From assembly GCA_963920635.1 (NCBI GenBank), contig OY987302.1, positions 46,937,500-47,001,499 of the forward strand: a DNA stretch of 64,000 nt, read 5' to 3'. The DNA is from Pseudeuparius sepicola (taxonomy: Eukaryota > Arthropoda > Insecta > Coleoptera > Anthribidae). This document shows, one piece after another, positions 1 through 64,000 of the stretch (positions within the stretch are counted from its first letter, which is position 1; each line of letters begins with the position of its first letter). A program made the translations under genes and the position numbers. The notes below the pieces were generated by a model that made no database searches, was not told where the DNA came from, and saw only the letters and a list, made by a program, of their open reading frames with translations.

Positions 1-302
1 AGAAATTTCCGTTAATATTTAAACAAGAATCTGTTACCAACTTAATAGTCAATCGGCAGACTTATTCGGGTGTCCTTTAGACCATGGTTCCTTTTCCATT
101 CTCGATTATCTGATTACCGTGTCAAGATTACAAGCCATGCGTGCCATAAAACAGGGTTTATAGGAACGCGCAGGTGAATATGTACGAATATGTAAGCTGA
201 AAAGTTATTTACATAGAAATAACTTTTTTGACAAACGTTATATCGACTTGAAACAAGTTCAGTTTTGTTGCTAAGTTTTTTGGTAGTTCTAATGTTCAGT
301 CT
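1..302. other. Unassigned AT-rich sequence
   Basis: No open frame with coding character and no clear repeat end was seen before the target duplication at 303-311. Confidence 0.5.
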
Positions 303-549
303 GGATGACCCCGAGGCCTACGATAAAGGCAGGTCATGGCGCTCAAAAATCACGTGACCATCTTAGTCCGACGTTACATGTCATTTGTCACATAACTGAA
401 AGCCTGAAAGCGGCAGCTTGAGTTTTGAGAAGTTTTAAATGTTTAACGTGTTTTTAAACGTCTTAGTTTATATTTTAGAAACAAGTTTGTGTCTAGTGCG
501 CGTGTGTGCCGTGTCTCCTTGCGGAGGGGAACCGCCCAGGTGTTATTAT

Positions 550-584
550 CATAGAAGAATCTACTACGACTAGATTCTTCTATG
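550..584. mobile_element. 35-bp micro-hairpin with 7-bp flanking repeat
   Basis: Arms CATAGAAGAATCTA and TAGATTCTTCTATG are perfectly complementary around a 7-base loop. TTATTAT flanks both sides (543-549 and 585-591). It is inserted within the THAP-bearing element. A homologous hairpin lies in the opposite orientation at 44978-45008. Confidence 0.75.
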
Positions 585-1061
585 TTATTATGGCCTCTGG
601 GTCTGGGTGGGAGTCGTGCCGTCCAGGAGTATTGGTGCCGCTCGCACCGACGCCTGAGCGCTGTAAGGGGAAGGGGAGCCTGAGACACAGGAGCCTGAGA
701 CACAGACTGGTGAACTGCTTACGAGAGATCCGCGAGTTCAGACGGTCCGGGTGGCTGGAAACCGTTCCCGTTGACCACGTTCAGGTTTGTGTATTTTGTA
801 TTCACCATTCACCTTGTGCGAAATAAATCAGTGTTATAACGTACTCGAGGATTTTCGTTGTCGACCTACGCCCCGATTCGGTTCCTATTCGGCCTTTGAC
901 GCTGCGGATCAACAGGGACCTCTTCAATATTTACAGTATACTGAGGTGAGTTTTCATTTTTATTTCGTAAAAAATAACCTAAATACCAAATATTGAGTCT
1001 GTTTATATTATATTTATACATATTACAAATAAGCCAGGAAGAAAATGTCACCATAACAACA

Positions 1062-1212
1062 TTTGCTTTGCCTTGGGATGAAAATTTGCGCCAAAAATGG
1101 ATTCGTCAAATTCCAACTGGGAGGAAAATACCTATAGAGAATATCACCTAAGCTAAAGGAAGGTGCTGTCTCAACAATTTTTGAGAATGTGCCAAAATAT
1201 TTGAGTGCAGTG
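1062..1212 (+). pseudogene. THAP-domain remnant
   Basis: The frame starting at 1047 encodes FALPWDENLRQKWIRQIP, which resembles the FxxP...LRxxW core of THAP zinc fingers. From 1153, in another frame, LKEGAVSTIF matches the AVPTIF box that closes these domains. The zinc-binding middle between the two blocks is missing and a stop (about 1144) intervenes, so this is a deleted, non-functional relic. The assignment rests on the two conserved blocks appearing in the right order and spacing direction. Confidence 0.6.
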
Positions 1213-1547
1213 CCGTTTAACTCTCAACCCAAAATAGCTGAGGCAGGTTGAAAATTTTGAAAAAACAATTAGAGAAAGCCTGGATGCACAAAACCAATAA
1301 TGTAAGAGATGAAAGAAAACTCGCCAAATTGTTACGAAATTTGTTTTTTCTACTTATCTCCAAAAATGCCTTTTATTATATAGGACTAAGTTGGTCACGT
1401 GACTACGCGGTTATTCGTTAGCGCCATGGCCTGTCTTTATCGTTGGACTCAGGATGACCCGAGATGACGTCATAATTTCATTGTTGTTTTCAATATGGAG
1501 TGGCACTGGTTTACGGAAAAATTTGCTATTTAATATCATATACTATG

Positions 1548-1856
1548 CAGGGTGTAACTGAACTGATAGTCAAAAATGAAACCACGTATTCTTGGTGTCA
1601 AAATAATGGCACTTTTTCACATATTTTTTTCTCCTACGGGCCATAGTTTTTTTTTTATACAGAGCGTAGAAGTTTACAGAAAAATACACATATTTTTTAG
1701 TATCTCTAGAAATATACGAGATATTTTCTTCAAACTTGGCGTGTCACATAAGCGGATGAGCCGTCAAACTTAAGGTTGATATGAAGCTTCTGAGGCCCCC
1801 ATTTGCGGAGATACAGGATGTTATTAAAATTAATTTGTTCAGAAAAATACGAATAC
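1548..1856. repeat. MITE-like fragment with CAGGGTG / ACCCTG ends
   Basis: The segment starts at CAGGGTGTAACTG and ends at ATACCCTG followed by TA, as in the other TACAGGGTG-type MITEs of this window. Only the termini are inverted, so the element is internally divergent. The 65-codon frame inside it has no coding character. Confidence 0.4.
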
Positions 1857-1860
1857 CCTG

Positions 1861-2194
1861 TATAATCGCTTTTTTTTTATTTGTTTTGAGTGGAGAATCC
1901 AATGATTAACAAAAAGGATCTCTTAGTATTTTTTCATATTCGCAGCCGTTTCTTAATTATTTTCAAAGAACGGCAATAAACAAGTCATTTTAAGAATAAA
2001 CAAATAAAAATAAAACTCTCGCAGTCAAACTATTTTTATTTGTTAATTCTTCACTCCACTGCAAGATAATGGACTATTTTTTCAAATTTTAAGAATAAAT
2101 CTAGCAATCTGTGGATGTAAGTTAAACTTTATTTAACAAAAGACGAAAGCAAAAACGATAATAAAAGAAACATAATGCTATTAGAAAATTAGTT
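1861..2194. other. Unassigned AT-rich sequence
   Basis: No gene or complete element is seen. TTTATTTGTT-like stretches recur near 1870 and 2035. Confidence 0.4.
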
Positions 2195-3088
2195 AAGTTG
2201 TGGTTAATTTTTAGGCAAATCTACTCTCATATTATTATAGAACAAAATAGGAAAGAAGGCCCATGGAGCAACAATAAAAAAAGGGTCCCTAGGTCCTTTA
2301 GAAATCCGAGAGGTGTATTTTCGGGGGTCCGAAAATCCTCCGCTGTTAAATACGGCGCGAAAGACGGGGGCAAGTCTGGACCTCGGGGACGCGAGTTGTG
2401 CGCGAAGTCCCGCTATACAGCCAGTGTCATAATACACCGTTTGATGCCCAGAAAAAAAATTTTTCAGACGCGTTTTTCGAGAGATCTGACGGTACGGCGA
2501 GAGGGGCGGAGAACGGGTCAACATATCTAACGAAACTTTTTCAGGTAAATTATTTCCCGTCTTCGAGTTATTAAGGATTTTCGGCGAAAAAAACGACGAA
2601 CGCAGGTGGGGCGCATCTTTTTTACGTGATTGGTCAGCATTTCCCGTCACCTAAAAGCCAAAGTCCGAAAACTGTCAGAAATTGCCCCTTTTCGCCGAGC
2701 TATAGCTAAGTTATTTCGGCTCGGGGCTCTGGGGTCGTAATTTTTAAAGCTTCTCTCAAGTCTTTAGGTGAGGTGCAGATGCTTCCGGTGCCCCCGAAAA
2801 ATCAAAAAATGAGAAAAAACACGAAATTTCTAAGAGCGGTTCCTCAGGATTTCCCGTCAAGCTGTCCCGTTTCTCAAAACTTGAAAATCGGGAGTCGGGA
2901 AATTTGGTTAAATATCGGATTTTCAGGTTTCTTTTAGTACCGGAGGAAAGTACAAGACCCAATTAAGAAATTTACCACCTCCTTCGATTTTTAGAACGAC
3001 ACATTCCGAATTTATCAAAAGACTTTTTCGAAAAAGTAGTAAATATGTTCGTGGGACGGGTTGTACCTTTAAAAATTAACCACAACTT
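2195..3088. mobile_element. TIR element of about 0.9 kb, unclassified
   Basis: AAGTTGTGGTTAATTTTTA at the left is mirrored by TAAAAATTAACCACAACTT at the right (19 bp, perfect). The interior is clearly GC-richer than its surroundings. The overlapping open frames on both strands resemble nothing I recognise. No target duplication is obvious, so the superfamily is unknown. Confidence 0.6.
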
Positions 3089-3813
3089 CTTTAAATAACA
3101 ATGATCGGGCCTATATTATCTGAGGCAACCTACTCGCCTCAAGTAAAGAAATATACTCTACATTTTACATACCTAACATCTTATTCTATAATCTTACGAG
3201 AGTTGAAATCATGCGGCCGGCTCTTGGACTATGAGGTTATTATGTTCAGGGTTGACACATTTTTGCCCATCAATGACTGTTAAAAGTCACAGTCAAAACA
3301 CACGACTTCTTGTAGATTAGAAAGTAGAACGTCTTAGTTCATAGATAAGAAAAAATATATAATATACAAGTCTTAGAGTCAGATGTCCTAGAAAAATGAA
3401 AAATGTGAATTTATAATAATATGTCGTTGACCGACGTCTTAATAAAGACTGCTCACGGGTGTCACGTCTAACAATTTTTTGACTCTTCATGTGCTTTCTG
3501 GAGACAAAGTACAATGAAAAATACATTGTTAGCCATCAGCGCTATCTGTTTTCCAGGACATGAAATTACAGCCGTGGGAAGTGTTAGGTCGGGAGTTATT
3601 AATTTAAAAAAATGAACATTTGCTCAGTCAAAGTTGACTAATATTAAAACATATTTGATAAAATGATCCATTTTTGTCCTGCAGGTCCTTGAATGGTCAA
3701 AATCGTTCCTATTCTCATTCGCACTCCATTGTATTGTCTGCTATGGACACATATAGGAACAACTCTGTTAACTTTTAAGAAAGTTTCATCAAAATTTTTT
3801 TACGGAGTCAAGT
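3089..3813. other. No recognisable gene
   Basis: AT-rich spacer. The only local symmetry noted is CTTTTTCGAAAAAG near 3024, just inside the preceding element. Confidence 0.4.
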
Positions 3814-3821
3814 GTCTCTAT

Positions 3822-5166
3822 CAGTGGCGTGCCCAGAAATTGTGTCTGGGGGGGGGGTTCGGGGGTTAAGCGAATGGAGGTTTAGGGGAGGGAGAATGGG
3901 AAGGGGGGGTGGAGAAAAATCTAAGACTGGTAGTTAAAAAATATACTAAAATTAAAAAAAAAACTCTTCTTAAATAGGAACAAAACTGATTTTAACAAAC
4001 CTACAATCTAAAATCAAGTTTTCGTTTTTTAGATTTGGACTTGGACTAAGAGTTCCGACTACTATCCGACCTGAAAACATCCCATATAGCATCTAATATT
4101 TTTTGAATATACAAAATAAGTTCCTAATGTGCAAAAAATATTCCCCCATATTTATAAAACATTGTTACAATATTTTACGAAATATGTTCAGCAAGTGCAT
4201 AATATAACCAAGATATTTGTTAAGCGCAGATACAAATATATTAGATTTCCACATTATCTTGTGTAACATATTCCTAACTTAGTGGTTCTTATAGATATTT
4301 ACAAATTGAACATTTAACTTAAGTACATTACAGGCAAATAGTATATTCATACTATTCCATTCATCTTATGAGTGGCGATAACTGGAATATCATGACGTCA
4401 CCGAGATTCTCGCTTACACTATTTTTAGCTAATATTTCCAAGTACGTCGATGGCTCAGTTGGTCAGAGCGTTGAACTTGTAAATCGATGGTCGTAGGTTC
4501 GAACCCTGCACCCGGCGTTAGCGTTTTTTTTTATTTTATAATTTACACGTAAATATTAAATGGATATACATAGAACATACAAAAATGCTTCTGAAGTTTC
4601 AAATTAATCTTCAATGAATATTTGTGGATATTTATAATACGTGAAATAGTAATTTCAAAAGGCAAACACCTGAATGTTGCCTGAATGTTCAGATAATGTT
4701 TCTACAGTTTTTATGAATATTCCTACAATATGCATGTTCTCTGAAAAAATATTATCAGAATATTCCGCCAATGTAATTTTGCTATATGGGATTAGCCTCG
4801 CGACACTGCGGCGAGTTATTTTCCCGAAAACCTGTTTGCCCCAAGTCCCGATTGACCCCAGCGCAGCGTCCCAATTCGTCCCATTTGACGGTACAGATGT
4901 ATTTGATCATCTGTATTCTGTACCCCTATACCCCTGTAGCTACGCCGCAGAAGGAGAATTGCACAGTGCAATTATTATCATTATCCAAATATCCGTTTTT
5001 AGACTAAAAAGTGTGCATTTGTTTTAACTCATAAAAGGTAGTTTAGTAGAGTAGTTTTTCGGTTTTTCTTTTGTTTCCATTTTTTTTCTTCACTTTTCGT
5101 TTGAAAATTTAACCTGCTTGGGGGGGGGGTTTGAACCCCCGAAACCCCCCCATGGGCACGCCACTG
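3822..5166. mobile_element. hAT-like non-autonomous element
   Basis: The left end CAGTGGCGTGCCCA and right end TGGGCACGCCACTG are inverted repeats, each followed inward by long G or C runs. GTCTCTAT is present on both outer sides (3814-3821 and 5167-5174), a perfect 8-bp target duplication typical of the hAT superfamily. No transposase frame is visible. The interior carries a tRNA-like Pol III module at 4445-4532. Confidence 0.88.
4445..4517 (+). tRNA. tRNA-Thr(TGT)-like Pol III head, degenerate
   Basis: The A box TGGCTCAGTTGG (4451-4462) and B box GGTTCGAACCC (4496-4506) match the consensus. The D and T arms fold, and the anticodon loop CTTGTAA carries TGT. The acceptor stem does not pair and the anticodon stem has a mismatch, so this is not a working tRNA. 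A run of nine T (4524-4532) follows as a Pol III terminator. It is best read as a tRNA-derived (SINE-like) head captured by or inserted in the surrounding hAT-like element. Confidence 0.6.
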
Positions 5167-5174
5167 GTCTCTAT

Positions 5175-5357
5175 TTACAAAATTTAGGTATGATAACACT
5201 TTGAGAGTGTGTACCGGAAGAATGATAATTAGGTAATTATTTGTAGAATATGTAGGTACCTAAAGATATATTACCCTTTAAAATATGTATAACTGTGGGA
5301 TACATACATACACATCAATAGTCATTATGAAGATCTTGCGACTGACTATAATAAACT
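5175..5357. other. Short unassigned spacer
   Basis: Nothing recognisable lies between the hAT-like element and the Tc1-like element. Confidence 0.3.
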
Positions 5358-6610
5358 ACTGGACAAAATTAACGCACCACTCATATTTTTCTCGATATTT
5401 TTTTATATCTTTATATTTTTTTCTCGACAAGTAGGCCATGGACCTTGTTTGACAGTGACAGTTGTTATTTAAGCTAACAATAATAGTATCACATAACTTG
5501 GTTTTGACAGTATAATTCTTATCAAACCTCGTTTTAGACTAAAACTGTGTTAAAATTTTCTTACGAAGTGCTGTTTAAATCAAAGTGTCTAAATCAAGTA
5601 AGGAAAATTAACCGCCAATAAAATTTGTCAATTGAGGATGCAGTGCGAGCATCGACTCTCCTGGATGATATTCAATGCGATATTTTGCTGGTTTGTTAGG
5701 GAGCCATCATTCTAGCATGACATGTGCCGCATGGTGAGACCACATAATGAAACGGGCTCGTACCATCGAAGACCAGAGCAAGGGCGAAAACGTTGCACTA
5801 ATCAAATTGAGGATCTTTTTTGAGACAACGTGCTCTCAGAGACGGGAGAGTCACCAGCAATCTGCTAAAAAATTAATTAGCAGATGTTCGAAATATCGCT
5901 ATATCGTCTCGAACGGTTAGAAGACGTTTACATGAAGCAGGATTGAGCAACAGAACACCGGCCAAAGAACCGTTGCTTCCCAGAGAACACAAAGTTCAGA
6001 GATTGAATTTTGCAAGACTACATCAGAATTGGACCATCGATGATTGGAAGTTAGTCTTAAAGCTCCAGATGGACGTGAGCGTGTCTGGCGAAGGCGAGGA
6101 GAATGGTTTGCTAGCTGCAATATCTCTCCTAAAGTACCTTTTGGTGGTAGCTCTAAAATGTTTTGGGGGAGAATTTGCTTCGATGCTCGTACAGAGTTGG
6201 TCCCTATATACGTACGAGGTCTATGAATGCCCATTATTACTTAGATAACATTATTGTGGAACATGTAATGCCTTGTGCTCCGTTTGTTGGACCGAATTTT
6301 TTTATTCATGCAGGATAACGCTCGTCCCCATGTAGCTAGACAGGTTATTGCCTACCCAAATGATGTTAATATCCCCTTAATTGCAGTGGCCACCTAACAG
6401 TCCTGACATGGATCCTGTAGAGCATAATATTATATAGGGCTATCTAAAAAAAAAAAAATCGTAGACCCCCTCTCTTGCTAATCACAACCAACTCATTGAA
6501 GAATGGGAGAAGAATAGAAGAATATTCCGCATGTTTTGTTGAACATTTGATATCAAGCATGCCTCGACCCATGAATGTGTGCACATACCTGTATATTATT
6601 GCTATAGGTA
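5358..6610 (+). mobile_element. Tc1-like transposon, degraded
   Basis: The left end reads TACTGGACAAAATTAACGCA and is followed by a decayed transposase frame on the plus strand. The mirror-image right end was not found, so the 3' side is truncated or too diverged to see. Confidence 0.6.
5940..6570 (+). pseudogene. Tc1-type transposase pseudogene
   Basis: Blocks in several frames follow the Tc1/mariner order. RTPAKEPLLPREHK with ...LHQNWTIDDWK is the end of the DNA-binding part. DGRERVWRRRGEWF comes next, then KMFWGRICFDARTEL (the VWGGI region), FMQDNARPHVAR carrying the second catalytic Asp, SPDMDPVEH carrying the catalytic Glu, and SSMPRPMN from the C-terminus. The segment that should hold the first Asp (WSDES-type) is missing between the W-K and DGRER blocks. 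At least two frameshifts and several stops are present. The protein would be inactive. Confidence 0.85.
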
Positions 6611-7341
6611 TATGATGCAGTGATAAGAAGTAGGGGAGGGCCTACACGGTATTAAATAGTGTTGACTCAGATGCATTTATTCTGTTTTGCTGTTTTTTCT
6701 TTTTTAAATTTCGAGGTATGCCAGCTTATTTTATGCATTGTCAGCAAAAACACATTTTTAATAATATTAAGGCAAATTAAGGTCATGTAAGGTCATATTT
6801 GACTAATTTGTAGGTATTCATTACCATTTCAATGTAACTTAGCTTTATTTTGTGTTTTTATTGTAAATATTTAGATTAATTAAAATGGTGCCAGGATTGT
6901 ATTTGAATTGTAAGTGGGGCTTCAGCACTCCCAAATTTGCAGTTAGGTACCTAGCTTCTGCTAAAGAATATAATAGGTACCTACTAATTTTAAAAACAGC
7001 TGAGCTTCGGATTTTGTTATGGTATAGCGACCTCGGTAACTGTATATAATTACAATGCGGAACTTATACGTTTCAGTTGATTTTATGTTCAAGACCTTAA
7101 CATTTAAATGTAAAAATCTTCAGTTCAGAGTCTTTGAGCGGGTCACTTCTAGGGCCCAGGAAACTGCTCTTTCTAAACGAAGCAATCAATTTTCAGGGCT
7201 TGTACAAAATATTTATTAGAAAAGGTTTACGAAATAAAATTATAAATGTTGCCCTGTGTTAAAATCGGTGTGATTTGTTTTTTGCATTTCTCTTCATTCA
7301 ACAGGGTGTCTTTTTATTCGAAAATGAAGAATCTAGAATAT
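6611..7341. other. No recognisable gene
   Basis: AT-rich spacer. No paired repeat ends were found. Confidence 0.4.
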
Positions 7342-8441
7342 ACAGGGTGATCCTAAATATCATGTACATACGGAAGGGGGTAATTCTTTGGCCCATTTTA
7401 AGAAAAAACTTCATACGAACGTATGTCGTAAACGTCCCAACTTTTGAGATACAGGGCGTTGAAGTTCACTTTTTTAAATTGAATTTTGGCTACATCGCCC
7501 GAAATAATCAAGCTGCTGAACTGAAATTTGGCACTGCTATGTTTTTGGGGATGGAGAATAAGCTGAAAATATCAATTTCACCGTATCTCGCAGAGAGCGC
7601 CACTTGCGCTGTTTTTTGATCACGCTTTTACGCGTAACTTTTTTGAGGTTATCTTTTTGGTCCTGCAGGTCCATCATTTTAGTGCATCTTTTCATTCTGC
7701 AAGAAAAAGGTACTCTTGTTTCATAACGATTAAATCGACCGTTTGCTTTGAAATTGCCAAAACGTTCTCCAAAACACCTGTTGATTCCAACATTCGAAAC
7801 ATAAAATTTTCACCTACCACCTTCAAGTGTTACAGATCAACTGTACCATTTAAACTGAGAAAAAAATCCCTATGAACAATGTACCAAAAATTATTCGCTT
7901 TCAAAATGGAAAGGATTGAATTTGACAAAATTTGAACACCCTATTTCAAGAAAACCAATGGTGTTTTGACCAATGCCCATTTGGCATTTTTTTCATCATT
8001 TTCAATGTACAGTTGATCTGTAACATTTGAAAGCAGTAGGTGAAAATTTTATGTTTCGAATATTGGAATCAACAGGTGTTTTGGAGAACGTTTTGGCAAT
8101 TTCAAAGCAAACGGTTGATTTAATCGTTATGAAACAAGAGTACCTTTTTCTTGCAGAATGAAAAGGTGCACTTAAGTGGCGCCGTCTGCGAGATACGGTG
8201 AAATTGACATTTTCCGCTTATTCTCCATCCCCAAAAACATAGCAGTGCCAAATTTCAGTTCAGCAGCTTGATTATTTCGGGAGATTTAGCCAAAATTCAA
8301 TTAAAAAAATGAACTTCAACGCCCTGTATCTCAAAAGTTAGGACGTTTACGACATACGTCCATATAAAGTTTTTTTCTTAAAATGGGCCAAAGAAGGGGG
8401 TAACCCTTCCGTATGTACATGATATGTAGGAACACCCTATG
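7342..8441. mobile_element. Foldback MITE, TACAGGGTG class
   Basis: The left arm begins TACAGGGTGATCC after TA, and the right arm ends GGAACACCCTATGTA. The two arms are mirror images for about 500 bp. Internal landmarks such as GTTACAGATCAACTGTAC (about 7830) and its complement (about 8010) lie at matching distances. It has no transposase. Open frames here are translations of the inverted arms. Confidence 0.85.
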
Positions 8442-8442
8442 T

Positions 8443-10331
8443 AGGTTAGGATTTTCTTTTATGTTTGATAGGTACTTTGACTTTTCCTGCCTTGATATTC
8501 TTTTATAGCCAACACTGAAACTTGTTCTGAACTTAGCTTCAAAAACATTTTATCGCCATATATCTTTAGGAAATAAAGGAATTCGCAGCAAAAACAATGC
8601 ATTTCGACTATAAAAAAGCCCTCTTAAATAGTTGGAGCAACTTGGAAAATATGAAAATTTTGTTTATTTATTAAAAAGTTAAAATTATTGAAAGGTTCTG
8701 CATTCTACGCGTCCAACTGTTTATCTTCTCAGAGTTTTTATTCCAAACATGTTTTGCGAGAAACTGTTTTTTTAATTTTATTTTGCTGACAATTCCCTGA
8801 AAAATACCAGTTTGCATTTAAGATACCAGCTTAGATAAGTAAAACAGAAACGTACGCGCCTTTGGTCAGCGTTTGCGCCTTGCGTAAATTCACATTCAAA
8901 GCCGTGTGACATTTACGGTATCCGCCAAGAATAAAATATGCCGAAGATTAGCATTCTAGGAGAATGACACAAACGCGTCAGGCTTTCGTTATGGGCATTT
9001 TTATTGTTTTATAGTCTGCGTAAAAATGTGTGACCTAATCTCGTAAAATAAACAGTTAGAAAACACGGAAAGTGTGTAGGCATTTAAAAGCAAATATTTT
9101 TCTTCTAGTACGTCGTCGTTGTGGGAACTACTATATGTAACACACTAAAACCAGCAGACTTTGCTAAAACCCTGTGTTAATACCTATATTGGTAAAAATT
9201 GGATATTTATTTTTGGAGCAAATAAAAGAAATAAAAATTTACAGTTCATCTTACTTGCATTTTTATGTTAAGTATTTCAATTGTGATTTGTTTGAATGGT
9301 ATTTGGTGCGAATTACCTACTAACTGAGCTGTGTTTGTTTTATCAATTATTTATGTTCAAATTACTCAGTCCTATACAAGATTTTGTAGGTGTAGGTGTA
9401 CGGTATATAATAATAATATATAATAACACTGCATTCATGTTTGATGTTATAGATATATCTCATTTGAATACTTTTTATTCACTTTTAATTTGTTGTAATT
9501 TGTGATTATAAGAACGAGTAAGTATATAGAGTGAGGTCGGTACGTAAGCATTTAGAGATAAAATACTGAGTAAAATCATTTATAAATTTAATATCTTCAT
9601 AAACTTTAAATATATAGCTATTTAACACTTTGCAATGCAGATTTTTTGTTTTGTGAAAGAATATTTATTTCTTTTGATTGCCAGTCAAGATAATGGTAGT
9701 ACCAAAACCAAATATAGGTACGTAGTGTTTGATGGTTTAGATGATAAAAATTGTGTTCCTTCACACTGAACCATCAGCCGTTTAAGAATGATTTGAATCT
9801 CTTTCAAGTTGAAAATTTTCTAAAATGACTTTTATCAATAGGTACCTCAGTAGGTTTTAATAAATAGCTACCAATAAGTAAAATTGATTAGAATGCACAT
9901 CTAAAAGAAATTTAAACTTACACACTGATTCAAGGGTGATTCGGTGGATGACTAATGACTAGCCTTTAACTCTCTTGTTAATTTGAAATTACCATGTTTC
10001 AAAAGTAAATTTTGCTTTATATGAATCCAATACTTAAAATGCAATTTTAGGCATTAGTGTACTTTGCCTATTTTTTCATAAATATTAAAATGACAGAAGA
10101 ATATTTTGTTCTTTAAAAATTTGTTGAATAAAATTTTAGTAGATATTTTGTCTTGCCAAATACTTTTAGTTTCCTGCACCAAAGTACCGTTTCACGAACT
10201 TGTTATACCTAAATAATTAATACTTAAAAAATTATTACTTTCTATTTTTAAACAAGACCGGTATTAATTTTTCATAACATTGGCTAGTCTTTATATAAGT
10301 ATGTTAAACACGACGTTATGCTTCTTAATGT
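8443..10331. other. No recognisable gene
   Basis: AT-rich sequence with no supported exon or element. It could be intron of the minus-strand gene that starts at 12814, but no downstream exon could be identified. Confidence 0.35.
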
Positions 10332-11013
10332 AAAGGGCGGAATATAGGCATTTAATTTCAATCGAAATATGCGCATATATATGCATCATTTTTAATTAAA
10401 ATACGCAATAATATGCATTTATTTAGCCAAATATGCAATAATATGCATTTATTTTATATGTAAAAATACCTTAAAAACACCAAAACTGATTTTAGAGAAA
10501 AGGCATATTTTAAGAAAAATGAAAGGAAAACAAATACATAAAACACCTCGTAAAATACCAATATTAAAGCAGAATTATAAAAACATTTTAATTTGAAATT
10601 GTATAGTAGGAATTTATTATTAAATACTTTCAAAATTTTGCAATAAAAATCTTTGCTTTCTGTCGTTAAAAATATGTTTATATATAGCTTCTCTCAACAT
10701 CTACCGATGTAATAGGACAATATTTTAATTTGGGTAGTAAAGTATAAGGCCAAGGTGCAACTTCGTTGGATGATTTACCATTAAAAATTCTCTTTACTGC
10801 CATTAAAGATTTGAACCCTTCATGCCTTCATCCTTAGCATCTAATTTGGGCTCTCATAATCTTGGTTATATCTTATATCTATAAATAAGTATAGGAAAAA
10901 CATGCAAATATGCACAAAAATATAGTTTTTCCATAAATATGCAATGTTTTGAAAAATTGAATAAAATATGCAAAAAATGCATATATATGCAATTTGCATA
11001 TATTCCGCCCTTT
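10332..11013 (-). mobile_element. hAT-derived element, ATGCAT-rich ends
   Basis: AAAGGGCGGAATATA at the left is mirrored by TATATTCCGCCCTTT at the right. Both subterminal regions are packed with ATATGCAT/ATGCAATA repeats, possible transposase-binding arrays. The middle encodes a hAT C-terminal fragment on the minus strand. No clean target duplication was seen. Confidence 0.7.
10684..10830 (-). pseudogene. hAT transposase dimerisation-domain fragment
   Basis: About 48 codons read without a stop and include ...YCPITSVDVERSYI. This matches the PxTSxDVERSFS box of hAT C-terminal dimerisation domains. The frame ends beyond the box, and the upstream part (LDAKDEGMKG) is in another frame. Confidence 0.75.
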
Positions 11014-11812
11014 AGTTATATGTATACCTTATAATAATTATCAATTTTACAATACTGTATAGGAGTTGTTCTAGCTGTTCTAACCTATACTATTTAACAG
11101 AGTACAGAGATACTAATGTAGATTCGCATTTATTAAGTGTTATTTGCATTTGGACTTGGTGGTGATTTTCTATCAAGCCTTCTCCGAATAGAACCACAGG
11201 TCAAACCTCAGATCAAATATTATTTTTGGTCTGAGGGTCAAACGCTTCGTAACGTCACCAGTACACTTTCATAACAGCATAAACTGAAGGTTTTTAGAAA
11301 CACAATATACTCCAGTATGTATATTATTTAGTAATTCTAAAAAGAAAAAATATTTTTAGCTTTTCCCTATATTACTGAATGGAAGAACTTTCTACATTAT
11401 CTAAACGCTTGCTGTTCGAGATGCGTAAGTATTATAGGTTTCCTGGATTTTGGATATATGTCGTGTTGATAATTATATTATTTAGAGTTTTCATAACACA
11501 CGCGATTCTTGCGGTAGGTTCTGAAAAACCAATCCGACTGCACTTACCAGTAAAATAATCTGATTAGGCAACGTACCGTTAAAAATTAGGTTTTTCTGAT
11601 TTGCCTGCCACTGAGATGACAATAGAATACTCACAATTATTGTGAATTAGTGCGGAATAAACCAGCGGAATTCACCTGGAGATAGGCACTTAATACCATG
11701 GAGAGAGAGACAGAGAGCCTCGAGAAAATTATTGTTTATTTGAGAACTAGGTTAGTAGTACCACAGCATCGAATGCTGCGCAATAGATTCCTATTTATTA
11801 TATGATACTTAC
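11014..11812. other. Downstream side (intron) of the SAPCD2-like gene
   Basis: No second coding exon could be recognised. A short GA-rich run occurs near 11701-11718. Confidence 0.4.
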
Positions 11813-12814
11813 GACATGTCCCATTCTCCCCAAGTACTTCATCTTTTCCTGAACTGCCGCCACTTGTTTCAAGTACCAGTCCCTGGCTTTTTCCACCGCC
11901 GTTAGACCCGTCACCAGCACCTCCTTTTCTTGTTCAATCTGCTTCATCCTCTTAAGCATGTTGTAATCGATGCCATTTTGCAGCGTGTGCCGTCTCGGTT
12001 CTCTTCTCCGAGCGTTCGGTTTCTTTTGATACATCCCGACCTGCAGGTCTGTTTGAGTGGCCGCCTTACCATCGCCGAGACTCCTCCCCGCCGCTCTGAT
12101 CATCGCCGAATATTGTTGGGACTTGCTGTTTTTGTTTTCTTGGTCGTTGATCATCAGTCCCATTTGCCAGTTTTGCAGGGCTGTTCGTATTTCTGCCCTA
12201 TCCATGTTTCCCGTGGAGTTTCCCCGCTCCATTCCTATAGCGGTTCGCGGCGGTTTCGGGGGACCGTACAATCCAGGTTTGTTGAGGTTCGGCACTGGTT
12301 TGTCGAAGGTGTGTACATCTCCAGCTTCGGCAGGATTGGGGTCTTTCGGAAGCAGTTGAGGCATGCTTATGGTCCGCTGTTGGGAGATGACGTTGTTCGG
12401 CCGAATGGCTGCAGTGTTGCTCCAGGAATTTTTTGGCGGTGAGTCGATGTCGAGAAGGGGAGCGGAGGGTGGACGATTCGGTTTGATGGGGATGCTATCG
12501 GAAGCTTTGACGGGGATGGTGTCGGTTCTCCGTTCGACCTGATTGCGCAGCAAGCAGATTTTCAACCCGGCGCAAAATCGTTCGAACGTGAGCATCCCGT
12601 TCGGCGGTGTGACCTTCCTCAGGCTCTCGATCACCCCCTTGGGCAGGCCTTTCGATCCGTCGTCTTGCCACCTGTTCTCGATGTCGGCGAAGTTGACCAG
12701 CCCGGTGCGCTTATCGTCCATGACGTCGAAGAGCGTCTTCATGGCCGACACGAACTGCTTGGGGAGGCCGTCCAGCGTGGAGGAGGGCTGCTGGGCCGGC
12801 GGCGGCGACGTCAT
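11813..12814 (-). CDS. SAPCD2-like suppressor APC domain protein, first coding exon
   Basis: This exon encodes 334 residues and ends at a donor GTAAGT (11807-11812), exactly after codon GTC. The frame continues into the intron for only a few codons. Residues about 17-92 (LPKQFVSAMKTLFDVMDD..., then ...FADIENRWQDD and ...LTFERFCAGLKICL) form the EF-hand-like N-terminal domain of the SAPCD2 (p42.3) family. The exon's end, VEKARDWYLKQVAAVQEKM, matches the start of the family's C-terminal coiled coil. The middle is Pro/Asn-rich and probably disordered. In vertebrates SAPCD2 acts at the cell cortex and influences spindle orientation through LGN; that role is inferred here. The ATG has a favourable context (CACCATGA) and lies just below a CpG-rich promoter. 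The remaining coiled-coil exon(s) should lie on the low-coordinate side but were not found, so the gene is partial. Confidence 0.88.
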
Positions 12815-12819
12815 GGTGC

Positions 12820-12905
12820 AGAAACGCGGAGATGGAGGCGCGGCGCGCGGCTAGCCAGCGTTCACTGATCCCAGCGGTTGGGTTCGCTCTCGCGAAGAAC
12901 GTGCC

Positions 12906-12941
<36 letters not shown>

Positions 12942-13030
12942 TGCGGTCCGACAGACGTGGCCAGGTAGAGTGAGGTGAGATCGGAGGAATGGGTAGGTAC
13001 GGCGGCGCAGGGCCGGAGCGGGCTGAGATG
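12820..13030 (-). promoter_or_regulatory. CpG-rich 5' region of the SAPCD2-like gene
   Basis: GC content and CpG density rise sharply just upstream of the ATG and fall again beyond 13030. A promoter or 5' UTR is the simplest reading. No TATA box is evident. Confidence 0.6.
12907..12939 (+). repeat. (CGG)11 trinucleotide repeat in the 5' leader or promoter
   Basis: Eleven uninterrupted CGG units (CCG on the gene's strand), about 95 bp upstream of the start codon. Confidence 0.95.
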
Positions 13031-13584
13031 GAAACGGTTAGGTGTGGGATGAATTTATGAAAAAATTACAGTTTGACGTACATGCATAATGTCAACCGTA
13101 TTTTTTTCAAATTTTCGTTTATAATTAGTGAAGTACAACCGACTACCGTAGTTATATTCCTCGTACATAAGTCATATTATATACCTACTTATAGACCGTC
13201 AGATAGTGACAGATTTAGGTGCCCCATTTTCGCATACAAAGCCTCGAAGAGAGATGGAAAGTATATAAAAAAATGTTTCAGAGAAGAGTTTTTCAGTCGT
13301 TGATCTATCTGCATATTCTGGTGACCTTGAATTTTTTTGGGAGCCAGTCATTTCGTTCCCATGGCAACCAACTTTGTTTTTTAAATGGCACCATACACTT
13401 TTCTGTTCAAATTTGGAATCAGCTCCTTTTTGTGCATGCGAACATGTAAAATTTCATTAGGTTGCATGAGAAAATTTTTGAGAAACAGTATAATTTTTGG
13501 AAGTACGCCAAAATTTAAATTCGAAAGCGTTGCCTAAAAAGTAGGCCATACCTAATGAACATTTTGACACTTACTAGTTGCTTA
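13031..13584. other. Spacer with a solitary MITE end
   Basis: TATAGACCGTCAGATAGTGA near 13192 resembles the terminus of the foldback at 13699, but no partner arm follows. No gene is seen. Confidence 0.4.
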
Positions 13585-13698
13585 GTAGTATCAAAGTCTA
13601 GAGAATGCTATAAGTCAGCTCACTTCTTTGTTCTCTCGGAGAAAACAACATTTTTTTGCGACTGGTCGTAAATCAGCCTCGAACCGCTCTCAGCTACA

Positions 13699-14577
13699 TA
13701 TAGACCGGGAGATAGTGACAGATTTTTGGACGTGATTTTACTCAGTATGCCTTGCAAAGGGCATTATGTGGCACATATTCTCACAATAATAAGGTATGAA
13801 CCAGAGAGTCATCCTGGGTTCTTCATATGAAAAACTGAGTTTTCAATTATTCGAAAAATATGCGTTTTGATATGATTTTAGTCAGGCTGCCATGTGTTTT
13901 ATAATGAAGTTCAAAATAGAAAATTCCTCGGAAAACCATAGGCATACCGTTAGCGTGGGTTCAAAGGGCTATTATTGTCACGTGAACTTGTATTTTAATA
14001 ATTAGTTTTTCCACGCTTCTGAACAGGCTGCCAAGGAGAAGTATGCAAGTGCTTGTTATGAAAATGCTGAAAAAAGGATACCATACCTTTTACGCTTGTC
14101 CAAGTACTGTTTAAATCGAATTTTTACTTGGATATGCGCAAACAGTATGCCATCTTTTCTTCAGCAGTTTCATAACAAGAACTTGCATACTTCTCATTGG
14201 CAGCCTGTTTAGAAACGTGGAAAAATTAATTATTAAAATACAAGATCACGTGGCAATAATAGCCCTTTGGACCCACCCTAATAACGGTATGCCTATGGTT
14301 TTCCGAGGAATTTTCTATTTGAACTTCATTATAAAACACATGGCAGCCTGTATAAAATCATATCAAAACGCATATTTTTCGAATAATTGAAAACTCAGTT
14401 TTTCACATGAAGAACCCAGGATGACTCTCTGATTCATACCTTATTATTGTGAGAATACGTGCCACATAATGCCCTTTGCAAGGCATACTGAGTAATATCA
14501 CGTCCAAAAATCTGTCACTATCTCCCGGCAAAGTTTACAGAATAAAATATTTCTGTAAACTTTGCTCCCAGTCTATA
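13699..14577. mobile_element. Foldback MITE nested in the CAAAG element
   Basis: The left end TATAGACCGGGAGATAGTGA is mirrored by ...CTATCTCCCGG[insert]GTCTATA at the right. The arms match for about 350 bp (for example CCAGGATGACTCTCTG against its complement). A 36-bp hairpin interrupts the right terminus. Confidence 0.88.
14529..14564. mobile_element. 36-bp micro-hairpin inserted in a MITE terminus
   Basis: Arms CAAAGTTTACAG and CTGTAAACTTTG are perfect complements around a 12-base loop. Flanks are CTCCCGG (14522-14528) and CTCCCAG (14565-14571). The other end of the same MITE (13699-13715) lacks the hairpin and has the target only once, which demonstrates insertion with a 7-bp duplication. 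Confidence 0.88.
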
Positions 14578-15179
14578 AGCTTATTTTCTTATCAAATAAG
14601 ATATCGATCGCCGTACTCCGATGACGGCGGGCCGAGGGAGCGGGAGACGGCAGGGGGGAAACGTTTGTTTACACAAGGCCGAGTGCGCCGACTTATAGTA
14701 TTCTCTAGACTTTGGTAGCATTTTCTTTGATATAGGCTGTTTGTAGTTTATTTTAAAAACATTCATTTATAATTCCCAATTCTAGGCGCGATTTAAAAAT
14801 ATATAGGAAAATATATTCAAAATTTTCTCAAGCTTTTGATGGTACTGTTGAAATTTGCATATTCGACATAATATACAGGGTGTGACACAAACTTGTATTT
14901 TTTTAATGGAACACCCTGTATATTTTTTCATATTTAGAAAGGCCTTGAAACATCTTTTCCAAAAATATATACTTGTTGGTATCTTTATCGATCCGTTTTA
15001 ACAATATCTACAATTTTTTAAAGAAAATCTTATGGTGATAGTTGCCAATACCAAATTAAACAACAAGATAGTGGTTAATTATTTATATTTTATTTCAATG
15101 TAATTAGGTTAAAATAAAATTAAGCTTAATAATACTTATATAATACCTAATTAGTCGGTATACAATAGGCAAAGTTAAC

Positions 15180-16085
15180 TTAAATCAAATATAATAATAA
15201 TAATAATAATAACTCCCCGCCTGTCTCGATACATTTTTTATTAATTATTTTCTCTAAATTGAACCAAATCTTTTCAAAACTAGTTGGATTGTTATTAATG
15301 TTGTCCATTGCCTGTTGTATTATTTCTTTTAATATGTCTTCTGTAAGTGGTCTGTGTTTGGAAATTTCATTTTTTAGGGTACCCCATAAGAAATCGAGGG
15401 GTGGCAAGCACCCTATTGCACCCAATCCATAAGGATATTTTTCATTCAAGTAATTTCTCACTTCATTTGTCGAATGGCAAGGTGCACCGCCCTGTTTCCG
15501 TATAATAGAATAAAAAGAGCAACATGCCCAGGAAACTCTGAAATTAAATGACTAATTTCGTTTTCCAACACTTTTTTATAGACTCCAATCGTTTTTCTTC
15601 CTTGATGCTCTATTGGTTTTATTTTTCTTGAAATTTCACTAGACGGTAAAAATTTTTTTTTAAATAATTTCTGATATTATGTTTAAGTTTTCTGAGACCA
15701 TGTTTGAGTTGGAAAATTGTACTCTCTTTTGTAAATTGTAAATTATCTGGACTTTTCTAAATTTAAATGGTTTGTATTTAGATTCTTTTCATGTTCTTTG
15801 GATGAAACTGTAACTAAAATATATATCTCTTACAGCTTGATTTGATTTATCGACCTTTCTCGATCTTCTTGAAAATATAATAATAATGTTTTTTATCCTC
15901 TTCTCGCATTCTTCTCACTTTCTTCCTATTTCCAACCGATCCTGTTTTTCGGACTTTGTTAGCTAATTTAAGGAAATATGTTACATCGGGACATCTTCGT
16001 TGAGGAAATCTTCTTTGATAATATATTTTTGCTTTAATTGCAGAATGATGGTTTATTATGCAAGCTGCATAAATATCATTTCATT
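15180..16085 (-). pseudogene. DUF4817/DDE transposase pseudogene
   Basis: Read on the minus strand, the N-terminal helix-turn-helix part gives RRFPQRRCPDVTYFLKLANK followed by VRKTGSV. This is the DUF4817 signature (RFPxRRxP...RxTGSV), at about 15935-16050. The C-terminal catalytic part at 15495-15180 reads QGGAPCHSTNEVRNYL, then PPLDFLWGTLKNEI, the second-acid and PLDFxLWG boxes of these Tc1/mariner-related transposases. Between the blocks are stops and frameshifts, and the piece with the first Asp was not recognised. Upstream of the N-terminal block an in-frame stop occurs and a MITE interrupts the frame close to a candidate ATG. Confidence 0.85.
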
Positions 16086-16098
16086 CTTCCACCGTATA

Positions 16099-17173
16099 CA
16101 GGGTGGTTCAAACTTTATCAGCAATTCTTTAAAAACTATTAGAAAATTTCAAAAAAAGGAGATTTTTTTCCTATAAACATGTATCGAAATCCTAACGAAT
16201 TTCGATATACAGGGCGTCAAAATTAAATTTTTTGTTCAAATTTTCTTTTATTTTTCCTAAAAAAAGACAGCTAAGGCAAACATATTTGGTACAGTTTAGA
16301 CACTCATTAAATACTATAAATTAAAAATAATTTCATCCCATCTACTTCCACCAGTGTTGGAGAGACGGGGGTCAACCATAATATCTTTTAAAAATAAAAT
16401 GGTACGCCACTGGGAAAGTAATATTTTTTGCCTTCACTAAATTTCCCAATAAATTCTAAGAAAAACTATTCTTGACTTTTTTCGAAAAATGTACCGGTTT
16501 TGAAAAAATTATTTTTGTGTTTTAATACTTTTTAGCAGAAGAAAATCAAAATAGATCTAGGCTTTTGAAATTTTGCACACCTACTCAGTTTTCAATTCCC
16601 AACAACTTTCCTTAATAACATTTGGTTCTAAAACATACAAAAAGGTTTCTAGATTCGAAAAATTATGTGTCCTGGGAATTTAAAAAAATCTAATTTTTCG
16701 CACCAGTAAAGTGGGCTTTAGGTAGGTTTTACGGCAAAATGTTATTAAGGAAAATTGCTCGGAATTAAAAACGCAGTAGGTGTGCAAAATTTCGAAAGCT
16801 TAGACCTACTTTGATTTTCAAATAAAATTAAAATGCACAAAAAGGAATTTTTAAAAAAACTGTAAGCCAAAAATAGTTTTTTTCTTATAATTGACTGGAA
16901 AACTTAGTAAAAAAATTACTTTTCCAGTGGCGTACCATTTTTTTTATTAGTATTAGTAAGTGTCTAAAGTATACCAAATATGTTTGCCTTAACTGTCTTC
17001 CTTTAGGAAAAATAAAACAAAAATTTGAAAAAAAAATTGAACTTTGACCCTGTATAGCAAAAACCGTTAGGATTTCGATACATGTTTATATCTCCTTTTC
17101 TTGAAATTCCTCCTTTTTTTGAAATTTTCTAGCAGTTTTTTAAAGTATTGCTGATAAAGTTTGGACCACCCTG
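16099..17173. mobile_element. Nested foldback MITE interrupting the transposase 5' end
   Basis: The termini CAGGGTGGTTCAAACTTTAT and ATAAAGTTTGGACCACCCTG are inverted, with TATA on both sides (16095-16098 and 17174-17177). The arms remain complementary for about 350 bp. An ATG on the minus strand lies just outside the right end (about 17180), in register with the DUF4817 frame if a TATA target duplication is assumed. Confidence 0.82.
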
Positions 17174-17811
17174 TATATCTCATTTTGCTGGCACAGTGAT
17201 TGATGTTTACAGTATTAGTTATTTAAGAACCGTCCTAAAACGGTTCTCGTACTGTCAGAACTATTATTAGTACTATTGGTATTAGTTGTTATTAGTTTCA
17301 AGTGACAGCAGCAAGAAATATCTTGTTTTCTTTCCATGGCACACTTAATACGCGATTTAAAAAAATCGTTAATATTGTCAAAGCGGGTCGATGAAAGTAC
17401 CAACAAATATACATTTTTGGAAAGAATTTTTTAAGGCCTTTCTAAATATGTAAAAATATACCTGATGTTCCATTAAAAATATATACAAGTTTGTGTCACA
17501 CCCTGTATATTATGTCGAATATGCAAATTTGAACAGTACCATCAAAAACTTGAGAAAATTTTGCATAGGACCGAATATTTAAATTTTCGAATATATTTTC
17601 CTGTATATTTTTAAATCGCTCCTAGAATCGGGATATGACACGATTTTAAAGTAATTTTCTTGATTTAACAGACTTATTTTATAGTAGCTTATGAGCTTCC
17701 CCAGAGCTTTTGTTATTGAAATGTTGTTGAGCCTTTTCCTTGTATTGCGGGAATAATCAAAATAAAACTTCCTGTATAGAATTGTGTTCCAATATATACC
17801 TAGATCTATAG

Positions 17812-17844
17812 CAAAGTCTAGAGTATAGTATTCTCTAGACTTTG
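17812..17844. mobile_element. 33-bp micro-hairpin, minimal copy of the CAAAG element
   Basis: CAAAGTCTAGAG and CTCTAGACTTTG are perfect 12-bp arms around TATAGTATT. The same sequence forms the ends of the 1.1-kb element at 13592-14714. The immediate flanks (TCTATAG, GTATTAA) are not a duplication. Confidence 0.65.
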
Positions 17845-20498
17845 GTATTAATATATAGGTATCTAGAAAGTAAATCTGACTGCAAAGAGATTAATATAAT
17901 ATAGCTGACATCTCTGTATAAACGACGTAAAAAAATATTGGTTTTGATAATATAGAATTAGAAATGTGGGCTTCTTCACAAATGAATAAGAACTCGCTTA
18001 CCTATCTATATGAAGAAGTAACTTCTCTGGGAATTTATACAGGTCTCTATTTTGGAGATGTCGACGAACAGTGAGAACCGTATCCCCATTCTTTATTTAC
18101 ACTTCTTTTTATCCGCTTGTTTCTGCATTTAAAATTTATTAATAATAAGTTGATATTTGATGCAGTTTAAAAGGGCTGAAAAATTATTGTGATTTTTCTT
18201 CGCATAGTAGGTAGTACCTAGTTAATGAATAATAAACACCAGTTCATTTTATCGACAAGAAAATACACCCCTCCGAATTTTTACTCGAATTCATTTGTTA
18301 ATATTAACCATGTAATTGTGATTATTTGAAGAATTTTTATATGAATGCGTTTAAAGTAGGAAAGAAGTTATTACCTTGCAGTCCAAACAAAAAAATTAAA
18401 TTCCTTTTTCCTAGATAGGTACTCAACTCAACTTGAAACTTACAACGCAAAAAAATTGCTGATGTTCTTTTTTCGATCTGACTAAGCATTGAGGATATAT
18501 AATACCTTTCGTTTATATTCTACTATAATAAGCAGGTGTTCCAATTTATACGTAGGTAGGTATGGTATCATAAAAATAAAGGTACCAAGTTGTAGGTGAT
18601 TTAGAATATCTGACTTGTAATAGATAATAATATTAATTCTCACCCTGCTTTTGCTGGGGAGGAGGCAATTACCATTATTCTTGTCTTAATTATTATTCAT
18701 TCAAGTACTACGGAAAACTCTAGAAAACCGTAGTAATCCCAGTGAGTGTTGGACAATTAGTAAATCACACAGATAAAACCAAGGTCGATGGAAGTAAGAA
18801 AAATATGCAGTCTAAATAGTTAGCAATACTCCGAACATCGTCACCGCGGCCCCGTATTTAGGTATAGTTTCTATAGATCTACCAAAAATCTTTGGTAGAT
18901 CTTACCGTAACGTATTTTTCCAGGACCGGTCCTGAACCAGCGAAATAACTGTATCATGAAAACACGAGCGACCTTGTATATCCAATCTGGCGGCAAAATG
19001 CCATTTAAACACACCAACAAACCTAACACATATAAGCGGCGTTAATTAGGTTGCGACTGACTCTTTATGGGTGTGTATTGTTGCCATTGTTGTTACTAGG
19101 TCCCGACCCGATTAAGGACACGTTTGGGATTCCTTGAAACTGGCGAGTTGTTTGCCTATGATGTTATGTCGGTTAAAGACATGTCTTGTTATGGCATGCA
19201 AAGGATCCGGCAACAAAAATTTTAAAGTGGCACACGGGCCGAGGCGATCGGGCGTTGGGTGAGAAGTCAATCAGGTAGAACATGGGCGGGACAAAGGAAC
19301 AATAGATCGTAGAGCGTTTCACTTCGCGGATTCAAATTGTGTATGTACATTTTTTTTAACGGATTTGCGGTGGCTGTGTCAAGCTGGATATTTTCAAACT
19401 GGAAATTAAAGATCGACAGTTTGTCGATCTTTTCGATTTTTTTGGCTATGGAGGCATACCCACTATAAAACCTCTTTTCGATTAAGAGATAGAGGCGATA
19501 GAGCGAGTCTTCGACCGTCCTTTGGAAAAGGTAGGTACGCTTTATATTACCCGCCTGAAAAAAAAAATCTGCGTTGCCCCACCTTCAAACAAATTTCAAT
19601 TTACCTATACCTACTACACTCGCCAGAAAAATGTTTGCAAAAAACATAATCTGGCTCTTTGAAACAATATGATAATTTATAGGGCACTATTATGAGCACT
19701 AACTTTTATTTTTACTTCCATACCACAAAAGGGTGTACAGTATTGTTATTGTTATTGATGAATTTTTGTCAATTAAAATTGCCAATAAAATAGAACTTGC
19801 CAATTTTGTCTCCTCTATGAAAGAAAACAGAATTCTTGCTTACTGCACAAAAATGATTATGGGCTCTCATAATTAGCAAAAAGAATGCCACTGGCATACA
19901 ATTTTATGTTCATATTAGATCTGACCTTGAAAATTTATTCGCCTGCGGCGCGGTTTTTAACAACAAAAATAAAAAAAAATTTACCCCTTTCTCCCAATCG
20001 ACAAAGTATCGCCCTATATAGGTAACTATCCCTTATTTCTGAAATGTGTTCTGTCCTGATAAGAAAGTAAGAAAGTCGTTTGCCCTGCCTGAAGTTTCTG
20101 TCTGGCTACGGCTGTGGATATTTGCTTGTTTGAAGAAGCCTTGGCCTTAAAAGTAGATGGGATTGTCTTCGTGGAAAGTGAATTGCGGAGTTTGCTTAGA
20201 AAGATATCAGGCGATTGGTTAGATTTGGGAGGTCGGTGATTCCGTCTGTGTCGAAATTAGTTGCAGTTCTGAGAGTGGGTTACGATGAGTTTCCGTCGTT
20301 TTGTAGGTTTTCTCAGAGATTTCCTTGATAGAAATTCGTTCAAGAATGGGTTATTGATATCACGTTGAACGTGACCATTGACCATGAACCATCAGAACCT
20401 GTGATTGTTCTAATAACTTTGTTTTGAACGTCTTTGTAAGCTTTAATGGTGACAATTTGTCACGTGGTGCCTGGATGCGGCAGGCGTACCTACTATAC
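17845..20498. other. No recognisable gene; small hairpins only
   Basis: Spacer with simple hairpins: GATCTACCAAA/TTTGGTAGATC near 18877 and AAAGATCGACA/TGTCGATCTTT near 19408. One member of a dispersed repeat lies at 18623-18690 (see the entry at 40773). No exon or transposon reading frame is supported. Confidence 0.4.
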
Positions 20499-20760
20499 CG
20501 AGGCCAACGATAAAGACAGGCCATGGCGCTAACGCATAATTGCGTCGTCACGTGACCAACTTAGTTCTATATAATGAAAGGCATTTTTGGAGATAAGTAG
20601 AAAGAACAAATTTCGTAACAATTTGGCAAGTTTTCTTTCATCTATTACAATATTGGTTTTGTGCATCCAAGCTTTCTCTAATTGTTTTTTCAAAATTTTC
20701 AACCTGCCTCAGCTGTTTTAGGCTGAGAGTTAAACGGCACTGCACTCAAGCTTTTCAATT
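20499..20760. mobile_element. Truncated copy of the THAP-bearing TIR element
   Basis: It begins CGAGGCCAACGATAAAGACA and follows the reverse complement of about 1190-1451 closely, including CAACCTGCCTCAGCTGTTTT. Similarity stops near 20745-20760. It represents the right end of the element at 312-1451. Confidence 0.85.
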
Positions 20761-20845
20761 TGCAAAAACTTGACGCAATTTGGAATTGAATTATCTTAAC
20801 GAAAACCTAAACTTATTTTATTCGTTTTAGTATATGGCTTAAATA

Positions 20846-22196
20846 AAAGCTTGTTTAAAAAATATTTTCATTTTATTTTGTGCTTTTTAGTACCTATTTG
20901 ATTCCAATGTCAGGAGGGTAGTAAAGAAATTTAGCCCGCCATCTTGAGGCGGCCGCCATATTGGATTTCGTATGACGTCATTCACTTTATGGTTTTCTAC
21001 CCGTCGAGTCCCAAGGTTAGTGGAGAGTAGGTTGAACCGTTGATTGAGACGGTTGAACGGTAACTTTTCGGTTCATGCGATGACGTCACATATGGATATC
21101 GTGTGCATATAATATTAGCTTGTACGTGGCTTGTACGCCTGCAAGGTTAGTAAAGAGCTAAATATCAGGATAATAATATCTAATTATTTGTTTTACAATA
21201 CACCTGCATGAATTTTATGTTTTAATTAAGGTAGGTAATACACTATAAAAATATAATATCTATAAAACTGCCCAAAGATAGTGTAACAATCGCCACACAC
21301 GTTTAAACAAACAAGCTAAAATCGAAATTATTTAAATGAGCTAAAACGAGAGAACGCTAAACCATCTGAATGAATGTAAACTCAAAGCAAGTATCCATTT
21401 TATCCACATGTGACGTCACAGCCTTCCCCTTCCCGCTCGCCTCACCCGAGTTACCGTTCAACCTAATCTCTACTAACCTTGGTCGAGCTCTTTCGTGTGA
21501 TACCCATATTGGGTATCAAATAGGTAATCCGCCATCTTGGAGCGGCGGCCATATTGAATTTAGTGTGATGTCCCTAACTTTATCGTTTTCTATTCTTCAA
21601 GCTCTTTCATTTGATACCCCATATTAAGCAGGTTGAAAAGAAAATGTAATCCGCCATCTTTGAGCGGCGGTCATATTGAATTTAGTGTTATGTCACTAAC
21701 TTTATCGTTTTCTAGTCTTCAAGCCCCTTCATTTGAAACCCACATTAAGGGGGTTGACAAAAAATACATCATCCGCCATTTTGGAGCGGCGGCCATATCG
21801 AACTTAGTGTGATGTAACTAACTTTTCCGTTTTCTACTCTTCAAGCCCTTTCATTTGAAACCCATATTAAGGGGGTTGACAAAAATACATCATCCGCCAT
21901 CTTGGAGCGGCGACCATATTGAATTTAGTGTGATATCACTAACTTTATCGTTTTCTACTTTTTAAGCCCTTTCATTTGATACCCATATTAAGAGGGTCGA
22001 CAAAAAATACATCATCCGACATCTTGGAGCGGCGGCCATTTTGAAAGTATTACAATAATGAGTAGTGCATAGTATATTGTCACCGGAACTAAAGGTGTAT
22101 GCAAAATTTCAGCTCAATCGGATGTCAGGAAGTGGTTCTAATTCGGCTTGCAAGATTCTGCCCACACTAACATGTGAAGTTAAATAAAAGCTTGCC
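20846..22196 (+). repeat. Element with 121-bp tandem units and AAATAAAAGCTT at both ends
   Basis: TTAAATAAAAGCTTG occurs near 20850 and again near 22180 in the same orientation. Between them lie at least five units of about 121 bp, each starting CCGCCATCTTGGAGCGGCGG (about 21531, 21651, 21772, 21893, 22014). A diverged early unit lies at 20938. The tail contains AAAATTTCAGCTCAATCGG. The same architecture recurs at 36684-37411, and the tail alone at 62975-63085. The transposon class is unknown. Confidence 0.75.
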
Positions 22197-23081
22197 CTTG
22201 ATTTGCAAAAGTGTATTTTTGGCATATTCCACGGCCTACTGTATTTAAAAGAAGACCCTCAAAAATCACACAAAAATATAATAGGCATTTTTTTAAGAAT
22301 AAAATGGATAATATCATCGAATTGTTTTTAATCGTTTTTTTCGTTTTCATTTTATCATAATAAAATGCTATTGAACACGATTTTGTGCAATTTCATGTTG
22401 TTTTATCGGAAGCAGCAAATTGACATTTGGTAAAATGTATCTGAATTTGGCATCACTCTAGATAACGCATATTACAAGAGATTTTTAATGGCCGAATTCT
22501 AATATTCTTTGGTGGGACCGGTGGCATCAAAGTCCACCAAAAGTGTTTTGGAATCAATCGGTTGATTGCATGGTGGAAACAAAAATGAGGAGTGGGGGAT
22601 CACCGGACCCACCAAGCTCAGGAGGCCACCACCAGTTTGGTGAATTCATGTTCATGTTGAATATTATAATTCATCGTCTAATGATGTAGACCAGGAGGTT
22701 TGTTCTTTAAGCGTTTTAAGTTTTAAGTGACCATTTAAGTTATTTTGGGTTTCCCTTCCTACCACGAAGACGAATTCGAACGAATTTTAATTATAGCCTA
22801 CCTACTGAAACCTTTTCAAAATGTTTCAATGCACACATAGTTACTTTTATTAACGAATTTGGCGAAAGTACCAAGATCATCAGCTTGCTTGTAATAGTAG
22901 CTATATTTTCTGAGGTGTTGATATAGATGTTTTTTAGCTTTATTAGCTTTAGTTAAAAGGTAAATTTATTTTTAAACATAAAATTAATTATAAGAAAACG
23001 TTAATTTTATTAATATACTCGTCAACCAGAAAAATTAGAGTACTGGGACTAGTATCAAAAGTCAAAGTTAAATTTCGTATC
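22197..23081. other. No gene; one short inverted pair
   Basis: CTTTGGTGGGACCGGTG (about 22509) and CACCGGACCCACCAAG (about 22601) face each other across about 75 bp. No target duplication is visible. Confidence 0.4.
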
Positions 23082-23088
23082 ATTCTAG

Positions 23089-23124
23089 CACAGACATATA
23101 TAGCTTCGCCTATATAGGTCTGTG
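23089..23124. mobile_element. 36-bp micro-hairpin with 7-bp flanking repeat
   Basis: CACAGACATATATAG and CCTATATAGGTCTGTG pair with one or two mismatches around a TTCG-containing loop. ATTCTAG stands directly on both sides (23082-23088 and 23125-23131). Confidence 0.78.
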
Positions 23125-23344
23125 ATTCTAGTTTTAGGATTCGTGACAATCGGCAATGTTCATGCTACTGTCGACAGCATTTCCCTTAAACAAAGAAGAA
23201 AAGCTAGGCAGGTAGGTACCTACTCCTCTAAAGCTGCAGATGGATGGAGGGAAATGCGTTGCCATTTGTAGATTTGTAACATAATAGTCGAACCAAACTC
23301 GTTTGACTATGGTAATATTGCTTATTTTCAAGTTTAGATTTTAA

Positions 23345-23682
23345 GAGGGGGTTGCCGACAGCGAAAGTGACGTTAGATTTCGTATTTTTTTAAGTTGTAT
23401 AGCATAAAATCTAATAACATTTTACCTGGCAAAAATTTAGTACAAACATCTCTGTCTTCATTTTAATCATAAGATCTTAAAAGCAGTATTTTATTTTATA
23501 GGTTATGAAAACCTTAGGAAAAATAATAATTCCAGTGCATATGCTTTTAAGATCTTATGATTAAAATGAAGACAGATATGTTTGTACTAAATTTTTGCCA
23601 GGTAAAATGTTATTAGATTTTATGCTATACAACTTAAAAAAATACGAAATCTTACGTCACTTTCGCTGTCGACAACCCCCTC
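23345..23682. mobile_element. Palindromic MITE with TTAA target
   Basis: GAGGGGGTTGCCGACAGCGA at the left is mirrored by TCGCTGTCGACAACCCCCTC at the right, and TTAA flanks both ends. The arms (about 145 bp) are almost identical around a short centre at about 23500. The TTAA target suggests a piggyBac-type or other TTAA-specific mobiliser. Confidence 0.9.
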
Positions 23683-24056
23683 TTAAAAAAATTCTTGAAA
23701 AAACAATGTAGGCAAGAGCTATTTTGTGGGTAAGAGTAAAAGGATATGTCTGGGATTGAGGGATTTGAGGAATTGGAGGAATTTGGCCACTAACATATTT
23801 TTATTTACTACTAACCTGAGAAATCACCATTATTTACATCATTCCTATAATGAGAAGTAATATTTATCTCTCTAGGTAAATAATGATAATAAAAAAATAC
23901 CTAGGTAAATAATGAACAATTTTCTATATGACATTTAAAAATTAGTTTCATTTTATCAGCTTGACAACATTTTATCAGCTTGACAGCTGAACTCAAATCT
24001 AATCAAATATGTAAAATATCGCAATATTTCAATGTTAGTAGTAAAAAAATTCTATA

Positions 24057-24149
24057 TACACTTCGGTTGAGAAGGCCATTATTTACCTCGCATATTTTAT
24101 ATATAAAAATGCTTAGTACATAATGGCTCCACTTCTCAACCTAAGTGTA
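24057..24149. mobile_element. 93-bp miniature inverted-repeat element
   Basis: TACACTTCGGTTGAGAAG and CTTCTCAACCTAAGTGTA are inverted with one mismatch. The similarity continues through CCATTAT, and TA lies at each end. Confidence 0.7.
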
Positions 24150-25266
24150 TTATTACTATTATTTGATATGTCTATGCCTATAGCCGTGTACTGACATATT
24201 TATAAGGCTTCTCACGGCCATAGCTTAATATTCTGGAATATATGCTGATGGCCAACAATGTGTTTTTCATTGTATTTTGTCTCCGAAAACCATGTGGTGT
24301 GTGTCAAATATGACAGCCGTGAGCAGTCATTATTAATGCGTCAGTCAAGTCTATAGCCCTTATTTATTGAGGAGTCATAACAATACGAGAGCGAAAATGG
24401 ATACAAGCAATATATGGCGCTAAAAATTAAAGTGCCCCAGTTCTTGTCTACTAATTTTCTTCTATTAAACTCTACAATCCATCAAAAAAATAGCTAACAA
24501 CTTTATTTTTTGCGAAATCTGCCCCCTGTATCTACTGTATTTCTGTCGAGTTCTTATGTCAGTGTCATACATTGGCTAACTAGTAGATATCCATAAGCAA
24601 GGCTATAGCTGAGAAACGAAATCTGGAAAAGTTAAATATTAGAAAAATAAGATTATATTATTCTTATTATTTTTTTATTTGCTAATAATTTATTTGTTTA
24701 CTTGGTTTTGAAAGACTCTCAGCAATTGGCGTTGATGGCCTAAAGTTACAGAAGAATTTAATTTTTGTACTATAAATATTTTTTATATTTTCCATGTCGT
24801 TTCATCGAAGTCTATTCAAAATATATTTGGTTTATAGGTATTGAAACGGGTACAAATTGTGTTAAATGTTAAACTATTAATTCCAAAAACTATTTCCCAT
24901 ATTATTGATATTATTATAATATATAATCTTGAAATATCACAAAGAATAATAACAAAAAATATTTAACATATTTCAACGCCTTATAATAATTATTTTACCA
25001 TTTTTTTTGCAAACTCAGGAATGAAACACTTGCTTCGAAAGAGGAATGTTTAATAATTATAAAAGGTAGGTAATATTTAAATATGTACATCAATAGAATT
25101 ATAATATAAACTATATAACTATAACAACAGTATGTACATATAAATATACAAATTACAAAAATTGTAGGTACTAAAAGATGACAAAGAGTTAAAAATATCT
25201 TGGACGTTATTGCATTTTTTTGCAATTGAGACTATTTACTTAAAGGAGTTAAAATTTTGTAATTAT
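24150..25266. other. No recognisable gene
   Basis: Very AT-rich sequence downstream of the poly(A) signal of the minus-strand membrane-protein gene. No supported feature. Confidence 0.4.
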
Positions 25267-25272
25267 TTTATT
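25267..25272 (-). terminator. Poly(A) signal AATAAA of the membrane-protein gene
   Basis: AATAAA on the minus strand, about 20 bases after the stop codon at 25293-25295. It fits the end of the terminal exon. Confidence 0.7.
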
Positions 25273-25292
25273 CTACACATCAATGAGATTCA

Positions 25293-25352
25293 TCAGCAGT
25301 GAGATTCAGTCCTAGGTACACCCAATTGTTGGATCACCCTTTCCTCTATTTC
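25293..25352 (-). CDS. Membrane-protein gene, terminal coding exon
   Basis: The acceptor ...TTAATTTGCAG ends at 25353. The exon reads EIEERVIQQLGVPRTESHC and then a stop. Entry phase 0 matches the phase-0 donor at 26862, giving ...RNQEIQR-EIEERVIQQLG..., a continuous helix-like sequence rich in Glu, Gln and Arg. The AATAAA shortly after the stop supports it as the last exon. Reading on past the upstream donor instead would add VRTSWCWAHDFLGER and stop. Confidence 0.78.
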   Translation of the reverse strand, partial: EIEERVIQQLGVPRTESHC

Positions 25353-25461
25353 CTGCAAATTAAGAAACATAACGTTAAGAAACAGTCAAGACATCAGTTA
25401 TTAAGTTAGAAAGCAATAGTAAGTATAGTAACTATTTACTGGTGGGAACTAAGTAGGTATA

Positions 25462-26229
25462 CAGGATGATTTTTTTAGGTCTACCACCGCGATTTTCTCG
25501 CTTATTTTGCGCCCTACAAAAAAAACGTAAGAAACAAAAATGTGGCAATTTTGGACAGCTAAGTGGTGCTGCAAAAGAAATCGGCATCCATGGTCAACTT
25601 GTCGCGCAATATGAAAAAACCTCAAATTGAGCAAAATTATTAATAGCCGTGGAATGTTTATTTTAAGAGACTGAGAAAAACATTTATATTGAAAATTGAT
25701 GGCGCTAAGAAGCTTTATGCAAATGGGTACTCAGATGGTTTCAGAAAATTACACAGGGTCTTCGGCTCTCTTGAGGCTATGAAATTTTTTTTGTTTATTT
25801 CTTATTAAGCGATTTTCTCGATTATTTTGGGCCGCTCAGAAAATACGTAAGGAAACAAAATATGGCAATTTTGGCCAGCGAGGCCACATTAAAAAAGGAA
25901 TGGGCCTCCATGATCAACTTTTTGCGGTGTACTAAAAAAACTTAAAATCGACAATAATTTCCATGGTCTGAAGAGAGCCGAAGACCCTGTGGAATTTGCT
26001 GAAACTATCTGAGCACCTGGATGGATAAAGCATTGCCATCAAATTTCAATATAAAAGTTTTCCTCTGTCTCTTAAAATAAACATTCCACGGCCATTAATA
26101 GTTTTGCTCAATTTGAGGTTTTTTTAATATTCCACGACAAGTTGGCCATGGATGCCGATTTCTTTTGCAGCACCACTTAGCTGTCCAAAATTGCCACATT
26201 TTTGTGGTAGTCCTAAAAAAATCATCCTG
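25462..26229. mobile_element. Foldback MITE in the last intron of the membrane-protein gene
   Basis: CAGGATGATTTTTTTAGG at the left is mirrored by CCTAAAAAAATCATCCTG at the right, with TA outside each end. The arms match for about 230 bp, with a second inner pair around AGAGCCGAAGACCCTGTG. Confidence 0.88.
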
Positions 26230-26861
26230 TATAAATTAGTGCAACAGATAAAAATCCATGGGATTGGAATTATTTACATTTTTGTTACCAATCAATCCAT
26301 GTTAAAACTAAACGATTTTGTCGTCTTTAGAAGTTACAAAGTTTAATGCAGAACCACAACAAATTTCAAAGTAGCATTGGCATAAAGGCAGGTCCACATA
26401 ATAACAACACAACCTCTGCAAAGTTTGACTTCGCATATTAAATCGTTTAGGTACGAGACGATGTTAACCAGAAAAATCGTAATTAAATTTAACTATAAAT
26501 AGTTCAGTTTTAAAAAATACTTGTATTGCCTTATAATATACCTCAACGCACGCCCCTGATTTATCTACTGTGCAAATACTCTAAAATTGTCACTTGATTT
26601 CCAGCAGAAATCTCCCATCACCAATATACACCAGACCACTAATAAACAATAACATATAATAAATACGCCTGGAAATTATCCAAGTATCTAATGGTATGTA
26701 AGAAATTAGCAATCAATTTTTGAGTGGAAATGAGAATTATTATACCTAAAGAATGGTGAATTAGATAAAGGAGAAGAAGTAGGGGGTATAGAAATTCCGA
26801 GAAACCCTGTTAGTCATCTTTCTCCCAAAAAGTCATGGGCCCAGCACCAGCTTGTCCTTAC

Positions 26862-28430
26862 CCTTTGGATCTCTTGGTTGCGCTGGTGCCTCGCAATTAA
26901 TTCAAGATCGGACAGGTAAGCTAAACTCTCGGATTTTACGATGGCAGCCTCCAGTTCGGGCCTGAGCTTAGGCAGCGAGCTCTGCTTTTTCTTGCGCAGC
27001 AATGACTTGACGCTCCAAGTGGTGGGCAGCTGCGATTGCTGCTGTGGCGATGGAGGTAGTTGTTGCTGCTGGTTGCGGACCGCTGGCAGCAGCACGGGGG
27101 AGGCTTCTTTGACCGTGTTATTATTGGTAATGTTAAAGGTGGTGTCAGTGTTATTTGTGTTATCTGCAATGAGGGTAGAGCTGTGGAGGGGCAGGGAATG
27201 GGTGTCGCCACAGATCTTGACTAGCGTGACAGACTTCCCCTTGGACTGGATGTGGTCGGGGTCGGGTTGGGCGTACAGCGAAATGACGGTGGTTGACTTG
27301 GCGTTGCGTATCGAGTACGAGATGGGCCTGACAATGTCGGTATTACTGCCGTTAATCGACGACGTGGTGGACCAGTCGGGCGTGGGGCCGCCGCTGTGGT
27401 GCGTGGGAGAGCTATAGCCGGACGTGCTTTGGGAGTCGGGGTAGTGCACGGCGACGCTGGCCCCCTTACCGTTCAGCGACGGCTTGAAGGTGACGAGCCC
27501 TGGCGGCTGCTGGCCGGTGTCGACGGCGGCCGCCGCCGCAGTCGCCGCCGTCGGCGATCCGATCTCCACCAGCGACCCGACGGCGCTGAGCGTCTTCTCG
27601 CTGCCGCTGGCGTCGCTGCCGCGCCACACGGCCAGCGGCCGCGCGTCGCGTCCCTCCAGCGGCGACTTGACGGCGTCGGACGGCGTCTCGCCGGTGTTGG
27701 GGCTCTCCAGGTCCTGGATGAGCTGCAGCGCCGCCTCCAGCTCCTTCGAGAACTCGGCGTCGCTGCCTTTGCCGTCGGAGCGCGACGAGTCCTGCCGGCT
27801 GCTGCTCTTGGAGCCGGCCTGCGTGCTGCCGCTGCCGGCCGCCGTCGTCGGCGGCGAGCTCTTCTTGCCGACGATGGCGCGCTGCAGCTCCTTCATCAGC
27901 GACGCGTACTGCACCTTCTCGACGTGCGGGCTGACCGCGTCGATGCGCCGCATCGGCTGCGGCGCCTGGTATTGGTGGTCGCCGCTGCCGCTGCTCACCG
28001 CCGTGTCGAGGCGCGAGCGGTAGATGGCGGGCTCCGTCAGCTTCTCCAGGTACTCGTAGATGGGCGGCTGCGGCCCCGTCGCCGCCGCCTGGTTCAGGCT
28101 CACCTGCGACGAGCTCGCCGACAGCACGGCCGGCGACGGGGAGCGGGAGAAACTCTTCATGTGGCACAGCTTGCGGTCGCCGTTGCTGTTGCTGTCGTCG
28201 GACGCCTCCTCCACCTGTACGACGGGGTTGTCGACGACATGCGTCGCGCCGCCGTTCTGCAGGGCGCGCGCCCGCGGCGTCCCGTTCTGCAGCACCTTGA
28301 CGAGGGGCGCTTCGGGGGTGGCGGAGGCGGCGGCGACGTTGCCGCCGCTGCAGCCCGCGAGCTCCGCGTCGAACACCCAGCTCTGGGCGTACGCGTTGTA
28401 CACGGTGGTGTGCGGCTTAGACGATTTCGG
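26862..28430 (-). CDS. Multi-pass membrane protein, large cytoplasmic-tail exon
   Basis: A 523-codon exon bounded by an acceptor (CTTTCCAG, ending 28431) and a donor (GTAAGG, 26856-26861), both phase 0. It follows the last membrane segment and is almost wholly low-complexity: Ser/Thr, Ala and Gln/Asn runs, with HHSGGPTPDWSTTSS-type stretches. This suggests a disordered cytoplasmic tail. GPQPPIYEYLEKL contains a PPxY motif, a ligand for WW domains of NEDD4-type ubiquitin ligases. Near its end, LRKKKQSSLPKLRPELEAA and SLAYLSDLELIARHQRNQEI look like a conserved basic/helical module. The exon is far GC-richer than the introns. I do not recognise the family with certainty. Four-pass proteins with PPxY tails, such as ENTREP/FAM189, are one possibility. 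The exon itself is secure; the function is not. Confidence 0.88.
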
Positions 28431-28497
28431 CTGGAAAGACAAGCAAGTGGAAGTCTGTCGCGTTGTTGCGCAAAGGGCTTGCGTAAGGCGGCCTTAC

Positions 28498-28664
28498 CCT
28501 GGGAATGATGTATTCTATGTCGGAGACCTGCTCGTGCGAGCCGCGCGCCTTCTTGCCGGGCCGCCGCCGCTGGGGCTCGGCCTGCATCGAGTAGAAAGCC
28601 AACTGGCTGTCTAGGAACGCCACGACGAGAACCACTGGCGCGGCGATTCTGGTTACAAAACACA
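28498..28664 (-). CDS. Membrane-protein gene, exon with the last membrane segment
   Basis: The acceptor TTTTGTTTTCAG lies just above 28664 and the donor GTAAGG at 28492-28497. Two bases complete a codon begun in the previous exon; 55 codons follow and the exon ends in phase 0, matching the next exon. The sequence starts CFVTRIAAPVVLVVAF, a hydrophobic helix. A basic stretch, QRRRPGKKARGSHEQ, follows and would mark the cytoplasmic side, then VSDIEYIIPR. Phase agreement on both sides makes the exon convincing. Confidence 0.85.
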
Positions 28665-29537
28665 CTGAAAACAAAACATTATTCAATATGTAATCGGCGA
28701 TAATTGCGAAAAATGCGCGACGTGAGTGTGCCGCGTCGTCACGTGGGGGACCGGCGATTTACCTGTTTCTGTTTGTTAGCATCTTGGCCGAGATTTCTAC
28801 CTGCGGCGATGGAAATTTCCCATACCGACCACTTCTCAAAATTTATTATTGGGATGGGAGCAACTCGCATTCCGATAAATATAAAAGCCTTTTCTACCTA
28901 TAGACAAGTCCGCTACCGACACTATTTAGTATTAGTACGATATTGTTCCGATTGAACTAGGACAAATTGGGTTATTATTGTTGGTCTGAGGATATTTTTC
29001 TATTTTTTGTGTTGATATAAAATATAATGTTGTTGTTTTAGACGGTGTATTATAACGAGAGAATTATTACTGATAAGTTAGCGAAGTAATGGGCAAATCA
29101 AATAGATGACTTAACATCTACAAGGCACATTAATCAATAATGTACATTTTTAAAACCGATCAGTGAGGTAGGATGCACTACGTTATGGGTTTTTAATTCC
29201 TTGTACTTTTGCAATTAGAGTTTGAACGTCGCGTCGTGTCGATATGTTTAAATTTGCGAGGATATTCTCCTTGGCGTCAACCAAAAAGAAAAAGTCAAGC
29301 GGTGATATTTAGATGGCACGATCTGGATCAATTAAAGTCCTAGTTTAACTCGAGCAGCGAAGCACTTCTTTGCGTTCTTGTGTAATTCATATCGCTAGGT
29401 GGCTTGAGATATAATAAGTACTGTCTAAGCCTATCTCGTCTAATACAAGATAACTGATGTATTTGCTAAATTTTGAAATTGTCCATTGGGCTTGTACGAT
29501 TAAAATTTTAAAATTGATTTTATGAGTGTACTTGAGA
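28665..29537. other. Intron of the membrane-protein gene
   Basis: No exon or element was found in this part. The intron continues to 33816 and is otherwise filled by two foldback elements. Confidence 0.5.
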
Positions 29538-29553
29538 ACTACACCTTTTCCAC

Positions 29554-29936
29554 ATGTAATTCAGAAAGCATCAATTGAAATTCAGATTAGTCAAATGAAT
29601 TTCAGAATGGGTCAGATGTAATTCAGAAATATCAGTTGTAATTCAGAAAACATCAAATGTAATTCAGATTTGTCAATTGTAATTCAGAAAGCGTCAGATG
29701 TAATTCAGATTCGTTAAATGAAATTCAGAAAAGATCAAATGTAATTCAGATTTGTCAATTGTAATTCAGAAAGCGTCAGATGTAATTCAGAAAGCGTCAG
29801 ATGTAATTCAGAAACGATCATATGTAATTCAGATTCGTCAATTTCGGAAAAGATCAAATGTAATTCAGAAAGCATCAATTGTAATTCAGAAAGTGTCATT
29901 TGTAATTCAGAACTCCCACTTGTAATTTATTTCACA
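29554..29936 (+). repeat. Left tandem array, 20-21-bp units
   Basis: About 19 units sharing the core TAATTCAGA, with variable tails such as AAGCGTCAGATG, TTTGTCAATTG and AAAGATCAAATG. Confidence 0.9.
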
Positions 29937-31034
29937 AAACATTTAATAGAGGGAGGTCTAAAAAAATTTCAAATTAGTAGATAGATCTTATTATACATGG
30001 TGTCTACGTTTAAACCTATACAAATTCATAAAATATTTATTTTTGGAGATAACCTCCTGGCCTTTGTTTTGTTTGAAAGGAATTGAAAAACCTCTTCTTT
30101 TGACCTTTCTACCATTTTCAAAATGCAAATTCGAGGCCAGCTACGATTTTTCTTATACCCCAGATTTTCAGGAAAACCACTTAGCAATATTTTTATTTAA
30201 ATTCTCACACCACAGAGTAAATCAGGACACCCCAAAACCATGCCCATAAAGCAAACTTAAAGGGAGTTTCATTCTGCAGGGTGTCAAAGCCGAACAATAT
30301 ATTAATTTTAAAGTGATGTGGCGAGTCAAATGTGGCATGAAATCCCCTCGAAATTGTTGAAGGATGAACAGGACCACAGCAAAATTGGTGTTCCATCTCA
30401 AAGTACTGCTTTTTTTATACTTTATAGGGATCGAAAATTGACTACACATATCAAAGCCGCTCCAGACACTATAAACGAACTAAGTCTAAAAAATACAAAA
30501 GCCTGCTATGTAGTCAGTAAGTCCATACGACTTAAGGTGGCTGGTGTGCCACAACACGAACACACAGAAAATGTATCACCTTAGACAGTACCTACATATT
30601 TGTATTGAATCTTGCACACCAATACTTTATTGACCATTCAACTGTTCTGAGGGTATTCCGTGGCACACTTGACTCGTCAGACTCCATTAAAATTCATATT
30701 TTGCTCAATTTTGGCACCCTGCAGAAGGAAACGCCTTTTAAGTGTGCTTTATGGGCGGGGTTTGTGTGAGAATTTAAATAAAAATATCGCTAAGTGGTTT
30801 CCGTAAAAATCTGGGGTATAAAAAAAATCGTAGCCGCCCTCGAAATCGCATTTTGAAAATGGTAGGAAGGTCAAAAGAAGAGGTTTTTGAAGGGCTTTCA
30901 AACAAAAAAAAGTCCAGGAGGTCATCTCCAAAAATAAAGATTTTATGGATTTGTATAGGTTTAAAAAGTAGACACCATGTATATCCACTAATTTGAAATT
31001 TTTTTAGAACTCCCTCTATGAAGTGTTTTGTGAA

Positions 31035-31430
31035 ATAAATTGCAAGTGGAGGTTCTGAATTACAAATGACACTTTCTGAATTACAACTGATGCTTTCTGA
31101 ATTACATTTGATCTTTTCCGAAATTGAATTGACGAATCTGAATTACGTGTGACCGTTTCTGAATTACATCTGACGCTTTCTGAATTACATCTGACAAATC
31201 TGAATTACATTTGATCTTTTCTGAATTTCATTTAACGAATCTGAATTACATATGACGCTTTCTGAATTACAATTGACAAATCTGAATTACATTTGATATT
31301 TTCTGAATTACAACTGATACTTCTGAATTACATCTGACCTATTCTGAATTTTAATTGATGCTTTCTGAATTTCAATTGATGCTTTCTGAATTATAGTTGA
31401 CGTATTCTGAATTACATATGGAAAAGGTGT
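31035..31430 (-). repeat. Right tandem array, same units inverted
   Basis: TCTGAATTAC-type units, the complement of the left array and similar in number. The tail variants occur in a mirrored but not identical order. Confidence 0.9.
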
Positions 31431-31908
31431 AGTCACCTAGATACTCATAACCCCATTGTCCAACGTAAATTTTAGAATTTTTTAAATATCTTAGAATATC
31501 TAAGGTACTATTTTAAAGATACCTACCTACATGCGCGAAGCGACTTCAGGGCGCCTAACTGGGAAGTGAGTTGTGGTGTGTTAGTTGATTTGATTTAATC
31601 CAAACTTTATACTTTCTGTTTCGATATCATAAATTCTTTAGACTTTGTCATAACCTTAGATACTATTCGAGTTTGTACTATTATTTTTGTATTTTTCATT
31701 TCAATAATTATTAAAAAATTCAATAATTCATCCCTAAATATTCCTGCACTCCTTACAGTTTATTAATAGCATTGTCTGCGTAGATAAATATTTCTATAAA
31801 ATCCATAATTTGAAACTCAAACTGTCACCACAAATTAAAGGCTGATGTTGAATTTTTCTTCTTGCAACTTGAGGAAATAGTCCATATCTTGAAGTGGAGT
31901 AGGAGAAT

Positions 31909-32948
31909 ACAACGATAAGGGTAAAAACTTACAGTCTCAGCTCCACAAACACAGTTTCTTTAATCAACTGTACATATGTTTCAACCCTCCTGGGGGGTCA
32001 TTTTCAGCAGTGTAACATTACAGATAATTTAAAGCTTTCTAGACGTGGTCAAATAATGTATGCGAATGTGGAAAATTAATATAAGTAATAGTTATTTATG
32101 TGCCAAGGCACTGAAGTTCACCTTTTTATGACTCATGTGGAATTTAGTTGCCGAGGCCTCTGGCCGAGGCCGAGGAAAATAATCATACGGGATCACCCGT
32201 CCATGAACCAACTGCGCGCGGCGTTGCTTGACTTTGACGATCGGTTAACCTAGGTCAAGTATGAGCAGACACGGTGCCTTCAAACAGAAAAACCAAACTG
32301 CTGTCTGTTGTGCAGCCTCCATAACAAATCTATTGATATTCAAACCTACTAAAATATTTATCCTGAAAGATTGCGCTGCTATAGGTAACAATTTCGCAAT
32401 GTGTACGAAAAGTTCAATTAGCCTTTATTGACCGGGTTTTGAATATTTGGTCACTTTTGACGGGCGATGGCTCCGCGTCTGACGTTTGATGTTTACATCT
32501 CGCCAAGACCTACTTATTGAAAAAAAATCGTACAATAATGGGCTGCTTCAGTGCCGATTTCTGAGCTTTTAATGACGATTTGGGGACACTTCACTGCCGA
32601 TTTTAAGAAAAAATTATCATGTGAAAAGGCTTCGTCAAAACTTTGAAAAATATGCTTCCTTATTTTATTATTACGACTACATAGTGTCCTCAGGATTCCT
32701 CTCTATAATTTTAAATTTTACCTATACGTTTTCAAGGTTTTGACGAAGCCTTTTCACATGATAATTTTTACTTATATTAATTTTCCACATTCGCATACGT
32801 TATTTGACCACGTCTAGAAAGCTTTAAATTTTCTGTAATGTTACACCGCTGAAGATGACCCCCCCAGGAAGGTTGAAACATATGTACAGTTGATTAAAGA
32901 AACTGTGTTTGTGGGGCTGAGACTGTAAGTTTTTACCCTTATCGTTGT
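31909..32948. mobile_element. Foldback MITE split by a second repeat
   Basis: ACAACGATAAGGGTAAAAAC at the left is mirrored by GTTTTTACCCTTATCGTTGT-type sequence at the right. The arms match from there to the inner pair TTATCATGTGAAAAGGC (32617) and GCCTTTTCACATGATAA (about 32749). The left arm is broken at 32090 by a 520-bp insertion. Confidence 0.88.
32090..32609. mobile_element. Dispersed CACTGAAGT repeat, copy 1
   Basis: It begins TAGTTATTTATGTGCCAAGG and ends near CTGCCGATTTTAAG. The intact opposite arm of the host MITE (ATAAGTAAAAATTATC after reverse complementing) is the empty site, so the ends are well defined. Other copies lie at 34826-35402 and 47395-47742. Confidence 0.8.
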
Positions 32949-33816
32949 CGTCTTCTTGTTGTTCTAATTTATTCCTATGGATTTCAACCTCATTTCACCA
33001 CATTAATTGTATTCGACGCCATCTTTTGATAGCAGTAGTTGGGAAAGTAGTATTAGGTGAGACAATTTTCGTATAATCTTTCTAAAAATACACGAGAAGC
33101 GACATTATGTCCAAATAAATTTTTACCTTGCATTAATATGAAGTGTAACTGTTCTTTAGACAAGAAATTTGGATAAAAAAGTAATTGTCAGAAATAAATA
33201 CCTATACACCTACATTAAAAAAAATTATATAGAAATGTATTAAACTGAGACAATCGCTGATCCAAGAGAGCGAGAGGCAAAACGGGGGAATACCGCGGAT
33301 TTCCAGTTCGATAATACCGGGCTGCACCATGGAACCCCATGGATTGGGATATTTGTAGTGAATTTTCACTATTTTTCTGCGTTACTATTACTGAAGAATG
33401 TATATAGAGTTCCGTTTCTTAAATTTCCTAATAGATATTTACTTTTAGCACCCAACAAATGCAATCTACTTACTATATAGCCAAGATAATATCTTCCTTT
33501 AAACAATTCGATTGTTGCGTCTTGGAAAATATCGATTATTTATATAACACTATATATTTTCCACGAAAAGAATGTTTTTAAAGATTACCTATTTCGAACT
33601 ATATGTATATGTATTATTATTTTTGTTGCATACTCGGAGCGTGGTAAGTAAAAAAAACAATTTAAAAACTTCTGATTTAATATATCAACAAATTGGCTGT
33701 GCCTTTCCAATTCACTTTTCGCAAAAAAGCCCCCATTGAAATTGAGAAATGGACGTGATTACATAAATTTCGCGGTTAAACGATAGTCGCATGGGCTGAA
33801 TGGAACGATGGCTTAC
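32949..33816. other. Intron sequence, no feature
   Basis: Nothing beyond AT-rich intron could be supported. Confidence 0.4.
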
Positions 33817-34027
33817 CGTAGCCGGTGAGGACGTGATTGGAATAGCCCTGGTAGTCGGCGAACAGCATGGACAGGTCGGCGAAATACAACCACCATTCCG
33901 TCATGATGATGCAGACGGCGTTGACCGTCAGTATGGTGAAGGAGGTGTACAGCAGGCCCTCCTGCCTCCTGTGTGACATGGGGAAAACGCAGGCCGCCAT
34001 GCCTCCACCTATGCCGGTTATAATATT
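33817..34027 (-). CDS. Membrane-protein gene, exon with two membrane segments
   Basis: The acceptor ATCCTTCCTTCCAG lies just above 34027 and the donor GTAAGC at 33811-33816. The exon is 211 nt, enters in phase 0 and leaves in phase 1, which the next exon's two extra bases complete. It encodes NIITGIGGGMAACVFPM (end of one helix), a basic turn SHRRQEG, then LLYTSFTILTVNAVCIIM as a second helix, and an aromatic loop ending HVLTGYG. At least one earlier exon with the N-terminus and first helix is needed but was not found up to 64000. Confidence 0.85.
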
Positions 34028-34825
34028 CTGGAAGGAAGGATAACACAGATTAAAAACATGCGTCGCAATAGTTGCGCAGCTCAGATAGATATAGCGCTTT
34101 TCCCGTGTAACAATGTAGCTGGCATGATTTATAACTTATTCCGATCAAAGACAAAGTCGCCTAATGCCCTCTTAGTAATAACAATAACGAACGAACTAAA
34201 ATGCATGAAAAAACTCACAAAATAAATTCTACCTAAGCTCCCTACCCCGAACGGTTCCTGAGATACATACTTTCAAAAACTCAAATTATGTAATAGAGTT
34301 GCTGTAAATGAAAGGAAAAACTTTATACATTTATTAGGTAAATACATGTTATACATTATATAGAATATATCGCATAAAAGTCATCAACAGGGCATTAGAA
34401 ACTCTATAACTGCTTTTGAAATAATTATTTTAAAATTTTGAGAAATTACATGGACGTAGGTATCTAAATTTAAAGGAACAAACTGTAAAATTGCAAATAT
34501 CTACAAAAATAATATTATCTACTAAAACTGAATTCGTATTGCTTTTATCATGATAACTCGTTTTTAGTGTGAAAATTTTGCCACTGCATAATAATTCGTC
34601 TCTTCGTGTTTATGCCTAGCAGCTGATTTGTATTTAGGTTTTTAGAACTATTTTCATTTGCCGGTGCGGAAAATTTTTGAGTGCATTTCGTGTGCAATAA
34701 TATGTAATCGGAAATCATAGATTCATATCGTAGAGAGATCATCGTTATTGCCCAGAAATCAGTTTCAAGTGGTATTCAAATTATAAATGATCAGTTCTTA
34801 TTATTACTGGTGCTGAATATAAAAA
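34028..34825. other. Upstream intron of the membrane-protein gene
   Basis: No exon was recognised. Confidence 0.35.
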
Positions 34826-35402
34826 ACAATAGTTATTTATGTACCATGGCACTGAAGTTCAACTCTGGCCTCTGGCCGAGGCAAATAAACCACAGGAGTC
34901 ATAAAAATAACTTCAGTGCCGAGGTACATATTATATTTTTTTGAAATCGAAAAAAAAATGTTTTATTAGGCAAGAAAATAATCATAGGGGATCACCCGCC
35001 AATGAACCAACTGAGCGCGGCGTTGCTTGACTTTGACAATCGCTTTACCTAGGTCAAGTATGACAAGACACGACGCCTTTAAACAGAAAAACCAAACTGC
35101 CGCTTGTTGTGCAGCCTCCATAACAAATCTATTGATATTCAAACCTTTTAAAATATTTATACTGACACATTGCGCTGCTATAGGTAACAATTTCGCAATA
35201 TGTACGAAAACTTAAATGGGCCTTTATTGCCCGGGTTTTGAATATTTGGTCAATTTTGACGGGCGATGGCTAAGCGTCTGATGTTTGATGTTTACATCTC
35301 GCCAAGGCCTTCTTATTGAAAAAATCGATCAATAATGGGCTACTTCAGTGCCGATTTCTGAGCTTTTAATGACGATTTTGGGACACTTCATGCCGATTTA
35401 AA
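34826..35402. mobile_element. Dispersed CACTGAAGT repeat, copy 2
   Basis: It starts ATAGTTATTTATGTACCATG and ends near CATGCCGATTT. It shares with copy 1 the block GCGGCGTTGCTTGACTTTGA and the block CAGCCTCCATAACAAATC. Apparent open frames here are conserved only as DNA. Confidence 0.8.
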
Positions 35403-36407
35403 AAAACAATATTATTATTAGATATTAGTTTTTCGAAAAAAATACACTGGTTTTTAGTTGTTTTTTATCACAAAATTTAAGGAAATAATCGGACTAAACA
35501 CTCTATTTGAGACACCTTGTGCCTACTCTAGATTGTTTCATTGATAATGTTCGCCAAAATAGTAAATTTTCAGTATTTCTCTGCGTTACATTTTGTTAAA
35601 TAACACGGCATTTATTTTGCCTAATAAAAATAACGAGGATTATGAAATAATGATGATTCAAGGATACTATCTCTGAAATTCGTATATTATATCTGACTAC
35701 TATCATGGCAGAGATGATCAGAACAACTCTCATCAGGGAGTGTTGTATGAGGCGCCATTTCGGACTAAATTATTATTTTTGAATATATAAATTTCTCGAG
35801 CTAATATATTTTTTTAATATGATATTTATAGAAATTTGCGTGAATAATCTTTTTTTAGTCAAATTTATATATTACGCATCGCCCAAATATATATATTACA
35901 TTAAACGCAAAAAAATATATCAAAACACGATATATTAATTTGGTGCGCCAATATATAATAATTTAGGGTACCACTGGTCGTCACCAGAAGTCGCGCCGCG
36001 CATTCCTGAAGTGCCGACTGCCACAATATGATACGAATGTCCCCTTCTTTTTTCATACAGCAGCGCTTATCCCCCAAAAAGGAGGGGATACGCTCCTTAT
36101 TGCAAAGATGCTTGAGAAAAATGCACTTCCGACGGCTTCCGACGTAGACGTATCAAATGTTTACTTCGGCTTCGGACGTGAACGGAGTTAAATGTACGTC
36201 CAAAGAAGTCACGTGACTCAATCCACCAATGAGAGTGCAAGACGTATACCGACTTTTATATACGTCGGACGTATAAATAGCCACTTCCTACAACAAAACG
36301 AAGGAGAAACGAAAACGATCATGCGGGCGGGAAACTAATATGTAAGATGATTGTGGGGTTATACACCACAAAACATCAAATCCCAAACCTGACACAGAAT
36401 AAATTAA

Positions 36408-36722
36408 AAGTAAAAAAATATTTTTAAAAAAAGCTTTTATTTAAATGCGCTAAAAAGAATAAAATAATCTTTTCTTTTAAAACTTTTACTATCAACTTAT
36501 AACGTCATTCCACAATTTATATGATATAAAAGCTTGTCGCGAGATTTAAGTAGTGGTATTTACTTAGTTTGAAAACTTAAATCTCGCAACAAGCTTTTAT
36601 ATCATATAAATTGTGGAATGACGTTATAAGTTGATAGTAAAAGTTTTAAAAGAAAAGATTATTTTATTCTTTTTAGCGCATTTAAATAAAAGCTTTTTTT
36701 AAAAATATTTTTTTACTTTTAA
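36408..36722. repeat. Near-perfect palindrome of about 315 bp
   Basis: Arms of about 140 bp, for example ATTCCACAATTTATATGATA and its complement, around a centre near 36565. It ends in the AAATAAAAGCTT motif that also opens and closes the minisatellite elements. Confidence 0.88.
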
Positions 36723-37411
36723 TTTATTTTGTAATTTTTAGTTTGGCCAGGTGTCTGAGTCTATTCATCTCAGTTAACGCATCATTGTTGCAAGGTCGTT
36801 TGCCGGTTAGTTTAGAACAGTCTAGCTCTTCAATGAGGAGACCTTCTAATGACCATCTTGGGTGTTCCGCCATGTTGGATTTAGAATGACGTCACACATA
36901 TAATCATGCATTGTCATCCAAATTAAACGTGTGTACAAAATTTCAGCTCGATCGGTTGAAATTTAACTAGTCCGCCATCTTGAGTGTTCCGCCATGTTGG
37001 ATTTAGAATGACGTCACACATATAATCATGCATTGTCATCCAAATTAAACGTGTGTACAAAATTTCAGCTCGATCGGTTGAAATTTAACTAGTCCGCCAT
37101 CTTGAGTGTTCCGCCATGTTGGATTTAGAATGACGTCACACATATAATCATGCATTGTCATCCAAATTAAACGTGTGTACAAAATTTCAGCTCGATCGGT
37201 TGAAATTTAACTAGTCCGCCATCTTGGGTGATCCGCCATGTTGGATTTAGAATGACGTCACACATATAATCATGCATTGTCATCCAAATTAAACGTGTGT
37301 ACAAAATTTCAGCTCGATCGGTTGAAGATATCTGCTTCAAAATTGAGTTGCAAGATTCCACCCGAACAAATTACATACATACATACATACATACATACAT
37401 TGCAAGTTAAA
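36684..37411 (+). repeat. Element with four 122-bp tandem units
   Basis: AAATAAAAGCTT starts near 36687 and recurs near 37400. Between them are four units of 122 bp (CCGCCATCTTGAGTGTTCCG..., from about 36850, 36971, 37093 and 37215), nearly identical to one another. A diverged tail contains CAGCTCGATCGGTTGAAGAT and a (CATA)n run at 37374-37401. Confidence 0.88.
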
Positions 37412-37560
37412 TAAAAGCTTTTAAAAAGAACATCCAGTACGTCGGTAATCATAATCACTTCGACTTCGGGCTTCTGCGCTTTCTGCTGCAGCGTTACCGG
37501 TGCACTTTAGGGATGCGCCGCGACCTCTGGTGACGACCCGTGGTACCCTAAATTATTATA

Positions 37561-38705
37561 CAGGGTGTCCCGAAATTAGCCTGCCATAATTTACCACCGT
37601 GTTCTAAGACCTAAAAAAACGAAAAAAGTTGCCATAAACATGGCCTTAAAAATGCCCCCTAATGGGGCTATAGCCCCCGAAAGGGGCAGTTTCACAAACG
37701 GGTTTCTATAAATATTTGCAGAACGAACAAAGATAAAATTCTGAAATTTGGTATGTGATGTACCTGTGAGATTTGACATTTACCGAGGTAGCGAGAGTTA
37801 AACATTCTTAATCATAGGCGTCCCAAATGGGGGGGTTCAGGAGTTAAAATTACCCCAAAATTTTTTTGTATACTTTTTTCTAGATTTCTTGCAAAATTAT
37901 GAAAGTTGAAGGTATTCTACGAAGAAAAGGTGCTCTTGTTGAACTTCGATAGAATGCATGGTTTTCGAGTAAACTCGTTTTGAAAATTTTTTGCAGAGTG
38001 CCATGAAAATGCCTATTAGAAATTAGCCTGCCACAATTTACCACCACTTTTTTTGGTACAAAAAAATTAAAAAAGTTCCTATAAACATGGCCTCAAAAAA
38101 GTCCCCTAAGGGGGCTATAGCCCCCAAATAGACACTTTAGCAAACGGTTTTTTCTAAATATTTCCAGAACGAACAACGATCAAATTATGAAATTTGGTGT
38201 GTGATATACCTGTGAGATTTGACGTTTACCGAGGTAGAGATAGTTTGACATTCTTCATCCTAGGCGTCCCAAATAAGGGGGGTCAAGGGGTTAAAAATAC
38301 CCAAAAAACGGTGCACCCTATCAAAGTTCAACAAGAGCACCATTTTTTCGTAGAATACCCTGAAATTTTATAATTTCGCAATAAATTTAGGGAAAAAGCA
38401 CATACAAAAAATTTAGGGCATTTTTAGCCCTTTAACCCCCCCATTTAGGACGCCTATGATTAAAAATTTCTAACTATCGCTATCTCGGCAAATGTCAAAT
38501 CTCACAGGTACATCACATACCAAATTTCATAATTTTATCTTTGTTCGTTCTGGAAATAGTTAGAAAAAACCATTTGTGAAACTGCCCCATGCTATAGCCC
38601 CATTAGGGGGCATTTTTGAGGCCATGTTTATAGGAACTTTTTTCATTTTTTTTAGGTCGTAGAATACGCTGGTAAATTATGGCAGGCTAATTTCGGGGCT
38701 CCCTG
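37561..38705. mobile_element. Foldback MITE, CAGGGTGTCCCGAAATTAGCC class
   Basis: The left end CAGGGTGTCCCGAAATTAGC is mirrored by GCTAATTTCGGGGCTCCCTG, with TA outside each end. The arms match for several hundred bases, including CCCCCTAATGGGGCTATAGC. Confidence 0.88.
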
Positions 38706-38855
38706 TATATTGGCGCACCAAATTAATATATCGTGTTTTGATATATTTTTTTGCTTTTAATAATAATATATATTTTTGGGCGATGCGTAATATATAAATT
38801 TGACTAAAAAAAGATTATTCACGCAAATTTCTATAAATATGATATTAAAAAAATA

Positions 38856-39691
38856 CAGGGTGAGTCGAAGTTAAACCGCCATACTCAAAATTTGAGTAGT
38901 ATTTTTAAAAATAAATGGGGTTCTTCATATAACATTTTGTCCAAAAACGCTTCGTTTTCGACATACAGGGCGTCAAAGTTTTTTTTTAAAAACAGAAAAA
39001 AAATAGTATTTGCGGTTCCATTTATGCTATCGAGTTGAAAATTGGTACTTTTATGTTTTCTGGGACGGCGATTATGAATTTTCTATCAACTTTCTTCTAG
39101 CCGCTAGAGGGCGTTGGCTACGTCGTTACTTTCGAACAAAAGTGTTTTAAACTTTTTTGTCGTTGAAAAATCTGCATTTTAGACAGCGGAATATTAAATT
39201 ACATTCGATTTTGAACAAAAAATGTCTCTTGTAAAAATACGAAAACCTTAACCGTTTTCATGAAAAACGCAATTTTGTGTCGCGGTGCGCGTGAATTCGA
39301 AAAAATTAAAATTTCGTAGTAGGCTGAGAAATGGGATTTATTCATTTGGAATTCTTTATTTACAGTAGGTATTGTCCTAAATTAACAATTTTTGTGAAAT
39401 TAGTAATAAAAAGAACTTTAACCAAGACAACTTTATTATAATTTTTTCGTTATGTTTTTGCTAATAAAGTTGTCTTGGTTAAAGTTCTTTTTATTACTAA
39501 TTTCACAAAAATTGTTAATTTAGGACAATACCTACTGTAAATAAAGAATTCCAAATGAATAAATCCCATTTCTCAGCCTACTACGAAATTTTAGAAGCGT
39601 TTTTGGACAAAATGTTATATGAAGAACCCCATTTATTTTTAAAAATACTACTCAAATTTTGAGTATGGCGGTTTAACTTCGACTCACCCTG
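38856..39691. mobile_element. MITE inserted in the right arm of the outer foldback
   Basis: CAGGGTGAGTCGAAGTTAAA at the left is mirrored by TTTAACTTCGACTCACCCTG at the right, with TA outside each end. Its arms are split by a further palindrome. Confidence 0.9.
39307..39592. mobile_element. Innermost palindrome of about 286 bp
   Basis: Arms of about 125 bp are essentially identical: AAATTTCGTAGTAGGCTGAG at the left and CTCAGCCTACTACGAAATTT at the right, around a loop near 39450. It separates the two arms of the MITE 38856-39691. Confidence 0.88.
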
Positions 39692-40772
39692 TATATTAGC
39701 GCCAGAAATTTATATATTCAAAAATAATAATTTAGTCCGAAATGGCGCCTCATAGTGTTGCATCCTTCCTCCTATTTAGTTACCTAACTGTCAGTCAGCT
39801 GGTGGTTGAGCTCGAGGCGATTAGAGAACGTAAAATTGCAACAATTATATTTTTTTGACACTCTGGAATTCTTTATGGATAAGTCTTACAACACAAAGCT
39901 GACAAAGCACCTCACACCTTGTTAAAAATAGCGAAATACTTGATGTTTTCTTCTCGCAATGTCTCTAAGTTATTAGAGGTTTTGTTCCTTGCGAGTGGAA
40001 TTGGTGTCTTTAGAGTATATCATAGATACCGCTACACATAGACTGTCAGAACCATTTTTGAAATTTCCGCACGTTACACCAAATGTTTTACATAAAATTT
40101 TATATAAAAACTGATAAGTAAATTAAAATATCTATACCTCAACAGTCAACTTAGTATAGAGTCCTAAAAATTGTAAGTTACAACAATTTATCTGTTTTAA
40201 TTTGTTTTCGCTCCAAAATTAAAGTTTGAAGGTTGGTGTAGCAGGATTTTTGCGGACGGTTTCAACAATGCTTTTGACTATCTATGGTTCCTTTAATCTA
40301 TGATAAAGTTCGTAGGACCTTGTAACAATGACGAATATGTTAGATTGTTAGATTCAGATTCTCATGTACCTAATCTCTTTAAATATTGATATTTAATAAA
40401 TCTTTCTTTTTTCCTTACAGAATAAGCAACTATTCACATTCACATTATTGCATAGTATTTGTTTTCGCAATGAAGTTAGTTAAGAACAATGCATAATTAA
40501 TTAAAATGAATATTCTCCAGCGACGCATGTTTCATTTGCGTGGAACTCGGAACATGGGCAAATAAATTTTAAATTCAGTTTTACAGAGTTTACAATGATT
40601 AAAAGGATACAAAGTCAAATATTATAAAATCTTATATAGTTATATATAGGTAGGTATACTCCGTACATAGGAAGGAAACCATACACTTTAAAGGTTTTTT
40701 AGAATTCATACCTAAGTGTATAGTATTTAACTAGCGTATTATACTGCGACACTACGAAATACGAAGATAAAT

Positions 40773-40890
40773 GATTAATAATAATAATAATAATTATAAT
40801 AATTCTTCACAAGACCCATAATTAGGAGTATCAGAAGCAACAACTGAACGCTTGTGCTGGGGAGGGCCGCAATTACTATTATTTCGTCTT
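40773..40890 (+). repeat. Dispersed AAT-led repeat, three copies in the window
   Basis: An (AAT)n tract is followed by TAATTCTTCACA and then GAACGCTTGTGCTGGGGAGG and CAATTACTATTA. Similar copies lie at 18623-18690 (shortened) and 50527-50640. The ends are unclear. Confidence 0.6.
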
Positions 40891-41239
40891 CATTGACATT
40901 TGAAAGCAATTCCACAATCTTGTATGTAATAGCAATGTTTAGGTAGGTTTTCGGCTATGAAAAGATAATAGCTAGTTTTATCTGTGCTTTTGGTTTTCAA
41001 TTACAGGGTATACTTGTGTACACTTTGTCAATCATCTAGGAAACGATTTTTTTTACTTTATCTACTTAGGAGTGTAACGCCCTCAAAACTTTAACCGTTT
41101 GGAACGAAATTTTTATAAAATAAGTTGTTCGGAATTGAGATGAACTTCGTTTGACTTGGTGAGTGATTGATGATGAAGTGAAAATGAAACCATTTGGAAT
41201 AAATAGAGTAAATTTACCTAATATTAATCCATTTTCACT

Positions 41240-41275
41240 TGAAAACGATCAGAGTACTGATCGAAACGTCGCGTT
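41240..41275 (+). ncRNA. Degenerate hammerhead-like stem-loop
   Basis: CGATCAG/CTGATCG form a perfect 7-bp stem with an AGTA loop, preceded by TTGAAAA and followed by AAACGTC. The hammerhead core is CTGANGA-stem II-GAAA. The GAAAC side fits, but the first core has two deviations. Such motifs are common in retroelement-derived repeats of animals. Activity is not expected. Confidence 0.3.
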
Positions 41276-42151
41276 GTGTAAATCATCATAATAAAGACAA
41301 TGGAATTCCGAGCTTCAAGTTCATCTAAACATTACACCTTGTCTACAAATTTGAAACAACAGTTGTTCAGACCCCAAACTAACATTTCAATGAATGATTT
41401 TGCATAATGGAATTCACGTAATCAAGAAACTTTAGGTTTATCGACTTAAATTTCCTTAAATATAGCATGAATAATGAATCTCAAAGACCGACAATACAAA
41501 TCTGCTACTTTTTTACCATGATTTTGCTTCATAGTATCAGTGACTAGAGAAAGAATCTATAGTCACCTATAGTATCTATTAACAGTGACTATAGAAACTT
41601 AAACAATAGTTTGAGTAAGGTGTCCAAAATCGTATTCATATCACATTTATATGTACAAGGCGTTCAGACTATATCCGGAACACCCCTGTAAAACTGTGAT
41701 GAGCTGCACGATTTTGATGATTTTTTTTGTGTGTGTGTAGGAAGTGTCACTATTCCACGGCGTGGTATGATTTTTTTAATTGCGTTTTTTTGGAAAATGC
41801 TGACATTTGCAGGTTTTCCAGGTTGGTAGACACCCTGAACAAAACGAATATAGTACGGATGCGATTTACCAAATTTTTTTATATTTTCATCATTAGCGAT
41901 GACAACATATCCCTATGACTAAAATACTATATTAAGGAAATAAAAATAAGATATAAATCAACCAGCCTTTTGATTGATAACCTTATGGCTCGAAGAAAAA
42001 TTTTTAAGCAGGCTTGTAAATAATCTTCCACCACACGACGAGCAACTGGTCCCAAGTTCAACACAATTCTAGTAAACAAACCGGCTTAAATATGGTAAGA
42101 CGCATCTCCCAGTCCACTTATTACGCATTTCCTTATAAAAACAAATTTTAG

Positions 42152-42509
42152 ACTAATTCTACCATTAAATCGCTGTTACTGGTATTAAAAATAATGCCCG
42201 TGCTATCTAATAGAGATTGTTCATCGTCTATGAACGGGACTATATTGAGGTGTGAACATATGAATAGAGTCGACGATCTCAACGCTATTTTAACGAAAAG
42301 TGCCCAGTTGTTAATTATAACTGACGTAGAAAACGTGATTGTTCAAAGAAGCAACCGCGAAGAAAATTATGAGAAACTGAAGAGTTGCATCATCAGCAAT
42401 AATAAGATGTTACAAGTTACAGAAGATGCTTTTTCAGGATTAACCAATATCGTGTTCATTAATATAAACAACAATCACTGGGACGAAGTTAGAAACAATT
42501 CTTTTCGAG
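42152..42509 (+). CDS. Short LRR protein, N-terminal exon
   Basis: The donor GTAAGT starts at 42510 and the exon leaves in phase 1. The frame is open from a possible acceptor (AATTTTAG) at 42151, with TIKSLLLVLKIM before the first ATG at 42194. That hydrophobic run could belong to a signal peptide begun in an upstream exon. Alternatively, translation starts at 42194. The following part contains an LRRNT-like Cys pattern (RDCSSSMNGTILRCEHM), then the first repeats, DAFSGLTNIVFININNN and NNSFR. No TATA box or upstream exon was found. Confidence 0.72.
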
Positions 42510-42668
42510 GTAAGTTGTTGTTAATAAGTTTTAGTTTTAAGACTAGTAAGTAAAGAAACAGTAGGTTTAGATGATTATTTACTGCGAGAACTAAAAATAC
42601 CTAATGTATGATACGTTTTCACTGAATCTCAATCTACATTGTGCAGAAGCTCAAAGCATCATTATTTG

Positions 42669-42790
42669 CAGGGACGACGGAAGTAATTTTTAACAGGGGG
42701 AGGCAAAACTTACCTAGTTAATGTCGCTTATTGCTAGGACAAATATAGTTTAAACGAGGGATCATCATCATTATGTCTTTTTCCTCTTTT
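42669..42790 (+). mobile_element. Solitary transposon end in the LRR-gene intron
   Basis: CAGGGACGACGGAAGTAATTT then TTAACAGGGGGAGG closely matches the left end of the element at 50009. The partner end was not found within the intron. Confidence 0.5.
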
Positions 42791-42955
42791 TTTTTCTCTC
42801 AAGGGGGATATAGGTGTTATATATATTGTATATATGTATAAGAAAGAAAGAAATTAAATAGGGAAAAAACAAAATAGTACGTATTTATACTATTCCGATT
42901 TTAATAGATCAGTATTTTTTCTAAGCATTCAAATAACACATGGCTTTTATTGCAG

Positions 42956-43563
42956 ATCTTGAAAATTTGGAGAATCTAGATATCAGTCAAAACTTTATAA
43001 AACGAATACAGTGTGGTGCATTTAGTGGAGTTCTGAGGCTAAAAGAATTAACTTTGAAAATAAACAACTTGGAAAGTCTGCCATCCTTCTTATTTCAGAA
43101 GTTGGAGCACCTTGAACTGTTATCACTGAGTGATAATTTAATAAAGTTTCTTGAACCAGGCACTTTTCACGGATTGCGTAGTTTAAAGAGGCTATCTTTA
43201 AGTCACAATTACCTTGAATCCATAGATTTTGCAGTTTTCAACACATTGAGATCTTTAGAAGATTTGGACTTAAGTTTTAACAAGATTAAAAGTATCCAAG
43301 GCAGCTTAAGACTTTTGAATTTGAAATTCCTGAATCTTAACAATAACTACTTGCAAACTTTGGATAACAATGCATTCCAAGGAGGGGACCAACTAGAATC
43401 GATCGAATTAGGAAACAATAATTTGAGGAATATCGATGAGCAACCATTTATAAATTTGCAACGTTTACTACTTCTGAATTTACGAAACAACGATATTAGT
43501 ATTAACGGATTTTCGAATCTAAAAATAAAAACGTTAATAGTTCATTCACATTTTAGTGTATGA
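42956..43563 (+). CDS. Short LRR protein, main repeat exon
   Basis: The acceptor CTTTTATTGCAG ends at 42955. Two bases complete the split codon (GAT), and about 201 codons follow to a TGA at 43561. It carries eight to nine typical 24-residue leucine-rich repeats, for example LENLENLDISQNFIKRIQ and SLKRLSLSHNYLESIDFA. The series ends abruptly (IKTLIVHSHFSV) with no C-terminal Cys cap and no membrane segment. The joined protein is about 307 residues from the ATG at 42194. A secreted LRR protein involved in binding or adhesion is plausible, but the specific family cannot be named. AATAAA occurs at about 43745. The gene lies on the strand opposite the membrane-protein gene and may be nested in its first intron. 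Confidence 0.85.
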
Positions 43564-43875
43564 CAGTAAAAATGAAAATATCAATGACGATAAATAGAAG
43601 TATACAAAACGTAAAAAGAAATTGAATTTTATTGTTTATCCAAAGTTGAATCTATTTAGATATTGTCGAAGGTTATTAACCAGTGTTTTTCTGGCAAATT
43701 TAAAAAGTTTCAAACATTTGTGAATATTAAACTACTCTAATGAGAATAAACAGAAATCTGCGATATAATTATTATGAAAAGGCTAACAGGCCTGCGCAAG
43801 AAGAAGTACAAAACCTTCTGAAATGTTAGTGAAAATACTCCTGCTAAATACAAGTGGTGTTTTAAGTAATATAAT

Positions 43876-44428
43876 ATGTAGAGATTACAACGCCTAGCTT
43901 AAAGTTTGTAATTTCGTTATAATATAGTTTTAGAAACGTATTAGAGAATTAATTAAGTAGAATTTAAGTAATCGCATTTTATTCTGTAAAATGTAAAAGA
44001 CATAACACAACATTTTAATGTAAGAAAACATTTAATTGGATTTATAATAAGTTATTTAATATAAGACATTCAATATGTGATTGATAAAATACCAGTTTTG
44101 ATCAAAATGTTTTCATTGGTATTAACCACATTAAGTGATATATGTAGAGATTACAACGCCTAGCTTTAAGTTTGTAATTTTGTTAAATATAGTTTTAGAA
44201 ATGTATAAGGGAAGTAATTAGTAGAATTTGTTGCAAGATATACTGGATCTGGATTTTAAGTAATCGCATTTTGTTCTGTAAAATGTAAAAGACATAAGAC
44301 AACATTTTAATGTAAGAAAACATTTAATTTAATTTATAATATAAGTTATTTCAAATAAGACATTCAATATGTGATTGATAAAATGCCAGTTTTGATCAAA
44401 ATGTTTTCATTAGTATTAACCACATTAT
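43876..44428 (+). repeat. Tandem duplication of about 265-285 bp downstream of the LRR gene
   Basis: GTAGAGATTACAACGCCTAG starts both copies (about 43878 and 44142), and both end near ATTAACCACATTA. The second copy has a short extra piece (TTGCAAGATATACTGGATC). No coding frame is seen. The duplicates may include 3' UTR of the LRR gene. Confidence 0.88.
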
Positions 44429-44977
44429 TAATATAAAAAATGGCTAAAATCTAAACATATTAGGAGAGATTTAAAATTTGGTGGCAAGTATGCTTATGTG
44501 AAATTGAAAAGAAATAACTTTTGCAAGTAATACTTTTTTACAATTTCAACAAAAAAATAATCAAATTTTTAGCACGTAACCATATTTGAGTGGGTAATTT
44601 TTCATCTTTTTTAAAGCAAAAGGTACCCCAAAGTTAAATATCAAAATAAATATTATGTTAGATAATGTTAAAGCTTTGTTACCTAAATTCTTCATTGTAA
44701 AGTTTGACGGGACGGTGTGTATTTTCATTTCTAATATTATTTAAATAGAAACGCATATATTAATTAATATTTTTGACTCAACACCATATTAATTTTACTA
44801 ATAGGACAGAAACTCTCTTGACAAATATTTGTCAAGTGCAGTGGAGGTTCAAACGATATTTTGTAGACTTTTCAAATTTTAGTCTATGGATCTTGAAGAT
44901 TCACGCTGGAAGTAGCTTATGATGTCATAGATATGACTACATGTGATATGTGTCCAGAAATTTAAATTACACCAAGG

Positions 44978-45008
44978 CATAGAAGAATCCGTAGTAGATT
45001 CTTCTATG
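44978..45008. mobile_element. 31-bp micro-hairpin with 7-bp flanking repeat
   Basis: CATAGAAGAATC and GATTCTTCTATG pair perfectly around CGTAGTA. ACCAAGG stands on both sides (44971-44977 and 45009-45015). It is the same hairpin as at 550-584 in opposite orientation, lacking four loop bases. Confidence 0.85.
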
Positions 45009-45015
45009 ACCAAGG

Positions 45016-47394
45016 TAAGATACAGTCGCAGATTATTATCAGTCCAGGTCCTCTACGAAGTTCGTGATCGTGACCTGACCATTAAAATTCATTAACTTGA
45101 TTGACATTGTGTATACATAATATATTTTTCGGTAGCCCCATTTGATACTACCAGAAATGATTCTGTCAGTTACGATAAGGTTTTTATTTGAACCGAAATT
45201 ATCCGTTCCCGATGAAATAGCTTTTTTAATGCCTTTTATGAGGAGCTTCAACCATTAAATGTTATATCATTTGATGTAATTTACAGAGTGCTCGCAGCAA
45301 CAAAATTTATACAAAACTAAGAATATTCACCGGAGGCTACAGGAAATTACTATACAACTTGTATATTATGGCGCGTGTATTTCATGACATAATGATTTGG
45401 CATACCTTGTAAATGTAAAATAATTACGCAATAATTGATCACCTGTGTTAGTTTGCAAAGCAAGTTGTTGGTAACAAGTGTTAATATACTTATTCAGCCA
45501 TATAACTCTCGTGGTGTATGGAGTTTCAAAGAGCTTATATATAGACAACTTATCACGATTTAACCTTTAGCACATATGAGAAAGTTGCAACGGACCTAGT
45601 AATTTCTTTTGCATTTTTCGTAGGGGAGTCAGGTAATAGTGCGCAACGGCTAATCGTACGCACTCCAATATCTTCATTTATGATTGAAATAATTTCAAAG
45701 CAATTACTGGTTTTCCATCTCATTATGAAGCATGCGACTTCCAAAAATAATGGTTTTACATGTTTTCGACTCACAATAGCCGCTTTTGTGTTTTGGTGTG
45801 TCTTATTCAAACTGGAGTCGCCGATGAAATAAGCTCTATAAGTATTAAACTTTTGCTAATTTTTTGTAGGCAAATATAGGCCGTCTTTAACGTGATGAAA
45901 TTTGCTTTTGGAAATCAATTGGCATAGCAATTTTTTTGAAAAAAAGGCAGTGTCACTGTTGTTTAATTGTGCTCAGTCACAACCTTCTCAAGCTTACAAG
46001 CTCTGGGCAAACATGTGGCAACGCCGCAGTGGGACGGTTCAACGGGTCTATGCAGTATAGAGCAGTCTGCACTTTGGCTTAGTTTATCTTTTCTAATAAA
46101 TGTTCAACCCTCTTTTTAATTATAATTAGATACATTTGTGAACTTTGTTTCAATAATTGTGTACCTAAGTAAATACTTACGTACCTATACAGGTACGTTT
46201 GTTTAACAGACAATAAAAGCAGTACCTAACAAGTAACAAAATATATCTACACAGAAGTATAAGTACTTATTTATAATAAGTACGATTCCTGGTGTGGATA
46301 GGTACATTTTCGACAAATAATAAGGTAAATTTGGGCAAATAATCTTTCGCAATGTGCGCCATCAGGCAAATAATGATTACCTATCTTCCCTCATGGTTAA
46401 ATTTTCATAAAAATACAAACAAGCGAACAGAGAACAGCATGTTGTGAAGGAGAGTAATGTCTACTGATTGAAATGGCAGATAGGGTCAGTTTCATAATAC
46501 ATTCAACTAAATTATCTTTTGACTTTAACATTAGGTAAAGCAACTTTTGCAACAATACTAAACAATGGTTGGATTGTTAGAAACCTCCCTTAATTTTAAA
46601 GGGTACTTTAGTTTGTCTATGCAATTGGCACTGAATCATTTTATTCTTAAATTTACGTCCTTTGGAAAGCCCAAAAGGAATACAAGAGGACCGCTTGCCG
46701 TTAAGCAAAGAAAACCTATAGCTAGTTAATTCTAGCGTCCCTCGACGGTTCTAGGCATCTTGAGGCTTCAAATTGTAAAGGAACGATTCTTCTCTTCGAA
46801 GTTTTAGAGAAAGTTTTCACTTTGCACAAACAAAACTATTTTATAAAAAAGCTGTCGCCAGCACTTCTGGCTGTCTGTTTCCACCCCTCTGGCGACGATA
46901 GCACTACCCGCACTACACAAATTAATTCTGTTAAAGTTCTTGTAAAATCAACCGACAGGGAGTGACAGGCCACTCCGCGCAGACCCGCAAGCCATGTTGG
47001 CAGCTTTCTCAACTTCAGGGCTTTCCTAGAGCCGGCTGTGGCTCAGTGCGTACAATTACCCGCAATACGCACAATAATAAAAAACGCTTCATGGAAAGGG
47101 ATAAAAATAGGGGGAAGGGGGAAAACCTTTATACAATTTAGTTTTTCGTGATCAGTAGTTTTATTGAACAAAGCTAGTACCTACATAAGTCAGTTTTACT
47201 TAGTAGAGATTTTGATACTATGAGAACAAAGGGATGGATAGGAGGGGGTACAATGAGGTGAATTTGAAAATAGGAAGTCATGAGTCGCTTTTCATGTTTT
47301 TGGGGTCAAGAAATTCAATTATGGCATTATTTTGAAGAAATAAAATGATTGAGAATGGAAAGAAGCATCAAAATATACATATTTTAGTAAATTT
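45016..47394. other. No recognisable gene
   Basis: Minus-strand open frames of 60-85 codons near 45039-45810 have no domain character. No repeat ends were paired. Confidence 0.35.
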
Positions 47395-47742
47395 GAATAT
47401 CAATAGATTTGTTGTGTAGGCTGCACAAGAAGTAGTAGTTTGGTTTTTCTGTACGAAGATGCCGTGTCTTGTCTTATTTGACCTAGATAGAGCGATCGTC
47501 AAAGTCAAGCAACGCCGCGCGTAGTCGGTTCATGGACGGGTGATCCCTTATTATTATTTTCTTGCCTAATAAAACATTTTTTTTCCGATTTAAAAAAAAA
47601 AATATAATATGTACCTCGGCACTGAAGTTCTTTTTATGACTCATGTGGTTTATTTGCCTCGGCCAGAGGCCTCGGCAACAAAATTCCACATGAGTCATAA
47701 AAAGTTGAACTTCAGTGCCTTGGTACATAAATAACTATTATT
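47395..47742 (-). mobile_element. Dispersed CACTGAAGT repeat, copy 3 (inverted)
   Basis: It is the reverse complement of copies 1 and 2 and ends in GGTACATAAATAACTATT. At 47608-47731 it includes a complete palindrome, TGTACCTCGGCACTGAAGTT ... AACTTCAGTGCCTTGGTACA, with GGCCAGAGGCC at its centre. Confidence 0.8.
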
Positions 47743-48329
47743 TAAATACATTTAACAATCTTATTTCTTCCGCATAAAATTATCCGACGAGCGCGCTCCA
47801 TTATCCGCATATGTCGGGTACTGCTATGTTACTTTTACCAGATCTCTATATTGAAAAAGTTATAATAGGAGTGATCTTGATGTCATTTACACCCGGTACA
47901 CAAATTTAAAACCAAATTTATCCAATATCATAAAGTAGGTAAATCACCATACTGCATGAATTAATAAAAATAGTTGGGTTATTAGTTATTATTAAACTGT
48001 TGGCACATCACTTTTATCTATTACTATTTATAACTACACATCATGCGAAAGGTTCGTTAAGATAACCTGTGTGAAAACTTTCTCTTTGGTAGTAAGTAAT
48101 TATGCTTATAGTTCGTAATTAGATTTTATTGCTAGCACGACACGATATGGCACTATTTGCAGTGTAAGCATCATGGGCGCTGTTACATGTGGGCAAGGGG
48201 GTAGCCGCCCCCCTGGATTTTTCAAAAATAAAAAATTGCAGGAATTAATTCATATTAAAAATGTCCTATATACAGAATGTACAAAATTGACTTTATTTTT
48301 GCTTATTATTACTGCTCGACTTATTGTAT

Positions 48330-48911
48330 GAAAACAGACCGTATTTATACGGTCTCGGCGCCTAAATGGCGCAGACCATATGTAAATGACATGGCATTTC
48401 ATATACGGACTAGACCGTTAACATACGGACTATTGACATTCAGACTGTATGTGTAATCGTAGTGAATTACCCTTCTTTTTTTATATAGGCCCATTAAAAA
48501 AGAATATGCCTTCTTTTTAGTTTATGTATTTTGCAGAAAAAATCTACCTATACATTATACTAAATAATTACCTTTTTTCCTTCAAAATACACGTACCAGC
48601 AAGAAGTAATATCCTTCTTTGATGGGCCTATATAAAAAAGAAGGGGTAATTCAGAAATGGCGGACGTCGAAACCGCCCGGAAAACATTGAACATACATTC
48701 TGTCTTTGTTTAAATCTCTCTGTGATATACGGTCTAGTTGCAGATAGACCGTATATAATAGGACTAGTCCTTTTGCAAACCGACTAGAACGTTTGTTGAC
48801 GGACAAGCTTCTTATACATATGGACTACTATCTTCAGTCCGTTTACATATTGACTAGTTCTTTTGTATACGGCCTGTTTTACATATACGGTATACGGTCT
48901 GTAACATATAC
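48330..48911. mobile_element. ACGGTCTAGTCC-rich TIR element, copy 1
   Basis: It starts near AAAACAGACCGTATTTATAC and ends near TACGGTCTGTAACATATAC. The ends are crowded with copies of ACGGTCTA/GGACTAGTCC/CCGTATA in both orientations. The centre contains an inverted pair, CCCTTCTTTTTTTATATAGG and CCTATATAAAAAAGAAGGGG. Confidence 0.82.
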
Positions 48912-49080
48912 ATTATATTTGATTGCACCTAATGATACATGATAAGTTTTATGTGATATTAACATAGCGGTGACAATTAAGCATAATAGATTTCTCGAAT
49001 CTTGATCCCTGCGTCACAATGGTCGACAATAAAATTTCATTTCGCCGTAAAAAATACAATTGGTTATCTACAGTGGTCAG

Positions 49081-49597
49081 TGTGTCCCCGGATTGAGTTC
49101 ACATAGGTGCAAATAACATAAAAATTTCGAGTTGAAATTTGAGCTTCTGGGGATCAGCTCTGCTTGGTTTTAAACTAATTTGTGGCATAATTTTAGTTTC
49201 GGAAAATCACGTATGCCTTGGAAATTTTGAAAAATACTAATTTTCCACATCAATAAAGTGCCTAGGTCGATTTTGATTTTTTCTGCTAAAAAATTAAAAC
49301 GCGCAGAAATCGAAGTAGGCCTAGGCTTTTGAAAGTTCGCAAACTTAGTCAGTTCTTCATTCTGAACAAGTTTCCTTAATAACATTTTGTCGTAAAACCT
49401 ACAAAAAGGGCACTTTACTGATGTGCAAAATTAGTTTTTTCTAAATTTCCAAGGCATACGTGAGTTTTCGAAACTAAAATTACGAATGTATGTCACAAAT
49501 TAGTTTCAAACCAAGTAGGGCTAATCTCCAGAAGCTCAAATTTCAACTCGATTTTTTTTGTTATTTAGATCTTATGTGAACTCAATTCGGGGACACA
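49081..49597. mobile_element. Foldback MITE, GTCCCCGGATTGAG class
   Basis: TGTGTCCCCGGATTGAGTTC at the left is mirrored by GAACTCAATTCGGGGACACA. The arms match for about 230 bp, including CACGTATGCCTTGGAAATTT and its near-complement. A relative of the left end occurs at 63613. Confidence 0.85.
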
Positions 49598-50008
49598 ATG
49601 TAAAACTTTTAAATTCTAGGGGAAAAATAAAGTACATTTGGGGTTCAATTCTCGGCTGATGGCCCTGTCCAAGAACATGGACATTAATTTAATTATAAAT
49701 AAATAATCTATGTTATAATATTGGTTATTGCGGTTAAATGTGGTATCTACTATCTACTTAATTCCCAAGAAGTATGTCACACTGATTTCTCTTAAGTTCC
49801 GAAATAGGTATAATAAATAACATCACTCGATTAGCAATTAAAATCAATAGCGACAATGTTTACCTATTTATTTTAAAAGCATCGCAGTCACTTCAGTGTA
49901 ATGGGGAAAATGACTTATGTGTAAATAAATACAGGTGCACTGATCAACATTTTGCTATGCTATAGTATGACAAAATTTTCACCACAGATTCTGAACAAAA
50001 CTTTCAGA

Positions 50009-50914
50009 CAGGGTCGTCGGAAGTAATTTTTAACAGAGGGAGGGGGCGAAATTCCGTTACCTACTGTCGCTAAATATTTTGGTTCAGTAGAGGTGTTGGA
50101 GAGGGTCAAACTTAAAAATATACATATACTAAAAATATATTCTTAAGTTTTAGTTTAGAAATATACAACATTTTAACATTTTCAATTCTTCAAAAAAAAC
50201 CTGTAGATGAAATCACTACTTTTACATAACTTTTTTTAAATCCATTATTAAATATCGCACATGTTTATGCCACTTATTGTAAATTCCAGTATTTGACCCC
50301 AAAAACGCAGAAAACGACATACCAGTGGCGGTGCTCGGAGAGTCTTGAGTACCTCAGGCCCCGAAGCAAATATTAAAATAGCCCCTCTCCTACAACATCA
50401 GAAGGATTTAAATTTTTTGAAAAATTCTATCATAACAGTAGAACCGAAACTAAGGCCCGTCCTCACTTGCTGTTCAACATTGTTTTCAAAAATGTTATTC
50501 AACATGTTGGCGAAATTCTGCTCAAAATAATAATAATAATTATAATAATTCTCACCCTCACAATACTCCAAACTAGGAGTACCTAGAAGCAACTGAATGC
50601 TTGTGCGGGGGAGGGGGGCCAATTACTATTAATTTGATTACATGGCGGAGACTACAAAAATGTTGCTTGTTGCTTGCAATCCAACAAATGAGGACGCCCC
50701 AACAAGTTATAGAAGTATGTTCCAGGAACAAGTTTTTGAAACATGTTATCAAGTGAGGACGGGCTCTGAGTCATTTTAATTAATAAAAAAGGCATAAAAT
50801 ATTCCGCAACAAACATAATGTATTACAAAATCACATCATCATCCGCCTTTCCCCGTTTTTTTACATGAGGGGCGGTTCGTTCCTTCCACCCGACCCGTAC
50901 TTACGGCGTCCCTG
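50009..50914. mobile_element. Candidate TIR element, CAGGGTCGTCGGAAGTA ends
   Basis: The left end CAGGGTCGTCGGAAGTAA and right end TACTTACGGCGTCCCTG are imperfect inverted repeats. No target duplication was seen. It contains a dispersed AAT-led repeat at 50527-50640 and a hAT-like CAGTGGCGG motif near 50323. Confidence 0.45.
50527..50640 (+). repeat. Dispersed AAT-led repeat, second full copy
   Basis: Shares TATAATAATTCTC, CTAGGAGTACCTAGAAGCAA and GAATGCTTGTGCGGGGGAGG with the copy at 40773. Confidence 0.6.
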
Positions 50915-51524
50915 ACTATTAGCACTGTTTTTTAATTTCCTGAGTTACATACTGATTTATAAAGTTTTTAAAACTTACAGGTACCTTACTGCTTGACTAC
51001 CCATAACAATAAGTTCCTCGCACCTCGCAATATTTTAATTAACATCCTGCTGGCGATCCTAAAACATTATCACCGCCATAATGTGAACATGGCGCACTTA
51101 AACCGCTGACAGCAGGTATATTATCACGAAATTATCCCCGAGTTCAGGAGGTAATACGGGGAGAATTTATTTCTCCCGTTTTATTTCAGCGCAAATGACT
51201 TCCCACACTACCGCGCAATGTGTAGGACAAAATCCGTGGATAATTTGAAACGTACGAGCGCGCTGCATGAAGTTATGCAGCGCGTTTATTAGCTTTTGCA
51301 CATTTGTTCCATGCAGAGCTAGCTAATGAGGTTTTTTACTGGACACAGTTTTGAAAGAATTACTATTAGCCGAACGAGTAAAGCTACCTAAACACTGCTA
51401 TTAGATATTAAATTTGGCTCACATGTAGCCCAAGGACAGTATTTAAAAAGGTATAAAAGTAAAGCAAAGCAACTTTATGTTTATATTCTACAAAAAAATA
51501 TATATTCACCCTTCTATCCCTCGT

Positions 51525-51614
51525 ATGGGATTTGATGGGACCGTTCCTCAAGGGTCTATTCTGGGCCCATTATTGTTCATACTATATATTAATGACATCG
51601 CTAGCGCACTGTAC
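51525..51614 (+). pseudogene. Non-LTR reverse transcriptase fragment
   Basis: TVPQGSILGPLLFILYINDI is the GxPQGSxLGPLLFxxYINDL block that precedes the catalytic YADD of Jockey/CR1-type reverse transcriptases. Only about 30 codons remain. A hAT-like end begins 17 bases later. Confidence 0.85.
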
Positions 51615-51631
51615 AGAATTATACCCGTACT

Positions 51632-51690
51632 CAGTGGTGTAACCAGGGGGGGGGGGCTTTGGGGGCTTTAACCCCCCAAAGATCTGCCGT
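51632..51690 (+). mobile_element. hAT-like terminus CAGTGGTGTAACCAG
   Basis: CAGTGGTGTAACCAG followed by a G run and GGCTTTAACCCCCCAAAG resembles the ends of the hAT-like element at 3822. The other end was not identified. Confidence 0.45.
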
Positions 51691-52411
51691 GCGAATTTTA
51701 TATTGAAATAATTATCATTACATATCGACAGCAATCTGTACTAAACAAAACACAAATCACTATTTGAAATTTTACAAAACCTACAGGACCAAATGTTCAG
51801 AAAATGCATAAAAGGTTAAATTTATTAAAGGTTAAACAAAAAATAGTGGAAAATACGTTGCTATATATTTTTAAATTAAAACATAAGTAATTTGATTCAA
51901 AATATTTTAGAAGACACAAAGATTGTCAAAGAAATTCATAGTCATTCCATACGAAATTTCGAAGACTTCAATACTTGAGGGAGGGTACAATATATTCAAA
52001 GTTTAAAACATATTTCTAATAATTTAGTAGGTACACAAAAATTAGAGTACCTATACCTATTTTGAAATTTTAAAAAATTCTGGAAATTATTACACCCATC
52101 AATTTCTATCATTTTGTATAATTTTTCTTTAATTTGACAATCTAAAATTTTAAGGGGATAAAAGATAGAAATATTTCTCCACGACCATTCGTGAATGTAA
52201 GTATTCTCAAATCATTTTTAACAATAGAACTTAAAAATTCTCACTCTAGAGCGAGATGATTTATTCTTAAATACTAGCTTCTCGAGTGTTTTGCATGTAT
52301 TTCCAGGATCTTAATATAATTTTTGTAATCTATTGCACATAAATAAACAATATAATAATAGGGATACTAATATTTCGTACTAATAATAATAAATCATTGC
52401 GTTATTATATA

Positions 52412-52900
52412 CAGTGACCGGCAGAAAGTTGGACACAAATGGAAAACTTTTTTATTATTAATTTCTCAGAAAATTTCAATCTTGATAAAAGTTGGTGCAT
52501 CATTTCAAACTCAAAACGCACATATCAAAATTTAAATATCTATTTTTGGATACGAGGTAGATTCAAAAATGTCAAAATAGGTCAAGAGTAAAGTACCCTT
52601 ATTTGTTACAATACGGTAAAAAGTTACTTACAATAGTTGTTTGGAATCAAAATTGGATGTCAGATTTAAAGTCTCAGCCACCTAGTAAAAAAAAAGAAAT
52701 TTAACTTTTTTTTGTATTTTTTTCGACCACCCTGTGTATTACAAAAAAACAAAATACCGCAAGCCCAACTTATCATGGGATAACACATCAATTTGCTACT
52801 AAATTTGAATTTTGTTGGATTAGCGGCTAGAAATTTAAATTAATCGAAATCAGAGTTTAAAAATATTAAATTTTTGTGTCCAACTTTCTGCCGGTCACTG
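52412..52900. mobile_element. 489-bp TA-flanked MITE, copy 1
   Basis: CAGTGACCGGCAGAAAGTTG at the left is mirrored by CAACTTTCTGCCGGTCACTG (inverted repeat about 28 bp) with TA outside each end. It has a unique interior, typical of a Tc1/mariner-mobilised MITE. Confidence 0.93.
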
Positions 52901-53073
52901 TATATTTTCATTCCATAACAAGACAATGAATGAATATACTCGTACGCTAATTGAACTAAACACAGCATAGAGTGCCATGGATTTCAAGACTGTCAACCTC
53001 GCTGTCAATAATAGCGGCGTGGGGGTGCGCGTCATAATAAAAGTATTTTCGAACGTGTTTTAAGTTAAATAAA

Positions 53074-53400
53074 ATGAGTGAAAAATCGAGTGATTTTGAT
53101 ATGGAATTTGATAATACTCCACCTGAAATTACATTCACGAATGGTCGTGGAGAAAATACAGTCTGTTACTCGGTTAGAATAATTCGATACTCGTGGTTCC
53201 TCACGCTCGCTAACGCTCGCCTTCGGAATCTTCCACTCGTATCGAATTTTTTCATTCTAACCTCAATACAGAATCTACTATTAGCTATTTCTATGTATAA
53301 TGCCCAACCGTTCCATAACTCGCTCGAACCAATCAAAACACAAGAAAATAATTCCAGAACTCTTTTTTCATCGAATCAGATAATTGATAGCTGGTTCTAG
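53074..53400 (+). CDS. Hypothetical ORF of 108 codons, doubtful
   Basis: It starts AAATAAAATGAGTG, an acceptable context. The first 33 codons (MSEKSSDFDMEFDNTPP...) are acidic and look protein-like. From about 53172 the frame runs through a 91-bp inverted repeat and an AT-rich stretch with no domain character. The N-terminal part may be the first piece of a transposon or host gene interrupted by that repeat. I do not recognise it. Confidence 0.2.
   Translation: MSEKSSDFDMEFDNTPPEITFTNGRGENTVCYSVRIIRYSWFLTLANARLRNLPLVSNFFILTSIQNLLLAISMYNAQPFHNSLEPIKTQENNSRTLFSSNQIIDSWF
53172..53262. repeat. 91-bp inverted repeat
   Basis: GGTTAGAATAATTCGATACTCGTGG and its near-complement at the right enclose TCACGCTCGCTAACGCTCGC. 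No target duplication is evident. Confidence 0.75.
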
Positions 53401-55450
53401 AACTGTTCAAAACTCTGTTGGATCAAACCTTGTAACACTAGTGACTTTATTGCTCCAACCCTCGCAATCCAGGAATCCTAGGAAAAGTAGATAGGTACGT
53501 ATACCGTCGAAATATCTAAAAATACACAAGGTGCTTTGACTGAAAAACGTAAGTTTCGTTTGCTCAACTTCTATGGAACGGTCTCAAAAAGTTCTGTATT
53601 CCCTACTGAACAATTACATGTCAATATTAACAATTATGCCATAGCAACGGTAGACGGAAACATATTCTTAACTCGTATCGTAATAGTTTCGTAATAGTTT
53701 CATAGCCCATCACACATAACATAGGTAACATTTTTTAAAAATTTAAATTTAAATTTTCATTTTCATTAAATTTATGTGAATGAACAGGGAATAAGATTGC
53801 CTATATGAACGCGGGAGTTAGTACCTAATGTTAATAACCTAAGACTTATTAGGTATCATTACATTATTATCTGTTGCTCTCGGTAATTAACATTGCTATA
53901 TAACTCCCTTCTTTCATAAAATAACTATTATACCTAATATATATTTTAAAACTCTTGCTTTTTTGTTTCATATAACAAATTAAACAATTAGGGGGGGGGG
54001 GCATTATCGTTGGATGAGAGTCAACGTTATTATTTTATCTTGTGGCAGAGTGTTCTATCTGAGAAAGTCGACATAACTGGTGAAACTAAATATTAAAAAA
54101 TGCAAGAATGAATCTATTTAAACAATTATCTGGAAACTAAATATAGAAATAGAAACATGGATAATAGTTTATATAATATAATTTATTTCCTTCATGGATA
54201 GCACCTGTCTCACTAGAATAATAATTTTATTCACGTTCTACGAAAAATTACGAAAAAAGTTATTGTAATAGAAGCTATAACAATATTCTACATACAAGGC
54301 GTTGATTGCAGGCCTTTTAAATGCTAACCTGATAATATTTGATTGCAGAAGGTATTTACTGGGTGGGATTAGATTGCAACTGATTTCCACATCGCGAAAA
54401 CATCGAATGTCTATATTTTAGTAGTGTTGGATATTTGCAATGTTCAATTATTTATATTCTACCTAGAGCCTAGCCTACTTTCATTCGAATATTTTTATCT
54501 TATATTTACGCCCTACAATCGCTGCAACTGGCTAAGGTTATTCCATATGAAAAATGAAAAATGTATGTCTCGCTATATTGCCGTCCATGTTGAAAATAGA
54601 ATGAGACCTCAGTCCCAATGGAAGACTTTCAAAAATAAAACAGGAATATGGAGATTTTATTAACTCCCCCCACTGAAAGTTGCAAGTGGCAATTGTCCAT
54701 GGCCGAAGTAGGTAGGGAAAATATAATTCCGAAAGAAATGGCTGTCTCAAATGGATTCCCACTTATGACCCTAAATGACAAACCCGTAGGTAATTATTTT
54801 TGAATTATTTTCTGGAATATTATCTTACTAAGTTGTAGATAATGTACATGTAACAGTGAACCACACAATCAAATTATTTGGAAAATAGCAAACTTAAAAG
54901 TTAGAATCCATAATCCATTTGATATCTATCATTAAGAAAGGAGGCTAATGACCTTTTCGTTATTTGCAATTTTCCACTTTAAGAGGGGAAAATTTTTTCC
55001 CCCAAATAGATCAACCTTTAACTTAATATGTACGTACTTACTATTTTATTCTTTTACCCCAATTCCCTACAGATTTTAAATAAAAGTGAATTGAAATAAT
55101 CAAATATGTTAAGTTTTGCCTCATTCCTCATTTGTTTATTTATTACTCTATGCTCAAAATGATCGCGGACAATTTTGTATTTTCTTGGAAAACCATGTCT
55201 TCAATAAATTGAAAAAGTTTATTTTCCCGTCTAATTTTTGAACTTTTTGTTGAAGCGACACCTCCTACTGTGGGGCTATATTTCCTGTCTTTATATTATA
55301 CGTCAGGTGAAGCTGAAGATTTATCGGTGCATCCGTTGAGAGGTTTCTAATACACACATCAAAAGAATGTAAGGGATAAGGATACAAATTATGAAATTAA
55401 ACACAATTTCCTGCCATATCTTTTATATTATAGCGTTCTCTAATAGACCT
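53401..55450. other. No recognisable gene
   Basis: AT-rich sequence. A nine-base G run lies near 53991, and frames near 54424-54762 have no coding character. Confidence 0.4.
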
Positions 55451-56072
55451 ATATGTATATGTTATAGACCGTATATGTAAAACAAGCCGTATATACAAAA
55501 GGACTAGTCCATATGTAAACGGACTGAAGATATTAGTCCATATGTATAAGAAGCTTGTCCGACAACAAACGGTCTAGTCGGTTTGCAAAAGGACTAGTCC
55601 TATTATATACGGTCTATCTGCAACTAGACCGTATATCACAGAGAGATTTAAACAAAGACAGAATGTATGTGCAATGTTTTCCGGGCGGTTTCTACGTCCG
55701 CCATTTCTGAATTATCCCTTCTTTTTTATATATAGGCCCATCAAACAAGGATATTACTTCATGCTGGTACGTATTATTTTGAAGGAAAAAAGGTAATTTT
55801 TTAGTATAATGTATCGGTACCCTAGATTTTTTCTGCAAAATACATATACTAAAAAGAAGGTATGTTCTTCTTTAATGGGCCTATATAAAAAAAGAAGGGT
55901 AATTCACTACGATTGCACATACAGTCTGAATGTCAATAATCCGTATGTTAACGGTCTAGTCCGTATATGAAATGCCATGTCATTTACATACGGCCTACGG
56001 CATTTAGGCCGTATAGATACAGCCTAGACCGTATACATACGGTCTGTTTTCATATACGGTATGTAACATATA
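55451..56072. mobile_element. ACGGTCTAGTCC-rich TIR element, copy 2 (inverted)
   Basis: It is the reverse complement of copy 1 over nearly its whole length. TIRs are clearer here: GTATATGTTATAGACCGTATA at the left (from about 55456) against CCGTATATGAAAACAGACCG at the other end after reverse complementing. Confidence 0.85.
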
Positions 56073-56165
56073 TAAATTCACAAAAGAATTAAGAAATTCT
56101 TCAAATTTACATAGTTTCCAGCACATAATTAACAACAATAAATCAACATTAAATAATACTCATAA

Positions 56166-56500
56166 TTAATATAGAGGATTAGTACCACAACGACTGTTAC
56201 CAACCGCTCTACATCTACGAGGCATACTCAGAATTGGGTTGTCAATGTCATGTTTTTCGATGGCATTCCATTCATTTGAAAGGCACTCGAATAGTTTTTG
56301 GTCAGTTTGAAACACAATATTTTGCACCAAAAGTATTCGTCCGAGCATATCTCATACGTGCTCGATGGGATTAAGGTCAAAGGAATGAGAAGGCCAAGGC
56401 AACATTAATTTCATTGTCCTGCTGAAATTCGTGCACGACACTTGCTGCATGGGGATGCACATTGTCGTGCATTAGTTGAAATTTTGATCCAATTCTCTCT
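56166..56500 (-). pseudogene. Tc1-type transposase C-terminal fragment
   Basis: On the minus strand NVHPHAASVVHEFQQDN is the second-Asp block (xDNARPHxA). After a frameshift comes the catalytic-Glu region (LNPIEHVWDMLGR-like, with a stop). LFECLSNEWNAIEK and ILSMPRRCRAVGNSR then match the family's C-terminus. The N-terminal two thirds are absent. Confidence 0.85.
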
Positions 56501-56560
56501 CATACGGAACAACAATAGGCCGAAGAATAATGTTTTGATAATTATTGAAATTCAGATACC

Positions 56561-58785
56561 GCTCCAACCAATTAAATACCTGTACTTACTAATGATTAAT
56601 TAATTACAAATATTAATTAATTATACTTTTGACCGCAAAACTGTATCATAAAGGGCATAAATGCATTCATAGATAAATACTTCTTTACTTATCAATTTTT
56701 ACAAAACATATTTTTTTGGAAAATAACGAATCCGAAATTTTTAAATGGTTTAAAATATTTTTTAAAGTTCATAACATACATATTAAATTATGATTTTGTG
56801 GTTTTCGTGTTTGATTTTGATTGCAAAATCTTGCTTATCCTTGTCTAAATTGCAAATATTTAAAAAAACGGTGAAAACGCTTTGCATTTTGATTTTTTTT
56901 TTCAAAACACGAAAGCAACAGGAAAATATTTTAGATATACTCATTTATATCTGCTGCTGTATCCGTTCCCAAGTACCCAAATCGTTTAATATCTTCAGGA
57001 GGTCAGTTAGATACGTCGTTAAACCTAACTCTTAACTCTAACTATAGTTTCATACAAGAGCAATCTAAATCCAAAGATTGAAAAATATACAACACAGTGT
57101 TTGTAAATATAGTGATGGGTCATATACATACTTCGATTTTATTGTATCGAACAAGCAGTTTCCACATCCTCGGCTTTTTAGACCCCCTGTTTTGAAAGTG
57201 CAATTAGGAACTGTGAGTGTAATTTAAGCCAGTAAATATATATCCTTCACTAATAAAACGATTTAATGATATGTGCCCCAAAGCAGTACCTACCTAACTC
57301 TCAAAGACTTGAGTATCTGTATTTTTTGAGAATAAAGATAAAGTAAATTTAAAAAATTCAGGTTATGAACTAATTGTTTTCTGTCTCTTTCTGAGGTCAC
57401 CAGCCTCTATACCCCTAGAGAAAGGTAAAAAGTTACAAGAGGAATTATTAATATCTATTATACCCATAACTTGTAAAACACTTTATTTTAAAAGGGCGAT
57501 ATTTGGAATTTGTTCGTAGAATAATCCAGCAAGTTTCTGTTGTATATGTAGAAGAATAAATGTTTAAACAGAGCTAGGAAATGTCATTTTGAAAAACTTA
57601 TAAACATGGATCCGCAGAAGCTTGGTTAATTTCTAGATTCAACCGTTTCTGAGAAAAAAAAAACAGAATTTTTTTGTACCTCTTAAGGAATAACTTGGCA
57701 GTGGAGGATTAGACCGAAAGGTTTTTACAAGAAAGACCCCACCCCATTAAAAAGACGCGAAACACCCGCAGGTCTATTTTAATAGTATTACTCAATGGTA
57801 TGGATCAAGTGAGAATTTCAATTTGAATAGTGGAAATTCCTCTGGTGGTTGCTGAAAGAGAAATAAATCAGAAGTCTATATCCGAACTTTTAAAAATAAA
57901 CGAGAGAATATAGAGAATAAACACAGAATACGATAGCTTTGATTAACGCTCCAAATGAGAACTGGAGCTCGACCCAACAACGGTTGGTAGAACTCAAAGT
58001 TATTGGGTCAGTTCTCCTCTCTGTGTTCAAAATATACGGGTCAACACGTTTTCCTGGGAACGAATATAAACACTTAATATTCCGATATTGCTGCATATTT
58101 ATTGCTGCCCGTCGGCATGTAAAGTTGTAAACCTTGTGCTTATTTGCTACGTTCGTTTTATGAATTTCTGTTATTACAGCAATTTGTAAACAAATTTAGA
58201 GTATATAAAGTACCTACTGGTCCCAAATAATATTAGCGAATGTAGACTAACAGGATTATACATAACTACTGCAGGTTTTGCAGAAATATTATAATTAATT
58301 AATGCAGACATACTTTACTTTGTATCGTTTCCATCGCAAATGAAGAAAATTTTCTCATCCTTGATTTATAACCTTTTAAATTCCATAATAGTGGCTTTTA
58401 TTTAGAAACCGATTTACCTGCAAAGTATATCTTTGTATAATTACACGTCTGTGTATAATATCAATGCAAATGCCAAGAACGAATTGACATAATAATATAA
58501 TGTTTTCGTTGCCATACTGTTTACTTCCCTGAAAGTTCATAATAAGGCATCTTGAAGACATTAATTGGCCCACATGGTAGTAAGAGAATCTGCGATGGCT
58601 GTGACTCAGTATGCTGAGGTCTCATTTGATTTTACTACACACATCTAAATTATTGAAAACTAAAGAAAATTGTATTTTAAACAACAAAGTGCACCCATGA
58701 ACTTAGATCCGTAATAGAAATATATACTTTATTATTAATAATAATAGCCTAGAAACAACAAAATGATACTACAAATAAATTGTAC
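56561..58785. other. No recognisable gene
   Basis: AT-rich spacer. No element ends could be paired. Confidence 0.4.
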
Positions 58786-58950
58786 AGGGTGATTGAGTGT
58801 AAATGTCACCCACTATTTAATTTTTGGCGGTTAGAAATAAAGTTTTTGACAAAAGTTGTAGATACCTAAGTTTCTACGATGTCAAACCCTCTACGTGGTG
58901 TTCCAGTGGAATGGGACACTTATGATTTTTTAATCAGAACACACTGTATA
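58786..58950 (+). repeat. Fragment of a TACAGGGTG-type MITE
   Basis: TACAGGGTGATTGAGTGTAA with a downstream ACACACTGTATAT suggests a short or truncated MITE of the same class. Confidence 0.4.
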
Positions 58951-59001
58951 TTTTTACATTTTTAAAATATAATCATTTATTTGTCCGATTCCATCGATAT
59001 A

Positions 59002-60129
59002 CAGGGTGATTCAGTTTTATTCTGCGACACTTAAAGAGGTGATAGAAAACCAAAAAATAAGCGCAGTTTCTTCTATAAACTATATCATTTTTAGGCCTTA
59101 TAAAAAAGTTACAGGGTGTTAAATTTGTAAGAAATATGTGGACTTTATTGAATACTTACCAAATTAGTTGAAATATGTAAGTCATATTTGGTACACGTTA
59201 TAACGGCATGGGTTAGCATAAAACCTGTAAATATCAAACACCTTGAACAACCAGTGGCGTAGAAGTGGGTAATTAGTATAATTGTATTTAGAAAAAAATA
59301 AACCATCTTATGTATAGCAATAAAATGTATTCAATTTCTTATGTAAATTTTAATTTTAAAGAGAAATGTCCTCTTGATAATTTTTCGTATGTGTCATGGT
59401 TTCATGGCAAATTTGATTTTTTATATTATTTCGGGGCATTTCTGAAAAATTATCTTACAAATTTGGTCCATCAGTAACACTTAAAGTGGAAATTATCTGT
59501 TTGATACTTTAAATAAAGTATATACAGTACATTTAAGGAAGATACAATTAATGTTACGCCCTGTATCTTGAAAAGTAAAACCTTGAATGGGTAAGTTTAT
59601 TGGGAAAAGTTTATTGGGTAAAGTAAGAAACAAATTTTTTCTACTTTGAGTCTTACTTATGGAGCGAATTTTTAAGTTAATTTTTCATAAATACTCCGAA
59701 ATAGGTAGGTAATACGAAAAAATCAAATTTTCTATGAAACCATGATACATATGAAAAAATGCTAAGAGAACGTTTTTGTTTACAATTAAAATTTACATAA
59801 GAAATTGAATACATCTTATTGCTATTACACAAGGTGGTTCATTTTTTTCTAAAAACAATTATACTAATTACCCACTTCTACGGCACTCGCTGTTCAAAGT
59901 GATTGCTATCAATAGATTTTATGCTAACCCGTGCCGTTATAACGTGTACCAAATATGGCTTAAATATCTCAACTAGTTTGGTAAATATTCAATAAAATCC
60001 ACATATTTATTACAAATTTAACACCCTGCAACATTTTTATATGGGCATAAAATGATATAAATAATATAGTATATTTTTTGGTTTTCTATCACCTGTTGAA
60101 GTGTCGCAGAATAAAACTAAATCACCCTG
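59002..60129. mobile_element. Foldback MITE, CAGGGTGATTCAGTTTTATTC class
   Basis: CAGGGTGATTCAGTTTTATT at the left is mirrored by ATAAAACTAAATCACCCTG. The arms match for about 400 bp (AACGTGTACCAAATATG against its complement). TA lies outside each end. Confidence 0.88.
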
Positions 60130-60146
60130 TATAGATGTTATATGTA

Positions 60147-60635
60147 CAGTGACCGGCAGAAAGTTGGACACAAATGGGAAACTTTTTTATTATTAATTTC
60201 TTAGAAAACTTATTCTTGATAAAAGTTGGTGCATCATTTCAAACTCAAAACGCACATATCAAAATTTAAATATCTCTTTTTGGATACGAGGTAGATTCAA
60301 AAATGTTCAAATAGCTCAAGAGTAAAGTACCCTTATTTTTTAAAATACGGTAAAAAGTTACTTACAAAAGTTGTTTGGAATCAATAGCGGATGTCAGATT
60401 TAAAGTCACAGCCACCTAGTCGAAAAAAGTGAAATTTAACTTTTTTTGTTTTTTTTTTTCGACCACTCTGTGTATTATAAAAAACAAAATACCGTCAGCG
60501 CAACTTATCATCAGATAACACATGAATTTGCTACTAAACCTTAATTTTGTTCGATTGGCAGCTAGAAATTTAAATTAATCGAAATCAGAGTTTAAAAATA
60601 TTAAATTTTTGTGTCCAACTTTCTGCCGGTCACTG
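60147..60635. mobile_element. 489-bp TA-flanked MITE, copy 2
   Basis: Same orientation, ends and length as 52412-52900, with scattered substitutions (for example GGAATCAATAGCGG against GGAATCAAAATTGG). It starts 17 bp after the preceding foldback. Confidence 0.93.
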
Positions 60636-61107
60636 TATATTTGATCCAACCGTTTGGAAGATATTTGACCTTGAAACTTTCAATTTTGCACTTTTTATGC
60701 CCATTATTTTGAAAATGAAGCCTTTTCTATTAGGTATACTTTGCTGCTAGGAATACTTAAAATATACTTAGTTGCTTTCCCCATATTTCAAATTTGATAT
60801 ACCTACAACCTGTTAATTTAGTCAATATTAAGCGAGAATGCCTCCTTTGCCTCGGTCCTTAAAAACCTCCGAGGCCAAAAAAGAGCTTACGCATCGTGCA
60901 ATGAATTATATTTTTCCTGCTCCCTCCCCCGTAAGTTCACTTTACATGCTCCGCCAACAGGTTCGAAAGCGAAAGTGAAATGTTCGAGGTGCCCTGTTGC
61001 TAGGTACAAAAAGTGGTTGCTAGGTACCAAAAGTATTGCCTAGCAATGATGCAATGATTATGCAGCAAGGACCATTAATAAAATATACGTAGCAACTTAA
61101 AACTGGC

Positions 61108-61800
61108 CACGGGCGTAGCCAGGATTTAGTTTTGGGGGGGGGGGGTTTAGTTTGAGAAGTAAATAAAACAACAAAAATATACTTATATGAAATTTAATAT
61201 CTATATATCCATCCGAAAAACTACGACATATATTTATAAAGTTCTTAACTTTAAATGAAATGGATAAATTAATTTCCTTCCTCTGCGCTAAATCTAAAAC
61301 CATTAAAGAAGAAATCTTCGGCTTTTTCTTTTAAATATATCTACTACTTCATCTGCATGAATTTCTGTTCCATAGTGAATGTTCATTAGAGCCAAACCAT
61401 TAAGTCTGTTTTCACTTGTAGTGTTTCGTAAATAGTTTTTCAGTCTCCTTAGGCTCGAGAAAGACCTTTCTGGGGTAGCAGTGGATACAGGAATGGTAGC
61501 CAAGATTTGTAGTAATGTGTAAATATTAGGATAAAGGTTTTTATCGCACATATCTAGGCGTTCCAAACTAGATTTCGGGGTAGGCAGTCTTCTTATCAGC
61601 ATGCAAGGTAGCTGAAGCTTTGATAGCTAAATCCAAATTTGTTTCTTTATTAGAAACCCCTTTACCTTGACTACACCATTTTTTCCAGTAGTCCATACCT
61701 TTAGGTTTACCACCCTTCCTTTTTTTCCCCTCCATTTTTCGACAGTAATAATGATTCACGTCTCTATCCTTAACAAGGATAGATAATATTAGGTAATATT
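61108..61800 (-). mobile_element. Truncated hAT transposon
   Basis: CACGGGCGTAGCCAGGATTT followed by a long G run is a hAT-type terminus at the element's 3' end. The coding remnant lies on the minus strand. The opposite terminus was not found. Confidence 0.65.
61303..61759 (-). pseudogene. hAT transposase, internally deleted
   Basis: The C-terminal 99 codons (61602-61303) include ATIPVSTATPERSFSSLRRL and NGLALMNIHYG, the hAT dimerisation domain. The upstream minus-strand frame (61759-61568) has a basic start, MEGKKRKGGKPKG, and KKWCSQGKGVSNKETN. The two frames overlap but do not join, and the catalytic core between them is missing, which indicates an internal deletion plus frameshift. Confidence 0.88.
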
Positions 61801-61808
61801 ATCTATCC
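61777..61808. repeat. 32-bp hairpin flanked by TTAACAA
   Basis: GGATAGATAATATT and AATATTATCTATCC pair perfectly around AGGT. TTAACAA flanks both sides, but the direct repeat is longer (TCTATCCTTAACAA), so a local rearrangement could also explain it. Confidence 0.5.
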
Positions 61809-61815
61809 TTAACAA

Positions 61816-62935
61816 TCCTTAGGTAATATTTTGCTTATTTCGGGGGGTTTTAGCATTTAATTAAAATTACCTATATACCTAATAGGAACTTGTCGGAAAA
61901 TACTTTACATTGCACCTTTAAAAAAAGCTCATTCACTTCTGAAATTCACTGAATACGTAAGTACATGTATGGATGTATGGGAAAATAAATAGTTGAAATG
62001 AAACATCTTTAGCATATCGATTTTCCTTCCTATTAAATGTGAAAGTTCCGATCTCCGAGAATTTCTGTAGGATTTCAAATGTTATTTCCGTGAATGTTTT
62101 AAGCGTTATTTGCAGAAACGTGCTCCCCCCAAGTTATCTGCGAATTGCAGGTTGTTTCATAAATAAAATACGATTTACCTTCGAAACTTCGGAGACCTTA
62201 CGTGGGAGCCGCCGAAATGATTTCGAGCATTTCCATTTCTCACTTCTCAAGGCGAAGAATCAAATGGTAATAAACAAGCGTGCTATTAATTTGAAAATCA
62301 TGATTACCAAGTTATTCCAAAGAATATTTAAATAGCATATCGTTTTCCACCAGTCAGACCCTTTCATTTGATAGCTATGTCGAGGAGGTTTGAAAAAAAA
62401 TCACAATTCTGAGTATAATAGATTCTTTGAATAAAGAACTTCAGGAAGAAGTCAAAGCTCTATGTATATTATTAAATACGTGAGACGGAAATCGCCCTGA
62501 GAAGTAAGTTTTGACACAATATTTTGATATCTGACACGGTGATAGATGTCAGTATGTGGTATTGAGATACTCTTTCGAGTTATTATGCTTAGCTGTGCGG
62601 CTTGTGGCACTTTCCTAACCGCCAAAACTAAAATATTTATAGATAATGGTCCATCGGTAAGTCATTTTGCAATTTAAATTAACTTTTGGGCCATACACCA
62701 ATGTGGCATAAGCGTTTGTGTAGGTACCTACTTCGTCATAATTGAAAATTTAAAATTATAATTGCTGTATTGTCAATGATTCCCAAACATAAAGCCATAA
62801 ACTTTCCTTATAATGTTTTGCTTGTATTGTATGAGTAGGTATTGATTTCACGAAAAATGAGGATTTCCGCCATATGCAGAGACTGTCCAGGTCGAGCGTT
62901 AAGTCCAAATTTGCATCTTCCTGGGGTTCTTTATT
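61816..62935. other. No recognisable gene
   Basis: Open frames near 62039-62335 show no domain. A partial unit of the CATTTGATAG/ACCCTTTCATTT repeat family is seen at about 62350. Confidence 0.35.
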
Positions 62936-63085
62936 CAAAGAATATATTGCATTGTCACCAGAACCAAGTGTGTGCAAAATTTCAGCTCAATTGGTTTGGT
63001 GGAACTGGTTTAAAATTCAGTTTCAAGATTTAAGTACATACAACACACACACACTATAACAGAGCAAGTTAAATAAAAGCTTGTA
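62936..63085 (+). repeat. Tail of the AAATAAAAGCTT repeat family
   Basis: GCAAAATTTCAGCTCAATTG, a CACA-rich tract and AAGTTAAATAAAAGCTTG match the 3' tails at 22095-22196 and 37300-37411. Confidence 0.7.
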
Positions 63086-63187
63086 AAATTGAGTTTTTGA
63101 ACTCCAGAATTACGTTTTTGGCTTAGAAATGTAGTAAATAGTAAGTATAACATTTTCGGTATATTAGTTAGACATTTCAATAGGGAG

Positions 63188-63391
63188 TGATCGAAAGACA
63201 ACTTTTTCAAGTTGCCTGGAAAATTCATAAATTGGCATGATCTTTGAGAAAGGAGGAAGATTTATTCTCCGAAAGCTCAGAAAACAAATTTGTTGAAGTT
63301 ATTTTTTGAGTTACACGTTTAAAGTTTCGTTCATTCACTGTTAAGAATTTATGAATTTTCCAGGCAACTTGAAAAAGTTGTCTTTCGATCA
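63188..63391. repeat. Inverted repeat with 46-bp arms
   Basis: TGATCGAAAGACAACTTTTT at the left is mirrored by AAAAAGTTGTCTTTCGATCA, extending through CCTGGAAAATTCATAAATT. A spacer of about 110 bp separates the arms. Confidence 0.8.
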
Positions 63392-63607
63392 GTTTGGTGG
63401 CGAAAAACCCAATTAGAAATTAAATGGATCTGTTTGAGCCACAAATAAATTTTAGAAAATATTATTACTGTTGTTATTATTGTTAGTGTTTGTTTATAGT
63501 CACAAACTTATAGTTCTTTAGAAAGTTGGAAAAATTTTTTTGGTCAGCGGAACCTCCTGCAAAAATAAACAGTTTGGTTTTCCAAATTCACTGCTATTGT
63601 AATATAC

Positions 63608-64000
63608 AATATGTCCCCGGATGGAGTTTACAAGAGGTGAAATGGACCAAAAAGTGAAAGATATGGAAAAAAGTCATTCTTGATATCTAAAAGTTTTTAG
63701 TAAATACGATCCACCATGAAAAACTTCAATTTTGTTGTAAGTACAGGGTGGGTAAAAAATACAAATATGTTATTTTTGTAAGAAAATACCGGAGTAGACA
63801 TACCGTATTGTGCAAGTAACGTAAAAAGTTCATTCCTAATCAAAGTTTTTGCTTGCTTAGATAATACGATTTGCCATAAGAAACATCAACTTTGTTGTAC
63901 AGGATGGGTAAAAAATACAAAATAACAAAATACCCAAAGTAACATTTTTGTATTTTTTACCCACCTTGTTCAACAACAAGTTTCTTGTGGTGAATAGTAT
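63608..64000. mobile_element. MITE cluster cut by the window edge
   Basis: ATGTCCCCGGATGGAGTTTA resembles the end of the foldback at 49081. Two further ends, GTACAGGGTGGGTAAAAAAT (63742) and GTACAGGATGGGTAAAAAAT (63897), follow. A complementary TTTTTTACCCACCTTG lies near 63953. Confidence 0.5.

Follow-up and report, generated by a model that had tools for sequence, protein, structure and literature searches.

The window analysed here is a 64,000-nucleotide stretch of the genome of the beetle Pseudeuparius sepicola. In it, a foldback repeat is nested inside an element with CAAAGTCTAGAGAATRCTATAAGTC ends and carries, near its right end, a 36-bp hairpin flanked by 7-mers. The features of this locus and of similar hairpins in the window are listed below, as read from the sequence unless other evidence is given.

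543 to 591, forward strand: hairpin CATAGAAGAATCTACTACGACTAGATTCTTCTATG (550 to 584) with TTATTAT duplications; three related repeats are without the hairpin; no parent seen
13585 to 13591, forward strand: left duplication, GTAGTAT, of the element at 13592 to 14714
13592 to 14714, unstranded: element with CAAAGTCTAGAGAATRCTATAAGTC ends, the foldback nested inside; its outer parts match locus L004 at 1538 to 1625 and 2086 to 2217
13699 to 13715, forward strand: left foldback end, TATAGACCGGGAGATAG, the unoccupied sequence
13699 to 14577, unstranded: foldback repeat with two inverted arms (13705 to 13915 and 14318 to 14528, 97% complementary), hosting the scar
14522 to 14528, forward strand: left 7-bp target-site duplication, CTCCCGG, which fits the motif of the genomic duplications (Y at position 2, R at position 6)
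14529 to 14564, forward strand: 36-bp hairpin CAAAGTTTACAG-AATAAAATATTT-CTGTAAACTTTG, a probable excision scar (sequence, folding and stub analysis)
14565 to 14571, forward strand: right 7-bp duplication, CTCCCAG, one mismatch from the left
14715 to 14721, forward strand: right duplication, GTAGCAT, of the element at 13592 to 14714, one mismatch
17812 to 17844, forward strand: 33-bp hairpin from ends of the CAAAGTCTAGAG family, no recognisable duplication
23082 to 23131, forward strand: hairpin CACAGACATATATAGCTTCGCCTATATAGGTCTGTG (23089 to 23124) with ATTCTAG duplications; relative at L053, 934 to 972; no parent seen
44971 to 45015, forward strand: hairpin CATAGAAGAATCCGTAGTAGATTCTTCTATG (44978 to 45008) with ACCAAGG duplications; ends as at 550 to 584, other junction; no parent seen

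The 36-bp hairpin lies between its two 7-mers as a sequence-only reading had described it, and the left arm of the foldback does provide an internal empty site. That reading had also called the hairpin perfect; hairpin and duplication stand, with a perfect stem of 14 bp inside the 36 bp (15 bp counting the flanking G/C pair) and 7-mers that are one base apart. Folded as DNA, the hairpin reaches -14.6 kcal/mol (z -7.2), and none of 200 shuffles folded equally well. The end sequence of the foldback, TATAGACCGTCAGATAGTGACAG, has a second copy at 13190-13206, 500 bp upstream, with no partner found in the window.

We searched the genome (769 Mb, 16 contigs) for CAAAGTTTACAG followed by 0-30 bases and CTGTAAACTTTG, and this 12+12-bp pattern was found at 422 places, while its reversed control was found at none. 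Thirty-five hairpins were read with their flanks, namely the first 15 loci and 20 others picked from 50 listed places of the 422, all on contig C1 below 65 Mb; 8 of the 20 were picked for belonging to a recurring 37-bp class. The 7-bp duplication is perfect in 29 of the 35, has one mismatch in five and is absent in one (L006), and a duplication of 5, 6, 8 or 9 bp fits none of them. At L030 the scar was extended to a second right end (54 bp) before counting; unextended, it showed no duplication. Position 2 is Y and position 6 is R in every one of the 29 perfect duplications, which come from 22 contexts; a base table of these contexts showed no clear motif beyond the 7 bp. The same two positions hold in 11 further duplications, those of four window hairpins, the 13592-14714 element, L052, L053 and four parent elements described below.

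Hairpin-free sites were found in related repeats elsewhere for five hairpins. The hairpin at 550 and one 7-mer are absent exactly from L008, L042 and L043, and the same exact loss separates L002, L009 and L024 from L037, L039 and L036, respectively; compared with L001, the hairpin-free L037 is without four further adjoining bases. The sequence-only reading had proposed a search for further genomic copies, and there are indeed many, with different flanks, 7-mers of their own and sites without the insert. A chance hairpin is ruled out by the folding shuffles and by the window-scan shuffles given next, and a one-off rearrangement by the 422 genomic places and the duplications at other sites.

Hairpins of 24-60 bp with 10-bp arms and at most one mismatch, lying between perfect duplications of k bases, were found in the window at 1, 2, 4, 1 and 0 places for k = 5, 6, 7, 8 and 9, compared with means of 0.3, 0.06, 0.0 and 0.0 at k = 5-8 in 100 dinucleotide shuffles. 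Three of the four places at k = 7 have CA...TG ends (550-584, 23089-23124 and 44978-45008); the hairpin at 14529-14564 is outside these four owing to the mismatch in its duplication. A similar scan of 20 stretches of 10 kb on contig C1, with hairpin lengths up to 70 bp, did not favour 7 bp (5, 10, 4, 6, 0 and 2 places at k = 5-10). Many of its places at k = 6, 8 and 10 are self-complementary AT-rich or ATCGAT-like words, and two of the four at k = 7 have CA...TG ends (L043 and L053, the ends of L053 being those of 23089-23124). Since the scan of contig C1 showed no preference for 7 bp, this length is established by the hairpin family itself, in which 29 of the 35 hairpins read have an exact duplication of 7 bp.

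The fixed part of the hairpins is also the end of larger elements of 186-223 bp with the same 7-bp duplications. A search with the 21-nt end, in a pattern that leaves out places with A at the last position, gave 195 + 177 = 372 places. The first 100 of these, which lie on contig C1 and on C2 up to 50 Mb and include copies riding in larger repeats, comprise 61 scars, 27 parent-like ends (a count of ends, not of elements) and 12 others. Past the 21-nt end, the parent-like ends continue mostly as [G/T][A/C]AGTTGGGTCACT. Four opposed pairs, L056-L059, form elements of 223, 223, 207 and 186 bp, which are too short for a transposase gene and have the characters of MITEs: they are short, with inverted ends, target duplications and several copies. 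Their inverted ends are identical over the first 21 nt and alike with few mismatches to about nt 37, and their 7-bp duplications are perfect in three of the four and have a mismatch in the other. Both L058 and L059 have internal deletions; in L058, one end has lost 16 bases immediately past nt 22, as though it might have been cut and rejoined internally. Within the window, a scan for long elements between perfect duplications revealed no parent of the CAAAGTTTACAG family.

The structure of the hairpins is that of two joined stubs, and the junctions are diverse. All 50 listed places of the 422 represent 30 distinct sequences, or 29 without the complex 49-bp sequence at L013. In each of the 29 simple hairpins, stubs of the two parent ends meet: they overlap by 1-3 nt in 9, abut directly in 6 and are separated by filler in 14; some fillers resemble variant ends, so that filler lengths are upper bounds. 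At most 23 nt of an end are kept in these 29, and in the scar at 14529 one end is kept to about nt 21-22 (CAAAGTTTACAGAATAAAATA) and the other to nt 14-15. The selection of the 61 scars among the listed 21-nt-end places requires at least 21 nt of one end; their kept lengths are 21 (4), 22 (43), 23 (13) and 24 (1) nt, with none above 24. At base 22, 21 of the 61 show the G specific to that end and 36 show a T that may derive from the opposite stub. Had a scar kept more than about 28 nt, it would have been counted as parent-like among the 100 places, and the 12+12-bp pattern could reveal kept lengths to about 40 nt; the limit near nt 22-24 is less firm than it appears. The stubs are lopsided, with 19-23 nt on the longer side in 18 of the 29 and 14-16 nt on the shorter side in 21, which is partly a product of sorting stubs into longer and shorter.

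We argue that the hairpin is most likely the scar of end-joining repair after a P-superfamily cut-and-paste transposon, of the Galileo-like branch with 7-bp duplications, was excised. An element with CAAAGTTTACAGAATAAAATA ends inserted and duplicated 7 bp, as the duplications and empty sites show. A transposase would then have excised it, with one strand cleaved inside each end, perhaps some 22 nt in, which would leave a stub of both ends on the chromosome. The junctions suggest that the stubs would have been trimmed and then joined, either by microhomology or through short fillers, some of them templated. Joining two inverted repeats yields a hairpin, of 28-54 bp among those read, flanked by a 7-mer on either side. 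In the scar at 14529, some 21-22 nt of one end and 14-15 nt of the other would have been retained. The acting transposase, its cut near nt 22 and the route of repair are what we infer from these features.

The short inverted ends of the P superfamily begin with CA, with the consensus CANRG, and the ends CAAAG, CATAG and CACAG found here fit this start. Duplications of 7 or 8 bp are a further trait of the superfamily, and those of the hairpins (29 of 35) and of the parents (three of four) are perfect at 7 bp; the target motif is palindromic, as it is for Galileo. Our search for the P transposase domain (PF12017) scored 150 matches of 849 candidates, all above the cut-off, in open frames of up to 821 aa, some of them 652-821 aa without stops. 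Since no P transposase gene was placed between CAAAGTTTACAG ends, the assignment to the superfamily is based on the length of the duplications, the target motif and the layout of the scars. That the transposase is not linked to these ends gives some support to the same mechanism in another superfamily, e.g. a hAT-like or Dada-like one with 7-bp duplications. We consider this unlikely: P-transposase matches are abundant (PF12017 was the domain searched for), the target motif is compatible with that of Galileo, and excision of hAT, Tc1/mariner and piggyBac elements leaves from none to a few bases rather than both ends to 15-22 nt.

Known P-type elements bear on the reading as excision scars from several sides. 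The available parts of PMC7776569 describe that Drosophila P transposase cuts one strand 17 nt inside the end, and those of PMC2895639 that the donor site is then end-joined, with stubs, microhomologies and inserts, some of them templated. The P{wa} junctions in Tables 2-3 of the latter come from spn-A mus308 mutant flies, with 23-68 junctions per genotype in the study. Their order of duplication, stub, microhomology or filler (some templated), stub and duplication, with a hairpin-like product, is that of the beetle hairpins, which are natural scars in a reference genome, unlike the P{wa} junctions (PMC2895639). In Drosophila P, however, the duplication is 8 bp and the stubs 17 nt (PMC2895639), whereas the beetle has 7-bp duplications and retains both ends, one side reaching as far as 22-24 nt and the other mostly 14-16 nt. 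Galileo, of the P superfamily, prefers GTANTAC as target and has mostly 7-bp duplications, which resembles the 7 bp with Y2 and R6 in the beetle; its ends are long with tandem repeats, in contrast to beetle parents of 186-223 bp whose ends are alike for about 37 nt (PMC4168063, in the parts available). Zebrafish Pdre and THAP9 elements likewise have short terminal repeats and internally deleted copies, but their duplications are 8 bp and, in the assay as excerpted, excision produced larger flanking deletions (PMC10983969, PMC7776569). Speaking against the reading as P-superfamily excision scars are the stubs, which are lopsided and on their longer side exceed the 17 nt known from Drosophila P; L006, without a duplication; two other end families of the window for which no parent was seen; and the presence of five of 21 scar sequences in several contexts, a pattern also expected of a mobile unit.

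Ordinary slippage or hairpin deletion between the inverted ends could also have removed the middle of larger elements, without a transposase. This would equally yield hairpins between 7-bp duplications and would agree with the internal deletions in L058 and L059. We regard such loss as very unlikely. The breakpoints of the 61 listed scars lie by nt 21-24, a limit less firm than it seems, yet the ends are similar to about nt 37; inserts as seen in L043 and L013 are consistent with break repair; and ends with an intact middle are still common (27 of the 100 listed).

The sequence-only reading had interpreted the 36 bp as a transposable unit. The insertion and its 7-bp duplication are borne out, and the 36 bp are probably better read as the remnant of a larger element than as a mobile unit. 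That hairpins of about 30-40 bp were themselves transposed, as the smallest nuclear MITEs and by a transposase recognising only the first dozen bases, would account for the many places that show 7-bp duplications or empty sites. The 35 hairpins read, however, have 21 different sequences of 28-54 bp in 26 flanking contexts, and their interiors differ at most sites (the constancy of the ends is partly by selection, since the search fixed 12+12 bp), so that one unit sequence at independent sites, as expected of a 36-bp MITE, was not what we found; eight of the 35 share one context and are carried along in a larger repeat. One site bears two different scars in paralogous copies: that of L035 measures 34 bp and that of L030/L043 54 bp, the additional 20 bp being the adjoining end and flank repeated in inverted order. 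Larger parents exist, and their joined stubs explain the interiors. Furthermore, Drosophila P carries transposase-binding sites within its terminal repeats, of a kind that a 36-bp unit would be without (PMC7776569, as far as its available parts go). Taken together, a mobile hairpin has little probability.

Some room for a micro-element is left by the five of 21 sequences that recur in 2-3 contexts, and by the 36-mer of the window, which is found on the other strand at L024 and L025; recurrent joining explains the five recurring sequences, and a mobile mini-unit would too. The recurring 37-bp class was rejected as a mobile one: eight of its nine copies read (L014, L016, L018-L023) are on one flank within a larger repeat, and L017 is its single independent site. 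It is conceivable, though improbable, that some recurring 30-37-bp hairpins were re-mobilised, scars having turned into elements; these would be, to our knowledge, the smallest nuclear transposable units.

Three further end families in the window have similar hairpins, one of them without a duplication. Of the related CAAAGTCTAGAG-end family, the foldback-interrupted element at 13592-14714 is a 1.1-kb member and L004 holds a relative; besides the hairpin at 17812, the family has one at L052 (1251-1284) whose duplication has one mismatch. The hairpins at 550-584 and 44978-45008 have common ends and different middles. No parents were seen for the CATAG and CACAG ends. Two more hairpins of the window were set aside from these scar families, as their ends do not begin with CA: GGATAGATAATATTAGGTAATATTATCTATCC at 61777-61808, with GG ends instead of CA..TG between perfect TTAACAA 7-mers, is perhaps another kind of scar or element, and CCTCAGATC...GGTCTGAGG at 11206-11236, with the 8-bp duplication GGTCAAAC after a one-base trim, could be a member of a family with 8-bp duplications. 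At L042 (4239-4267), a 29-bp hairpin, CGTTGAGTGAGGGAATAATTCATTCAACG, with GCGATAG duplications is possibly a further scar family. At L004 (1501-1544), a CAAAGTTTACAG scar adjoins the end of a CAAAGTCTAGA element, and GCGATAC is both the duplication of the scar and the flank of the element.

P-type excision scars are known from crosses between flies, in sets of a few dozen, such as the 23-68 junctions per genotype of PMC2895639. One beetle genome offers hundreds of candidates, recognisable because both stubs and the 7-bp duplication survive, as they do, with at most one mismatch in the duplication, in 34 of the 35 read. If our interpretation is right, the scars would record how the beetle germ line joins broken ends and where a P-like transposase outside Drosophila cuts, at perhaps some 22 nt in from the ends instead of 17, and would count excisions directly. 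For annotators, they would be a warning to treat such hairpins as footprints rather than as micro-MITEs. Our searches of the open literature showed no title or abstract on genome-wide P-type excision scars or with nuclear elements of about 36 bp, a weak negative, as most subscription journals lie outside it.

Elsewhere in the window, inverted arrays of a 21/41-bp TCTGAATTACA repeat lie at 29505-29932 and 31013-31425, and two arrays of a 122-bp tandem repeat with CCGCCATCTTGG-like words at 21496-22045 and 36731-37448. The window also contains a gene for suppressor APC domain-containing protein 2, whose closest named relatives are from the beetles Anoplophora (79%), Aethina (79%) and Gonioctena (78%).
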